Source: Bacteroidota bacterium (lineage in GTDB: Bacteria; Bacteroidota; Bacteroidia; UKL13-3). From it: a stretch of 58,146 nucleotides of DNA. The stretch lies in the NCBI GenBank assembly GCA_947460345.1, contig CANHGM010000019.1:1-58146 (forward strand), in the 5' to 3' direction. Within the stretch, counting starts at the first letter, position 1, and each line of letters opens with the position of its first letter. Both the position numbers and the translations under genes were made by a program. The notes beneath the pieces are model-generated. The model was not told the DNA's origin. It worked only from the letters and a program-made list of their open reading frames with translations, and ran no database searches. Positions 1-58,146 of the stretch are shown piece by piece.

Positions 1-3000
1 ACATTACATCCTAAATTAGAATCAATATATGATGTTGAAGTATCTGTTTTATATATCGTTACCCAAGTACCATTGATATATCTTTCAACAAACTGAGAAT
101 CATTGGCAAATCCTTTATAAGCTACCCAATTTATTGATGCTTTTTTATTACCTGCATTTGCATAAACAATAGACGAGGTATGAGATTTAGAAATGGTAGA
201 AATATTAGAAGAACAACTATCTATTGCATAAATTATAAATTCATAAATTGAATCAGTTGTAGACAAACCAGATATAGTTGTAACTGAGTCATCTTTTGAA
301 ACTATATTATATAAAGCAAATGAAGTGGTTGGAGTTTTCATCCAAATTTGATATGAACCAACATCTGCACTAGAAGGTTTCCAAGCTAACTCTATAGTTT
401 TATAATCAACCACAGATGCATATTTAATAATAACACTATCTGGAGGAATGCTATCAAATGGTGTTAACCAAATGGTATCTGATGAAGTAGTTCTATTATA
501 GCCTCCATTTTCATAACCAACTATTTTGTATTGATGGGTATTGTTACAAAGCAAGGGTTGGTGTATATATGTTGTATCTGTATTAGCCAAAGAATCTACA
601 AATACCCATACATTGCTTATATTCTCAAATATTTTATAATGCGAAATTGGATAACCTTCGAACTTATTAAAGAATAAAGTATTTTTTAAATGACCTGTAA
701 ATCCTTGTAATTGAATTTGTCTAAATATTTTAGATGGAACTGCATTTAAACAAGAGTCCATTTTATATAAAATATAATAGTGATTATCACTTAATGTGTT
801 TACCGAGTCAATATGCATATATTGATGGCCTGAATCTATAAAGAAATAAAATTTAGATTGAATAAAACTGCCATTATTTAAAGCATGCTTAACTGAATAA
901 CCGTATATATCATTACTATCTGTAGAATAAAATTCAACTAAAATAGTTTTATTATCTAGTACTGTTACATTATAAATAGTACCTGAATCTTTAGCATTGA
1001 TGGGGATTGGCGGCAAAGTAACTGTATCACTATATGAGAAATAGTTGCCATTATTGTCAAATGCAGTTATTCTATAAGTTACATATTCGTTGCATGGTGC
1101 TGGATAATCTAAATACGAAGTATCAGACGAAGCTACAGAATCAATTTTAATGAACACATTATTTGTATCCGTTTTTTCTATATAATATTTTTGAACTGTA
1201 AATCCTTTATATGGTGTCCAATAGACTGTATTTCTTAATTTTCTTTGATTTACAGACAAATTCATTGTCTTATGAAATCCGTTTGAATCAGAAATTAATC
1301 CACAAGTATCAAGATTTACCATATAATAATAATGATCAGAAGTTGATGTATTGATATTGTTATGGTCGAAATAAGTTTGAGTAACAGGAATACTGTCTTT
1401 TATAAGTGAATATGTTCCCGAAGCACCTGTTGAACTATGATAAATTCGAGCATATTTTATTAGTGTATCGTAATAAGTCACATCGAAAGATATTCTAACC
1501 GAACCATTTGTAGAAGAAGTTGCAGTTTTGCTAACTACATTTAATTTAGGCCCTTTTATTGGTTTAAAAAACAATGTAACACTATCACTTATACTGTTTT
1601 CAAATCCACCATTTAATTCTATGGCTTTTATTTTATATTTATAAATTCTATTATAACTAACTGTATCTATATAATGGCTATCAGCAGCAGTTACCGTAGT
1701 CATCACAGAATATGCACTGCCATTTACAGATCGTAACACTTGATAACCAGATACGCCACTTTTCCAGTTTATATATTTATTCCAATATATATCATATTTC
1801 TTAAGACAGAAATTAAAAACTCCATCAATATTTATACTCGTTTGGGTAGGAGCCAATCCACTTGATAAACTTTTACAACTATCAAATGCTTCAATTGAAT
1901 ACGCATAGTAATTTTGAGAGGTATTGGTAAACGAATCTATATAAGAAGTATCAGCTGATGTTAAAGTATCATATGGTTGAGGCGAAGTATTATTTACTGA
2001 ACGATATAATATATATCTATTCACATCTGAACTACTTTTTGCCCAATGAAGATATATTTTGTTTTGAGTTAACAATGTAACTTTTTTGATTGAAGCAACG
2101 ATAGGCGGAACGGTATCATTTGGAATTACACATATAGTATCTGAATAAGAAACTAAAGTAAATGTCGAATCCCAGGCTTCTACTTTATAATAATTAGGTC
2201 CACAATTTACTCCAACAGAATCTATATAAGTTGAATCAGTGCCATTACCTATATATTTTATCGTAAAACCAGCCCCTGCTTTCTTCCTAATTCTATAGGT
2301 CATAATGCCTCTTCCTATATATTTATTCCAATTTATATAGGCTTTATTATTACCTGGTGTTCCTACTAATTGTATATCGCAATGTATATTACTTGCAGGA
2401 GAAGCCAAATTACTACAACTATCACGAGCAATTAAATAGAAACAATATTTATCTTTTAAACAATTAAGATTTTTTAAAGTATATTTTAAATAATTGGTTG
2501 TGGTGGTTGTATCAGTAAAAGTAGTTGCTAAGAAATATGATCCTCCATTAGTAGACTGATATAATTCAATTTTTTTAACATTGGATGAGGATTTATAATA
2601 AAATATATCAACTGAAGTATCGGTAAGAACACTTACCAAATTAACTACTGGAGCCAACGGCTTAGTTGAGTCATAAGGTTGAGCAGTAGTTGAATCTGAA
2701 ATAGATATTAATAAACCTGTTGAGTCTACTGCTTGAATTTGATATGAATATATACCACAAGATAGGCCATTAGAATCAGTATATAATGAATCAGTGCCAT
2801 TCCCAGTATATATAGTGGTATATCCTGAAGCAGTTAGTTTATTTACTTTGTAGTTCTTAATACCTCTACCTATATATTTTGTCCAACTTAGGAATACTTT
2901 TTTATTTCCAACTGTATTGCTTAATTGCACATCACAATGAATATTGCTTGCTGGTGAGGCTAAATTACTACAGCTATCTCTTGCAACTACATAATAGCAA

Positions 3001-6000
3001 TATCTATCTTTAAGACAAGTAAGGTTAGAATCTATATATTTTATTTTACCTAAAACCAAAGTTGGATTTAACATAGTAGCCACCAACGTAGCCGTTCCTC
3101 CATTCTTTATTTGATATACTTCATACTTTTTTACATCAGTAGAAGCTGATGGATAAAACCATACATTCACCTTGGTATCGCTTAAAACCGAGACTAAATT
3201 TACAACTGGAGCCAAAGGGGCAGTTGAGTCGTAAGGTTGAATGGTGGTTGTATCAGAGTTAGATAACAAAGCACCGCTAGAATCTACTGCTACAATTTGA
3301 TAAGTATATTTTCCACAAGACAATCCATTAGAATCGGTATATATCGAATCAGTACCATTGCCTGTATATATAGTTACATAGCCAGAGGTAGTTAATTTAT
3401 TTACTTTATAATTTTTTATTCCCCTGCCTATATAATTCACCCAAGTAAGTTTTACTCGGTTGTTGCCAGATGTGCCACTTAATTGCACATCGCAATGTAT
3501 ATTACTTGCTGGCGAGGCTAAATTACTACAACTGTCTCTTGCAACTACATAATAGCAATATCTATTGGTAAGAGTGTTTAAAGAAAGATCAGTGTATTTG
3601 ATTAAGCCTGCTGAAACAGTTGGGTTGTTTAAAGTAGTAATTAAGGTTGCAGTGCCTCCATTCTTAATTTGATATACTTCATACTTTTTCACATCTGTTG
3701 AGGCCGAAGGATAAAACCATAAGTCAACTTTTGTGTCTGATGATACACTTACTAAATTTACAATAGGAGCTAAAGGAGCAACAGAATCATAAGGTTGTAT
3801 GGTTGTAGTATCAGAGTATGATATATAATTTCCGGTAGAATCATAACCTAAAATTTGATAGGTATATTTTCCACATGACAATCCATTTGAATCTGTATAA
3901 AACGAATCGGTACCATTACCTGTATAAACTGTTACATAGCCAGAGGTAGTTAATTTATTTACTTTATAGTTTTTAATTCCTCTGCCAATATAATTCATCC
4001 AAGAAAGTTTTACACGGTTGTTGCCAGCAGTGCCGCTTAATTGAATATCGCAATGTATATTACTTGCAGGCGATGAAAGATTTTTACAGCTATCTCTAGC
4101 AATCACACAATAGCAATATCTGTTGACTAAAGTATTTAAAGAGGAATCAGTATATTTAACTAAACCACCTGAAAGTGTTGGGTTATTAATGGTTTTAACT
4201 AAAGATGCAGCACCTCCGTTGGTGATTCTATATATATCATAGTTGACAACATCTGTTGAAGCTGAAGGATAAAACCAAAGATCTACTTTACTATCGCTAG
4301 CTACACTTACCAAGTTCACTTTAGGTGCCACAGGTGCAACTGAGTCGTAAGGAGTAACTTGAACAGTATCAGATTCAGCATATATAGTCGAATCTTGTTT
4401 AAAGTTTACATATCTTAAAATATATGTATATACTTTATTGCAAACCAATCCTGAATCAGAGAAAGTGGTATCAGCGGCAAGTCTAGTTTTATATCTTACT
4501 GGTACACCACTGGTATTATATTTATATACAAAAAGTGAGTCGTATGCATAGCCTACATAATTACGCCATACTATATTGGCCGCATGGTTACCGGGTGTTC
4601 CTCTTAAATTCACTGGTATGTGTATTTGTGACGAGCCTCCGATATTTCCACATGAATCTTTGGCTATCACTTTATAACTAGGAAGTTCTGGACCGCTGTT
4701 TACATTTACTGTATTATCGTATACTGTATAAGTAGCTGAATTATTAGATTGAACAGAATCAATTAATGTATAAGTTCCTGCTCCTACATTTTTTCTATAT
4801 ATATAATACGTTTTTGTGTCTAAAGAATCATTTCGCTTAAAATCAAGTCTAACTTTATTGGAGCTGGTTATTGTTGCTCTTGTAAAAGTCATATCAGATG
4901 GTGGTATTAAATCTTCTAAAGTGATAGTGCTACTATACATTGACTGACTTTGACATCCACCTAAACTGTCGTAAGCTGTGATTTTAAATTGTACAGTATC
5001 AGAACATTTTCTAGCATAATTATATACAGTGTCTTTTCTTACTGAATCTAAGAACTGCCATCCACCTATTGTAGTATATCTATATATTTTAAAATAAGTA
5101 GGTTTAACTGTAGTTTTAGGATTGTTCCAAGTTATATATGAAGTATAAGAATTGGGTTTAGTAATATTAACTTTAATAGAAGTGGCAGTATCGCCAACAC
5201 TCATACTATCACATATATTCAAACTTTTAATTAAATATTGATATTGTGTGGTATATGCATTGGTAACACTATTATCGGTGTATGAACCGATGCCAATATT
5301 CACACTATCTATTTTTACGAAACTTCCTGTAGTTCTTCTATAAATCAAATATCTTTTAAGATTTGCAGATGATGAGGGGGCATTCCATGTTAATTTAATA
5401 GAAGTATTGCTTAACACATCAACACATCTTAGTTGTGGTTCTTTTAAAACCACATTATTAACTTTGATAGAAAAGGTAACTTGTCTAGAACCACAATTAT
5501 TATCTAACAAATCTACAGTAAATATATATGTTTTACCAGCCCTACAGCAGCCTGGGTTCCAACAAAACTTTTGGGTTATAGTACTATCTGCTGAATCTTT
5601 AGCAAAAGTGGCATAAGGGGTGCATTGGTTATCGCTGCCATCAAATATTGCTCCTGCAGCACTTATGAAAAGAGAATCACCTAATGAGTCTACGCCGCTA
5701 ACATCTATACACAAAGTATCAAGTGCGTTCATAGTTCTGTTATAATAATCTGCAGAGGTCCACCCTGAAGGCAATGTAAACTTTGGAGGATAATAATTAG
5801 GACAAACTCTGGTTATAATTTGCAAATCCCTTCTAACTGACCCAACATAAGTATAGGTTCCATTAGCATTTTTTCTATACTCTTTAATTTCAACAGATAC
5901 TATTGCAACTTTAGCTGAACCTGCGTATATTTTAATTTCACCAGTAACTGCATCTATGTTTATATAAGAATCATTCCCTAATGGTTTGGAAGAAGTATAA

Positions 6001-6698
6001 CCAGAACCTGTATTATAAGTTATATTAGGCAAACTTGGTGTAGTTGCCAATATCCCATTGGGGCTTCCACTACTTGCATATGGAGTAACAATAGAATAAG
6101 ACAAAGAATCACCATCCATATCATATGCTAAATGGTTAAAAGAAACGGTGTCGCCTACACAAATAAATGGCAAGGGTTTGCTTGAAAAATTAACTGAATT
6201 ATTAAATAAAGTACTGTTGGCAGGTGGTATATATAATTTCCAACCCATACCAGTAGTACTTGGATTAGATATATTTGCAATACTTGCATTTCTACAACAA
6301 CTATGGGCTGATAAGAAAAAACCTGTATTATTAGTGGCAGGCAAAGAGATTAAATTCTCGTAAAGCATTTCAGCAATACAAATACCGGCACCAGGAATAC
6401 AAGTAGGTGTTATTGTTTTTTCTAAACTGTAACCACTTGCCCTATTTAAAGTGAGAGAGCCATAACTTGAATTGTTATTGGCATAATATATACCTATAGT
6501 AGCTGTAGCAGGAAATGGAGAACCAGAAGTACAGTCTCTATATATTTTCATAGAGATTTTATACGTCATCGTATTTCCATTTTTGCTTACAAATTCATAG
6601 GTGAAATCTCCTCCCATTAAGTGAGAAGCAGATACACTATTAGTTAATACACACAAAATCAAACACATAAAAGAAATCAACTTAAATTTAAGTCGCAT
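1..6698 (-). CDS. Giant secreted fibronectin type III array protein (3' end outside window)
   Basis: The reading frame is open from an ATG at 6698 to the left edge, giving 2232 visible codons and no stop. The first 24 residues look like a signal peptide ending in VSA, followed by SHLMGGD, a start common in large Bacteroidota surface proteins. Residues about 25-415 form the N-terminal region; from about 415 the protein is a chain of FN3-like domains with recurring KxYxVY, DSCxNxS and YTDS phrases. Residues from about 790 to 1350 contain 186-residue double-FN3 modules of identical length. A T9SS C-terminal domain would be expected but lies outside the window. Likely role is a surface adhesin or gliding or matrix component; this is inference. 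The gene is read away from the oxidase operon's end, with 162 bases between them and no exact TAnnTTTG box seen. Confidence 0.88.
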   Translation of the reverse strand, partial: MRLKFKLISFMCLILCVLTNSVSASHLMGGDFTYEFVSKNGNTMTYKISMKIYRDCTSGSPFPATATIGIYYANNNSSYGSLTLNRASGYSLEKTITPTCIPGAGICIAEMLYENLISLPATNNTGFFLSAHSCCRNASIANISNPSTTGMGWKLYIPPANSTLFNNSVNFSSKPLPFICVGDTVSFNHLAYDMDGDSLSYSIVTPYASSGSPNGILATTPSLPNITYNTGSGYTSSKPLGNDSYINIDAVTGEIKIYAGSAKVAIVSVEIKEYRKNANGTYTYVGSVRRDLQIITRVCPNYYPPKFTLPSGWTSADYYNRTMNALDTLCIDVSGVDSLGDSLFISAAGAIFDGSDNQCTPYATFAKDSADSTITQKFCWNPGCCRAGKTYIFTVDLLDNNCGSRQVTFSIKVNNVVLKEPQLRCVDVLSNTSIKLTWNAPSSSANLKRYLIYRRTTGSFVKIDSVNIGIGSYTDNSVTNAYTTQYQYLIKSLNICDSMSVGDTATSIKVNITKPNSYTSYITWNNPKTTVKPTYFKIYRYTTIGGWQFLDSVRKDTVYNYARKCSDTVQFKITAYDSLGGCQSQSMYSSTITLEDLIPPSDMTFTRATITSSNKVRLDFKRNDSLDTKTYYIYRKNVGAGTYTLIDSVQSNNSATYTVYDNTVNVNSGPELPSYKVIAKDSCGNIGGSSQIHIPVNLRGTPGNHAANIVWRNYVGYAYDSLFVYKYNTSGVPVRYKTRLAADTTFSDSGLVCNKVYTYILRYVNFKQDSTIYAESDTVQVTPYDSVAPVAPKVNLVSVASDSKVDLWFYPSASTDVVNYDIYRITNGGAASLVKTINNPTLSGGLVKYTDSSLNTLVNRYCYCVIARDSCKNLSSPASNIHCDIQLSGTAGNNRVKLSWMNYIGRGIKNYKVNKLTTSGYVTVYTGNGTDSFYTDSNGLSCGKYTYQILGYDSTGNYISYSDTTTIQPYDSVAPLAPIVNLVSVSSDTKVDLWFYPSASTDVKKYEVYQIKNGGTATLITTLNNPTVSAGLIKYTDLSLNTLTNRYCYYVVARDSCSNLASPASNIHCDVQLSGTSGNNRVKLTWVNYIGRGIKNYKVNKLTTSGYVTIYTGNGTDSIYTDSNGLSCGKYTYQIVAVDSSGALLSNSDTTTIQPYDSTAPLAPVVNLVSVLSDTKVNVWFYPSASTDVKKYEVYQIKNGGTATLVATMLNPTLVLGKIKYIDSNLTCLKDRYCYYVVARDSCSNLASPASNIHCDVQLSNTVGNKKVFLSWTKYIGRGIKNYKVNKLTASGYTTIYTGNGTDSLYTDSNGLSCGIYSYQIQAVDSTGLLISISDSTTAQPYDSTKPLAPVVNLVSVLTDTSVDIFYYKSSSNVKKIELYQSTNGGSYFLATTFTDTTTTTNYLKYTLKNLNCLKDKYCFYLIARDSCSNLASPASNIHCDIQLVGTPGNNKAYINWNKYIGRGIMTYRIRKKAGAGFTIKYIGNGTDSTYIDSVGVNCGPNYYKVEAWDSTFTLVSYSDTICVIPNDTVPPIVASIKKVTLLTQNKIYLHWAKSSSDVNRYILYRSVNNTSPQPYDTLTSADTSYIDSFTNTSQNYYAYSIEAFDSCKSLSSGLAPTQTSINIDGVFNFCLKKYDIYWNKYINWKSGVSGYQVLRSVNGSAYSVMTTVTAADSHYIDTVSYNRIYKYKIKAIELNGGFENSISDSVTLFFKPIKGPKLNVVSKTATSSTNGSVRISFDVTYYDTLIKYARIYHSSTGASGTYSLIKDSIPVTQTYFDHNNINTSTSDHYYYMVNLDTCGLISDSNGFHKTMNLSVNQRKLRNTVYWTPYKGFTVQKYYIEKTDTNNVFIKIDSVASSDTSYLDYPAPCNEYVTYRITAFDNNGNYFSYSDTVTLPPIPINAKDSGTIYNVTVLDNKTILVEFYSTDSNDIYGYSVKHALNNGSFIQSKFYFFIDSGHQYMHIDSVNTLSDNHYYILYKMDSCLNAVPSKIFRQIQLQGFTGHLKNTLFFNKFEGYPISHYKIFENISNVWVFVDSLANTDTTYIHQPLLCNNTHQYKIVGYENGGYNRTTSSDTIWLTPFDSIPPDSVIIKYASVVDYKTIELAWKPSSADVGSYQIWMKTPTTSFALYNIVSKDDSVTTISGLSTTDSIYEFIIYAIDSCSSNISTISKSHTSSIVYANAGNKKASINWVAYKGFANDSQFVERYINGTWVTIYKTDTSTSYIDSNLGCN
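2651..4324 (-). repeat. Tandem 558-bp double-FN3 modules inside the giant gene
   Basis: The same phrase, encoding YDSxAPxAPxVNLVS, recurs with its anchor at 2651, 3209, 3767 and 4325, giving three intervals of exactly 558 bp (186 codons). Each module holds two FN3-like domains. Long stretches are nearly identical between modules, for example the part encoding SGTxGNNRVKLxW. A related but diverged copy starts near 2105, 546 bp further on. Equal lengths and high similarity suggest recent duplication or homogenisation by recombination. Confidence 0.85.
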
Positions 6699-6860
6699 GA
6701 GTGTTTGTTTGCAGTATATTTTGTGCATGAATTCTACGCAATTTTAGTGAATAACTTCTTGTTATACAAGTCATTTATACAATAGACAAGTAAAATGACA
6801 AAAAGTTGATATATTTTCTAATAAAAAATTATAATACAAATAAAATAAAGAAAAAGAATC

Positions 6861-7397
6861 TTAATGATGATAATATGGAGATATCATTAAATAAACCAAA
6901 ACGCCTGTGGTTGTAACATATAACCAAATAGGGAAGGTAAATCTAACTATTTTACGATGCTTTTCAACTTCCATTTTCAATCCATATAAAAAACTAAGTA
7001 GAATTAATGGTAGCACAGATGCTGCTAATAGAATATGACTGATTAGTAATGGATAATATATATATTTTAAGTTATTATCTTTAGGAAAACTAGTATCGCC
7101 CACCATCCAATGATATAAAATATATGAAACTAAAAACAAGGAAGACAAACCAAAGGTAAGTAAATTTAGTTTTTTATGAAGGGTGACATTCTTTCTTTTA
7201 ATTTGATATAATGATGTCAATAGCAACAATGTGCAAGTAGCATTAATACAAGCATTTAAAGCTGATAAACTATATACCCAAGAAGGTATTTTAAAAGGAA
7301 CAGGTAATACATGTTGATCTAAAACTGCAACTGCTAAGAACACAAAAATAGATACTCCCCAAATAATTCTTTTTATTACTTTTTCATTATTTATCAT
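6861..7397 (-). CDS. DUF420 family membrane protein, CtaM-like oxidase maturation factor
   Basis: A 178-residue integral membrane protein with about five hydrophobic segments. Histidines lie in loops, including LYHWMVGD near residue 96 and a C-terminal PYYHH. Size and layout match the DUF420 family, whose Firmicutes members (CtaM/YozB) are needed for activity of heme A-containing oxidases. It is the last gene of the oxidase operon, 31 bases after the SCO gene, which supports a role in oxidase assembly. The exact biochemical activity is not visible from sequence. No hairpin terminator is evident directly after it. Confidence 0.8.
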   Translation of the reverse strand: MINNEKVIKRIIWGVSIFVFLAVAVLDQHVLPVPFKIPSWVYSLSALNACINATCTLLLLTSLYQIKRKNVTLHKKLNLLTFGLSSLFLVSYILYHWMVGDTSFPKDNNLKYIYYPLLISHILLAASVLPLILLSFLYGLKMEVEKHRKIVRFTFPIWLYVTTTGVLVYLMISPYYHH

Positions 7398-7428
7398 AAA
7401 ATATATACGAATTAATTATGTTTTTGTT

Positions 7429-8100
7429 TTATTTATCTTTTTCATGAAGTATCTCATACATCAATACTTTCAATTCATCATCTAATCTTTTAATATCATA
7501 TGACAGCAATCCATCATAAATACCTCTTATTCTATGATGGTTATCTATTAGTAGCAACTGTTGACTGTGAAAAAACTTCACCGAATCTATAGCCACACTT
7601 GAATCATAACCAGTTGGCAAGAGATAACCTTTCATAGCAATGTTATATATATCACTTTTGTTACCTGTGACAAATTTCCATTTATAAGAAAGTGCTCTTA
7701 AGTTATTTGCATACTTACTCAAAACAGCAACTGAATCAGTCTCAGGATCAACGGTATGACTTAAAAAATGAAGGCCTTTGGTATTTAAATATTTTTCATA
7801 TAAGTTAAGTACATTTCCATTCATTTTAGGACAAACATCTTTACATGTACTAAAGAAAAAATTCACTATAGTGGCTCCACTATCAAAATATTGCTGAGTA
7901 AGCTTTTGGCCTTCTTGGTCAGTAAAGATAAAATCAGGCACAGAATGGTAAACGGTATCTTGGGTTTGTTCATCAACAAACTTTTCACCCATTACTTGCA
8001 ATTTAAGTATATGAGGTTTTACGCTCTTCATCCAAAAATAAATAACCATCGGCACCACAAACATGGCAACGATGGTTATTCTTTGCTTCCAGTGATTCAT
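7429..8100 (-). CDS. SCO1/SenC family copper chaperone
   Basis: A 223-residue protein with one N-terminal membrane anchor (about residues 8-24) and a thioredoxin-fold domain. The copper-binding CxxxCP motif is present as CKDVCP (C86, C90), and the third ligand is probably H178 in FFHSQQ. SCO proteins deliver copper to the CuA centre of oxidase subunit II or keep its cysteines reduced. It lies in the oxidase operon, 28 bases after the subunit IV gene, so its target is almost certainly the subunit II encoded at 13648-14997. The domain should face the periplasm. Confidence 0.9.
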   Translation of the reverse strand: MNHWKQRITIVAMFVVPMVIYFWMKSVKPHILKLQVMGEKFVDEQTQDTVYHSVPDFIFTDQEGQKLTQQYFDSGATIVNFFFSTCKDVCPKMNGNVLNLYEKYLNTKGLHFLSHTVDPETDSVAVLSKYANNLRALSYKWKFVTGNKSDIYNIAMKGYLLPTGYDSSVAIDSVKFFHSQQLLLIDNHHRIRGIYDGLLSYDIKRLDDELKVLMYEILHEKDK

Positions 8101-8128
8101 ATTTATTTAATGAATCTGAATTAAAATT

Positions 8129-8455
8129 TTATTCTATCCATTTGATGATACTCCATCTGTCACCTTCATATAAAAGCGCTGCAATAAGAGCAAGAATGAA
8201 TGCCATTGGCAATATAATCATTGAAGAAAGTCTAACTACTTCATATTTCATGTGCATAAATATACCAACGATGAAATAAGATTTAACTACACCTAATCCT
8301 ATGAATATAAAATTTCTAATGCCACTTGCAGGCATCATAAAATATATGGCAAAGTCGATAACAGTTATTGCTAAAAGCAACCAAAAGGTAGCCCAAATAG
8401 TTTTTTTTGTTAAAGCACCATGTTCGTTGTTGTGATGATTTTCTGTATGTTCCAT
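8129..8455 (-). CDS. Cytochrome c oxidase subunit IV (caa3/prokaryotic type)
   Basis: A 108-residue protein with a His-rich cytosolic N-terminus and three membrane helices. It has the FMHMKYE phrase seen in the caa3-type subunit IV (COX4_pro) family. It follows the subunit III gene by 39 bases in the same operon. Members of this family stabilise the subunit I/III core and have no redox centre. Position, length and helix count all agree; its sequence is short, so the family name rests partly on context. Confidence 0.85.
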   Translation of the reverse strand: MEHTENHHNNEHGALTKKTIWATFWLLLAITVIDFAIYFMMPASGIRNFIFIGLGVVKSYFIVGIFMHMKYEVVRLSSMIILPMAFILALIAALLYEGDRWSIIKWIE

Positions 8456-8494
8456 GTTAAAAATTGTATGCTAAAATTTTAATAAAAATATAAG

Positions 8495-9208
8495 TTATAT
8501 TAAGTAGAAGAATGTAAATACAAACACCCAAACTAAGTCTACAAAGTGCCAATAAAGCCCAACTTTTTCGACCATTTCATAATGGCCTCTTCTTTCATAA
8601 GTACCTGATTGAACGTTTACATAGATTACAATATTTAAAACAACACCACTAAGTACGTGAAATCCGTGGAAACCAGTTACAATAAAGAATAAGTCAGCAA
8701 ACGCAGCTGGACCGTATTCATTAATATTCAAATTGGCACCAAAAACTTTCACACCATCAATGATTCGACCTTCGTGAGAACCTTGGATAAACTTTGTCCA
8801 CTCCCAAGCTTGGCAGCTTAAGAAAGCAATACCACCTATGATTGTTAAAAACATATAATAACTTACGTCTTTCTTATCATTTCTATGACCCGCTTCAACA
8901 GCTAACACCATAGTAACAGAAGAAAATATGAGAATAAAGGTCATTAAACTCACAAAAAGTAATGGTAACTCCATTCCATGTAAAAATGGAAAGTGGTTAA
9001 ACACTTTTGAAGGGTCAGGCCACTTCATCGGAGCAAAGTCACTAGCTGCCAAAAATCTTTGACAACCATAAGCGGTTAGTAATGATGAAAATGTGAAAGC
9101 ATCTGATAGAAGGAAAATCCACATCATCAGTTTTCCGTAGCTCACATTGAAAGGTGATTTACCACCTGACCATGGGCTATTTGAGTTTTGTACGGCTAAT
9201 TCTGACAT
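8495..9208 (-). CDS. Cytochrome c oxidase subunit III
   Basis: A 237-residue heme-copper oxidase subunit III. It shows family landmarks GFHGFHVLSGV (about residues 178-188) and YWHFVDLVWVFVF near the C-terminus, with five or more membrane helices. It lies directly downstream of a second, shorter subunit-III-like gene, and both are co-directional in the oxidase operon. This longer copy is the better match to the canonical subunit III. Subunit III binds lipids and supports proton uptake in subunit I. Confidence 0.9.
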   Translation of the reverse strand: MSELAVQNSNSPWSGGKSPFNVSYGKLMMWIFLLSDAFTFSSLLTAYGCQRFLAASDFAPMKWPDPSKVFNHFPFLHGMELPLLFVSLMTFILIFSSVTMVLAVEAGHRNDKKDVSYYMFLTIIGGIAFLSCQAWEWTKFIQGSHEGRIIDGVKVFGANLNINEYGPAAFADLFFIVTGFHGFHVLSGVVLNIVIYVNVQSGTYERRGHYEMVEKVGLYWHFVDLVWVFVFTFFYLI

Positions 9209-9240
9209 CTTTTATTTGAGTTTATTATTAATTGTTAAGA

Positions 9241-9825
9241 TTAGGCTACTGATAAAAAAATGAATAAGTAAATCCAAAGTAGACCTACAAAATGCCAGTA
9301 GGTTGCTACAAGGTTCATGGTTATCATATTTTTTTTATGAACTTGAAATTTATTTGTTTTATAAAACAATACTATTAAAGCTATGAGTCCTCCGATAATA
9401 TGTGCTAAATGCAAACCAGAAAGAACATATACAAAAGAGAATGAAGCACTATCACCACTAAAGAAAATTTTATGATCTACCATTTGTTGCCATGCCATCA
9501 ATTGACCGACACAAAAAGCTATACCCAAAACTAAAGTAGCCAATGTATATATTTTACTTTGATTTATTTCATCATTTTTGGCTGCTTTTGAAGAAAGAAT
9601 TAAAGAGATACTTGAAGCAATCACAATAAATGTAGTAATTAAAAACATGCTAGGCATCTGAAAATCTACCCAACCTTTAGGGTCACCTTTTTTCACAATA
9701 TAAGCACTTGTTAAACCAGCAAACATCATTGACATAGCAACAATGGCAATCCACAACATTAACTTATGTGGGTGAATTACATATTGTTCGCGTGATGTAG
9801 GTGCAGGTTGTAGTATTTTATTCAT
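9241..9825 (-). CDS. Second cytochrome c oxidase subunit III-like protein
   Basis: A 194-residue five-helix protein with shortened versions of the subunit III motifs: SGLHLAHIIGG in the middle and YWHFVGLLWIYLF at the end. The ATG follows the heme O synthase stop with no gap (TAAATG), so translation is probably coupled. Two adjacent subunit-III-type genes, one short and one full length, are a regular feature of Bacteroidota oxidase operons. The short copy resembles the five-helix form found in other heme-copper oxidases. Confidence 0.87.
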   Translation of the reverse strand: MNKILQPAPTSREQYVIHPHKLMLWIAIVAMSMMFAGLTSAYIVKKGDPKGWVDFQMPSMFLITTFIVIASSISLILSSKAAKNDEINQSKIYTLATLVLGIAFCVGQLMAWQQMVDHKIFFSGDSASFSFVYVLSGLHLAHIIGGLIALIVLFYKTNKFQVHKKNMITMNLVATYWHFVGLLWIYLFIFLSVA

Positions 9826-10722
9826 TTATATTTTATCTAAAATAAAAACTATTTGGGTAATGGTTAAATAGAAATAAGAAGAAAACATCACTTGTCTTGC
9901 TTCTTTGTTATCACATGTTTTATATAAATTAAAACATCTGTATAGCATATAAAATACAGTAAGCGTAGATAAAACCACAGAAATTATTCCTGTTTTACCT
10001 AAGTAGAAAGGCATATATGCAACTGGAATCAAAAGTAATGCGTATAAAATTATTTTAAAAGCAGTGAGCTTGCTTCTACCACTAGAAGGTAGCATTTTAA
10101 AACCAGCTTTTTTATAATCATCATCTAAAATCCATGCTATAGATAAAAAATGAACGAACTGCCATAAGAACTGAACTAAAAATAATACCACACACATATA
10201 ATCTAATGTATGAGTAACAGCTACATAACCTAAAACGGGAGGCATAGCACCAGGAATTGCTCCTACAAACACATTAATTGAATGAATTCTTTTAAGAGGA
10301 GTATAAACAAATGCATATATAGCAAGTGAAGATAAAGCTAATATTCCTGTTAGTTTATTAAAATAAATTCCTAAAATTAACACTCCACAGATACCTAAAA
10401 GTAAAGAAACAATTGATGCTTCTGAAACACTCATTCTACCTGTAGCAACTGGTCTATTTTCAGTACGAGTCATTAGTTTATCATAATTGCGTTCAATTAC
10501 TTGATTTAATCCATTAGAAGCACTTACTACTAAAAATCCACCTAATGAAATTAAGAACAAAGACATAAAATTAAATGAGCCATTAGAAGCCATGGTATAA
10601 CCAAAAGCAGCTGAAAAAACTACAAACAAATTAAGTTTGAGTTTGATTAGTTGTTTATAATCATCAATTTTTGAATTAATGGTTATATCTCTTGTATCTA
10701 TATGTGCTGATTTAGTTTTCAT
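9826..10722 (-). CDS. ctaB: Protoheme IX farnesyltransferase (heme O synthase)
   Basis: A 298-residue UbiA-family polytopic prenyltransferase. It converts protoheme IX and farnesyl diphosphate to heme O, the precursor of heme A. The first active-site region reads NYDKLMTRTENRP (about residues 79-91), matching the NxxxDxxMxRTxxRP signature. The second is DDDYKKAGFKMLP. Its ATG overlaps the stop of the heme A synthase gene by one base (TAATG). Product and substrate link it directly to the neighbouring CtaA and to subunit I, which uses heme A. Confidence 0.93.
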   Translation of the reverse strand: MKTKSAHIDTRDITINSKIDDYKQLIKLKLNLFVVFSAAFGYTMASNGSFNFMSLFLISLGGFLVVSASNGLNQVIERNYDKLMTRTENRPVATGRMSVSEASIVSLLLGICGVLILGIYFNKLTGILALSSLAIYAFVYTPLKRIHSINVFVGAIPGAMPPVLGYVAVTHTLDYMCVVLFLVQFLWQFVHFLSIAWILDDDYKKAGFKMLPSSGRSKLTAFKIILYALLLIPVAYMPFYLGKTGIISVVLSTLTVFYMLYRCFNLYKTCDNKEARQVMFSSYFYLTITQIVFILDKI

Positions 10723-11675
10723 TATGAAGAAGCTATCACTTCTTTTACTTTTGGATTAAGTTGAATATTAATAAAACAAAGCAAGCCAAAAGAAATGCAT
10801 CCAATTAAAAGATGGGTTGCTTGGGCTGCTTTTGGTACTGCAAAATAATACATAAAAACACCAGTAATAATTTGCAATAATGTTGTAATTAGTAAATATT
10901 TAGATGCATTAAATATAGCAGGTTGTATTTGCTTAGATTTAAAATACAAATAAAAACTTGCTAGCAATAAAACCCATGAAAATGTTCTATGTATATAAAA
11001 TGATATTTCTATATGGTTAAACCAAAGACTTCTGTCATCTATTCTTTTGGCTATACTATCTAAATTTTCTCTAACTTGAGTACCAAACAATATTTGAATA
11101 GCAGTTAATACAACCAAAACTAATGATAAATTTCTGAGCAGAGGTAATGGTTTAACTTCAATTGATTTAAAAGCCTGAGAAGCTACTGCAAGATAAGTAA
11201 GCATAAATACAATAATTAAAGATACGAGCATATGCAAACTCACTACAAATTCTTTCAGATTAGAAGATACCACTTTTTTACCAAGCCATCCTTCAAAGCC
11301 TATTGCAAGCAAAACCATTATACTAAAGTATATCATTTTTTTGTTTTCGTTTTTATAACTAAAAGAGAAAACAAGCATACCAATTGCAATCAATCCTGTG
11401 AATACAGCTATTAACCTATTTACATATTCAGTATATGTGTGATATAAGTTAAAAGGGGCAATTTCATGACCAGTTTTTTGAGAATAATATTCAATATAAT
11501 CTGGTCTTAACTGACTTTCTGAAGTTGGAGGAACAAATTGTTCAAAACAACGAGGCCAATCAGGGCAACCCATGCCACTACCTGTAACTCTTACCAGTGC
11601 TCCGGCAAGTATTAAAAGATAGATAGTCAAAAGTAATGCTATCACTGATTTTTTAAATCGTTGTTGTGTAATCAA
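10722..11675 (-). CDS. ctaA: Heme A synthase (COX15/CtaA family)
   Basis: A 317-residue eight-helix membrane protein that oxidises heme O to heme A. The N-terminal landmark RVTGSGMGCPDWPRCF is intact. Conserved histidines occur in TYTEYVNR (region of the catalytic Glu), SLHMLVSL, YIHRTFSW and ATHLLIGC. The chosen start is a TTG directly after the subunit I stop. It keeps a short basic N-terminus (QQRFKK) before the first helix, as expected for the family, and no ATG is available nearby. The gene sits between its substrate-producing enzyme CtaB and the heme A user CtaD. Confidence 0.9.
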   Translation of the reverse strand: MITQQRFKKSVIALLLTIYLLILAGALVRVTGSGMGCPDWPRCFEQFVPPTSESQLRPDYIEYYSQKTGHEIAPFNLYHTYTEYVNRLIAVFTGLIAIGMLVFSFSYKNENKKMIYFSIMVLLAIGFEGWLGKKVVSSNLKEFVVSLHMLVSLIIVFMLTYLAVASQAFKSIEVKPLPLLRNLSLVLVVLTAIQILFGTQVRENLDSIAKRIDDRSLWFNHIEISFYIHRTFSWVLLLASFYLYFKSKQIQPAIFNASKYLLITTLLQIITGVFMYYFAVPKAAQATHLLIGCISFGLLCFINIQLNPKVKEVIASS

Positions 11676-13604
11676 TTAAATATTTGCTTTGTTAAGGCCT
11701 AATAATTTTTGAATAAACAAAGGAATGGTAAAATTAACGGTAGCTCCATTATCTAAAGATTCTTTAGAACCTGAAGTTGAAGAAGTAGCGGCTGCGTGTG
11801 CCTCGTGATGATTTTCATTAGGACCTACAGGAATATTTTGAGGAATAAAATCACTGCTAGCACCTGGTACTGAGTAATCATAAGGCCAACGATGAACTTC
11901 TGGAATTTCACCTGGCCAGTTTCCATGCATATGTTCAATAGGTGCTGTCCACTCTAGAGTATTTGAATTCCAAGGATTTTGTTCTGTTTTACGACCTTTA
12001 AAAATTGAATTAAAGAAATTATATAAGAATATAACTTGGGCAATACCACCTAAGAAAGCCATAAGAGTTATAAATACATTTATGTCATTCCAAACAGAGA
12101 ACTCACCTAATAAGGTAAATTGGTAGTAACGACGAGGAACACCAGCTAAACCCATAAAATGCATTGGGAAAAACACGCCATATGCAGAAATTATAGTTAA
12201 CCAAAAATGTAAAAATCCTAAACGGTCATCCATACGCTTACGGTACATTTTAGGAAACCAGTGATAAATACCTGCTAACATCCCAAATATGGCAGCAGTA
12301 CCCATTACAATATGGAAATGGGCAACCACAAAATAAGAGTCATGAAGTTGGATATCTAAAGCTGCGTTACCTAAGTACAATCCTGTTAACCCACCTGATA
12401 TAAAGAATGAAACCAATCCAATAGCAAAACACATAGCTGGAGTTAATCTAATATTACCTCTCCAAAGGGTGGCTAAGTAGTTAAATACTTTAATTGCTGA
12501 AGGAACTGCTATTATTAATGTGGCTAATACAAACACAGATCCTAAAAATGGGTTCATACCTGTTATAAACATATGATGCCCCCATACAATAAATGAAAGG
12601 AATGATATCCCTAAAAGTGACATAATCATTGCACGATAACCGAAAATTGGTTTTCTTGAATTTGTTGAAATCACTTCAGATGTAAGACCTAAAGCAGGCA
12701 TTAATATAATATAAACTTCAGGATGTCCCAAGAACCAAAATAAATGTTGAAATAATATTGGGCTACCTCCCACTCTTTCTATTCCACCTGTTAATTCTGC
12801 TGGGATATCTGATAAGTAAAACATGGTACCAAAACTTCTATCAAAAAGCAATAATAAAGAACCTCCTAGCAAAACAGGGAAAGATAATAAACCTAAAACT
12901 GCTGTTAAAAAGAAAGCCCAAATAGTAAGTGGCAATCTAGTCATTGACATACCTTTAGTACGCATATTTAAAATAGTAGCTATATAATTCATACCACCCA
13001 TTAAGGCAGAAGCAATAAATAATATCATAGCTATTAACCATAAAGTCATACCCATTCCTGAGCCTGGCATGGCTTTAGGTAAAGCAGATAAAGGAGGATA
13101 AATTGTCCAACCTGCTGCTGCTGGTCCTGAAGATAAGCATAATGAAATAATTAAAACAATACTACTTGACAAGAAAAACCAATATGATAGCATATTGATA
13201 AATGGTGATGCCATATCTCTAGCACCTATTTGAAGTGGTATTAACAAGTTACTAAAAGTTCCACTTAATCCTGCTGTTAATACATAGAATACCATGATAG
13301 TACCATGTATAGTTACAAGAGACATATAAAAACTTGAATCCATTTTACCTGCATCATTTATCCATCCACCTAAAATAGGTTTTAGCCAAGTAAAATTTGA
13401 ATCAGGCCAAGCAAGCTGAGCTCTGAAAATCATGGATAAAATCATTCCTACAACACCCATAATAATACCAGTAACCAAAAATTGTTTACCTATCATTTTA
13501 TGGTCCATAGAAAATACATACTTAGAGATAAATGTCTCTTCGTGGTGATGGTGCTCTTCGTGGTCGGCACCGTGGTGAATTGTATCGTGTGAATCGTGAC
13601 TCAT
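11676..13604 (-). CDS. ctaD: Cytochrome c oxidase subunit I
   Basis: A 642-residue catalytic subunit carrying heme a and the heme a3-CuB centre. Visible landmarks are GHPEVYIILMP (CuB His and the cross-linked Tyr), WGHHMFITGMNP (CuB His pair), AVPSAIKVFN (K-channel Ser/Lys) and LHDSYFVVAHFHIVMG (Mg-site His-Asp and heme ligands). This makes it an A-type oxidase. The N-terminus has a His/Glu-rich cytosolic tail (about 25 residues), common in Bacteroidota. The C-terminal tail after the last helix is hydrophilic. It follows subunit II by 43 bases. Confidence 0.96.
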   Translation of the reverse strand: MSHDSHDTIHHGADHEEHHHHEETFISKYVFSMDHKMIGKQFLVTGIIMGVVGMILSMIFRAQLAWPDSNFTWLKPILGGWINDAGKMDSSFYMSLVTIHGTIMVFYVLTAGLSGTFSNLLIPLQIGARDMASPFINMLSYWFFLSSSIVLIISLCLSSGPAAAGWTIYPPLSALPKAMPGSGMGMTLWLIAMILFIASALMGGMNYIATILNMRTKGMSMTRLPLTIWAFFLTAVLGLLSFPVLLGGSLLLLFDRSFGTMFYLSDIPAELTGGIERVGGSPILFQHLFWFLGHPEVYIILMPALGLTSEVISTNSRKPIFGYRAMIMSLLGISFLSFIVWGHHMFITGMNPFLGSVFVLATLIIAVPSAIKVFNYLATLWRGNIRLTPAMCFAIGLVSFFISGGLTGLYLGNAALDIQLHDSYFVVAHFHIVMGTAAIFGMLAGIYHWFPKMYRKRMDDRLGFLHFWLTIISAYGVFFPMHFMGLAGVPRRYYQFTLLGEFSVWNDINVFITLMAFLGGIAQVIFLYNFFNSIFKGRKTEQNPWNSNTLEWTAPIEHMHGNWPGEIPEVHRWPYDYSVPGASSDFIPQNIPVGPNENHHEAHAAATSSTSGSKESLDNGATVNFTIPLFIQKLLGLNKANI

Positions 13605-13647
13605 GTTTCGATTATATTATTTTCTGTTAATATTATTATTTTAAATT

Positions 13648-14997
13648 TTATTTCATTGCTGTTTTTTGGCTTTCTGCTTTAGCAGAGTCAGCAGGGACAG
13701 CGTTAGGTGTTTCAGAAGCTGGCTTCTCAATTCCCATCATTGATGCATAAGTAGACTTTTGAGTTGACAACCATTTGTTATATTCTGCCTCAGTTTCAAC
13801 TACCATTTTAATTTTCATGTTATAGTGAGCTGAACCACAAATTTTATTACAGTATACATAATAATCCCAAGTGTCTACATCTTTTCTACCTTCTTTTCTT
13901 AAAATTTCTTTCATTTCAGCTGTAGTAATAATTGGCTTCATCCAAAAATTTGTAGGAACTCCAGGAACAACGTTCATTTGAGCTCTAAAATATGGCATAT
14001 AAGCTGAATGTATTACATCTTTAGCTCTAAATTTGAAATTAACATTTTTATTTACAGGAACATGTATTTCTGTTAAAATCATATCATCATGAGATTTTTC
14101 ATCTTTCCAATTAATTCCTAAATCATTCTCAGCCGAGATTAATCTAAAATTATGTTCACCTAATTTTTTATCTTCACCAGCATATCTTGCCTTCCAACCA
14201 AATTGGAAAGCGTATATTTCTATATTTTGAGCATCTGTTGGTGGAGCAGCGGTAATTCCTCCCCATGTTTTCAATCCATTGGTAATTAATACTGCAAGAG
14301 CTATAGCTGGAATAATAGTCCATATTACCTCTAACCTATCATTGTGAGGATAGTAATATGCTTTATGACCTTCACGGGTTCTATATTTATAAGCAAACCA
14401 AAATAAAGCAGTTTGAGTTAAAAAGAATACAATTAAAATCAATACAGTTGTTAGATTAAACATTGCATCCATTTTGATTCCATGCTCAGAAGCTGATTGA
14501 GGGAAGAAAAATTTACTATCGTGGTTGAATTCCCATATACCTGCTCCTAGAAAAAGTATAAGAAATAACAACATCAATCTCGGGTTCCATTTTGCCCAAT
14601 CAATAGCTGGTTTACCGCTTATTTCTCCCAACAATCCTATAACACTGTTCAACTGTATTAATACAATAAACAATATTAAGATTGCTATAACTACTAACCA
14701 ATTGATTGCAGTTTTCATTGAAGAAGCAGTATCTTCTTGTTTAGGATTCGGATTATAATCTGCCTTTTCTGTGGCAACCTCCGAACCGCCATTTAATTCA
14801 TCAGCTGGAAACTCATATTTTGTTGGATCAAATTTCTGATCAACAACTGCAGTTTCTGTTACTAGTGAATCTTTTACTTCTGTTGCAACTTCATCTTTGG
14901 ATGAGGCTACTTGTTCGTGCTGTGCCGAAGCTACATTGATTGCAAATAAAAATATTGCAACCATAATCAAATTTTTAACTAGAAGAGTTTGTTTCAT
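13648..14997 (-). CDS. ctaC: Cytochrome c oxidase subunit II, CuA-containing
   Basis: A 449-residue subunit II, longer than usual because of a signal peptide (cleavage after ASA, residue 25) and an acidic linker before the first helix (about 98-120). Further helices lie near 138-155, 180-203 and 225-240. The CuA site is seen as H330 and C383, C387, H391, M394. The Glu normally between the two cysteines, which helps bind Mg, is Lys (CNKICG). There is no CxxCH, so no fused cytochrome c. It is the first gene of the operon, and a TAAATTTG box lies about 46 bases upstream. Confidence 0.95.
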   Translation of the reverse strand: MKQTLLVKNLIMVAIFLFAINVASAQHEQVASSKDEVATEVKDSLVTETAVVDQKFDPTKYEFPADELNGGSEVATEKADYNPNPKQEDTASSMKTAINWLVVIAILILFIVLIQLNSVIGLLGEISGKPAIDWAKWNPRLMLLFLILFLGAGIWEFNHDSKFFFPQSASEHGIKMDAMFNLTTVLILIVFFLTQTALFWFAYKYRTREGHKAYYYPHNDRLEVIWTIIPAIALAVLITNGLKTWGGITAAPPTDAQNIEIYAFQFGWKARYAGEDKKLGEHNFRLISAENDLGINWKDEKSHDDMILTEIHVPVNKNVNFKFRAKDVIHSAYMPYFRAQMNVVPGVPTNFWMKPIITTAEMKEILRKEGRKDVDTWDYYVYCNKICGSAHYNMKIKMVVETEAEYNKWLSTQKSTYASMMGIEKPASETPNAVPADSAKAESQKTAMK

Positions 14998-15042
14998 TTA
15001 CTCTGAATTTAGATATTTGGTTTAGACCTATTAAATCGGAGG

Positions 15043-15050
15043 CAAATTTA
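15043..15050 (-). promoter_or_regulatory. Probable -7 element of the oxidase operon promoter
   Basis: The minus strand reads TAAATTTG, an exact match to the Bacteroidota -7 consensus TAnnTTTG. It lies 46 bases before the subunit II ATG at 14997. No good TTG or TTTG -33 element is seen at the expected distance, so the call rests on one element. Confidence 0.4.
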
Positions 15051-15173
15051 TTTCAAAATCATTTGTTATTTCATCTAATTGTAAAAAATATTTATTTAAA
15101 TTCGGTCTACATTAAAAATCACTCATTATCAATGTTCAATTGATTGATAGTCAATTTTATTAAATTAATTATC

Positions 15174-15181
15174 TACTTTTG
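15174..15181 (+). promoter_or_regulatory. Probable -7 element of the cytidine deaminase promoter
   Basis: The plus strand reads TACTTTTG, an exact TAnnTTTG match, ending 17 bases before the TTG start at 15199. This implies a leader of about ten bases. No clear -33 element is at the right distance. Confidence 0.45.
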
Positions 15182-15198
15182 CAAAAAAATAAAATAAT

Positions 15199-15675
15199 TT
15201 GAAAAAGCTACATTTCACCTCCGAATTTAATTGCTATGACAACGAAAATGAACTTTCTGAATCACATTTTATCCTAACAAAACTTGCCATCGAAGCTACC
15301 AAAAACGCATATGCTCCCTATTCTCAATTTTATGTTGGAACGGCAATAGAATTATCATCTGGTGTTGTTGTTCAAGGTAGCAATCAAGAGAATGCTGCTT
15401 ACCCTTCAGGACTTTGTGCTGAGAGAGTTGCATTATTCCATGTAGGTCATCAATTTCCTAACGAAAGTATTAAAACTATTGTAATTACAGCTAAATCATC
15501 AATTCATGATACCCAGAAACCTGTTGTTCCTTGTGGAGCTTGTATTCAGGTGATGTCTGAATTTGAAAGTAGGCAAAACACTCCTATAACCATTTTGCTT
15601 CATGGTAATAGTGGTCTTGTATATGAATCAATTGGTTTAAAAAATTTGATGCCATTGACATTCGAACTTAAATAA
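15199..15675 (+). CDS. cdd: Cytidine deaminase
   Basis: A 158-residue pyrimidine-salvage enzyme that hydrolyses cytidine or deoxycytidine to the uridine form. The zinc site is complete: C73 and catalytic E75 in GLCAERVAL, and C112/C115 in PCGAC. Length fits the short tetrameric class. The start is TTG (TTGAAAAAG); an exact -7 box ends 17 bases before it, which supports this start over an internal one. It is divergent from the oxidase operon and is followed by a bidirectional terminator. Confidence 0.93.
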   Translation: MKKLHFTSEFNCYDNENELSESHFILTKLAIEATKNAYAPYSQFYVGTAIELSSGVVVQGSNQENAAYPSGLCAERVALFHVGHQFPNESIKTIVITAKSSIHDTQKPVVPCGACIQVMSEFESRQNTPITILLHGNSGLVYESIGLKNLMPLTFELK

Positions 15676-15695
15676 TTAAAAAACCTTTAAACAAA

Positions 15696-15728
15696 GAAAC
15701 GGTCATAGTAAATTACTTCGACCGTTTC
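15696..15728. terminator. Bidirectional hairpin terminator
   Basis: A perfect 9-bp stem, GAAACGGTC (15696-15704) with GACCGTTTC (15720-15728), encloses a 15-base loop. A-rich sequence lies on the left and T-rich on the right, so it can stop both the cytidine deaminase transcript and the giant gene that ends at 15753. Confidence 0.7.
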
Positions 15729-15752
15729 ATATTTATTTAGTGTTTTTTGTGC

Positions 15753-18700
15753 TTAATTATTCACCTTTACCAATTGTTTGATAAATCGTTTGTTGTTGTT
15801 GGAAATGATTACTTGGTATACGCCTGCCGATAAACTTTGTATATCAAGTATGGTTTGTTTGCTTGTGTTACTTGTTTTACCTGCAAACACTTCTTTGCCT
15901 GTAAAGTCTATGATGCTTATTTGATAACTTTCTGTTTTATATTGTTCTATTGTTATAGTAGCTTTATTTATACTTGGATTTGGATACACAGATATTACAA
16001 CTTGGGTTGATTTGTCTTTTGACAACTCCATCACACTGCTATAGGTATAGGTCTCATCCTTGTCTACCAATCTTATTCTATAGTAAACTTTTGATGCTAT
16101 ATTTTCTTTTACTCCTTTGTCAGTATAATCATAGTTTTTGATTGTATTAGAATTGCCTTGCGCAGATACTTCTCCTATCTTTTCAAAAAGTTGTCCATCA
16201 AAACTTCTCTCTATCTCAAATCTGTCTGAATTTAATTCACTTGCTGTGATCCAAGTAATTTGACCATCATTTTCTGACCATTGTGCTTTATTGTTTAGCA
16301 AACTTACTGGCAATGGACCATAACCACTCACTGAATAAGTGGCTGATGTACCTATCACTCCTGCTGAGTCTAACCATGCATAATCAAAGCTAGTGTTTGT
16401 ATGTCCGTTTTTGCGGATATAGATCTGTAATGAGTCTGCTTTAAAGTTTGTAATCTCATATCTGCTATTTGTAGCATTCCAATATGTATTCGTAATGTCT
16501 CCAGGTTTTAATACCGTGCCATTATATACCATCACATCATTGGTAGAATCTGGTAAAATTGTTAATGCTAAAGTTCTTAATCCATTGCTGCCACTTGTTC
16601 CAGAATAGTTACCATCTTCTGGGTCACTACCCGATACTTTTCCTGGCATTACTGTCGAATTGCTACCCACTATAGCCGTGTTTGATGTTCCTGATGAATT
16701 TGATAAACTCATCACATATGGGTAATTAATATTGCCCGATGGAACATTAAATAAGTTTGGATTGATACCAGTGAATGTCTTGTTGTATGCTATTGAAATA
16801 CGCTCGATACCAAAGTTAACATCAGTTAAATCTGTATTAATTGTTGTTACAGCTATTTGTGTATTTGGTGTGCCTGATTCGTTTCCGCTTCCTGCATTGT
16901 TATTGTTCCCATATACCTCTCCAACTGATACCCAACTTGATGGTAAATTTGCTGATAATGGACCTGAGGCTCCAATATTTAAATTGCTTGAAGAAATTCT
17001 AACTGAATAGGCTGTATTGCCATCAATATTATTAAATTGATAGGTTCCATTGCCTGAGTTTAATGTGTCTTTTACTACTATTATTCCTAAACCATTTACT
17101 AAATAAGCATACAATGTACTACTTGATGCTACATCTGTAGGTGTTCCGTCTACTAATCCATTCGTTAATCCACTTGCATCAATATAAATTGTTCCACTGA
17201 TATTGATACCAGTGAATGGCATTGTAATAGTATTGGGTGTTAAATCTGCTTTTAATGCTGAGTCTAATGTTGTATATGTAAAGGTAATTGTACCAGCTCC
17301 AGTAAAGGTTGGATCTACTTTTAACAATGTACTATCAAAATTATTTATCGTATCTCCTGTTATTATTGCAACATTATTATAATATAAAGTTCCATTAACA
17401 GGTAAGGTACTGATGATAAATGTTGATCCTTGTCCTTTGGTGCCATCTTCTAAATCAGTTCCTCCTAAACTTGTTGTTTGCACTTTTAAAGTTCCTCCTG
17501 GATTCACTTGGCTTGCTGCTGTTTTGTCAGCTCCAACTGGTAATTGATTGATACCTATATTTACATTAGATATATTACTTGATATCGTATGGGCTCTGAT
17601 AATGCCATTTGGTGTTCCTGATTCTATTCCTGTTCCACTAGCATTATTACTTCCAAATTGTTCGCCTACATTCACCCAATTAGTTGGCAATATAGCACTA
17701 GGTGAAGCACTGCCTAATGTTCCTTGGGTAGTTGAGAGTACGATTTTATATCCTGAGTTGGCATTTACTGAATCACTGATGGTATATACTCCTGTTCCAG
17801 CGGCTACGGCTACTACGTTTCTTACAATACCAGTAGCTGAGTCTACCAAGTTTACATATAATTGGGTGGTGCTTGGGTTACCAAGTACTGATCCGTTGAT
17901 GATGCCATCGGTTAAACCACCTCTGTCATCAAATACAGTTCCACCAATAGTTAAACTAGTGAATGGAATAGTGATGGTGTTTGGACTTGCATCGCCAATC
18001 TTAGCTGAGTCTAAGCTAGTGAATGTGAAGCTTAGGGTGCCACTGCCATTGAACGTTGGGTCTACCGTTAGTTTAGTTGAGTCGTAGTTCTTAATGGTAT
18101 CACCTGCGTTTAGTGGGGTGTTATTGTAGTAAAGAGTTCCGTTATTTGGAAGTGTGCTGATGATAAACCAACTGCCAGTTCCTATTGCTCCATCTTCAAG
18201 ATCAGTTCCTGCTAAGCTTGGAGTTTGAACTTTTAGTGTTCCTCCTGGATTCACTTGGCTTGCTGCTGTTTTGTCTGTGCCTGCTGGGCGTTGGTCGATG
18301 CCGAAGTTAGCATTAGTAACATCATTAGTGGTAACAACAACAGATACTAGAGTTCCATTTGCCGTTCCATCGCTACCTGAACCAGCACCATTTTTTTCGC
18401 CCGTATTTACCCAATTAGTAGGTAAAGAAGATGCAGGAGCAGGTTGACCAATTGTGCCTTGAATAGTTGAAAGTTGAATACTATATGTTGCAGCAGCTAC
18501 ATAATTAAAATTATAAGTACCAGTAGCAGAATCAATCTTAACAGAATTAACTACATTGTTAGAAGCGTTTAACAAGTTGGCATAGATTGCAGCAGCACTA
18601 AGCTTCCCTATTGCAGAACCATTCACTGTATTATCAGTTAAGCCACCTCTATCATCATATATTGTTCCTGAGATATTAATGATATCTAAACCGAAATTTC

Positions 18701-21700
18701 TTGAACAGAAACCAGCACCAGCACTACCAAATTTATTTGCATATGAAGCTGGAGTAGAAGTTGCAACCACACCTGTAATTAAAGGTGTAGCCAATTGAAC
18801 TACATAAGCTGAAGAATCATAAGAGATGTATTTTATTTTAATATTGTCAAAAGTAACTTGATCATTTGACCCTAAGTTACTAGAAGCTATAAACCTTATA
18901 GTAGTAGATCCTGCAATGTAATTAGTAATATTAAAAGAAGCAGAGCCTGAAGAATTATTCCCACCAGCACCGTCATATCTAACTAATGTAGTGTATGCTC
19001 CTCCTGAACTTCTAGCAATTTGTGCTTCAACCCAATCATTAGCATCATCTAAACTTGATTCAGCATAATCAAAAGTAAGAGTTGCACTAACAGCATTAGA
19101 AATATTTGCAGTTCTTGTTGCTCCTCTATCATTGTTTCTAACTCTAAGTGAGTTATTGGTTATTCTTAAATCACCACTATTAAAACCATCTGATTCAGTA
19201 ATTTCAACCCAAGAACCAGCAAAGTTCTTATTTCCGTTATTTGTTGATCCATTACCATTCGTATTAAATTGATCAAGTAATGAATCTGTTTTGGTTCTAG
19301 GTAAAATATTGAATTGATAAATACCAGTAGCGTTTGTTGTAATACTATCAGCTAAGGGTTCGCCAATATTAACGGTGTTATTAAAATTTAAATCATTATA
19401 TAAGTAAAGTTTAATTCCATTCAAACCAACTTCGCCTGAATTTAATGAACTAGAACGGTTTGCATCATGATATACAAAACCAACTACAACGTTAGTGTCT
19501 GCTTTAGAAACACATGAAATTGTAATATAAACTTTAGCAATTGAACAAACATTAGGGTCGTCTTTACTACAAACTTGGTATTGGAAAGAATCATTTCCTA
19601 CAAAGCCAGTATTAGGTAAATAAGTAATGGTACCATCACTATTCACTAGTGTAGAACCATTAGATGGTTGTAACAATCCAACAGTTGTAACTTTTGTAGA
19701 ATCAGGTACACCAACTACATCATTAAAAAGAACAGGGATTTTTACAGGCACATCAACTAAACCTGTCATATAGTCATTACTTGCAGATAAGACTGCAACC
19801 ACAGATAAGTCATTGCTATTTGAACAAATACCTAAAGTATTAAATGAGAATTTACCATTTTTAAGTTTCGATTTTCTAAATCTACCATTAGAATATGAAG
19901 TATCAATTTGTGAAATAAAACATGATGGAGATACGAAATAAATTAGTTCAATATTGTCAAGGTAATAATAGTCGTCATTATTTACGTTACCATTAGTGAT
20001 AAAACGGATAGTGTTATTTCCAGTTGCATAAAAGTTTGCAGCTGGAATTTCTAAATATCTTGTTTGATAATAATTATCAGTACCTACTCCATTTCCATCA
20101 TCTAGAGTATATAAAGTGGTTTGTTTAGCTGTTCCTTGATTTATAATAATAGACAATTGCTCACCAGCATCATCTAAACCATCTCGTCTATAATCAAATT
20201 TCAATACAGCAGACAAAGCATTTGAAAAATTAGCACTTCTGGAAGCTCCACTATTAGTTCCATTTATAATAAGAGCTTTGCTGTCTGTTTTTGTATCAAC
20301 ATCTATTGAAACAGGAGATGAACCAAACCCATTTGATGCTGTAATTTCAACCCAACTAGAACTCCAGTTAATTGAACCATCATTCCCTGTATTAATAGCT
20401 GGACTTTCATCCATATTATCTTTAGCAAAATAACCACCATTGGTTCTTAATGAATAATTTCCTCCGATATCTGTTACTGTAGATACTGATACATTTTCAC
20501 CAACATCAATAGCTCCGTTGCAGTTAATATCTGCATATAAATCAACTTTAATATTTGTTAAAAAGTTTTCTGAATTATATACAGAATCATCTGGTAGTAA
20601 TTCTAAGAAAACTTTCCCATTTATTAAATTCTCTCCTAATTGAGCAACACAATAAGATACATTAATATATACTCTCGAAATATCACAAATACCTGGATAT
20701 TCCTTAGAGCATATTTGATAATCAAAAAAATCAACCCCAATAAAGCCGTTATTAGGTGTATATGTAATAGTACCATCTCCATTCAAAACAACAGATCCAT
20801 GAGCTGCTTTTACACCGACAGTATCAACAGTAGCAGCGTTTAAGGTACATAAAAACCCATTGTCATTAGTCATTACTTCAACAATAATTGGCGTACTTGG
20901 CAATGTAGACCTTCTATCGTCAAATGAATTTACAACAACATTTAGACATTTTGGAATCATGATAGTACCAGCATCAAAACCTGGAGCAGCTGAAGGTGCT
21001 AGATTTGCATCTTGACCATATACACCGGCAATTTTAGCACCATTACAAGTAAAAATCGCCATTTTACTTTGATCACCATCTCTATTATCAAAAATTCTAG
21101 CATAGTTTAATGCATTCAATGTAAATGATGAATCGTATGGAATATTACATGGACTTTTAGAAGCTATTGTTGAAGTTAAATCCCCATCAAATTTCACATA
21201 TATAGTTGTATTAGTATCAGGAGTAATCCAAATAGGATTATAATTATTACTTGGACTTGGTGTTGTTGAACCAGGAGCCCATGCTAAACTCACATAACTA
21301 GTTAATTTTTCTTTGGCTATCAAATTAAAAGCCCAATCAAAATCTTTACCTGGATTATCCGAATCTATAATCTCAACGGCTGTATACGATTTGCCGTTTT
21401 GACTTTGAAATTTATAACCAGAATTATTATTTAAGTCTATTTTGTTATATCCTTTAGGATTTAAAACAACTGTTCCTGATGATGGAGAACCACTACCAGA
21501 TGTCCAATCTACTTTAATAGTGTCAGAAACACTATTGAAAAAATAAACACTAGCAGGAGCAACTGTCCTAGTTGTAGGAACTGGAGAATAATATGTACTT
21601 CCATAAAATTGACCTGGAAGTATATTGATATTTCTTGATCCAAAATTACTTATATCTCCAAAAAAGGCATCTAGACCAATTTCTTTATCAGCTGTAACCA

Positions 21701-23810
21701 CAGCTCCTACTTTTATATCACCTACTTTATTAGTTGAATCTGGGTTTCCTTGATAAAACCAAACACCTCCTTCATTTAACACTTTAATAGAATCAATATT
21801 CCCATCACCATCAGCATCAATAGAAACAGTAGTATTGTTTTGATTAGCTCTAACAAAAATAGCCGTATAATTAAACGCAGGTACAGATGCTGAAGCAATA
21901 TCTTCACCTAATCCAACTATAAACAATTTACCAAAACGAGTATTGTCATATACATCAGTTTTAACGCATTGTAAACCAAATTGTGACTGATCTCCAGTTA
22001 CTTTTGACAAATTTATATCAGCAGTGGTAAATATTTTATCCATACCATCATATTGAATATTTAATGAGTCTCTTGTATTATATAAAAATAAATCATCTAA
22101 TACGAAAGAACCACCAGAAGGTATAATGTCTGAAGAATATCCAGGTGCTATTCCATTAGTTAAAATACCATCTCCCCAAATTCGAGTTGTACTTTGTATG
22201 GGTGTAGCAATATTTGTTTCATAACCATCTTCCCAATGGTCATAAGTTATAATGGTATTAGGATATGGTGATGTAGAAATGCTTACTACATTTCTAACAA
22301 CATTAGACAAACTTCCTGCACTATTAGTTGCTTTTCTTAAAGCAGTATATAAATATTTTTCAGGGAAAGGTAGATAGTAAGTCTTTGCAAATGTTGCCTC
22401 AACACAAGGGTCATTATAAGAAGGATTAACTGTTATGAAAACCGAAGCAGTATCACATACTGGATTAAAAGAAGTATCACATACTTGATACGTAAACGCA
22501 TCATTACCATAAAAAGACCCATTAGGTAAATAAGTAACTTTTCCATTCAACCCAAACTGTATAGTACCACTTTGAGGTTGATTTATAATTGACACAGATG
22601 CCGTATCTATGTTCCCTACATCATTAGATAAAATATTAATTTGAACTGGGACAGCTTGTGATGTCACAGCATAATCGTTTTGAGCTAATAACAAGCATGT
22701 TCCAGCTGAAGGAGCAACTGTTACTACAGCATAATTATTTGAACTAACAGAATCAGGTTGATTTCCATATATATATGCACTATCTTTATAAACACCACCA
22801 CAAGCTAGTATTGATGTTATTCTCAAAGTATCTGTTGCATTTGAATTTAAAGTACCAATGTTCCAAACTCCTGTTGAGTTTAGGTAACTACCAGAACCTG
22901 TTGTTGTATAATTTAAAAAATAAAATCCTGACGGTAATAAATTATTAACTTTTACTCCTGTAGCTTGTCCGGGTCCTAAGTTTCTAACAACTACTATGTG
23001 CTTTACTGAACGGCCATATCTTTGATTTATAGTATCAACAGAAAGTGAAACTGACAAATCTGGCAAATCGTAACTTACTATTATTCTTCCATTTGCTCCT
23101 ACTCCTGTAGTTGCTCCATTTGAACCACGTCCTCCACCGCCTGCACCTGGTGTGTTTCCATTGTTACCTGAAGCATTTATATTACCCCCAGCTCCTCCAG
23201 TAGCAGTACCAGTTCCACCGGCACCTCCAACGTTTGCTGCTCCTGCAGCTCCAGCTCCTCCATTGGCAATTGCAGTAGCTGATCCACCACCTCCACCTCC
23301 ACCACCAGTGGTTCCTTGACGAGCTCCACCTGCACCCCCTGCAAATTTTATTGTACCTGAACTAGCAGCTGTTGTTCCTCCAGCACCACCTGTATTCGAA
23401 CCTCCTAATCCACCATCTGCAATTACTAATGTGCCAAACGATGAGGCACCTCCACTTTGACCTACAGTAAATGCTGCAGCTCCACCTGTCCCTACAATTA
23501 TTGTGTATATATTTCCAGGTGTTACTGTTAAAGTAGATTGAGCATATGCTCCTCCTCCTCCTCCAGCTCTACTCTCTGTTAAATCACTTCTTGTTCCTCC
23601 TCCAGCCCCCCATGCTTTCACAGTTATTGTCGTCACCCCTGGAGGTACCGTAAATGAAGATGAAGAATTATATGTTAATGTTTGTGTTTGTGAATTTGCT
23701 TTAGAAACTCCAAAAACTGCAAGTAAAGTAATTAATAAAACAGCAATTTTTTTAATTGTTGATTCTTTTGCCTGTTTAATTATTAATTTAGTTAAGTAGA
23801 TTTTATTCAT
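15753..23810 (-). CDS. Giant multidomain secreted protein with T9SS type A sorting domain
   Basis: A 2685-residue protein. The signal peptide is about residues 18-41, after a long basic lead. Domains in order: glycine-rich region (about 60-240); DUF11-like domain (about 250-365); Ig/cadherin-like domains with NDxG and TYLPNxxFxGxDxFxYQVC phrases (about 375, 995 and 1385); a region containing ITYDHWEDGYE (near 523); two SdrD B-like modules (about 1063 and 1440), each followed by a jelly-roll-like domain; then three related modules starting DDRGGLTD or DASGLTNG (about 1724, 1966, 2215). The C-terminus (about 2605-2685) begins VYPNPS and ends LVKVNN, a T9SS type A sorting signal. Likely a surface adhesin or matrix protein; ligand unknown. 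The gene is alone on its transcript. Confidence 0.9.
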   Translation of the reverse strand: MNKIYLTKLIIKQAKESTIKKIAVLLITLLAVFGVSKANSQTQTLTYNSSSSFTVPPGVTTITVKAWGAGGGTRSDLTESRAGGGGGAYAQSTLTVTPGNIYTIIVGTGGAAAFTVGQSGGASSFGTLVIADGGLGGSNTGGAGGTTAASSGTIKFAGGAGGARQGTTGGGGGGGGSATAIANGGAGAAGAANVGGAGGTGTATGGAGGNINASGNNGNTPGAGGGGRGSNGATTGVGANGRIIVSYDLPDLSVSLSVDTINQRYGRSVKHIVVVRNLGPGQATGVKVNNLLPSGFYFLNYTTTGSGSYLNSTGVWNIGTLNSNATDTLRITSILACGGVYKDSAYIYGNQPDSVSSNNYAVVTVAPSAGTCLLLAQNDYAVTSQAVPVQINILSNDVGNIDTASVSIINQPQSGTIQFGLNGKVTYLPNGSFYGNDAFTYQVCDTSFNPVCDTASVFITVNPSYNDPCVEATFAKTYYLPFPEKYLYTALRKATNSAGSLSNVVRNVVSISTSPYPNTIITYDHWEDGYETNIATPIQSTTRIWGDGILTNGIAPGYSSDIIPSGGSFVLDDLFLYNTRDSLNIQYDGMDKIFTTADINLSKVTGDQSQFGLQCVKTDVYDNTRFGKLFIVGLGEDIASASVPAFNYTAIFVRANQNNTTVSIDADGDGNIDSIKVLNEGGVWFYQGNPDSTNKVGDIKVGAVVTADKEIGLDAFFGDISNFGSRNINILPGQFYGSTYYSPVPTTRTVAPASVYFFNSVSDTIKVDWTSGSGSPSSGTVVLNPKGYNKIDLNNNSGYKFQSQNGKSYTAVEIIDSDNPGKDFDWAFNLIAKEKLTSYVSLAWAPGSTTPSPSNNYNPIWITPDTNTTIYVKFDGDLTSTIASKSPCNIPYDSSFTLNALNYARIFDNRDGDQSKMAIFTCNGAKIAGVYGQDANLAPSAAPGFDAGTIMIPKCLNVVVNSFDDRRSTLPSTPIIVEVMTNDNGFLCTLNAATVDTVGVKAAHGSVVLNGDGTITYTPNNGFIGVDFFDYQICSKEYPGICDISRVYINVSYCVAQLGENLINGKVFLELLPDDSVYNSENFLTNIKVDLYADINCNGAIDVGENVSVSTVTDIGGNYSLRTNGGYFAKDNMDESPAINTGNDGSINWSSSWVEITASNGFGSSPVSIDVDTKTDSKALIINGTNSGASRSANFSNALSAVLKFDYRRDGLDDAGEQLSIIINQGTAKQTTLYTLDDGNGVGTDNYYQTRYLEIPAANFYATGNNTIRFITNGNVNNDDYYYLDNIELIYFVSPSCFISQIDTSYSNGRFRKSKLKNGKFSFNTLGICSNSNDLSVVAVLSASNDYMTGLVDVPVKIPVLFNDVVGVPDSTKVTTVGLLQPSNGSTLVNSDGTITYLPNTGFVGNDSFQYQVCSKDDPNVCSIAKVYITISCVSKADTNVVVGFVYHDANRSSSLNSGEVGLNGIKLYLYNDLNFNNTVNIGEPLADSITTNATGIYQFNILPRTKTDSLLDQFNTNGNGSTNNGNKNFAGSWVEITESDGFNSGDLRITNNSLRVRNNDRGATRTANISNAVSATLTFDYAESSLDDANDWVEAQIARSSGGAYTTLVRYDGAGGNNSSGSASFNITNYIAGSTTIRFIASSNLGSNDQVTFDNIKIKYISYDSSAYVVQLATPLITGVVATSTPASYANKFGSAGAGFCSRNFGLDIINISGTIYDDRGGLTDNTVNGSAIGKLSAAAIYANLLNASNNVVNSVKIDSATGTYNFNYVAAATYSIQLSTIQGTIGQPAPASSLPTNWVNTGEKNGAGSGSDGTANGTLVSVVVTTNDVTNANFGIDQRPAGTDKTAASQVNPGGTLKVQTPSLAGTDLEDGAIGTGSWFIISTLPNNGTLYYNNTPLNAGDTIKNYDSTKLTVDPTFNGSGTLSFTFTSLDSAKIGDASPNTITIPFTSLTIGGTVFDDRGGLTDGIINGSVLGNPSTTQLYVNLVDSATGIVRNVVAVAAGTGVYTISDSVNANSGYKIVLSTTQGTLGSASPSAILPTNWVNVGEQFGSNNASGTGIESGTPNGIIRAHTISSNISNVNIGINQLPVGADKTAASQVNPGGTLKVQTTSLGGTDLEDGTKGQGSTFIISTLPVNGTLYYNNVAIITGDTINNFDSTLLKVDPTFTGAGTITFTYTTLDSALKADLTPNTITMPFTGINISGTIYIDASGLTNGLVDGTPTDVASSSTLYAYLVNGLGIIVVKDTLNSGNGTYQFNNIDGNTAYSVRISSSNLNIGASGPLSANLPSSWVSVGEVYGNNNNAGSGNESGTPNTQIAVTTINTDLTDVNFGIERISIAYNKTFTGINPNLFNVPSGNINYPYVMSLSNSSGTSNTAIVGSNSTVMPGKVSGSDPEDGNYSGTSGSNGLRTLALTILPDSTNDVMVYNGTVLKPGDITNTYWNATNSRYEITNFKADSLQIYIRKNGHTNTSFDYAWLDSAGVIGTSATYSVSGYGPLPVSLLNNKAQWSENDGQITWITASELNSDRFEIERSFDGQLFEKIGEVSAQGNSNTIKNYDYTDKGVKENIASKVYYRIRLVDKDETYTYSSVMELSKDKSTQVVISVYPNPSINKATITIEQYKTESYQISIIDFTGKEVFAGKTSNTSKQTILDIQSLSAGVYQVIISNNNKRFIKQLVKVNN
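17164..18660 (-). repeat. Tandem ~245-codon modules in the 2685-aa protein
   Basis: Three related modules have anchors (DDRGGLTD or its variant) at 18637, 17911 and 17164 in order of translation, spaced 726 and 747 bp. Each contains a GTxYDDRGGLTD strand, an LPTNWVNxGE strand and, in the first two, the conserved phrase KTAASQVNPGGTLKVQT. The last phrase is also nearly identical in DNA, suggesting recent duplication. Confidence 0.8.
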
Positions 23811-23893
23811 ATTATCAATAGTAATGTTAAGAAACTGTGTGTTAATTTATTGCAAATTATTTTTACAATAAAACACACACTTTTTGAGTCTTA

Positions 23894-23901
23894 CAAAACT
23901 A
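23894..23901 (-). promoter_or_regulatory. Possible -7 element for the giant T9SS gene
   Basis: The minus strand reads TAGTTTTG, an exact TAnnTTTG match, 83 bases before the ATG at 23810. No TTG or TTTG is found about 20 bases upstream, so the assignment is tentative. Confidence 0.3.
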
Positions 23902-23930
23902 ATAGATAAAATACTTAATTATTAAAAAAA

Positions 23931-23952
23931 AAACCGGACAAAAACCGGACAA
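23931..23952. repeat. Two tandem copies of an 11-bp repeat
   Basis: AAACCGGACAA occurs twice in direct succession (23931-23941 and 23942-23952), in the gene-free stretch between the giant gene and the peroxidase remnant. It could be a binding site or simple slippage; nothing else supports a function. Confidence 0.5.
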
Positions 23953-24036
23953 TTTTATTTAACCAAGAATTCAAATTAGACATTCTCACAATAATTTTTA
24001 CTAAATTTGTGCATCTCACTTTTTGTAACTTATAAA

Positions 24037-24393
24037 ATGATTTGGGTACAGGAAGTATTGGGTGTTCCTATAAATTTGAGCGATAAAAGTCGATACTTGA
24101 TGGTGATATTGAAAGGCAATCAATAAAGAAACAAGCATTTTTATATAAGAAGTTTTAAAATACCAACGCTAAGAAAAGTATATATAACTTAACCCTATAT
24201 GCACATTGGTGGCTTTAAAAATTTAGAAGAAGTTATAGACTTTTACAATGATGGTGGTGACAAAGTTATATTCTTCAACAATAACAATCAAGCATTTTAA
24301 TCAGATAGCTTAAAGTTAAAACTATTTAAAAAAAAAGCTTTAATATCATTTCTTAAAAGACTGACAGGTACTATTAGATCAAAAAAATTCTAA
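24037..24393 (+). pseudogene. Decayed 3' fragment of a di-haem cytochrome c peroxidase
   Basis: One frame from 24037 to 24393 reads like the C-terminal part of MauG/CcpA-type peroxidases. Recognisable pieces in correct order are [37 protein letters not shown] and KKALISFLKRLT. In the family these correspond to FKTPTLRN, PYMHDGRF, [12 protein letters not shown] and the terminal EKxALIAFLKTLT. The frame is interrupted by TAA at 24124-24126, 24190-24192 and 24298-24300 before the final stop at 24391-24393. The N-terminal haem domain is absent. The conserved DGR after PYMH has changed to IGG. The rest of 23811-24524 shows only the small repeat, a possible promoter box and a terminator. Confidence 0.75.
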
Positions 24394-24469
24394 AAAATTA
24401 CAGAATATGTCACTAACCAATGGCGAATAGATCAATAAGTGGAAGTCTGTCTTAAATTGATCTCAAAAT

Positions 24470-24509
24470 AAAAAAGCAGTTTTAATAAATTGACTAAAGC
24501 AGCTTTTTT
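24470..24509. terminator. Probable terminator of the YceI-family gene
   Basis: AAAAAAGC near 24470 can pair with GCTTTTTT near 24502-24509. The stem extends inward with one mismatch and a G-U pair around a short AT-rich loop. It lies just downstream of the minus-strand YceI stop at 24525 and ends in T-runs on both strands. Confidence 0.5.
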
Positions 24510-24524
24510 AATCTTATTTTACCG

Positions 24525-25079
24525 TTATTTCTTAGCTGGAGCAGAAACAAAATCAATATTCACATTGATTTTAATATTTTCTCCTATTTTAGCAAATACC
24601 AAAGTTGGAACTTCTATTTTATGGTCTTTAAGAGGAACGTAAAACTCAGAAGTTACATTGATTTTACCATTGACAACTTTTAATGTTACTACTATATTTC
24701 TATCTACTGTTACGTTATGAATTTTAAATTTACCTTGAGCAACTACTTTATGAACACCATCTTTAGTAAAATCTTCAGCACCTAGAATCTTACCAGCAAA
24801 AGTTCCATATCTGTTTTCATCTTTATCCGTTTGAAGGTATTTTTCGTTGTAGTGATTTTCCATTTCATCATTCGGAAAATCTAAAGAAGTCATGTCTACT
24901 TTAAAAGAGAACTCACGAGATTCAGGTACTAAAGCGCCTAATAGTTTTTTTGATTTCGCTTCTACATCTGTTCCTGGAGAAGAACTGCTGATTTCAATTT
25001 GACCATTATTGGTCATCAGTTTTTGAGCAAAAGTTGAAATTGAAGTTAAGGCTAGGACTACTAGAATTAATTTTTTCAT
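24525..25079 (-). CDS. YceI family periplasmic protein
   Basis: A 184-residue protein with a clear signal peptide (first 18 residues, ending TFA). The body is a lipocalin-like beta-barrel of the YceI family, recognisable from MENHYNEKYLQTDK near residue 75. Family members bind amphiphilic isoprenoid-type molecules in the periplasm; the ligand here is unknown. It appears to be a single-gene transcript: the glutamate dehydrogenase gene ends 129 bases upstream, and a hairpin lies just downstream. Confidence 0.85.
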   Translation of the reverse strand: MKKLILVVLALTSISTFAQKLMTNNGQIEISSSSPGTDVEAKSKKLLGALVPESREFSFKVDMTSLDFPNDEMENHYNEKYLQTDKDENRYGTFAGKILGAEDFTKDGVHKVVAQGKFKIHNVTVDRNIVVTLKVVNGKINVTSEFYVPLKDHKIEVPTLVFAKIGENIKINVNIDFVSAPAKK

Positions 25080-25208
25080 TAAAGTGTTGATTTAAGTATT
25101 TTTGATTTGCAAGAATGGTTCCAAAAAAACAGTCATTTATTATCGTGCATTTTTTCTTACAAATAGAATCGATTTTTTTAATTAAAAGTGGATAAAATAA
25201 AAAGAAAA

Positions 25209-26453
25209 TTAAACTAAATTACTCAAAGACATTTCAAGAGCTTTTTTAGCAATACCAGTTTGTTTTGAGTTAAACGAATGCACTCTTGATAAAGCTTGCC
25301 CAATAGTATTGCTAACATCGTTAAAGATTGCTTCATCAGTTAACTTGGCATCAGCTGTCATGAGATAAGCAAATACTCTTGCCATACCACAATTGGCTAT
25401 AAAATCAGGGATGACAGACGTTTGACTGTCAGTTGAATCAGCTATTGGCCCAAAAAATATTTCAGGGTCGGCAAAAGGCACATTGGCACCACAAGCTATT
25501 ACTTCAATACCCCCTTTGATTAATGCATCGCTTTGTTCTTGAGTTACTAATCTAGAGGCTGCAGCTGGTATAAAAATCTCTGCTTTTACATTCCAAATTT
25601 TTTGATTTATTTCTTCGAATGACATCAAATTATCAGCCACCAAAGTATTGTTTTTTCTATTTAAAAACAGTTGGTTTACTTCATCAAACGTATAACCCTT
25701 TTCGTTGATAATGCCTCCATTTTTATCGATGATTCCCACAATAGAAACGCCCATTTTAGATAAATACCAAGCAGCTGCTGCACCTACATTGCCCCAACCT
25801 TGAATAATGGCTGTTTTGCCTTGAATCATTCCGTTCCATAATTGGTAATAGTGTTTAACAGATTCTGCTACACCCCAACCAGTAATCATATCAGCTACAG
25901 TGAAACCAGCAGCTACAGATGGAGAATAATTTGAATCTTCTAGTTTTTTAGATACCCCAATTCTTAGTTGGTTTATGCGTTGTGCTTTGTTATTTTCATC
26001 TATTTTTAAGTGGCCATTAACAACACCTTCTTGAGGATGGAGCAAGCCATATCTTTCAGTAATAGGAATCACTTCATGAATTTCATCAACATTTAAGTCA
26101 CCACCAGTACCATAATAGTTTTTCAATAATGGATAAACAGCTTTGTACCATCTTTCTAATACACCCGCTTTTCTTGGGTCAGCAGGGTCGAAATTGATAC
26201 CGGATTTAGCTCCACCAATATTGGGTCCACATACAGAGAACTTTACTTCCATGGTTTTAGCCAAAGACTCCACTTCACGCTTGTCTAGACCTTTACGCAT
26301 GCGAGTGCCACCGCCAGCAGCACCGCCTCTAAGGCTATTTATGACTGTCCAACCTTCAGCTTCGGTTTCACTATCTTTCCAATGGAATACAATTTCAGGT
26401 TGTTTGTATTCGAAAGTTTCTAATAATTTTTTGAAAGGGATATTAAAATTCAC
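25209..26453 (-). CDS. Glu/Leu/Phe/Val dehydrogenase family amino-acid dehydrogenase
   Basis: A 414-residue NAD(P)-dependent oxidative deaminase, most likely glutamate dehydrogenase. The catalytic lysine lies in PNIGGAKSGI (K83), followed by the second conserved region TGGDLNVDE. The dinucleotide-binding fold begins at QGWGNVGAAAA (about residue 218). Specificity among Glu, Leu, Val and Phe cannot be fixed by eye. The start is GTG, 16 bases after the AnmK stop, so the gene is probably cotranscribed with anmK and the DUF4834 gene. Confidence 0.88.
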   Translation of the reverse strand: MNFNIPFKKLLETFEYKQPEIVFHWKDSETEAEGWTVINSLRGGAAGGGTRMRKGLDKREVESLAKTMEVKFSVCGPNIGGAKSGINFDPADPRKAGVLERWYKAVYPLLKNYYGTGGDLNVDEIHEVIPITERYGLLHPQEGVVNGHLKIDENNKAQRINQLRIGVSKKLEDSNYSPSVAAGFTVADMITGWGVAESVKHYYQLWNGMIQGKTAIIQGWGNVGAAAAWYLSKMGVSIVGIIDKNGGIINEKGYTFDEVNQLFLNRKNNTLVADNLMSFEEINQKIWNVKAEIFIPAAASRLVTQEQSDALIKGGIEVIACGANVPFADPEIFFGPIADSTDSQTSVIPDFIANCGMARVFAYLMTADAKLTDEAIFNDVSNTIGQALSRVHSFNSKQTGIAKKALEMSLSNLV

Positions 26454-26469
26454 TTGTATATATATATTT

Positions 26470-27552
26470 TTATAAGTTTATTGGGCCATAAAGGGCACCA
26501 CCTATTGAATTAGATTTAGCTCCGGTAACACTAGCTAAACTATTTGGTTTGTTAGTCACACGTAAAAATCCGAGTAAAGCAAAAATGAGAGCCTCTTTAA
26601 ATTGAATGGTATTTTCATCAGGAACAATGACTTGCACACTTGTTTCAGCTTTAATAGCATCAATTAAAAAAGAGTTAAACGCACCACCACCAGAAACCAA
26701 CATTTTTTGAGAAGCTAATTTTTCTTCTTCCCCATCAACAAAATGATAAAGAGCTTTCGATATCTGAATAGCAATGTGTTCGCTTAAGGTTCTGGCTTTA
26801 TCTTCATTAGATAACACTTGATCTTTGGTAAGATGCCAAAAATCAGTATTAATCCATTCTCTGCTCATAGATTTAGGGCCAAAGTTTTTATAATATTCGA
26901 CAGCATTTAAAGCATCTAACATTTCTTCGTTAAGTGCACCAATTCTAGCCAATTCACCATTTTCGTCATATAATTTTCCGATGTTTCTAGCGAGTCTGTT
27001 CAAAGCGATATTACAAGGGCAAACATCGAATGCAAGCATTTTGTCGTGATACATTCCGCTGATATTAGCAATACCACCAAGGTTTAAACAATATTGATAA
27101 TCGCCAAAGAGCATTTGGTCGCCAATAGGTACTAAAGGAGCTCCTTGTCCGCCTAGGGCTATATCTACCGATCTAAAATCACAAACAGTTGGAATATTGG
27201 TTTCAGCATATATAGCTGCACCATCACCAATTTGGGCTGTATAATTTTCAGCTGGTAAATGAAAAACAGTATGACCATGGCTACTTATTAAATCAGCTGT
27301 TTGGTTGTGTTTTTTTAAAAAGTCATTCACCAATCTACCTAAATATTTGCCATAATAAACATGGGTTTTCCAAAAAACAGAAGCATCTTGTCTGTTTAGT
27401 TTAGAAAGTCTAAGCCTCCACCTTTCGTCGTATGCAATTGTTTCAGCAGCTAAAATATTGTATTGATATTTACCTTGATTTTCGGTAATTTCACATAAAG
27501 CTAAATCTACCCCATCCATTGAGGTTCCTGACATTATTCCTATTATCTTCAT
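26470..27552 (-). CDS. anmK: Anhydro-N-acetylmuramic acid kinase
   Basis: A 360-residue kinase of the ASKHA fold. It phosphorylates and opens 1,6-anhydro-MurNAc from cell-wall turnover, giving MurNAc 6-phosphate. The N-terminal ATP-binding strand GIMSGTSMDGVDLA is a family signature; SHGHTVFH (near residue 90) and LNLGGIANIS (near 157) also match. The middle gene of a three-gene minus-strand set with DUF4834 upstream and an amino-acid dehydrogenase downstream. No other muropeptide recycling gene is next to it. Confidence 0.93.
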   Translation of the reverse strand: MKIIGIMSGTSMDGVDLALCEITENQGKYQYNILAAETIAYDERWRLRLSKLNRQDASVFWKTHVYYGKYLGRLVNDFLKKHNQTADLISSHGHTVFHLPAENYTAQIGDGAAIYAETNIPTVCDFRSVDIALGGQGAPLVPIGDQMLFGDYQYCLNLGGIANISGMYHDKMLAFDVCPCNIALNRLARNIGKLYDENGELARIGALNEEMLDALNAVEYYKNFGPKSMSREWINTDFWHLTKDQVLSNEDKARTLSEHIAIQISKALYHFVDGEEEKLASQKMLVSGGGAFNSFLIDAIKAETSVQVIVPDENTIQFKEALIFALLGFLRVTNKPNSLASVTGAKSNSIGGALYGPINL

Positions 27553-27582
27553 ATATATTAAATTTTCAAATTCTTCAACTTT

Positions 27583-27792
27583 TTATAGTTCTTCAAAATC
27601 TACATAGTCACCAATGTTCCCTTTGGTTTTGGTTTCTACATTACCTGTAATAGTAGTACCATTGGGTTGTTTGCTTGGTTTAGGTTCTTGGTTGTGGTTA
27701 TTGATATTAACATAGGTGATGTTAGATTTAAACATTTGACCAATCCAACGCAACACAACGATTAAAACGATTAAATATATTAATAACTTCAT
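27583..27792 (-). CDS. DUF4834 family small membrane protein
   Basis: A 69-residue protein with one N-terminal membrane helix (about residues 2-19), a hydrophilic Pro/Thr-rich stretch and an acidic tail ending GDYVDFEEL. This matches the DUF4834 pattern found in Bacteroidota. Function unknown. It heads the anmK operon, with an exact -7 box 24 bases before its ATG. Confidence 0.75.
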   Translation of the reverse strand: MKLLIYLIVLIVVLRWIGQMFKSNITYVNINNHNQEPKPSKQPNGTTITGNVETKTKGNIGDYVDFEEL

Positions 27793-27815
27793 TTGATTGT
27801 TATAAAATAAGTGGC

Positions 27816-27823
27816 AAATTTAA
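27816..27823 (-). promoter_or_regulatory. Probable -7 element of the DUF4834-anmK-dehydrogenase operon
   Basis: The minus strand reads TAAATTTG, an exact consensus match, 24 bases before the DUF4834 ATG. The same octamer is used at the oxidase operon. No -33 element is clear. Confidence 0.45.
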
Positions 27824-27880
27824 ACGATAAAGTTTAATGTATGATTGATAAAATATTTCGTTAAGTGAGCTTGTAAAAAC

Positions 27881-27888
27881 TATATTTG
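27881..27888 (+). promoter_or_regulatory. Probable -7 element of the enoyl-CoA hydratase family gene
   Basis: The plus strand reads TATATTTG, an exact TAnnTTTG match, 22 bases before the ATG at 27911. A weak TTTC lies at 27856-27859, 21 bases upstream, where a -33 TTTG would be expected. Confidence 0.5.
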
Positions 27889-27910
27889 CCGAGATCAAAA
27901 AAACACATAC

Positions 27911-28690
27911 ATGTCAGACGCACTTATATACACGATAGAAAATGGGATAGCCCGAATTACTCTAAACAGACCAGAAGCTTTTAATGCATTTGACGACAAG
28001 CAAAGTTTTGAATTGCAGGATGCACTTAAAGCAGTAGATAAAGATAAAACAGCTAGGGTGCTAATATTGACTGGAGCAGGTAAAGCATTTTGTTCAGGCC
28101 AAGATTTAAAAGCTATATCAGGACAGGCAAACAGGTCGTTAAGTGATTCATTATATAAAAGATACAATCCCATTATCAGGGCAATTAGACATTTAAATAT
28201 TCCGGTTATATGTCGATTGAATGGAGTTGCAGCTGGAGCTGGTGCATCTTTAGCATTAGCTTGCGATATGATTATAGCATCAGAACAAGCTTCATTAATT
28301 GAAGTTTTTGTGAATGTAGGATTGGTGCCAGACTCTGGTTCAAGTTTCTTTTTACCTCAATTGGTAGGGTATCAAAAAGCATTTGAATTATGTACTTTAG
28401 GAACAAAAGTAACTGCAGCTGAAGCATTGCATTTAGGACTTGTAAATAAAGTAGTAGCAGCCGATGAATTGGACGCTACTGTGGATGAAATAGCAACAAG
28501 GTATGCCAAAGCCCCTACAAAAGCGATTGGCTTGATGAAAAAGATGCTAAACAAAGGCATGACCTCAAATTTGAATGATATGTTAGAATATGAGGCCTAT
28601 TGTCAAGAGATTGCAGGCAGAAGTGCTGATTACAAAGAAGGTGTGACCTCTTTTGTTGAAAAAAGACCAGCTATTTTTACTGGCAAATAA
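27911..28690 (+). CDS. Enoyl-CoA hydratase/isomerase family protein, PaaG-like
   Basis: A 259-residue crotonase-fold protein. The oxyanion-hole segments are FCSGQDLKAI (about residues 60-69) and NGVAAGAGASLALACD (about 105-120). The phrase GLVPDSGSSFFLP (about 139-151) has Asp where hydratases usually carry Glu. This is the pattern of PaaG, 2-(1,2-epoxy-1,2-dihydrophenyl)acetyl-CoA isomerase. No other phenylacetate pathway gene is adjacent, so the true substrate could be another acyl-CoA. It ends one base before the convergent lipoprotein gene. Confidence 0.82.
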   Translation: MSDALIYTIENGIARITLNRPEAFNAFDDKQSFELQDALKAVDKDKTARVLILTGAGKAFCSGQDLKAISGQANRSLSDSLYKRYNPIIRAIRHLNIPVICRLNGVAAGAGASLALACDMIIASEQASLIEVFVNVGLVPDSGSSFFLPQLVGYQKAFELCTLGTKVTAAEALHLGLVNKVVAADELDATVDEIATRYAKAPTKAIGLMKKMLNKGMTSNLNDMLEYEAYCQEIAGRSADYKEGVTSFVEKRPAIFTGK

Positions 28691-28691
28691 A

Positions 28692-29264
28692 CTATTTTAC
28701 ATGCTCATTGTTTTTCTGTAAAGAGTCGGCAAAAGCTTCGATTCTAGGAGAGATTCTTAAATATAATGGTTCTAATTTATTTACGGGTTCAACTATTTCT
28801 TCACACACTTCATATAGTTTTAGTACATCTTTTTTCTCTTTTGAAAGAAACTTAGAAAAGTCGTCATCAGAAATCATTTGGTCATCATGACCTTTTTTCA
28901 AAGTGAGTAATTGTGTTTTTAAAGCATTGAGTTCGATATCTAATTCACCATAGTTTTCGATATATTTGGTATATATTTTTTCAGAAGCCATATACTGATC
29001 AATAGAACGTATAAAGTCGTGAGTAAAAGTATCCGTTGCAAATTGTTTTAATTTGTTAAGAGAAGCATTAATATTTTTAATTCTTTTTCTAATTTCATCA
29101 TTGTCTTGATCAAGCATCACTTCACATTCTTTTAAAACCAGTGCAAGGCTATCAATTTTTTCGTTTTGAGATTTGCTAGTGTTAGATTTACATGAGCTAA
29201 GAATTGAAATACTAAAAAACATAGCTGCAAAAACGACGATAAACTGTTTTATTTTTTTTTCCAT
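28692..29264 (-). CDS. Hypothetical lipoprotein
   Basis: A 190-residue protein with a lipoprotein signal peptide; the lipobox ILSSC puts the lipidated cysteine at residue 25. The mature part is highly charged and probably alpha-helical or coiled coil throughout, with no enzyme motif. I do not recognise a family. It is divergent from the chromate transporter gene, with only 36 bases between the starts, and converges with the PaaG-like gene with no room for a terminator. Confidence 0.8.
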   Translation of the reverse strand: MEKKIKQFIVVFAAMFFSISILSSCKSNTSKSQNEKIDSLALVLKECEVMLDQDNDEIRKRIKNINASLNKLKQFATDTFTHDFIRSIDQYMASEKIYTKYIENYGELDIELNALKTQLLTLKKGHDDQMISDDDFSKFLSKEKKDVLKLYEVCEEIVEPVNKLEPLYLRISPRIEAFADSLQKNNEHVK

Positions 29265-29295
29265 TTGTGAGAAATACTATTTTGAATTAGGTTTG
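29264..29295 (+). promoter_or_regulatory. Promoter of the chrA-methyltransferase operon
   Basis: TTTG at 29264-29267 and TAGGTTTG at 29288-29295 are separated by 20 bases, a full match to the Bacteroidota -33/-7 arrangement. The TTG start at 29301 is only five bases beyond the -7 box, so the transcript would be leaderless or nearly so. The -33 TTTG overlaps the start codon of the divergent lipoprotein gene. Confidence 0.65.
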
Positions 29296-29300
29296 TACTA

Positions 29301-30494
29301 TTGGTTGAGCTCACAAAAATAAAGCATTTACGCTATAGAGTTTTTCTGAAAGATGTATTTTTATTAGCTATTTCAGCTTTTGGTGGTCCACAAGCACATT
29401 TATCTAAGTTTATAACAAAGCTAGTGCACGATAAAAAATATATTTCAGAAGAGGAATATATGGAGCTAAATAGCTTGTGCCAATTGCTGCCCGGACCATC
29501 TTCTACACAAACGATCACTACAATTGGATTTAGACTAGGCGGACCAAAGCTAGCATGGTTAACACTTTTGGTTTGGGTTTTTCCATCAGCTTTGCTTATG
29601 ACTTTAATAGCACTTTGGGTAGCCCGAGCCGATCACCATTTAATACCTGAAACTTCAATTAGGTTTTTACCTGCAATGGCCGTAGGTTTTATCATAATGG
29701 CTGCAATTAAACTGAGTCAAACTATGCTCAAAAATTATGTGCATATTATTATTGCATTGGTTTCAGCTTCACTTGCAATTACTATAAGTTATCCATTGAT
29801 TTTTCCATTGATTTTAATTTTGGGTGGTTTTATCAGTAATTTTACTTCAAGAAAAAAGGGGGATAAAAGATATAAATTATATGATGTTAGATGGCCAAAT
29901 TTTTGGCTATATACAGGAACTTTTATTACATCAGCTTTGCTTGCATATATAACACAAAGCAAGTTGCTATTGATATTTGAAAACACATTTAGATTTGGAA
30001 GTATTGTTTTTGGTGGAGGCAACGTACTTATTCCAATGATGTATAATCAATTTGTATTGTTTAAACATTATATAAACCATGAGCAGTTTATAACTGGAGT
30101 TGGCTTTCTTCAAGCGATACCAGGGCCTGTATTTAGTTTTTCAGCTTATACAGGTGGAATGATTTTCAACCAAGCTTCTGTTTGGATGCAAATGGCTGGA
30201 AGTTTTGTAGGAATTTTGGCTATTTTTTTACCAGGAATATTTCTTATATTTTTTATATATCCCTTATGGAATCAATTAAAAAAAATGAATAGAATTATGA
30301 GGGCTATAGAAGGAATAAATGCAGCATCAGCAGGCTTAGCCATAGCTGCAGCTTGGTTTTTATTTGCACCACTTACCATAAATCTAAGTACCTTATTTGT
30401 TATTGGAGTCACTTGTATATTGATATATATTAATAAAATCCCATCGCCAATCATAGTATTGGTCACTATTTTGGCTGGTATATTTATACCTTAA
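29301..30494 (+). CDS. chrA: Chromate transporter (CHR family)
   Basis: A 397-residue membrane protein with the two tandem CHR domains of full-length ChrA. Repeated landmarks are AISAFGGPQAHL and QLLPGPSSTQ in the first half and FGSIVFGGGNVLIP and QAIPGPVFSFSAY in the second. The family exports chromate, though many members in uncontaminated environments have unclear substrates. The start is a TTG; no ATG lies between the promoter and the first helix. It is followed after six bases by an RNA methyltransferase gene. Confidence 0.88.
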   Translation: MVELTKIKHLRYRVFLKDVFLLAISAFGGPQAHLSKFITKLVHDKKYISEEEYMELNSLCQLLPGPSSTQTITTIGFRLGGPKLAWLTLLVWVFPSALLMTLIALWVARADHHLIPETSIRFLPAMAVGFIIMAAIKLSQTMLKNYVHIIIALVSASLAITISYPLIFPLILILGGFISNFTSRKKGDKRYKLYDVRWPNFWLYTGTFITSALLAYITQSKLLLIFENTFRFGSIVFGGGNVLIPMMYNQFVLFKHYINHEQFITGVGFLQAIPGPVFSFSAYTGGMIFNQASVWMQMAGSFVGILAIFLPGIFLIFFIYPLWNQLKKMNRIMRAIEGINAASAGLAIAAAWFLFAPLTINLSTLFVIGVTCILIYINKIPSPIIVLVTILAGIFIP

Positions 30495-30500
30495 AAAAAC

Positions 30501-31844
30501 ATGATTCCTGAAAAATTACTTATATCATTAGAGCACATTAAAAATTATGATGCAGATGCATTTAAATCTATACACGAACAAAATTCTCCGGTAAGTATTA
30601 GGTTAAATCCTAATAAAAACAGCCATATATATCATTCGGAAAACAAAGTTGGCTGGTGCGAATATGGTTATTATTTAGCACAAAGACCATCATTTACATT
30701 AGACCCATTGTTTCATGCTGGCTGTTATTATGTTCAAGAAGCTAGTTCCATGGCTATTGCACAGGCATTTAAACAATATATACCTAATGAACCAATTAAG
30801 ATTTTAGACCTGTGTGCTGCTCCAGGAGGTAAAAGCACCTTAGCTGCCACATATATGCCTGAAGGTAGTATTTTGGTGAGCAATGAAGTGATTAAATCAC
30901 GGGTGAAAATATTAGAAGAGAATATTATAAAATGGAGTGATGAAAGAGTTATTATTACTAACAATGATCCAAAAGATTTTGAAAAACTACCACAATATTT
31001 TGATGTAATAATAGTTGATGCCCCATGCTCTGGTTCGGGGCTGTTTAGAAAAGACAAGAATGCTATAAATGAATGGAGTGAATCTAATGTAAACATATGT
31101 AGTGGAAGGCAACAACGTATTTTAGATAGTGCAATTAAATCTTTAAAACCAGGAGGATTTATTATATATAGCACTTGTTCATATTCTATTGAAGAAAACG
31201 AAACTATTACCGACTGGATGGTAGACAATTACAAGCTCATTTCAAAGGCATTGGTTTTAGAAAAGAAATGGGGAATTACAGCAATAGAAACCACCCAAAA
31301 AAATCATGGATATAGATTTTGGCCACACCAAGTTAAAGGAGAAGGATTTTATTTATCTATCTTTAAAAAAGAAGATGAAGAATTACAAAAAAACTATTTA
31401 AAAGAATCGCCTAAATGGACTGTTATCAAAAACAAAGCATTTGAAAAACTCACTGATTTTATTAGTCTTGGAGACGAATTTGGCTATATAAAAATAAAGG
31501 ATGAATATATAGCAGTACCCTATAAAGATTTGACAGAACTTGGAATTCTTGCAGACAAATTATATATAAAAAAAGCGGGTATAACTTTAGGTAAAATTAT
31601 GGGGAAAGATTTTATACCCGACCATGCTTTGGCTATAAGTAGACTTCTTCCTTTACATGTAAATAAAGTTGAATTGAGTTTAGAAATGGCTTTAGACTAT
31701 TTAAGAAAAAACAACATATATATCCCATCTGAACACACAGGTTGGAACGTAGTAACCTATAAACAAATTCCACTTGGTTGGATAAAAGCAATGAAAGACC
31801 GCACCAATAATTACTACCCAAAAGAGTGGCGAATATTGAAATAA
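30501..31844 (+). CDS. RsmB/RsmF-type RNA m5C methyltransferase
   Basis: A 447-residue SAM-dependent enzyme of the NOL1/NOP2/Sun family. The SAM-binding loop is LDLCAAPGGKST (about residues 101-112). The two catalytic cysteines sit in DAPCSGSG (motif IV) and YSTCSYSIEENE (motif VI). The C-terminal part (from about 300) resembles the RsmF extension, ending PKEWRIL. Probable target is 16S rRNA, but the exact cytosine cannot be told. The ATG follows chrA by six bases, so the two are cotranscribed. Confidence 0.88.
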   Translation: MIPEKLLISLEHIKNYDADAFKSIHEQNSPVSIRLNPNKNSHIYHSENKVGWCEYGYYLAQRPSFTLDPLFHAGCYYVQEASSMAIAQAFKQYIPNEPIKILDLCAAPGGKSTLAATYMPEGSILVSNEVIKSRVKILEENIIKWSDERVIITNNDPKDFEKLPQYFDVIIVDAPCSGSGLFRKDKNAINEWSESNVNICSGRQQRILDSAIKSLKPGGFIIYSTCSYSIEENETITDWMVDNYKLISKALVLEKKWGITAIETTQKNHGYRFWPHQVKGEGFYLSIFKKEDEELQKNYLKESPKWTVIKNKAFEKLTDFISLGDEFGYIKIKDEYIAVPYKDLTELGILADKLYIKKAGITLGKIMGKDFIPDHALAISRLLPLHVNKVELSLEMALDYLRKNNIYIPSEHTGWNVVTYKQIPLGWIKAMKDRTNNYYPKEWRILK

Positions 31845-31871
31845 ATTAGATATAAATAAAGTTATAGGCTA

Positions 31872-31879
31872 TAATTTTG
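31872..31879 (+). promoter_or_regulatory. Probable -7 element of ftcD
   Basis: TAATTTTG is an exact TAnnTTTG match. The in-frame TTG at 31877 is part of this box and so cannot be the translation start; the ATG at 31904 is 24 bases beyond the box. Confidence 0.5.
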
Positions 31880-31903
31880 CCCCCAATAAATACAACAACA
31901 TAT

Positions 31904-33583
31904 ATGAGACTTATAGAATGTGTTCCTAATTTTTCAGAAGGGAATGATTTATTAAAAATAAAACAAATTACTGATGCCATAGAATCAATAGAAGGCATAA
32001 AACTTTTGGATGTAGATCCCGGAAAAGCAACGAACAGAACAGTGGTAACATTTGTAGGCACGCCAGAAGCAGTGGTAGAAGCGGCTTTTCAAGGAATAAA
32101 AAAAGCTGCAGAAGTTATAGATATGAGCAAGCATAAAGGTGCACACCCACGCATGGGAGCTACAGATGTTTGCCCGCTTATACCTATCAGTGGAGTATCG
32201 GTTGAAGAGGCTGTTACTTATGCAAAAATATTGGCTAAAAAAGTAGCTTACGAGCTAGCTATTCCAACTTATTTATATGAATTTGCTCAAGAAAATGAAG
32301 CCAGAAAAAACTTATCAGTAATCAGAGCAGGTGAGTATGAGGGGTTCTTTAAAAAGATAAAAGAGCCTGAATGGACTCCAGACTTTGGTCCGACGGAGTT
32401 CCCTGCAAAATCAGGTGCTACGGTAATTGGAGTTAGAAATTTTTTAATTGCCTATAATGTAAATTTAAATACCAAATCAACCCGATTGGCAAATTCGGTA
32501 GCGTTTGATATCAGAGAGAATGGAAGAGTAGTGAGAGAAGGAAATCCATATACAGGAAAAATAAAAATAGATGAACATGGCAATGAAGTGAGGCAACCTG
32601 GAGCTCTCAAAGAATGCAAAGCCATAGGTTGGTTTATTGAAGAGTATAATATTGCACAAGTGAGCATAAACTTAACTAACCACCATGTAACAAGTATAGA
32701 ACACGCCTTTGACGAAAGTTGTAAAAGTGCTGAAAAAAGAGGGATGAGGGTTACAGGAAGCGAATTGGTTGGATTGGTTCCATTAGAAGCTATGCTGCAA
32801 GCAGGAAGGCATTATTTAAAAAAGCAAAACCGCTCGTTGGGTGTGAGTGAAGATGAAATTATACATATAGCCATCAAATCATTAGGGCTTGATGAGTTAG
32901 GGCCGTTTGATCCACAGAAAAAAATTATAGAATACCAATTAAAAAACATACAGGATGAGAAATTAGTTAGAATGAACCTAAGTGCTTTTGCCAATGAAAC
33001 AGCAAGTGAGAGCCCGGCTCCAGGCGGAGGTTCCATATCAGCATATTGTGGGGCATTGGGAATTTCATTAGGTGTGATGGTAGCCAATTTAAGTGCTGGT
33101 AAAAGAGGTTGGGAAGACAAAATAAGTTATTTTAGTGAGCATGCTGCAAAAGGCCAAAAATTGAAGGATGCATTACTAAAAGCTGTGGATGAAGACACCA
33201 GAGCATTCACTTATATCATGGATGCGTTTGGTATGCCTAAAGCTACTGAAGAAGAAAAAAGTGCCAGAACAGAGGCTATACAATCAGCCACAAAATATGC
33301 AGTTGAAGTACCATTACAAGTGATGCAAACTGCCAATGAATGTTTAGAAATTATAGAGGCAATGGTAAAAGATGGCAACCCCAATTCATTGTCAGATGCA
33401 GGAGTTGGAGCATTGTGTGTGAGAACAGCTGTATATGGTGCATACTTAAATGTGAAGATAAATGCATCAGGTTTGAAAGATAAACCTTGGGCAGATGAAA
33501 AAATAAGTAAAGCAAATCAAATATTTGAAAACACGGAAGAAAAAGTTAAATCAATCATGCAAGAAGTAGAAAGTAAAATATAA
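31904..33583 (+). CDS. ftcD: Bifunctional glutamate formimidoyltransferase / formimidoyl-THF cyclodeaminase
   Basis: A 559-residue fusion. The N-terminal two thirds is formimidoyltransferase (MRLIECVPNFSEG at the start, KGAHPRMGATDVCP near residue 76), which moves the formimidoyl group from formimidoylglutamate to tetrahydrofolate. The C-terminal third is cyclodeaminase (SESPAPGGGSISAYCGALG near 365), which releases ammonia to give methenyl-THF. The in-frame TTG 27 bases upstream lies inside the promoter box, so the ATG at 31904 is used. No hutH, hutU or hutI lies nearby, although an arginase-fold protein of the formimidoylglutamase type is encoded 5 kb away. Confidence 0.92.
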   Translation: MRLIECVPNFSEGNDLLKIKQITDAIESIEGIKLLDVDPGKATNRTVVTFVGTPEAVVEAAFQGIKKAAEVIDMSKHKGAHPRMGATDVCPLIPISGVSVEEAVTYAKILAKKVAYELAIPTYLYEFAQENEARKNLSVIRAGEYEGFFKKIKEPEWTPDFGPTEFPAKSGATVIGVRNFLIAYNVNLNTKSTRLANSVAFDIRENGRVVREGNPYTGKIKIDEHGNEVRQPGALKECKAIGWFIEEYNIAQVSINLTNHHVTSIEHAFDESCKSAEKRGMRVTGSELVGLVPLEAMLQAGRHYLKKQNRSLGVSEDEIIHIAIKSLGLDELGPFDPQKKIIEYQLKNIQDEKLVRMNLSAFANETASESPAPGGGSISAYCGALGISLGVMVANLSAGKRGWEDKISYFSEHAAKGQKLKDALLKAVDEDTRAFTYIMDAFGMPKATEEEKSARTEAIQSATKYAVEVPLQVMQTANECLEIIEAMVKDGNPNSLSDAGVGALCVRTAVYGAYLNVKINASGLKDKPWADEKISKANQIFENTEEKVKSIMQEVESKI

Positions 33584-33596
33584 ACTATATAAAAAG

Positions 33597-34337
33597 TTAT
33601 ATATACAACATTCTGTTACCATACCAAGAATATAATTCGCCATCTACCAGCTCTATCTGAGCATTGGGCAATATTTGTTTAAGTTCTGATATATGTTTTT
33701 CTTTAAACGGATAAGGTTCTGAAGACAATAAAACTACTTGTGGTTTTAAATTCATTATATTTTCAATTGACAACTCAGGATAGCGGCCAGTAACAACATT
33801 TTGAAATCCTTTCAATTTCATTATTTCATTTATAAAAGTGTTGGTTCCTGCGGCCATCCAAGGATTTCTCCAAATTAGATATAATGATGGTTTTATTTCT
33901 TCAATATATATATTGCTAAACTTATGTTTCAATTGGTCTATTAAATCTAAAGCTTGTTTGTGTTTGTTAACAATAGCCCCGATGGAATCAATCATTTGAT
34001 AAGCATCATGAATGGTAGTAATATCACTCATCCAAACCGGATACTTTTTCATTAAAAACTCTATTTGTTCTTGATCATTTTCTTCTTTATTTCCGATAAT
34101 CAAATTCGGCTTTAAAGAATCTATGATATCAAAATTAATTTTCTTAGTCCCTCCTACCCTTTTTTTTAAAAGATGCATCTCCTTTGGGTGCACACAAAAA
34201 AGAGTTTGACCTACTACTTCATCATTTAAACCTAAATAATAAAGTAATTCAGTTTGAGACGGAACCAAAGAAACAATACGAAGAGGTTCATCTGTGATGA
34301 GCACCTCTCTTTGCATTTGATCGATAACTATGGGCAT
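33597..34337 (-). CDS. Helical backbone metal receptor / BtuF-like binding protein, apparently cytoplasmic
   Basis: A 246-residue TroA/BtuF-like periplasmic-binding-protein fold, seen in RIVSLVPSQTELLYYLGL (near residue 20), VGGTKKINFDIIDSLKPNLIIG (two halves near 62-80) and LSIENIMNLKPQVVLLSS. There is no signal peptide or lipobox, unlike true cobalamin or siderophore ABC receptors. Similar signal-less versions are annotated in Bacteroidota. No permease or ATPase is adjacent. It converges with ftcD, 13 bases apart. Confidence 0.75.
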   Translation of the reverse strand: MPIVIDQMQREVLITDEPLRIVSLVPSQTELLYYLGLNDEVVGQTLFCVHPKEMHLLKKRVGGTKKINFDIIDSLKPNLIIGNKEENDQEQIEFLMKKYPVWMSDITTIHDAYQMIDSIGAIVNKHKQALDLIDQLKHKFSNIYIEEIKPSLYLIWRNPWMAAGTNTFINEIMKLKGFQNVVTGRYPELSIENIMNLKPQVVLLSSEPYPFKEKHISELKQILPNAQIELVDGELYSWYGNRMLYI

Positions 34338-34345
34338 AATATTTG
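34316..34345 (+). promoter_or_regulatory. Possible promoter of the 34386 T9SS-cargo gene
   Basis: TTTG at 34316-34319 and AATATTTG at 34338-34345 (one mismatch to TAnnTTTG) are 18 bases apart. The next ATGs are at 34365 and 34386. Confidence 0.35.
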
Positions 34346-34385
34346 AGTACGAAAATGAGCATAAATGTCCGTAATTTGTAATGCG

Positions 34386-35630
34386 ATGCTAAAAAAAATA
34401 TTATTCTTTCAATTGTTTATATTTTACACAACCATGATAACAGCACAAACCTGTGGTTGTAAAGACATTCAAGCAATTAATTTCAATCCTGATGCTACAA
34501 AAGCAGACGGTAGTTGTATATATAAAGAAAAAATATACACTCCAAATTCTTTACAAAAATTACCTCCAAAATTAAAGGAAACCTCAGGAGTTATAAGCAT
34601 AATGGGTAAACTATACACTCACAATGACAGTGGGAATAAAAATGAATTATATGAAATAAGCGAAGAATCAGACAGCATTATACATACCATAAAAATATAT
34701 GGGGCCAATGAAAAATCAGATTGGGAAGATATATGTGCTGACAATAATTATATATATATAAATGATGCTGGAAATAACAAAGGTGACAGGTTAAATTTAA
34801 ATATATTACGAATACCCATCAGCCAACTAAGTCAAGATTCAATAAAAGCTGAATCAATCTTTTTTAAATACCCTGACCAAACAAGTTTTACTAAAGCTAA
34901 GCACAACCACAATTTTGACTGTGAAGCTATATTTACTTCAAATGACACTTTGCATATTTTAACAAAAAACTGGGCAAATTTTAAAACAAAACACTACACA
35001 ATTCCAGCACAACCAGGAGTATATATTGCAAAATTAGTTGATAGTTTTGATGTAGACATGTTGGTAACAGGAGCAGATATCTCAGCAGATAAAAAACAAA
35101 TTGTATTGTGTGGATATCACAAGGATGGAAACGCATATATATATTTACTATGGAACTTTGAGCCCAACCATATATTTAGTGGAAACAAAAGAAGAATTGT
35201 CATAGGACAAACAACAGAAGTAGGACAAATTGAAGGTGTATGTTTTAAGAACAATGATTATATATATCTAACCAATGAGGAATTTTTGAACAGTGTAGAC
35301 CAACAGCTTTGGGGGTTAGACATTTTCGACATTATTTCTGGATTAGGAAACTCTACAGTAGAAAATGCTTATGTAGAAGACATCAATATATATCCAAACA
35401 TTGCAGACCACTTTGTAAATGCTGAAATTGTGTGTACAAAAGATTTTACTGCGAATTTGTATATATACAACGAAAAAAAAGAAATGGTATCCATAATTAA
35501 AGATAAAAAGATGACCAATGGATACAATCAAATTAAACTAAATTTAGAGGAGTTAAGAAAAGGCACCTATTTAATATTGGCAAAAAGCAATAACCAAATA
35601 GTTATACGAAACAAGTTTTCTATTAAATAA
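34386..35630 (+). CDS. Secreted protein with T9SS type A sorting domain
   Basis: A 414-residue protein from the ATG at 34386, which starts a regular signal peptide (MLKKILFF..., cleavage after ITA). An in-frame ATG seven codons earlier would spoil the signal n-region. After the signal there is one CGCKDIQAINFNPDAT...DGSC motif, a short Cys-bracketed element common in T9SS cargo. The middle resembles a beta-propeller with repeated SDWEDIC, NHNFDCEAI and VGQIEGVCF phrases. The C-terminal 80 residues (INIYPN..., KGTYLIL) are a type A sorting domain. Enzymatic role unknown. recQ follows after 17 bases. Confidence 0.82.
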   Translation: MLKKILFFQLFIFYTTMITAQTCGCKDIQAINFNPDATKADGSCIYKEKIYTPNSLQKLPPKLKETSGVISIMGKLYTHNDSGNKNELYEISEESDSIIHTIKIYGANEKSDWEDICADNNYIYINDAGNNKGDRLNLNILRIPISQLSQDSIKAESIFFKYPDQTSFTKAKHNHNFDCEAIFTSNDTLHILTKNWANFKTKHYTIPAQPGVYIAKLVDSFDVDMLVTGADISADKKQIVLCGYHKDGNAYIYLLWNFEPNHIFSGNKRRIVIGQTTEVGQIEGVCFKNNDYIYLTNEEFLNSVDQQLWGLDIFDIISGLGNSTVENAYVEDINIYPNIADHFVNAEIVCTKDFTANLYIYNEKKEMVSIIKDKKMTNGYNQIKLNLEELRKGTYLILAKSNNQIVIRNKFSIK

Positions 35631-35647
35631 CTGATTTACAAAACGAG

Positions 35648-37570
35648 TTGAGTACTATACATCAAATATTAAAACAATATTGGGGATACGACCAATTTAG
35701 GCCGTTACAAGAAGAAATCATACTTGATGTAATTCATAAAAAAGACACCTTAGCATTGCTACCTACAGGCGGCGGCAAAAGTATATGTTTTCAAGTACCC
35801 GCTTTAGCCATGCAGGGTATATGTATAGTTGTATCTCCGCTTATAGCCTTGATGAAAGACCAAAAAGACAACCTTGTAAAAAGGGGCATCAGAGCAGAAG
35901 CAATCTATTCAGGGATGAGTTTTAGGCAAATAGACATTATACTCGACAACTGTATATATGGCGATGTAAAGTTCTTATATATATCGCCAGAAAGGCTTCA
36001 AACACCATTATTCAAAGCTAGATTTGAAAAAATGAATGTATCTTTTGTAGCAGTAGATGAAGCCCATTGTATATCGCAGTGGGGGTATGATTTTAGGCCA
36101 GAATACCTAGAGATATACAAACTCAGAGAATTAAATCCTGATATACATTTTTTAGCTGTAACTGCAACTGCTACAGAAGAAGTAGCCCATGATGTATGTT
36201 CGAAACTGCAATTTAAAAACCATCAAATATATAAGTCAAGTTTTGAGAGGGCCAATTTATCATTTGTGGTGAGAAAAACAGAAGACAAATATGAGCAGCT
36301 AATCAATATCCTACAAAAAACAAAAGGCACAGGCATAGTATATGCAAACTCTAGAAATGAAGTAAAAAACATCTCAACTATTTTACAAAGAAACCATATA
36401 CAAGCCGATTATTATCATGCAGGATTAAGTTCAAAAGAAAGAGTTGAAAAGCAGCAAGCATGGATAGAAAACAAGATTAGAGTAATAGTAAGCACCAATG
36501 CTTTTGGTATGGGAATAGATAAGTCAGATGTGAGAATAGTTATACATCAACAAATGCCACTTACACCAGAGGCCTATTATCAAGAGGCGGGCAGAGCAGG
36601 AAGAGATGGTAAAAAGTGTTATGCTGTTATTTTACACCATACCATTGATGATGAACAAACAATGGCTCGGGTAAACGAGAAATTCCCCCAATTTTCACTT
36701 GTCAGAGACATGTACGATAAGCTATGTAATTTCTTGTCTATACCGTTGGATGAAGGAGAATTTGAGTCATATATGTTTGACATTGGATTGTTCTGCGAAA
36801 ATTTTAAGCAATCGAGTAGAGAAGTGTTAGCTTCTATTTCTATGTTAGAAAGTCATGGATATTTAAGAAAAAATGACGGATTGAATGAGCCTAGCAAGCT
36901 GCTTATTTTGTTAAATCAAACCGAGATATATAAACTACAAGTAGCCTCACCACAGTACGAAACACTGTTGGGTTTATTGTTAAGAATGTATGGTTCTTTG
37001 TTTGACAACCATGTATATATAAAAGAAGAAGACATTGCCAGAAAACTAAAAACAACCGTATTGAAAGTGCACCAAATGCTGATGCAATTACACAAAATTC
37101 AAGCGGTAGAGTATATACCTAGAAAAGCAGGACCACAAATAGAATTTTTGAAACCAAGAATCAAGAAAAACGAATTATTATTTGATGCAGCAAAGATTAA
37201 GATACTTTATGATACAGCTTTAAATAGGGCACACACCATGATAGGATATATACATGAAGAACATGTATGTAGGAGTAAGTATTTAAGAAACTATTTTGAT
37301 GACAACAAAGCCGAGCCTTGTGGCATATGTGATATATGCATGGCAAAAAGAAAGGAAATAATTAACTCAGATGCATTCCAATCAATAAAAGAATATATAT
37401 TTGCATTGCTTGCAGTTTCACCACAATCTATTAAAATTTTGCTAAAAAACCATCCGAAATTCAAGGAAGAAGAATTGGCACAAGGCATAAAATGGTTATT
37501 AGATACGGAGGAAATTTATGAAGAACACGGATTATACAAATTAACCACTGAAGAAAAGAATAAGTTATAA
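35648..37570 (+). CDS. recQ: RecQ-family ATP-dependent DNA helicase
   Basis: A 640-residue 3'-5' helicase. Motifs are in order: LLPTGGGKS (Walker A, residues 38-45), VDEAHCISQWGYDFRPEY (DEAH at 137-140), TATATEEV, ERANL, FGMGIDKSDVR and YQEAGRAGRDG. The RecQ zinc site is complete in the C-terminal third (C in VCRSKYLRNYF, then PCGICDIC). There is a winged-helix region but no recognisable HRDC domain, so this is a short form. The start is TTG (SerThrIleHis follows), giving the usual distance to QYWGYDQFRPLQ. Confidence 0.93.
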   Translation: MSTIHQILKQYWGYDQFRPLQEEIILDVIHKKDTLALLPTGGGKSICFQVPALAMQGICIVVSPLIALMKDQKDNLVKRGIRAEAIYSGMSFRQIDIILDNCIYGDVKFLYISPERLQTPLFKARFEKMNVSFVAVDEAHCISQWGYDFRPEYLEIYKLRELNPDIHFLAVTATATEEVAHDVCSKLQFKNHQIYKSSFERANLSFVVRKTEDKYEQLINILQKTKGTGIVYANSRNEVKNISTILQRNHIQADYYHAGLSSKERVEKQQAWIENKIRVIVSTNAFGMGIDKSDVRIVIHQQMPLTPEAYYQEAGRAGRDGKKCYAVILHHTIDDEQTMARVNEKFPQFSLVRDMYDKLCNFLSIPLDEGEFESYMFDIGLFCENFKQSSREVLASISMLESHGYLRKNDGLNEPSKLLILLNQTEIYKLQVASPQYETLLGLLLRMYGSLFDNHVYIKEEDIARKLKTTVLKVHQMLMQLHKIQAVEYIPRKAGPQIEFLKPRIKKNELLFDAAKIKILYDTALNRAHTMIGYIHEEHVCRSKYLRNYFDDNKAEPCGICDICMAKRKEIINSDAFQSIKEYIFALLAVSPQSIKILLKNHPKFKEEELAQGIKWLLDTEEIYEEHGLYKLTTEEKNKL

Positions 37571-37587
37571 ATTGAAGTACACAATAC

Positions 37588-38325
37588 ATGACAAATCAAA
37601 TTAACGAAGGGATCTGTTTGCTAAGCTGCATCCCTATAAGAAGAGAACCCAACAGTACGGCCGAAATGGTTTCGCAGCTATTGTTTGGAGAAATATATAT
37701 GATTGAAGAAGTAAAAGAAGGATGGGCAAAAATTATATGTGAATATGATGGATATGAAGGATGGATTTCGAAAAACCAAGTGAGTTATTTAACTGAAGAA
37801 TATTTCTGGGCAAAGTACCAATTTAGGGTTCAAACAGAATTTTTAAAACCGATAGAAATTGCTCCTGACAAAGTGATACAAGTATTGATGGGAAGCCATG
37901 TAAAGATGACTGATAAAAATGGGATGATATGTTTAAGACCTACTACCCAAAATGTGATGGCAGCAGCACATACTTTTTTAAACTCGCCGTATTTGTGGGG
38001 TGGCAGGTCGTTGTTTGGATTAGACTGCTCAGGCTTTACACAAATTGTATATAAAATATGTGGCATTAAACTTATGAGAGATGCCTACCAGCAAGCTACT
38101 CAAGGCAAAGTAGTAGACTTTATAGAAACTGTACAACCAGGCGATTTAGCTTTTTTTGACAATGCAGAAGGGCAAATAACGCATGTAGGAATTATTATAG
38201 AACCCGGAAAAATTATTCATGCACATGGATGTGTGAGAATAGACAGCATAGACCAGCAAGGCATATACAATAAAGAACAAGGAAAGTATACACACAAACT
38301 TAGAATTGTGAAGAGGTTGATGTAG
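37588..38325 (+). CDS. NlpC/P60 family cell-wall peptidase with SH3-like N-terminus
   Basis: A 245-residue protein. Residues about 8-65 and 80-120 look like two bacterial SH3-type domains. The C-terminal NlpC/P60 domain has the catalytic Cys in LDCSGF (C147), His in ITHVGI (H199) and a third polar residue in HAHG (211-213). Such enzymes cleave gamma-D-Glu-diamino acid bonds in peptidoglycan peptides. There is no signal peptide, consistent with a cytoplasmic YkfC-like enzyme acting on recycled muropeptides. It follows recQ by 17 bases. Confidence 0.87.
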   Translation: MTNQINEGICLLSCIPIRREPNSTAEMVSQLLFGEIYMIEEVKEGWAKIICEYDGYEGWISKNQVSYLTEEYFWAKYQFRVQTEFLKPIEIAPDKVIQVLMGSHVKMTDKNGMICLRPTTQNVMAAAHTFLNSPYLWGGRSLFGLDCSGFTQIVYKICGIKLMRDAYQQATQGKVVDFIETVQPGDLAFFDNAEGQITHVGIIIEPGKIIHAHGCVRIDSIDQQGIYNKEQGKYTHKLRIVKRLM

Positions 38326-38369
38326 GGTTTATAATTTAAATCTACAAGACAATATAGCATTATATATAT

Positions 38370-39488
38370 CTACATCAACTTCTGATATATATTCCACCAA
38401 CGCTCTGGCAGTTCGTCGTTAGAGGCTTTGATATAGTCTTGGTAAGAACACGGAACCACAATAGGCCCATGATGTGCTGCTTTGTTCATGGGGTTAGGTA
38501 TTTCCATCCACCATTTTTCAGTTCGTTTGCTTTTATAGAAATTTATTTCATGGGCATTTTCTTTAATGCCTACTACATATTTCAAAAATCCATCTTCGCT
38601 TTCTTCAGGATTTTCAGGTTGGCGAGCCATTACACCATCCACAAAATACCATATCATTTGTGCCAATAATTTAGCTGAAGCTGAGTTGTTATCTAACTCT
38701 TCAGCATAGCCATTTATATATAACGTATTCATTTTATTACTCATGCCTGCATAACGCATCAACCGACAAATTTCATCTCCAAAAAATCCATTTGGAGATC
38801 CGTGGTGTTGGGCTTGAAAATCGCTTAGTCTGATGCTGTTAACATTTGTATATAACAAATCGCTACTTCTAAAGATTGGCTCTACTTCTTCCATATTCTG
38901 ATTGACCCAACCTAGTCTATAGGCATCGAAAAACATTTTCTGTATAGATTGTATGGTTTCAGATTCAGTGAAATAAGATTGATAGCCAAGGGCTGCATAG
39001 TTAAACAAATAATTTGGTTGGTGAGAAAGTATACTCGAAAGCATGGTAGCATCACCTGAAACATCCCAAATATCTATTGTTGAAGAAACATGGCTTAGAT
39101 TGATATAGCTTCCATAATTTTCAAAAGCTTTGTATATATAATACCCCCATATATCTTGATTTGTGATAACAATGGGAAGAATTCTCTCGTCAAGTAAATA
39201 TTTACAGGTTTCAGTTATAGCATATCCGGTATCTTCTATTGATGCCCCTCTTACGATATTTCCTAAATCTACAATTTTTAATTGATAAGGTTGAACAAGT
39301 CTAAACAATTCAAGTCTTACCCTATCCATGGCACCATCGTCTATGCCAAACAAAGCAATTTTAGCCCCTTCGAGCGATGGAAAATCATATATATGTATAT
39401 CTGTTTTCTTTGCCCAACTTTTACTGGTTGACAACTCAGGAACACATGCTGAAGCAATAGGTTGAAAAAAATCTTTAATGTCTGCCAT
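38370..39488 (-). CDS. Arginase-fold (formimidoylglutamase-like) protein with degenerate metal site
   Basis: A 372-residue protein of the ureohydrolase fold, similar to proteins called formimidoylglutamase in Bacteroidota (conserved tail phrases FFDAYRLG, QMIWYFVDG, EINFYKSKRTEKWWMEIP). The manganese ligands of true arginases are not seen: the GGGHD strand reads VITNQDIWG, DAHxD reads SSTIDIWD and SLDIDxxDP reads YTNVNSIRLSD. It is probably not a standard Mn hydrolase. The start is the ATG at 39488; the TTG at 39500 overlaps a near-consensus -7 box (CATATTTG). It is divergent from the protease gene at 39503. Confidence 0.75.
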   Translation of the reverse strand: MADIKDFFQPIASACVPELSTSKSWAKKTDIHIYDFPSLEGAKIALFGIDDGAMDRVRLELFRLVQPYQLKIVDLGNIVRGASIEDTGYAITETCKYLLDERILPIVITNQDIWGYYIYKAFENYGSYINLSHVSSTIDIWDVSGDATMLSSILSHQPNYLFNYAALGYQSYFTESETIQSIQKMFFDAYRLGWVNQNMEEVEPIFRSSDLLYTNVNSIRLSDFQAQHHGSPNGFFGDEICRLMRYAGMSNKMNTLYINGYAEELDNNSASAKLLAQMIWYFVDGVMARQPENPEESEDGFLKYVVGIKENAHEINFYKSKRTEKWWMEIPNPMNKAAHHGPIVVPCSYQDYIKASNDELPERWWNIYQKLM

Positions 39489-39502
39489 AATTTTAGGCAA
39501 AT

Positions 39503-40204
39503 ATGCAACATTACCTCAATTTAAATTGTCTGTTTTCTAATACATCATTCAAACATTTTTGCACAATTATTGCCATAAACACGCTATTGAAGTATTTAAT
39601 CACCCTCTTTGGTTTCATTTATCAGTGCATAAAAGCAATTGTTGATGGATTAACGTTTGGCTTTATAAGAAAAACTCCTAAAAAAATTTCTTTACTTATA
39701 GTAGTAAATGAAAATGAATGCACTCCTGATTTACAAGCCAAAATCAAATTGCAAATAGAGCAACTCAAACATATATATCATTCTATTCATATTGAGATAA
39801 TTCCTTGCAATACCAACCAACAACCTTTAACAAAAGTTGATGAGTATATATATACAATTCCAAGTAAAAAAAGCAAATTCAAACAGTTTTCAGCATTGTC
39901 TGAGTTAACCACCTACCAACAGAAAATCTTGTTTAATCCCATTATAGCTATACACTCAAGCACTTATACTAACACCAAAACAGCAGGATTGTCTTTAGGT
40001 TTTTTGGCTCCCTTTATATGGATTGATTTTAATTCACAACCAACTTTACTGGCTCACGAAGTGACACATACTTTAGGAATCTTTGCCCATCATCAAGACC
40101 CAAAAAATTTGATGTATAATATTCCTCCTACACAAATAGAAACAGCTAATATTTTAACTTCTTTTCAAAAAAGATGGCTCAACGCATTCGCTTCCTCAAA
40201 ATAA
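39503..40204 (+). CDS. Matrixin-like zinc metalloprotease with membrane anchor
   Basis: A 233-residue protein. Residues about 19-49 are hydrophobic and could be an uncleaved anchor. The C-terminal part has HEVTHTLGIFAHH followed by QDPKNLMY, which matches the metzincin HExxHxxG motif and the matrixin HSxDPxALMYP Met-turn. One extra residue lies between the Gly and the third zinc His (HExxHxxGxxxH instead of HExxHxxGxxH). The N-terminal half of the catalytic domain is short and unlike named families. The start is uncertain because this ATG overlaps the divergent gene's promoter region. Substrate unknown. Confidence 0.68.
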   Translation: MQHYLNLNCLFSNTSFKHFCTIIAINTLLKYLITLFGFIYQCIKAIVDGLTFGFIRKTPKKISLLIVVNENECTPDLQAKIKLQIEQLKHIYHSIHIEIIPCNTNQQPLTKVDEYIYTIPSKKSKFKQFSALSELTTYQQKILFNPIIAIHSSTYTNTKTAGLSLGFLAPFIWIDFNSQPTLLAHEVTHTLGIFAHHQDPKNLMYNIPPTQIETANILTSFQKRWLNAFASSK

Positions 40205-40264
40205 AAAACAGCCTCTGCAAAGTGTTGCTGTGGTTGGATTGCTGATATTATTTTGAAATAATAC

Positions 40265-40295
40265 TTGACAAAAAAAACAGAATCGGGTATATTTG
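40265..40295 (+). promoter_or_regulatory. Promoter of the queA-ispD operon
   Basis: TTG at 40265-40267 and TATATTTG at 40288-40295 are separated by 20 bases, a full -33/-7 match. The queA ATG is 47 bases beyond the -7 box. Confidence 0.65.
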
Positions 40296-40342
40296 GTGAA
40301 ATCGATTCGGTATCACATTAAAAAAAATTATTTATTTAACGT

Positions 40343-41392
40343 ATGAAATTAGCCTCATTTAGATTCAATATCCCTCAAGAACTTATTGCAAGTTACCCAT
40401 TACCAAACAGAGACGACAGTCGTATGATGGTCGTTCATCGCAAAGAACAAAAAATAGAACATGTGATGTTTAAAGACATCTTAAATTATTTTAATGCTGG
40501 TGATGTATTTGTGTTTAACAATACCAAAGTATTTAATGCTAGAATGTATGGCAATAAAGAAAAAACTGGGGCAAAAATTGAAGTATTTTTGTTAAGAGAA
40601 CTAAACAAAGAAATGCGTTTGTGGGATGTGTTGGTAGACCCAGCTCGTAAAATTAGAGTTGGAAATAAATTATATTTTGGTGACGACGATTTATTGGTAG
40701 CTGAAGTTGTAGACAACACCACTTCTAGAGGTCGTACCATTCGCTTTTTGTTTGATGGCAATGATGAGCAATTATGGGAAACCATACAAACACTTGGTGA
40801 GCCACCCGTGCCTAAATATATAAACAGACCTATAGAACCAATTGACCACGAAAGATTCCAAACCATTTTTGCTAAACATATTGGAGCTGTTGCTGCACCT
40901 AACGCGGGATTGCATTTCAATAAACAGATGATGATTAAAATGGAGATTAAAGGAATTAAACATACTGAATTAACTTTACATTCAGGGTTAGGTTCTTTTA
41001 GACCCGTTGAAGTAGAAGACTTGACTAAACACAAAATGGATAGCGAAAGCTTCAATATCCCTGAGGATTGTAGCCGTGTGGTGAACGAAGCATTAGATGC
41101 TAAAAAAAGAGTGTGTGCTATTGGAGCAACAACCATGAGAGCCATGGAAAGCAGCATATCGGCTTATAACAAATTGAAGATTGGTGAAGGTTGGACAGAT
41201 AAATTTATTTTTCCACCATACAAATTCAACGTATGTGATTCTATGCTTACCAATTTCCATCACCAAGAGTCTACCCTATTAATGCTTTTAGCTGCTTATA
41301 TGGGTTATGATTTCACGATGGAATGTTACCAAATTGCCATGAAAGAGAAGTATCGCTTCTTATGTTATGGTGATGCGATGTTAGTGATCTAA
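40343..41392 (+). CDS. queA: S-adenosylmethionine:tRNA ribosyltransferase-isomerase
   Basis: A 349-residue enzyme that adds the ribosyl part of SAM to preQ1 in tRNA, making epoxyqueuosine at the wobble position. Family signatures visible are [12 protein letters not shown] at the start, [14 protein letters not shown] (about residues 57-70) and the C-terminal [21 protein letters not shown]. Length is typical. It is the first gene of a pair with ispD, 11 bases apart, and has a good upstream promoter. Confidence 0.95.
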
Positions 41393-41403
41393 ACTTTTTT
41401 TCT

Positions 41404-42063
41404 ATGTATAGATATGCCTTAATAGTTGCCGGTGGCAAAGGGCTGAGGATGGGAAGTGATATTCCTAAACAATTTATGCTGCTAAATGGATTGCCTGTGC
41501 TGATGCATACTTTACGTGCATTTGAAAAACATTGCGATGAATTAATTTTAGTTTTACCCAAAGAACAAATGGATTATTGGGGTAAACTCTGTACCGATTT
41601 TGATTTTAAAATAAAACACAAAATGGTTTTTGGAGGCAATACCCGATTTGCCTCAGTGAGCAATGGTTTAAAAAGTATCAAGCAAGACAGTTTAGTTGCG
41701 ATACATGACGGGGTTAGGCCTTTGATGAGTGATGATTTAATAGAACAATCGTATATCACAGCTGAGAATGATGGAAGTGCTGTTGCGGCTGTAAAACTCA
41801 AAGATACGATAAGAAGTTTTACTACCACATTAGATAGAGAACAATTTAGATTGGTTCAAACACCTCAAACATTTGTGAGTTCAAAAATTATAGATGCATA
41901 TGAGTTTGCTTCGATATTAGACAGTGAAGGAAAATCGTTTACAGATGACGCCTCAGTATATGAAAAAAGTGGTTATCAAATTACACTTATAGAAGGTGAA
42001 TATAAAAACATCAAGATTACTACACCTGAAGACTTGTTAATAGCAGAAGCTCTTCTTAAATAA
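41404..42063 (+). CDS. ispD: 2-C-methyl-D-erythritol 4-phosphate cytidylyltransferase
   Basis: A 219-residue nucleotidyltransferase of the non-mevalonate isoprenoid pathway; it couples MEP to CTP. The N-terminal CTP loop is LIVAGGKGLRMGSDIPKQF (residues 6-24). The family signature VAIHDGVRPLMS (about 98-109) is intact, as is VQTPQTF. Spacing of 11 bases after queA indicates cotranscription. Its stop is followed by a long non-coding stretch. Confidence 0.94.
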   Translation: MYRYALIVAGGKGLRMGSDIPKQFMLLNGLPVLMHTLRAFEKHCDELILVLPKEQMDYWGKLCTDFDFKIKHKMVFGGNTRFASVSNGLKSIKQDSLVAIHDGVRPLMSDDLIEQSYITAENDGSAVAAVKLKDTIRSFTTTLDREQFRLVQTPQTFVSSKIIDAYEFASILDSEGKSFTDDASVYEKSGYQITLIEGEYKNIKITTPEDLLIAEALLK

Positions 42064-42238
42064 AAAAGTGGATCTCATAAAAAGTTTGATTGAAAGTTTA
42101 ATTTACAATTTTTCGATTATTATAAAATTAAATTATATTTTCTTAAATTGAGCTAAGTTTAATTCAATTTTCTTAAATAAAATTGTTAGTTGAAGGATTT
42201 TGGGCTTAGAGTAAAGGTTAATAATTCATACATATTTT

Positions 42239-42265
42239 CCACTTTTTTCATTGCCAAAAAAGTGG
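42239..42265. repeat. Perfect inverted repeat at the left end of the structured intergenic element
   Basis: CCACTTTTTT (42239-42248) and AAAAAAGTGG (42256-42265) are perfect 10-bp arms around a 7-base loop. AAAAAAGTGG also occurs at 42063-42072 right after ispD, so the left part is bracketed by a direct repeat. It could serve as a terminator for the queA-ispD transcript. Confidence 0.5.
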
Positions 42266-42500
42266 AGCAAAATTCCGATAGCTATCGCGAACTAGGGCTG
42301 TGGATCTTTTTCTTGAAAAACTACAAAACAGTTTTTGGCACGAACGGCTAAGGTTTGCAAGGGTTGGTTGGCTCAAGAATTAGTCTATGAAGGCAAACTG
42401 CACGTTCTAGCTTCAGGCTCACGCACAAAACTGTTTCTTGTTTTTCTGCTAAAAACCTCCAATGCCCGTCCCTTACATTCAACTTCATTGATTGTTGGGG
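42266..42500. other. Structured, relatively GC-rich intergenic element without credible gene
   Basis: Within the 609-base gap between ispD and the M49 peptidase gene, this part has more G and C than its surroundings and several palindromes. It contains the perfect palindrome CGATAGCTATCG near 42278 and the pair AAAAACT/AGTTTTT near 42316-42336. A looser long inverted repeat links about 42313-42345 with about 42419-42455. Two open frames of about 60 codons cross it on opposite strands, but neither has homologous-looking protein content. It looks like a dispersed Bacteroidota intergenic repeat or a small structured RNA. The flanking 42073-42238 is plain AT-rich sequence. Confidence 0.4.
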
Positions 42501-42619
42501 TTTTTGGCTTAGCTATATGATAAAATTTTAATCCATCCAACATTATTAAATTAAAAGAAAAATTCAAATTTTCATTACCTTTATAAGTCGACGGCCGCAG
42601 AAATTATATAAGCTACATT

Positions 42620-42654
42620 AAAATGCCGCTTATATATACTACAAGCGGCATTTT
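42620..42654. terminator. Strong bidirectional terminator
   Basis: AAAATGCCGCTT (42620-42631) and AAGCGGCATTTT (42643-42654) form a perfect 12-bp stem with an 11-base loop, with A- and T-runs at the outer ends. It lies 19 bases after the minus-strand M49 peptidase stop at 42673 and also closes the plus-strand region. Confidence 0.85.
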
Positions 42655-42672
42655 TAAATATCAATATATATT

Positions 42673-44778
42673 CTAATTTTCTACTGGAAGCAAACCATAT
42701 TGTTTGCCATATTCCATCATTTGTTTCACAAAGTCTTTAGGGTATTCAATCTTCACATCAGCAATTTTACCACCAACCATTACTGGCACTAGTTTAGGTT
42801 GAACAAAACCTTTATATGGAGCTACATTTAATAATTTAAAACGCTCTTTCACTTCTTTCCATATTTCTTGGTCTACTTTAACAGCATATGTTTCGATGAG
42901 GTTTTTACCAGCATTAAAATCACCTTCAGATTTGATGCGTTGAATTTCGCGTAAAAGCTGACCAAATAGTTCACGCAACTTAGCATAATCATTAATTTTT
43001 ATATATGTTTTGTTATCGCGTTTGACCATCTCTATCACGTTGTCTTTTTTACCCATTTCGTAAGCCCACTTCGCAACCAATTGGCGGTTACGCATATGAG
43101 CTTCTTCTATATTTTTTCCTTCTTCAATTCTGTTTAGTTGCAACATCAAACCGTTAAGTATATAGTTATCAAATTCAGCCATACCACATTCTAATGAAGG
43201 CATCACTCCTAAATCAACTAGTTTTTGATCATATATATAATACAAAGCCACCAAATCAGCACGGGCTTCTTCTAATGCATTTTTGTAATTCTTCAATGCA
43301 TCTTCGCTCACACCTTTATTCAATTGACCTGAAGCATGGCCAATTACTTCATGCATATCGGTATGAAGTTCGCCAGCCAAGGCACCATATTTTTGGGCAC
43401 GTTCTATAGCTGCTTTGTCATATGCAAACTCAGACATCGTTGGGCTTTTAGCAGATTGTATATTATAAGATTCGACTATATTATTTAACGATACAGATTT
43501 AGAACCATGTTGTTGTCTAATCCAGTTGCTGTTGGGTAAGTTAATACCAATGGGTGTAGTAGGAGCCGCATCACCACTTTCTACAATTACTGTTATAGCC
43601 TTACCAATAATACCTTTTACTTCTTTCTTTTTGTGTTCAGGCATTAATGGAGAATTGTCTTCAAACCATTGGGCATTTTTAGCAATCTTTTCAATTTTTT
43701 TGGTGGCTTCAAAGTCTTTCATTGACACCACACTTTCAAACGAACCTCTTTTGCCTACTGCATCTTGATACACTTCTATAAAACCATTTACTACATCAAT
43801 AGTAGAGTTTACATCTTTCACCCATTCGATATTGTATTCATCAAATTTGCGAAGGTCACCAGTTTTATAAAAATCAATTAACAAACCCAATACTTTGGCT
43901 TGTTGTTCGTTTTCGGCAACAGTCTTAGCTTTTTCTAACCAATATACAATTTTCTCGATAGACTTTGTATACATCCCTCCTACTTTCCATGGCAACTCTA
44001 CAATTTCGCCATTTACTTTTTTCATTTTAGAATTCAAACCCCAAGAAACTTGTTGTTCGTTATTGGCATCAATTTTAACTTTATAAAAATTATCTACTTC
44101 TTCTTCGGTTACCCCTTCATAAAAATTATTAGAAGACGCTACAATATTGTCAACACCATCGCTCAAATCTACCGTCATTTTATCTACATTAGGGTCGAGC
44201 AAAATAGGAGTAATCCATTTGGTAAAATCAGCAACAGAAATTTTATTGTTCAGAGGTAGCTTTTTGCTGTCGCTCATTTGAATCAATTGAGAAAGGTATG
44301 CAGCAGAGATTTCAGGCATCATTTTATCACTTCCGTAATGGTGATGAATACCATTGCTAAACCAAAAGCGTTTAGCCCAATCCATAAATTTATTCCATTC
44401 AGCGGCTTTTCTATCACCTTTATAGGTTTCATATATAGCCTCTATGGTTTTCCTGATTTTTAGGTTGTTTTTATATTTTTGGTCGTAGATCATATCTCTA
44501 CCGCATAAAGCAGCTTCATATAAATAATAGGCCAATTGTTTTTGCTTAAGCGGTAATGTTTCAAAACCTGGTACTTGGTATCTAAGTACTTGGGCATCGC
44601 CAAATTTTCCGGCATCTACATCAAAACCTTGTATAGGAGTGATTTTGGGAGTAGGTTTGGTGACAGTACTTTTAGCCAATACTGGTTTCTTAGGAGGGTT
44701 GTTTTTATTGGTATTTTGTGCCATTAGTGAAATGGATAAACTTAATAAAATTGCAGTTGATACTTTACTTTTGTTCAT
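42673..44778 (-). CDS. Dipeptidyl-peptidase III-like M49 zinc peptidase, secreted
   Basis: A 701-residue protein from the ATG at 44778. It has a signal peptide ending SLMAQ. The zinc site of family M49 is present as HEVIGH (H476 and H481 in this numbering) and, about 25 residues later, EEARAD. The Glu of HEVIGH is the catalytic base. M49 enzymes release dipeptides from oligopeptide N-termini. A frame start at TTG 44805 is possible but would put nine extra residues before the signal peptide. It is transcribed alone and ends in a strong hairpin. Confidence 0.87.
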   Translation of the reverse strand: MNKSKVSTAILLSLSISLMAQNTNKNNPPKKPVLAKSTVTKPTPKITPIQGFDVDAGKFGDAQVLRYQVPGFETLPLKQKQLAYYLYEAALCGRDMIYDQKYKNNLKIRKTIEAIYETYKGDRKAAEWNKFMDWAKRFWFSNGIHHHYGSDKMMPEISAAYLSQLIQMSDSKKLPLNNKISVADFTKWITPILLDPNVDKMTVDLSDGVDNIVASSNNFYEGVTEEEVDNFYKVKIDANNEQQVSWGLNSKMKKVNGEIVELPWKVGGMYTKSIEKIVYWLEKAKTVAENEQQAKVLGLLIDFYKTGDLRKFDEYNIEWVKDVNSTIDVVNGFIEVYQDAVGKRGSFESVVSMKDFEATKKIEKIAKNAQWFEDNSPLMPEHKKKEVKGIIGKAITVIVESGDAAPTTPIGINLPNSNWIRQQHGSKSVSLNNIVESYNIQSAKSPTMSEFAYDKAAIERAQKYGALAGELHTDMHEVIGHASGQLNKGVSEDALKNYKNALEEARADLVALYYIYDQKLVDLGVMPSLECGMAEFDNYILNGLMLQLNRIEEGKNIEEAHMRNRQLVAKWAYEMGKKDNVIEMVKRDNKTYIKINDYAKLRELFGQLLREIQRIKSEGDFNAGKNLIETYAVKVDQEIWKEVKERFKLLNVAPYKGFVQPKLVPVMVGGKIADVKIEYPKDFVKQMMEYGKQYGLLPVEN

Positions 44779-44868
44779 GAAATATGGATTTAAATAATGC
44801 CGCAAGTTAAGACAAATTCAAATGCTAAAAAGTCAATTTTTTACCTGCATTTTTAAATAAATAAGAAT

Positions 44869-44876
44869 TAGGTTTG
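44869..44876 (+). promoter_or_regulatory. Probable -7 element of the DUF952-hydrolase-glycosyltransferase operon
   Basis: TAGGTTTG is an exact TAnnTTTG match, identical to the chrA box, and ends only eight bases before the ATG at 44885. The transcript would be nearly leaderless. No clear -33 element is seen. Confidence 0.5.
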
Positions 44877-44884
44877 TAGCCATA

Positions 44885-45223
44885 ATGACTGAACCTATAT
44901 ACCACATCGTCAAACCTACTTGGTGGGCAAATTTTGCAGACAAAACACACTACGAATCTGAGACCTTAGCTCAAGAAGGATTTATACATTGCAGTACCGA
45001 CAAACAACTATTACCTACTTGTAACAGGCATTTTAAACAGGATACTTCGCTTGTTATTCTAACCCTTGACCCAAAAAAGTTAACATCAAAACTGATATAT
45101 GAATTGGCACCCACTGTAGGAGAAGAATTTCCGCATATATATGGCCCAATCAATTTAGATGCTGTGATTGAGAAGTTTTACTTAACCAAAAATGAGCTGG
45201 GCTTGTTTGAAAGAACCATTTAA
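44885..45223 (+). CDS. DUF952 family protein
   Basis: A 112-residue soluble protein. Family phrases are IYHIVKPTWW at the start, EGFIHCST (about residues 31-38), LDPKKL (about 61-66), and FPHIYGPI (about 82-89). The conserved His-Cys in GFIHCS and the His in FPHIYG suggest a small enzymatic or binding site, but no activity is known to me. First gene of a plus-strand trio; the next gene follows after 17 bases. Confidence 0.85.
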   Translation: MTEPIYHIVKPTWWANFADKTHYESETLAQEGFIHCSTDKQLLPTCNRHFKQDTSLVILTLDPKKLTSKLIYELAPTVGEEFPHIYGPINLDAVIEKFYLTKNELGLFERTI

Positions 45224-45240
45224 AAAAAGATATATAAATT

Positions 45241-46650
45241 ATGGAAATAAAATTTTGTGGAGCAGCAGGCTACGTAACCGGAAGTAGACATTTACTCACC
45301 ACCGAAAGTGGTTTTAAATTGTTATTAGATTGTGGGATGTATCAAGGGGTGGGCGTCAATACTTATGATATGAATGCTTCCTTTTTGTTTGACCCCAAAG
45401 AGATAGATGCAGTGGTTATTAGTCATGCACATATAGACCACACAGGTGCCTTGCCTAGGTTGGTTAAACTGGGTTTTGAAGGACCAATCTATTGCACCCC
45501 TCCTACCCTAGATTTGTGTCAGATAATGCTAAATGATTCGGCATTTATTCAAAAAAACGATTTGAAATATTTGAACGAACGAAAAAAGAAAAGAGGTGAA
45601 GATTTAGTTGAACCTTTATATGACGAAACCGATGTAGAGAAAGTATTGAGTTTGATGGTGGCTGTTGATTATCACCAAAGATGTATTGTGAATGAAGAAC
45701 TGAGTTTTGAGTATAGCGACAGTGCCCATATTATTGGCTCTGCTGCTGTTCATGTGTATTATGAAGAGAAAAAAGGCGATGCAAAAATATTAACTTTTAC
45801 AGGTGATATTGGCAGACCCAACGACCAGATTTTAAAAGACCCTGAGACATTTGTTCAATCAGATTATATCATCAGCGAAAGCACCTATGGCGATAGACTT
45901 CATGAGGAAAATATTGGTCGTGATGAACATTTGTTTGAAATTGTAATGGATACCTGTGTTCACAAAAAAGGGAAGCTGATTATACCAGCTTTTAGTATAG
46001 ACAGAACCCAAGAACTTATATACTCATTTGATAGAATGGTGAGTGAAGGTTTGTTGCCGCATATACCTGTATATGTTGACAGTCCTTTATCAGTTAAAGC
46101 TACTAACATTACTAGAAAATTTAGAAAATATTATAACCAACGTTTGGTAGATTATTTGAAAACAGACAAAGAAAACGATGCATTCGATTTCCCGAGTTTG
46201 AAATATATAGGCAAAGTAGATGAATCAAAAGCATTGAACGCCTCAGACCAACCTTGTATTATAATATCAGCATCAGGTATGGCAGAAGCAGGCAGGGTAA
46301 AGCACCATATAAGAAACAATATCGAAAACAAAAACAACACTATTTTATTGGTGGGCTATTGCACCCCTGATTCGTTGGGCGGTAGACTAAAGTCTGGCGA
46401 AAAAGAAGTGAAAATTTTTGGTGAAATGTATCAAGTAAAAGCAGGCATTAGAATTATGGATAGCTACTCGGCACATGGCGATTTTAATGAAATGATACAA
46501 TATTTATCGTGTCAGAACACGGGTAAGGTAAGAGAATTATTTTTAGTACATGGCGAACCAGAAGTGCAAAAAGAATTTAAGAAAAAACTAGAAAATGTTG
46601 GGTTTAGCAAAGTATATATACCCAGACTTGGCGAAACAGTGACTATATAA
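45241..46650 (+). CDS. Metallo-beta-lactamase/beta-CASP family hydrolase (probable RNase)
   Basis: A 469-residue CPSF73/YSH1-like protein. The metal site shows SHAHIDHTG (HxHxDH, about residues 61-66), HIIGS, and FTGDIGRP. The beta-CASP part has SESTYGDR, AFSIDRTQEL, SASGMAEAGR and DSYSAHGDF, and ends with LVHGEPE. Such proteins act as RNA endo- or exonucleases; a KH domain is absent. Its target is unknown. It sits between the DUF952 gene and a glycosyltransferase gene with short gaps, so it is in an operon. Confidence 0.9.
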   Translation: MEIKFCGAAGYVTGSRHLLTTESGFKLLLDCGMYQGVGVNTYDMNASFLFDPKEIDAVVISHAHIDHTGALPRLVKLGFEGPIYCTPPTLDLCQIMLNDSAFIQKNDLKYLNERKKKRGEDLVEPLYDETDVEKVLSLMVAVDYHQRCIVNEELSFEYSDSAHIIGSAAVHVYYEEKKGDAKILTFTGDIGRPNDQILKDPETFVQSDYIISESTYGDRLHEENIGRDEHLFEIVMDTCVHKKGKLIIPAFSIDRTQELIYSFDRMVSEGLLPHIPVYVDSPLSVKATNITRKFRKYYNQRLVDYLKTDKENDAFDFPSLKYIGKVDESKALNASDQPCIIISASGMAEAGRVKHHIRNNIENKNNTILLVGYCTPDSLGGRLKSGEKEVKIFGEMYQVKAGIRIMDSYSAHGDFNEMIQYLSCQNTGKVRELFLVHGEPEVQKEFKKKLENVGFSKVYIPRLGETVTI

Positions 46651-46662
46651 TTTTTTTGTCAG

Positions 46663-47679
46663 ATGATTATATATATCGGGAACTATCTAACTAACCACCA
46701 ACAAAACCCTAACTTTAATCAATTTCTATCTAAGAAATTTAAAGAAATGGGTCATGAAGTGATTTGTGTTTCTTATAAAAAGAACAAGTTATTCAGGCTG
46801 CTAAACATGCTTTATACTATTATAAAATATAGAAAAAAAGCTACTTATATATATATAGACACCTTTAGTTCAGCGGCATTTTGGTTTGCATATTTTTCAG
46901 GCAGGTTGGCTTATTTTTTCAGAATCCCATATTTTACGATTGTGAGAGGGGGCGATATGCTTACCCGTATAAAGAAGTCGCCAGTATATACGCATTGGTT
47001 ATTTAACCACAGCAAACACAATATTTCTCCATCGCATTTTTTAGAAAAAGGATTAGAAGAGCAAGGAATAAAAGTGATATATATCCCTAATTTTTTAGAT
47101 ATAGAGCAATATATATATAAAGAACGAAAAGATATTAAACCCAATATACTATGGGTACGATCTTTACACGCCATATACCAACCAATAATGGCTTGTGAAG
47201 TAGTAAACCGACTCAAAGACAGATACCCACAAATAAAGCTCACGATGGTAGGCCCAGACAAGGATGGGTCGAAACAACAAATTGAAAAATATATACAAGA
47301 AAACCAGTTAGAAAACCATATAGTTTTAACGGGTAAACTAGAGAAAAAAGATTGGCATCAACTGGCTGCATCACACGATATATTTTTAAACACCACTTCA
47401 ATAGACAACCACCCGGTGAGTGTGATAGAAGCGATGGCTTTGGGATTGCCAATAGTATCGACCAACGCGGGTGGCTTACAGTTTTTGCTCACGCACAACA
47501 CTGATAGCTTATTGGTAAATACAGATGACCTTGAAGGAATGTGCACACATATTGAAACCTTGTTAAACGACCCGTTATTGGCTTCTAAAATCTCAAACAA
47601 TGCAAAGCAACTCGCTGATACATTTGATTGGAAATATATAAAACCTAAGTATGAGGCGTTGATGAAAGAGGGGGGATAA
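46663..47679 (+). CDS. Glycosyltransferase family 4-like protein
   Basis: A 338-residue GT-B fold enzyme. The N-terminal half has a typical acceptor-domain start (IIYIGNYL) and an FFRIPYFTIVRGGD strand. The C-terminal half carries the nucleotide-sugar site HPVSVIEAMALGLPIVSTNAGG (read in two parts, about residues 247-268), including the E-x7-E region. Donor and acceptor sugars are not predictable. It follows the beta-CASP gene by 12 bases, and its stop directly abuts the stop of the convergent CrtI-like gene. Confidence 0.88.
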   Translation: MIIYIGNYLTNHQQNPNFNQFLSKKFKEMGHEVICVSYKKNKLFRLLNMLYTIIKYRKKATYIYIDTFSSAAFWFAYFSGRLAYFFRIPYFTIVRGGDMLTRIKKSPVYTHWLFNHSKHNISPSHFLEKGLEEQGIKVIYIPNFLDIEQYIYKERKDIKPNILWVRSLHAIYQPIMACEVVNRLKDRYPQIKLTMVGPDKDGSKQQIEKYIQENQLENHIVLTGKLEKKDWHQLAASHDIFLNTTSIDNHPVSVIEAMALGLPIVSTNAGGLQFLLTHNTDSLLVNTDDLEGMCTHIETLLNDPLLASKISNNAKQLADTFDWKYIKPKYEALMKEGG

Positions 47680-49152
47680 TTATTTCTTCAAAGCTTCCTC
47701 AATCAACTGAGCTATCACCTGTCCTGAGATAATACTCGGTGGAACACCAGGGCCTGGCACAGTTAGCTGACCTGTATAATATAAGTTTTCTAATTTATTA
47801 GATTTCATTGACGGTTTTAGTATGGCCGTTTGCTTTAAAGTATTTGCCAAACCATAGGCATTGCCTTTAAACGAGTGGTAATCTGATACAAAATCTCTAG
47901 CTGCAAAAGGTTTCTTATATATCACATGTGTTCTAATCTCTTCCCCACAATACGTTTCCAGTCTTTCCATCACCATGGTGTAATACTTTTCTAATACAGC
48001 ATCATCATCGATGAGTCCGGGAGCTGTAGGTATTAAAATAAATATATTCTCTTTGCCTTCAGGGGCCACTGTATCATCAGTTTTTGATGGGCAACACACA
48101 TAAAACAAGGGGTTGGTAGGCCATGCAGGATTGGTATATATTTCATCGGCATGTAATGTAAAATCTGCATCGAAAAACAAATTGTGGTGCAGTAATTTTT
48201 TTAGTTTTTTATCTATGCCTAAATAAAATATAATACTTGATGGAGCCAAATCTCTCTTCTCCCAATAATCTTGATTGTATTGTTGATATTGACTGTCTAT
48301 AAGTTTTTGTTCGACATGGTGGTAATCAGCAGCAGCTACTATTATATCTGCTTCATATATATTATTTTTAGTTTTAACTTTAGATATATTCTTTTTATTA
48401 TATTCAAATGAAACCACTTCTTCGTTTGTAATAAACTTCACCCCTTCAGCTTCCGCAATGTTCACCATAGCTTTAACTATTTCATGCATGCCGCCCATTG
48501 GGTACCATGTGCCTAAAGACATGTCAGCATAATTCATCAGACTATATAAAGCTGGGGTATTTTGTGGAGTAGCACCCAGAAACAACACAGGAAATTCAGT
48601 GAGTTCGATCAATTTTTCATTTCTAAAAAACTTACGTATATGTGAAGCCATATTTGACAATACATCCATCTTAAACAAACCCAATAACAACCTAATATCT
48701 AAAAATTCAGTTAATGATTGACCGGGCTTATATACCAACTCTTTAATACCCACATCGTATTTATACTTTGCCTGACTTAAAAACTTTTTTAGTTGTTTTC
48801 CAGCTCCTTTTTCATGTGATTCAAACAGAGCTGCCACTGCATCTTCACCACTGGGTATATGCCAATGGGTTTCATCATGCCATACCACATTATAACTGGG
48901 GTCTAATCTTTTTAAGTCATAAAAATCTGCAGTGGTTTTACCAAACAATTGATAATATGATTCGAACACATCGGGCATCCAATACCAACTTGGTCCCATA
49001 TCAAACTTAAAACCATCTACTTCAAACATTCTAGCTCTTCCACCCAACGATGCATTTTTTTCTAATACAGTTACCTCATGTCCTTGTTTTGCCAAACAAG
49101 CAGCAGCTGACAAACCAGCAAATCCACTTCCTATTACAATTATTTTAGCCAT
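47680..49152 (-). CDS. Phytoene desaturase family (CrtI-like) FAD-dependent oxidoreductase
   Basis: A 490-residue flavoprotein. The FAD-binding start is IVIGSGFAGLSAAACL (residues 4-19), followed by LEKNASLGGRA and the CrtI phrase FDMGPSWYWMP. The C-terminal substrate/FAD motif YYTGQLTVPGPGVPPSIISG matches carotenoid desaturases and isomerases. Role in carotenoid synthesis is likely, but crtB is not adjacent and the family includes related carotene and sterol oxidoreductases. It follows the UPF0173 hydrolase by 32 bases, so the two are probably cotranscribed. Confidence 0.87.
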   Translation of the reverse strand: MAKIIVIGSGFAGLSAAACLAKQGHEVTVLEKNASLGGRARMFEVDGFKFDMGPSWYWMPDVFESYYQLFGKTTADFYDLKRLDPSYNVVWHDETHWHIPSGEDAVAALFESHEKGAGKQLKKFLSQAKYKYDVGIKELVYKPGQSLTEFLDIRLLLGLFKMDVLSNMASHIRKFFRNEKLIELTEFPVLFLGATPQNTPALYSLMNYADMSLGTWYPMGGMHEIVKAMVNIAEAEGVKFITNEEVVSFEYNKKNISKVKTKNNIYEADIIVAAADYHHVEQKLIDSQYQQYNQDYWEKRDLAPSSIIFYLGIDKKLKKLLHHNLFFDADFTLHADEIYTNPAWPTNPLFYVCCPSKTDDTVAPEGKENIFILIPTAPGLIDDDAVLEKYYTMVMERLETYCGEEIRTHVIYKKPFAARDFVSDYHSFKGNAYGLANTLKQTAILKPSMKSNKLENLYYTGQLTVPGPGVPPSIISGQVIAQLIEEALKK

Positions 49153-49184
49153 TTATATATATACAAAATTGAGGGTGTTTTGTT

Positions 49185-49865
49185 TTACCATGAAATGCTT
49201 TCACCAATGTTGAGTAATTTTACATTTTTACCCGCAGCTGAGAATTTATCAACCACCTCTTGATGGTCAACTTTGATAAACCCAAAAGTATCGTAATGCA
49301 TAGCAATAATATTTTGACAGTTTATGAATTTTGAAGCGATCACCGCATCATCTATATCCATGGTAAAATTGCTTCCTACAGGCAACAGGGCTATATCTGG
49401 TGTATGATATTCACCTATCAATTTCATGTTATAAGTGAGTGCAGTATCTCCAGCAAAATACAAAATTTTATGTTGTATAAATAACAAGAAACCCATGGCA
49501 CATCCACCATACGAACCATCAGGCAAACCACTTGAGTGAACAGCTTCCACACATTTCACTTTCCCAAAATCGAAAGTTTTGGTACCACCTTGGTTCATGG
49601 GGTGTATATTCTTCAATCCTTTATGTTGCAGCCATTCATATATCTCCCAACTACACACCACCATGGCATTTGAGTTATTGGCTATATATTCGCAATCGGC
49701 AATATGGTCAGAATGGCCATGGCTTAATAATATATAATGTGGTTTGATTTGGTCAATGTCTATATGCTTGGCTAAATCGTTGCCTCTGATAAACGGGTCG
49801 AACAATATTTGAGTGCTACCAGTGTCCACTAAAAAACAAGAATGACCAAAGTATGTTAATTTCAT
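49185..49865 (-). CDS. UPF0173-type metal-dependent hydrolase (UlaG-like)
   Basis: A 226-residue metallo-beta-lactamase-fold protein from the ATG at 49865 (MKLTYFGHS, the usual start of this family). In-frame codons upstream give 13 unlikely residues. Metal residues are in SHGHSDH (HxHxDH), AVHSSG, and FAGDTAL. It resembles L-ascorbate 6-phosphate lactonase UlaG and uncharacterised UPF0173 members. Substrate unknown. It heads a two-gene set with the CrtI-like gene; a TATATTCG box (one mismatch) lies about 23 bases upstream. Confidence 0.85.
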   Translation of the reverse strand: MKLTYFGHSCFLVDTGSTQILFDPFIRGNDLAKHIDIDQIKPHYILLSHGHSDHIADCEYIANNSNAMVVCSWEIYEWLQHKGLKNIHPMNQGGTKTFDFGKVKCVEAVHSSGLPDGSYGGCAMGFLLFIQHKILYFAGDTALTYNMKLIGEYHTPDIALLPVGSNFTMDIDDAVIASKFINCQNIIAMHYDTFGFIKVDHQEVVDKFSAAGKNVKLLNIGESISW

Positions 49866-49918
49866 GATTAAGTGTGTATTTTTGTCACGAATATACGCAT
49901 ACAAGACTTTAGAAAAAG

Positions 49919-51535
49919 ATGATTTTTACCCATAGAAAACACTATATATACATTTTAATTTTTGCACTCATTTTTAACGCTTGTAAAGATGAAAAGAAAA
50001 ACAACTCGAATATATTTTACTATAACGAAGACGCAGGAATAACGAGTCTTGACCCAGCATTTGCGAAAGACCAATCGAATATATGGGCCGTAAATCAACT
50101 ATATAATGGCCTCATTCAACTTGACAGCACCCTTCTAGTAAAGCCTTGTATAGCTAAGCGTTGGGAAATATCTCCAGACGGTTTTATATATACATTCTAC
50201 TTAAAAAATGACATCTATTTTCATGAAGATAAATGTTTTAAAAACAAAAGAAAACTTACCGCACATGACATTGCTTATAGTTTTAAAAGACTTGTAGACC
50301 CAAAAACGGCAAGCCCTGGATCTTGGATTTTTAATGACAAAACTGATTCGCGATCTTTTATGGCTGAAAATGATTCGACGTTTAAAATTAAACTTACTAA
50401 AGCCTTCCCGCCATTATTGGGTTTGTTAAGTATGCCCTATTGTTTTATCGTCCCACAAGAAGCTGTAACTTTATATGGAAAAGATTTCAGAGCCCATCCT
50501 ATTGGCACAGGACCATTTAAAATGAAAGCTTGGCAAGAAGGAAACAGATTGGTGCTCATTAAAAACAAAGAATATTTTGAAGAAGATGCAAAGGGCAATA
50601 AACTTCCCTATTTAGATGGAATCATGGTGTCTTTTATGGAAAGCAAACAAGCTGCTTTTTTTGAATTTATCAAAGGGAAATTAGATTTTGTAAACGGATT
50701 AGAAAGCAGTTTTAAAGATGAAATTTTAACCAACAAAGGCACACTCAGAGATAAATACCATCAAAAATTTAAGCTAGTAGTAGGCCCTTATTTAAACACG
50801 GAGTATTTAGGAATTTTAGTAGACGACACCAACGCACTTTATATACAATCACCTTTTAAACAAGCAAAATTTAGAGAAGCTATAAGTTTAGCAATTGATA
50901 GAAAAAAAATGATCACTTACCTCAGAAATGGGGTTGGAAATACTGATATACAAGGATTTGTTCCAACGGCACTGTTGCCTGATAGCGACAATCAATCAAC
51001 ACTATATAACCCTGAGTTGAGTAAAAAACTATTACAAGAAATAAAATACAACCATAGTTCTATCAAAATAAATACGACAAAAAATTATTTAGATTTAACT
51101 ATATATATACAACATGAATTAGAAGCGGTAGGCATCAAATCTACTATTGAAGTAAACCCAGGAAGTACGCACAGAGAAATGGTTTCCAAAAGTCAAATGA
51201 ATTTTTTCAGGGGATCGTGGATAGCTGATTATCCGGATGCAGAGAATTATTTATCACTTTTTTACTCAAAGAACCATGCCCCTGTTGGACCCAATACTAC
51301 TCATTTCAAAAACCTAAGATTTGACCAATTATATGAAGAAGCCATGAGAACCATTTATATTGAAAAACGAGTAGAGCTATACAAACAAATGAATAAAATA
51401 GTGACCGAGCAAAACCCTGTAATCACCTTATTTTACGACCAAAGCATCAGATTGGTGCAAAACAATATATACCAACTTGAAACCAACCCTATGAATTTGT
51501 TGGTATTGAAAAATGTAAAAAAAGTAAACCCATAA
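49919..51535 (+). CDS. Oligopeptide-binding lipoprotein (SBP family 5)
   Basis: A 538-residue extracytoplasmic solute-binding protein of the OppA/DppA type. The lipobox is IFNAC (C22). Family phrases are LDPAFAKDQSN, LAKxW-like IAKRWEISPDG, TAHDIAYSFKRLVDP (about residues 113-127), and the C-terminal SWIADYPDAENYLSLFYS. It should bind peptides at the outer face of a membrane. No oligopeptide permease or ATPase gene is in the neighbourhood, so its partner is encoded elsewhere. It is divergent from the UPF0173 gene with 53 bases between starts. Confidence 0.9.
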   Translation: MIFTHRKHYIYILIFALIFNACKDEKKNNSNIFYYNEDAGITSLDPAFAKDQSNIWAVNQLYNGLIQLDSTLLVKPCIAKRWEISPDGFIYTFYLKNDIYFHEDKCFKNKRKLTAHDIAYSFKRLVDPKTASPGSWIFNDKTDSRSFMAENDSTFKIKLTKAFPPLLGLLSMPYCFIVPQEAVTLYGKDFRAHPIGTGPFKMKAWQEGNRLVLIKNKEYFEEDAKGNKLPYLDGIMVSFMESKQAAFFEFIKGKLDFVNGLESSFKDEILTNKGTLRDKYHQKFKLVVGPYLNTEYLGILVDDTNALYIQSPFKQAKFREAISLAIDRKKMITYLRNGVGNTDIQGFVPTALLPDSDNQSTLYNPELSKKLLQEIKYNHSSIKINTTKNYLDLTIYIQHELEAVGIKSTIEVNPGSTHREMVSKSQMNFFRGSWIADYPDAENYLSLFYSKNHAPVGPNTTHFKNLRFDQLYEEAMRTIYIEKRVELYKQMNKIVTEQNPVITLFYDQSIRLVQNNIYQLETNPMNLLVLKNVKKVNP

Positions 51536-51536
51536 A

Positions 51537-51574
51537 AAATGTCCTTAACCTACAAAAATAGATTAAGGACATTT
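51537..51574. terminator. Bidirectional hairpin terminator
   Basis: AAATGTCCTTAA (51537-51548) and TTAAGGACATTT (51563-51574) form a perfect 12-bp stem with a 14-base loop, followed by a T-run. It begins two bases after the oligopeptide-binding gene's stop and 19 bases from the convergent peroxiredoxin stop, so it can serve both. Confidence 0.82.
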
Positions 51575-51592
51575 GGAAATTTTTTATAAGAA

Positions 51593-52060
51593 TTATAAGC
51601 TTTGAAGCGTTTTCTTTACTTCTTCAAAATTAGGCACATCACCAGCACTTTCTAATACCTCAGCATATCTAACAATACCATCTTTGTCTAATACAAATGC
51701 AGAACGTTTAGAAACACCTTTCATACCTAAAATCCAATCTTCATATATAGAACCATAAGCTCTAGAAATATCTTTATTAAAATCACTTAACAAATCAAAA
51801 TTGTAATTATTGTCTTCTTTAAATTTAATTAAAGTAAAAACAGAATCAACTGAAATAGCCAATACAGATGCATCTAAATTTTGATAATTAGATATATCAT
51901 CTCTCATTTCGCAAAGTTCTTTGGTGCAAGTACCAGTGAATGCTTGTGGAAAAAACAAAATAACTAAATTTTTACCGTTAAAATTCTCTAACGATACTTC
52001 TTTCTTTTCTGTGTTAAACAGCTTAAAATCAGGGGCTTTTTCGCCTACTTTTATACTCAT
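51593..52060 (-). CDS. Peroxiredoxin (AhpE/BCP-like)
   Basis: A 155-residue thiol peroxidase. The peroxidatic Cys is C45 in FTGTCTKELC. A second cysteine, C50, lies five positions on, as in PrxQ/BCP enzymes where these two form an intramolecular disulfide. Overall phrases (GEKAPDFKL, LAISVDS, KRSAFVLDKDGIVRYAEV) resemble the AhpE group. It reduces peroxides in the cytoplasm, and no partner thioredoxin is adjacent. Single-gene transcript, ending at a shared terminator. Confidence 0.9.
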   Translation of the reverse strand: MSIKVGEKAPDFKLFNTEKKEVSLENFNGKNLVILFFPQAFTGTCTKELCEMRDDISNYQNLDASVLAISVDSVFTLIKFKEDNNYNFDLLSDFNKDISRAYGSIYEDWILGMKGVSKRSAFVLDKDGIVRYAEVLESAGDVPNFEEVKKTLQSL

Positions 52061-52136
52061 AATGGTTTGTTATTATTAGGGTTCAAATGTATACATATAA
52101 CAAGCTTAAATCTAATTTGTTTTTCACTAAATATAA

Positions 52137-53993
52137 TTAGATTTTTTTACCTTTCATAGCTTCTGCTATTGCAATATCCATAAGCCTTTCAGCAAAAGGT
52201 TTTGTCACCTCATTCAAAAATTCTGTAGCTGAAATGACCACCTGTCTGTCATTCGACTGCAAAGCCAACTTCAATTTATCTATGGCATCTTGGGTTTGCT
52301 TCTCTTCTTCTTGGTTTAATTTATCTGCGTGGTTTTTAAGAAATTTTTCAGTGGTATATAGAAGTTGTTGAGCCTCTGTTTGCGATTCGACTAGCAATCT
52401 TAAATTGATATCGGCTTGTGCATGGGTAAAAGAATCTAACAACATTTTCTCTACTTCACTATCTGTTAGACCATATTGAGGTTTTACTTCTACTGTTTGC
52501 TCTATGCCACTTCTCAGTTCTTTTGCAGACACTTTCAATATTCCATCAGCATTCAACTGAAATTTAATTTCTATTTTAGGCAAACCTGCAGGCATAGCGG
52601 GAATGCCTGACAGCACAAACTCTCCAAGTTTTCTATTTTCAACCACCATATCTCTTTCGCCTTGGTATACAGAAATCTTTATATGTGTTTGTCCATCTTT
52701 AGAGGTAGTATATTCTCTGGCTGCCGCAGCCGGCACTTTGGTATTTCTTGGAATAATAGTATCCATTAACCCACCTAATGTTTCAATGCCTAATGACAAA
52801 GGCGTAACATCAATCAACAGTAAATCTCTTCTATTTCCTGCCAACACATCTGCTTGTATAGCTGCACCTAATGCCACCACTTCGTCAGGGTTTATTTGGT
52901 CATGTATTTGAGCTTGATTAAAAAACTGAGTTACTTGCTCTTTTACAAAAGGTGTTCTAGTTGACCCACCAACCAATACTACATGTTTTATATCTGCCAA
53001 AGTTAAACCTGAATCTTTCATGGCTAGTTTGCAACAGTCCATGGTTTTGGTTACTATAGGGAATATTAAATTTTGAAATTCAGCTAGGCTTAAATTTAAA
53101 TTATATATATTATCACCCAAAGACAATTTTTGTTCGCTACTAGTTGAAGAAGACAATGCTATCTTAGCCCTTTCTGCAGCCAGTCTCAATTCTTGAATTT
53201 GTTGCTTATTTCCATCTGCAATTTGGTATTTAGATTTCCAAAACTCAACGATGGCTCTATCAAAATCATCACCCCCTAGATAGGTATCGCCATTGGTAGA
53301 CAATACCTCAAAAATACCGTTTTCAATATTTAAAATGGAGATATCAAATGTGCCTCCACCCAAATCATATACAGCAATGGTTTGTAGCTCATCGGCTTTT
53401 AATCCCAGACCGTAAGCCAAACTAGCAGCTGTGGGTTCGTTCACTATACGCAGCACTTCTAAACCGGCTAATTTTCCAGCATTACGGGTGGCTTGTCTTT
53501 GGCTGTCATTGAAATATGCGGGTACCGTCACCACTGCTTTTTTAATATCAGAACGCAAAAAATGTGAAGCCCTTTCTTTAAGTTCTTTTAATATCATTGC
53601 AGACAACTCGATAGGTGAATAATATATACCACCGGCTTCAATTTTTACAAGCCCTTCTGAATTATCGTCTATGATTTTATAAGCAAAATGAGACTCGTGT
53701 GTTTCAATATCTTTATAACTTTTGCCTAATAATCTTTTTACAGAATATATGGTTCGTTCAGGATGGTCAATTAAATGTTCGTGGGCTTGCTTGCCTACAA
53801 CAGGTTGATGGTTTTCATCAAAATATATAATGGATGGTACAATGGCATCACCAGCAGAGTCGGCAATGGCTAATGGCTTTTGATCGCTTTTGTTGATATA
53901 TGCCACCAAACTATTGGTTGTTCCTAGGTCTATGCCTACTATAATCTCTTCTTCTTTTAATTGCCCAGTAACAATATTTATAGGTATTTTCAT
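52137..53993 (-). CDS. hscA: HscA-like Hsp70 chaperone for Fe-S cluster assembly
   Basis: A 618-residue Hsp70 from the ATG at 53993. The ATPase domain shows [36 protein letters not shown] (two parts) and [13 protein letters not shown]. The substrate-binding domain contains [14 protein letters not shown] and a short lid. It is shorter than DnaK and lacks the Gly-rich acidic tail, which points to HscA, the chaperone that works with IscU. No hscB, iscU or ferredoxin lies nearby. The TTG at 54011 is inside the -7 box and is not the start. Confidence 0.85.
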
Positions 53994-54008
53994 GTCGTAA
54001 TTAAGAAA

Positions 54009-54016
54009 CAAAATTA
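54009..54016 (-). promoter_or_regulatory. Probable -7 element of hscA
   Basis: The minus strand reads TAATTTTG, an exact match, 16 bases before the hscA ATG. A TTTCG lies about 20 bases upstream as a degenerate -33. The box contains the in-frame TTG that automatic gene calling would take as the start. Confidence 0.5.
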
Positions 54017-54121
54017 AGGTTGAAAGTGTTTGTTGGCGAAAGTTATCTTTATAAAAAAATAAACATGTTAAATTGTCAAAACCAATTATATATTTAGATT
54101 TTTTATATAAGAACTGTTGTT

Positions 54122-54129
54122 TATTTTTG
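54122..54129 (+). promoter_or_regulatory. Probable -7 element of the heptose epimerase gene
   Basis: TATTTTTG is an exact TAnnTTTG match and ends seven bases before the ATG at 54137, again implying a leaderless or nearly leaderless transcript. No clear -33 element. Confidence 0.45.
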
Positions 54130-54136
54130 ATGCCTC

Positions 54137-55102
54137 ATGATAGTCATCACAGGTTCAGCAGGTTTCATCGGAAGTTGCTTTGTATCTAAGCTCAATCAAG
54201 AAGGATATACTGATTTGATATTGGTAGACGACTTTACTCGAGCAGATAAGAAAAACAATTTTCAACACAAAACATATACAGAACTAATAAACCGTGATAT
54301 TTTTGAAAACTGGCTAGATACAAACCATAAATTGGTGCAATTTGTATTTCACTTAGGAGCCAGAACTGATACAACCTCACATGATGTTGCTACTTTTAAC
54401 AAATTAAATTTAGACTACTCTAAAATGGTTTGGCAAAAATGTTATGCATATGGTTTGCCTTTGGTATATGCTTCTTCTGCTGCCACCTATGGAGATGGAA
54501 CTTTAAGTTATGACGACAACCACCAAATCATACCATCTCTTAAACCATTAAACCCATATGGCGAATCAAAAAACAATTTTGATATATGGGCATTGTCGCA
54601 AAATGAGGCTCCATTTTTTTGGGCAGGATTAAAGTTCTTTAATGTATATGGCCCAAACGAATACCACAAAGGACGAATGGCTTCGGTTATTTTTCATACC
54701 TATAATCAAATAAAAGAACACGGACAAACCAAGTTATTTAAATCGCATAACCCTAAGTTTTTAGACGGGGAACAAATGCGAGATTTTGTATATGTAAAAG
54801 ATGTGTGTGATGTATTATTTTTTTTACTACACCACCGCAAAGATTCAGGTATATACAATTTAGGTAGTGGCAAAGCCAGAACTTTTAAAGACTTAGCCAA
54901 CAGTGTTTTTAACAGTATATATATTGAACCCAATATTGAATATATAGACACCCCTATAGATATCAGAGATACCTATCAATATTACACAGAAGCCAACATG
55001 AATAAACTGATTAATATTGGCTACAGCAAACCTTTCAATTCGCTAGAAGAAGGTATTAAAGACTATGTGAGGAATTACTTGCAGTTTGGGGAGTATATGT
55101 AA
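54137..55102 (+). CDS. rfaD: ADP-glyceromanno-heptose 6-epimerase
   Basis: A 321-residue short-chain dehydrogenase/epimerase. The NAD(P) loop is ITGSAGFIGS (residues 4-13). The catalytic tyrosine and lysine are in NPYGESK (about 140-146). The phrases FHLGARTDTT (about 72-81) and FFNVYGPNEYHKGRMAS match HldD/RfaD over other sugar epimerases. It converts ADP-D-glycero- to ADP-L-glycero-D-manno-heptose for the lipopolysaccharide inner core. Other heptose genes are not adjacent. Single gene followed by a REP-like palindrome. Confidence 0.9.
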   Translation: MIVITGSAGFIGSCFVSKLNQEGYTDLILVDDFTRADKKNNFQHKTYTELINRDIFENWLDTNHKLVQFVFHLGARTDTTSHDVATFNKLNLDYSKMVWQKCYAYGLPLVYASSAATYGDGTLSYDDNHQIIPSLKPLNPYGESKNNFDIWALSQNEAPFFWAGLKFFNVYGPNEYHKGRMASVIFHTYNQIKEHGQTKLFKSHNPKFLDGEQMRDFVYVKDVCDVLFFLLHHRKDSGIYNLGSGKARTFKDLANSVFNSIYIEPNIEYIDTPIDIRDTYQYYTEANMNKLINIGYSKPFNSLEEGIKDYVRNYLQFGEYM

Positions 55103-55195
55103 ATTGGAATCATATACTACATATTAGTTTTTTAATTTATATAATTATTTTATCTCCAAGTTATAAATGAGTTAAGGAATATTGAAGTCCAATTC

Positions 55196-55261
55196 TGAAT
55201 CCAAAGGATTCATATATTTATAAAACAACAACATCACTTTCAATGACCCCAGCGGGGTCAT
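55196..55261. repeat. REP-like double palindrome
   Basis: Two perfect palindromes lie close together: TGAATCC-AAA-GGATTCA (55196-55212) and ATGACCCC-AGC-GGGGTCAT (55243-55261). The arrangement of short stems with 3-base loops in an intergenic, otherwise AT-rich stretch fits REP-type elements. It lies between the convergent epimerase gene and the small membrane protein genes, where it may also act as a terminator. 55103-55195 holds nothing else I can identify. Confidence 0.55.
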
Positions 55262-55269
55262 ATATATTT

Positions 55270-55428
55270 CTATATATCCTCATCTTTCTTGTTTTTATTA
55301 GCAAAATACAAGCGTATAATAAGCAAACACAATGCTATGGCACAAAGCATATTCATCCAAAAAGGAACACCCTCTGAGCTATTTACATCTCTGTTAACCC
55401 GTAAAATAATATCTAAAAATGTATTCAA
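55270..55428 (-). CDS. Small membrane protein, second copy of a tandem pair
   Basis: A 52-codon frame from TTG at 55428 to TAG at 55270. It is clearly related to the upstream gene: both have LRVN/Q, an NSS, PFWxNMLCxIALCxLxIRxYFA core and a charged tail (KNKKDEDI here). One membrane helix covers about residues 25-43. The codons of the shared core differ mostly at third positions (for example CCA/CCT, CGT/CGC, GCG/GCT), which indicates that the protein has been conserved since the duplication. The start is uncertain; the TTG lines up with the start of the other copy. No known family. Confidence 0.65.
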   Translation of the reverse strand: MNTFLDIILRVNRDVNSSEGVPFWMNMLCAIALCLLIIRLYFANKNKKDEDI

Positions 55429-55439
55429 ATTACACCAAC

Positions 55440-55622
55440 TTATTGCTCTTCCTTTTTCTCCTTTTTCTTTATGGGTTTAATATCTTTTACCGCAAAATAA
55501 ATACGAATTAAAAGGACACACAAAGCAATTGTACATAGCATATTGAACCAAAATGGAATATTGGCTGAACTATTAAAATTCAATGGTTGAACTCGCAACA
55601 AAATCATCAATAAAATACTCAA
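55440..55622 (-). CDS. Small membrane protein, first copy of a tandem pair
   Basis: A 60-codon frame from TTG at 55622; an internal ATG at 55607 would give 55 codons. It has a short amphipathic start, then PFWFNMLCTIALCVLLIRIYFA as one membrane helix, and a Lys/Glu-rich tail ending KKEKKEEQ. The second copy starts 11 bases after this stop, so the two form an operon. No nearby gene suggests a role and I do not recognise the family. 55623-55717 upstream is AT-rich with no exact promoter box. Confidence 0.68.
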   Translation of the reverse strand: MSILLMILLRVQPLNFNSSANIPFWFNMLCTIALCVLLIRIYFAVKDIKPIKKKEKKEEQ

Positions 55623-55717
55623 TATATACTATCACTTAAATATTAATTCAACAATATTTTCAATCAAATTTTTAGTAAAACATATTACTAAAAAGATCAT
55701 TAAACTAGATACTATAG

Positions 55718-57628
55718 TTATCTATTCACCACTATTTTTTTAGTCACCACGCCACTATTCGTTTCCATTTTTACAATATAAAAACCAGCTGACAATGCTG
55801 AAGTATGTATAGGCAATTCTCTAGTCCCTGCTTCTATCCTTCCATTAAAATTATATACTTCATTTCCTAACATATTGATAATTTTAATTGAAACTTGTTG
55901 GGTGTTGGGTAGGTTCAATTTCAAATTACCTGAAGTTGTGATTGGATTGGGATATATCTCTAAACTATTATATACATCCGTTGAAACGCTTTCTAATCCT
56001 ACAGTTGGACTCATACCAATTTTGTCTAGCCACAACCTGTTGTCAAATTTAATGGCAGAAGTTTCCATTCTTACAATCACTTTTGACTGTCCAGCAAAAG
56101 CATTCAAACTCACAGAATTTGATTTCCAAGTAATAGGTATATACATGATGCTAGTTGATGGGTCAGTAGCAAATGAATCACTTCTTTGTAAAAATATATC
56201 TGTCCAAGTACTGCCACAATCAGAGCTCGCTTGCACTTTAAAAGTTACTTCATTAGACTGGCCAGTATAAGTAGCATAAGCATGATCGAAATTGATATAT
56301 GCTGTGCTTGCTGTTGACAAATCTAATGTTGGTAAATATAAATGGTCTGATTTGTATTGATTGGGGTTAATCTGTCTAAAGTTACTTAAGTATAAAGAAC
56401 CTGTTCCTTTGTTAAATGAACTGGTATACCCTGTTCTAGTATATATATAGCCATCTAAGTCAATATCATCAACGGCGAAAGTGGGAGGCATTCCGATGCC
56501 GTCAAATTCTTCAGTAAATGGTTTGGTAGTGAAGGTATTTAAAGTGCTAAACTTATATATCACAGTATCGTCGTAAGCATCTCTGTCTAAATCGTTATTG
56601 GGCATTGAGGTAAATGCTTTTAATATATGTCTGCCATGAGTGGGTGTATATATAGGCAAACTTATTTCTTCGCTTGCACCAGTAGCTAAATTACCCGACC
56701 AATTTTGGGTTTGTATACTGCCATTATCAATAGAAAATTTAATAGTTACATTCGTTAAATTTTTATTGCCGTGATTGGTTAAAACTATTTTAGGATTGAT
56801 ATCAGTTAAGTTACATTGAAACGCAGGTATGTTTTTTATAGTATCTAAACCCGCTTCATTATCAAAGATTTTAGGTGCTCCATATGTGGCTTGTTTCACT
56901 TCTTTGGTTCCATCATCTTGTATAAACGAAACCAATTCTAAATCGCCTAAGTTGAAAATATTGCTAGGAATTTTATCTGATATATTGATGGTTTCAACTT
57001 GTCCAACGGTCCATGTGGTAGGCAATGCATAACCTGTAGCACTTGGCAACATTTTTCTAAACACATGATGAAAAAACATTTCCCCATTTACATTAACTGT
57101 TGGCACATAATAATTGATCAATTTTTCAGCAATGGCAATTCTAGCATATAATGAACCAGCTGCAGTGAATGCTTGAGTAGCCGTAATTTTCATCGAAACC
57201 GACATAGAATCAAATGTGGCATTATAATTATAATTTAGCTCGATACTAAAAGGTGAAGCTGCGGCTGCTCTAATATCAATATCTTTTTGTGATAGGTTAT
57301 CAATATGGTATGATTTATAATTACCATCTACTGTAACTATGGGTGCCGAACTAGAACTATAATATGCTTTTCTTACTTTACCATCAACGCTATTTAATAA
57401 ATCTGGAGGTGTCCAAGTGCCTATATATTCTTCATATTTCAATACCACCACTTTATTAGGAAAATTCTTTTCGCATTTTGCATCAAACGCAGGGTTAGAA
57501 ATACCACAAGGACCACATCCTCTGCCGGTATATTCTTCTAATAGTACTATATGTTGTGCATATATGTTTGAAAATACTAAGCTAAACAAGCAGCTTATAA
57601 AAATAGTTGTAAAAGTTTTTGTTCTCAT
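55718..57628 (-). CDS. Omp28-related protein with T9SS type A sorting domain
   Basis: A 636-residue secreted protein. The signal peptide ends at IYAQ (about residue 24). A thioredoxin-like domain follows directly with LLEEYTGRGCGPCG (CxxC at C38-C41), the hallmark of Omp28-related proteins. The middle has an Ig-like domain (about 260-350), then a choice-of-anchor J/MAM-like jelly roll (about 375-545, containing FTEEFDG and FDHAYATY). The C-terminus (YPNPITTSGNL..., GFYIVKM, KKIVVNR) is a type A sorting domain. The CxxC suggests redox or binding activity at the cell surface, which is inference. A full promoter lies upstream. Confidence 0.88.
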   Translation of the reverse strand: MRTKTFTTIFISCLFSLVFSNIYAQHIVLLEEYTGRGCGPCGISNPAFDAKCEKNFPNKVVVLKYEEYIGTWTPPDLLNSVDGKVRKAYYSSSSAPIVTVDGNYKSYHIDNLSQKDIDIRAAAASPFSIELNYNYNATFDSMSVSMKITATQAFTAAGSLYARIAIAEKLINYYVPTVNVNGEMFFHHVFRKMLPSATGYALPTTWTVGQVETINISDKIPSNIFNLGDLELVSFIQDDGTKEVKQATYGAPKIFDNEAGLDTIKNIPAFQCNLTDINPKIVLTNHGNKNLTNVTIKFSIDNGSIQTQNWSGNLATGASEEISLPIYTPTHGRHILKAFTSMPNNDLDRDAYDDTVIYKFSTLNTFTTKPFTEEFDGIGMPPTFAVDDIDLDGYIYTRTGYTSSFNKGTGSLYLSNFRQINPNQYKSDHLYLPTLDLSTASTAYINFDHAYATYTGQSNEVTFKVQASSDCGSTWTDIFLQRSDSFATDPSTSIMYIPITWKSNSVSLNAFAGQSKVIVRMETSAIKFDNRLWLDKIGMSPTVGLESVSTDVYNSLEIYPNPITTSGNLKLNLPNTQQVSIKIINMLGNEVYNFNGRIEAGTRELPIHTSALSAGFYIVKMETNSGVVTKKIVVNR

Positions 57629-57646
57629 TTTTCAGATTGATTAAAA

Positions 57647-57676
57647 CAAAGATAAGTAGTTAAGTTATTTATACAA
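57647..57676 (-). promoter_or_regulatory. Promoter of the Omp28-like gene
   Basis: On the minus strand TTG (57674-57676) and TATCTTTG (57647-57654) are separated by 19 bases, a full Bacteroidota -33/-7 match. The -7 box is 18 bases before the ATG at 57628. Confidence 0.68.
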
Positions 57677-57776
57677 TAGAACTTTTTTATTAATCTCATT
57701 AAAGTATATGATTCAAAAAAAACTATAGAATTTCATTAGGTAAAATTACACAATTGAATCTTTCTTTTACTCGTCA

Positions 57777-58146
57777 TGCTGAACTTGTTTCAGCATCTGT
57801 ATTTTTTGCAATTTGATTTGTGCATTTTTAGAGACCCTGAAATAAATTCAGGGTGACAACATCGGTTAAAGTTGACGGACTATCGGCACATATACACTCC
57901 CTCCAACGCGTCTTGCTGAACTTGTTTCAGCATCTGTGTTCTAGTAGAATTAAATTGTGATTATATAAAAGACCCTGAAATAAATTCAGGGTGACATACT
58001 ATCGGAACAAATACACCCCCTCCAACGCGTCTTGCTGAACTTGTTTCAGCATCTCTGTTTAATAGAATTGCTTATTTGATATAGAGACCCTGAAATAAAT
58101 TCAGGGTGACAGCTTCCGTTAAAAGTGTCAGACTAGCGGCACATAT
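57777..58146. repeat. Tandem array of paired REP-like hairpins
   Basis: Three units are visible and the array runs off the right edge. Each has hairpin A, TGCTGAA-CTTGT-TTCAGCA (57777-57795, 57914-57932, 58033-58051), and hairpin B, ACCCTGAA-ATAAA-TTCAGGGT (57834-57854, 57972-57992, 58087-58107). Unit spacing is 137 and 119 bases. A linker containing CGGCACATATACACTCCCTC (with small changes) lies between B and the next A. The hairpins are perfectly preserved while the bases between A and B vary, so structure appears selected. No gene lies in 57629-58146. Confidence 0.85.

Follow-up and report, generated by a model that had tools for sequence, protein, structure and literature searches.

DUF4212 genes typically adjoin a gene for a sodium-solute symporter. 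Together with DUF997/YhdT (PF06196) and MAP17, the DUF4212 family (PF13937) represents one kind of small membrane protein that acts as an auxiliary subunit of such transporters, and MAP17 in particular binds TM13 of SGLT2 through a single helix (PMC10803289). Type I toxins are short membrane-damaging hydrophobic peptides that are normally silenced by an antisense RNA. As summarized in PMC8309996, their common features are a length of up to about 60 aa, one helix, cysteines and a cationic C-terminal tail, and a duplicated type I locus, namely zorO-orzO/zorP-orzP, is described in PMC3919570. Here we compare these systems with a tandem pair of small frames from a Bacteroidota genome. The window, i.e. 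the whole stretch of DNA that was analysed, has a length of 58,146 nucleotides.

The two neighbouring frames that the initial annotation had reported are indeed present in the window, and they are listed with their surroundings in Table 1. They lie on the same strand, with 11 bases between the stop of copy 1 and the TTG of copy 2. Were translation of copy 1 to begin at its in-frame ATG (codon 6), a protein of 55 aa would result, while the first in-frame ATG of copy 2 does not come before codon 25; thus, initiation of both copies is most simply placed at the TTG codons, which are aligned with each other. Their GC contents (29% and 31%, vs. 33% for the window) fit the host.

Table 1. Features at and around the pair of small frames.
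Feature	Position	Strand	Description
Copy 1	55440-55622	minus	60-codon open frame, TTG start
Copy 2	55270-55428	minus	52-codon open frame, TTG start
Omp28-like / T9SS-sorted secreted protein gene	55718-57628	minus	upstream, 95 bases before copy 1
Heptose-epimerase gene	54137-55102		lies behind copy 2, converging
Hairpin	55243-55261		perfect 8-bp GC-rich stem, 3-base loop, 8 bases past the copy 2 stop

The two encoded proteins are clearly homologous, as had been claimed: the same residue stands at 27 of the 45 core codons in the pairwise alignment (60% protein identity), and when the window's 379 open frames of at least 40 aa were compared with one another by BLASTP, the copies matched at 50 bits (E 1e-12). 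A score as high is reached by just one further pair, namely the longer neighbouring frames at 8498-9825. These (8498-9211 and 9244-9825, both on the minus strand) are homologous at 24% identity over 209 aa (E 3e-13) and form another tandem duplication.

The manner in which the copies differ argues for selection on the protein. Nucleotide identity in the core is 67%, and the differences are distributed as 14, 7 and 24 over codon positions 1, 2 and 3, respectively. The pN/pS ratio between the copies is 0.49 (bootstrap range 0.27-0.82, with 1 of 1000 bootstraps reaching 1). The dN/dS ratio, which the initial annotation had set beforehand as a test, is about 0.34 and hence not near 1, at a dS of about 1.0 (45 codons, with wide error). 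When the observed substitutions were placed at random in 20,000 simulated neutral divergences, the observed protein identity or BLOSUM score was never matched (0/20,000), as many third-position changes arose in 0.03% of the simulations, and 10% of the outcomes were free of stops. In addition, the similarity of the DNA ends at the frame ends, the 60-base flanks being at chance level. Because of the third-position excess, the pN/pS ratio, the simulations and the confinement of similarity to the frames, the pair is very probably a duplicated protein gene under selection, as judged from the sequences; the earlier view that the protein and not the DNA had been kept holds.

Codon usage by itself gives no sign of coding in either copy. 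The values of -0.08 and -0.03 bits per codon are not gene-like when set against 22 large genes of the window (mean 0.19, minimum 0.06), and in a set of 115 spurious frames, 37% and 28% do as well as the two copies. Selection is thus deduced from a single comparison, that of copy 1 with copy 2. The same codon usage, the TTG starts and the lack of homologues (see below) would also suit a decaying repeat or a chance similarity in an intergenic stretch, i.e. no genes at all. We regard this as very unlikely, given that none of the neutral simulations keeps the protein similarity, that the third-position excess and the bootstrap values are so rarely reached by chance, and that the flanks are dissimilar.

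Each copy has one hydrophobic segment followed by a charged tail, in agreement with the initial description. In copy 1 the helix spans approximately residues 24-46 and precedes a lysine-rich tail with a net charge of +3 by count; copy 2 has the same helix and a shorter tail, in which K is balanced by D/E so that the net charge by count is neutral. The 19-residue mean hydropathy peaks at 2.13 (residue 27) in copy 1 and at 2.19 (residue 20) in copy 2. The predicted structure of copy 1, which is of low confidence (mean pLDDT 62.9), contains helices at 2-10 and 24-52. Within the core PFWxNMLCxIALCxLxIRxYFA, the N, two C and R are kept in the helix of both copies. The variable helix positions are not clustered on one face (R 0.40, p 0.31), so that any binding face stays putative. 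According to the positive-inside rule, the positively charged end of a membrane helix lies on the cytoplasmic side; the lysine-rich end of copy 1 therefore suggests a cytoplasmic tail.

These features bring the copies close to the Ldr/Fst, TisB and ZorO toxins, which are likewise small, with one hydrophobic helix and a charged C-terminal tail, and for which duplicated loci are known. The main rival to our preferred reading is that the pair encodes tandem type I toxins. The copies have the size (52 aa, and 60 or 55 aa), the single helix and the cysteines given for such toxins, and copy 1 also has the cationic tail (PMC8309996); the hydropathy peaks of 2.1-2.2 and the lengths suit a membrane-associated type I toxin, and zorO-orzO/zorP-orzP provides a precedent for the duplication (PMC3919570). 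The pair differs from these toxins, however, in lacking an evident antisense RNA, antisense promoter or family match. At an E limit of 1, Rfam has no family matching 54000-57800, scans for an antisense promoter at the locus give nothing above chance, and no Pfam or NCBIfam family matches either copy over its cut-off. Moreover, the tail of copy 2 is neutral, and it is the protein that has been kept at a dS of about 1.0, whereas we would expect a shared antisense RNA to hold the DNA. We consider a toxin pair fairly unlikely.

A likeness to symporter partners is attractive since three such families appear among the weak matches, i.e. DUF4212 (E 0.12 and 0.048), DUF997 (E 0.05) and, as a PDB profile match, MAP17 of the SGLT2 complex (E 2.4). 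The pair shares with them a proline-aromatic motif before the helix and a charged tail. Few segment-preserving shuffles of the same copy score as well (3 and 15 of 3000 with the DUF4212 model, 66 and 1 of 3000 with the DUF997 model), and the genome encodes one sodium-solute symporter, while neither DUF4212 nor DUF997 matches the genome at E 0.01. Nevertheless, these families were chosen post hoc from a search of 24,736 models, and of 10 shuffled copies, 6 match a Pfam family with an E of 0.2 or lower (0.05 or lower in 4, 0.0014 in one). The Pfam scores are about half of the gathering cut-offs: 13.3 and 14.5 bits vs. 30 bits for DUF4212, and 14 bits vs. 26.3 bits for DUF997 with copy 1, copy 2 having none listed. 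The adjacency to a symporter gene expected of DUF4212 is absent, as the only symporter lies on another contig (C30, the window being C19), where inspection of its 4.2-kb locus by eye shows neighbouring frames of other kinds. Finally, the rows of DUF4212 and DUF997 have two hydrophobic segments vs. one helix in the pair. As shuffled copies reach Pfam families equally well, this reading was dropped, and we hold it to be highly improbable.

Two other sets of weak matches that carry no shuffle control of their own, namely PycTM in PADLOC (E 0.008) and PHROG matches down to 0.0049, were set aside in the same way as the shuffle-level Pfam matches. Literature searches found no paper on the pair and none for 'DUF4212'.

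Relatives were sought in the family (64 genomes, own included, the same 64 being the whole order as sampled), in samples of the class and the phylum (n=395 each), and in genome contigs, viral contigs, and phage and plasmid records. The class sample includes family genomes, some genomes occur in several searches, and in the class and phylum at most 16 candidates per genome from a first screening were scored; the genus-level search covered one genome, i.e. the pair's own, and the named collections may omit records very near that genome. In none of these searches was an acceptable relative found outside the own genome. The initial annotation had named a complete lack of homologues as one of two outcomes that would speak against its claim, and this outcome is the one seen in the genomes searched; the word 'conserved' stands for the two copies with respect to each other and is not supported for other genomes.

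In the own genome, a two-row model (E limit 0.05) recovers both copies but no further one. A single-sequence search gave three further places (E 0.028 to 1.4); the strongest of them is interrupted by stops. At the E limit of 0.05, 26 of the 64 family genomes (own included) have a match, and acceptable matches occur in the own genome only (1/64), the weak family and own-genome matches having been judged on the 12 frames that were read. The sole match under 0.001 in another family genome (G060, E 3.7e-5) is in another reading frame within a 715-aa open frame. Under 0.001, matches are found in 2 of 395 genomes of the class and in 2 of 395 of the phylum: in each case one is the own genome, and the other lies within a 432-aa frame (G673, E 2.9e-4) or antisense to a 453-aa frame (G380, E 8.6e-5), respectively.

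In genome contigs, a pattern scan gave 177 stretches, none of which was confirmed, and a scan for the motif PFWxNMLC gave 23 stretches, all translated, in which no small frame of such build was recognized by eye. One of these encodes a 116-aa membrane protein of Yersinia proxima (locus L103, 7518-7868, minus strand) in which a hydrophobic segment follows an exact PFWLNMLC; with 13.3 bits, mid-range among 25 motif-selected frames, it scores like a chance match to the motif. Two scans of viral contigs gave no relative, and both of their motif stretches are unrelated by eye. Neither copy matches the phage and plasmid records.

Gene order gave no orthologue either. None of 12 other window proteins was matched in 20 regions around the heptose-epimerase gene of other family genomes (E 1e-5, 45 bits), so the neighbourhood is not kept. 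Among 7605 short frames from these 20 loci and from 29 loci of relatives of the T9SS gene, the best E with the pair model is 0.24.

The presence of the pair in 1 of 64 family genomes, and the adjoining T9SS gene, which is likewise poorly conserved (family relatives 24-33% identical), could point to acquisition from a phage or mobile element by horizontal transfer. This is quite unlikely, since the phage, plasmid and viral searches give no match, the base composition is host-like and the window contains no tRNA. The age of the duplication can be estimated by comparison with a neighbouring gene. For the heptose-epimerase gene, synonymous sites are saturated vs. 4 of 6 relatives, and dS is 2.1-2.2 vs. 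the other two. Because the copies stand at a dS of about 1.0, comparison across genes indicates that the duplication probably postdates the divergence from the closest genera sampled, in keeping with a family restricted to this genus.

Downstream of copy 2, the hairpin between the converging genes is the only GACCCCNNNGGGGTC in the window. It is terminator-like on the plus strand, where its T-rich tail lies, and would serve the heptose-epimerase gene; the minus-strand RNA also folds stably there (z = -3.95, with 0 of 200 shuffles as stable), and the hairpin is possibly used from both sides. Just before it lies a second hairpin (55196-55212, 7 pairs), whose plus-strand tail is likewise T-rich. 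A Bacteroidota-type promoter is not above chance at the pair: the 3 minus-strand near-matches are all within the frames (shuffle mean 1.28), and each of the window's 4 exact matches falls outside the locus. The initial annotation saw no evident partner, and no partner gene is found near the pair.

Taken together, the evidence is best accommodated by a lineage-restricted, paralogous pair of single-helix inner-membrane microproteins that bind each other or some other membrane partner by helix-helix contact, a tentative reading to which we give somewhat less than an even chance. What we propose for transcription, translation, topology, partner and function is as follows. Both copies would be made from one short transcript. 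The N-terminus would lie outside, with PFW at the outer interface, a helix of about 20 residues and the charged tail in the cytoplasm. The helix may bind to the other copy, to a larger membrane protein or to both, and it would tune the activity or stability of the larger protein. This microprotein-pair reading is supported by the protein-level selection, the flanks at chance, the one hydrophobic segment per copy, the predicted helix 24-52, the retention of both copies despite heavy synonymous-site change, the host-like GC, the 11-base spacing and the hairpin after copy 2. Against it stand the lack of an orthologue as independent proof of selection, the codon usage, the non-ATG starts, the promoter at chance, the unclustered variable positions, the lack of a nearby partner gene and the low model confidence. 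In a bolder version, which we consider unlikely, the pair would be a new family restricted to one otherwise unsampled Bacteroidota genus, and its two members would act as an obligate hetero-oligomer on some membrane transporter or enzyme, encoded at another place in the genome, and regulate it.

With no relative in the other genomes searched and no known partner, the pair looks like ordinary lineage-specific genes of putative function, i.e. an orphan pair of a known kind. Single-helix proteins of this orphan sort are common, and the finding alone therefore changes little unless a partner or phenotype emerges. The pair illustrates well how a small-protein gene can be invisible to database searches, the sole evidence of gene status being the way in which two adjacent copies have diverged.

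Another small single-helix protein was seen in two genera of the family (L036, 1498-1641, and L045, 1153-1314, both on the minus strand; 47 and 53 aa). When profiles of the 47-aa frame and the pair were compared, the match (probability 90%) was limited to the last 31 columns, i.e. the helix end and charged tail, and was taken, without a shuffle control, as an effect of composition. This other microprotein is kept in place in both genera, flanked by what we take to be genes for an RmlD-like sugar-nucleotide reductase and a helix-hairpin-helix-like protein, with presumably an acyl-CoA-dehydrogenase-like gene beyond.
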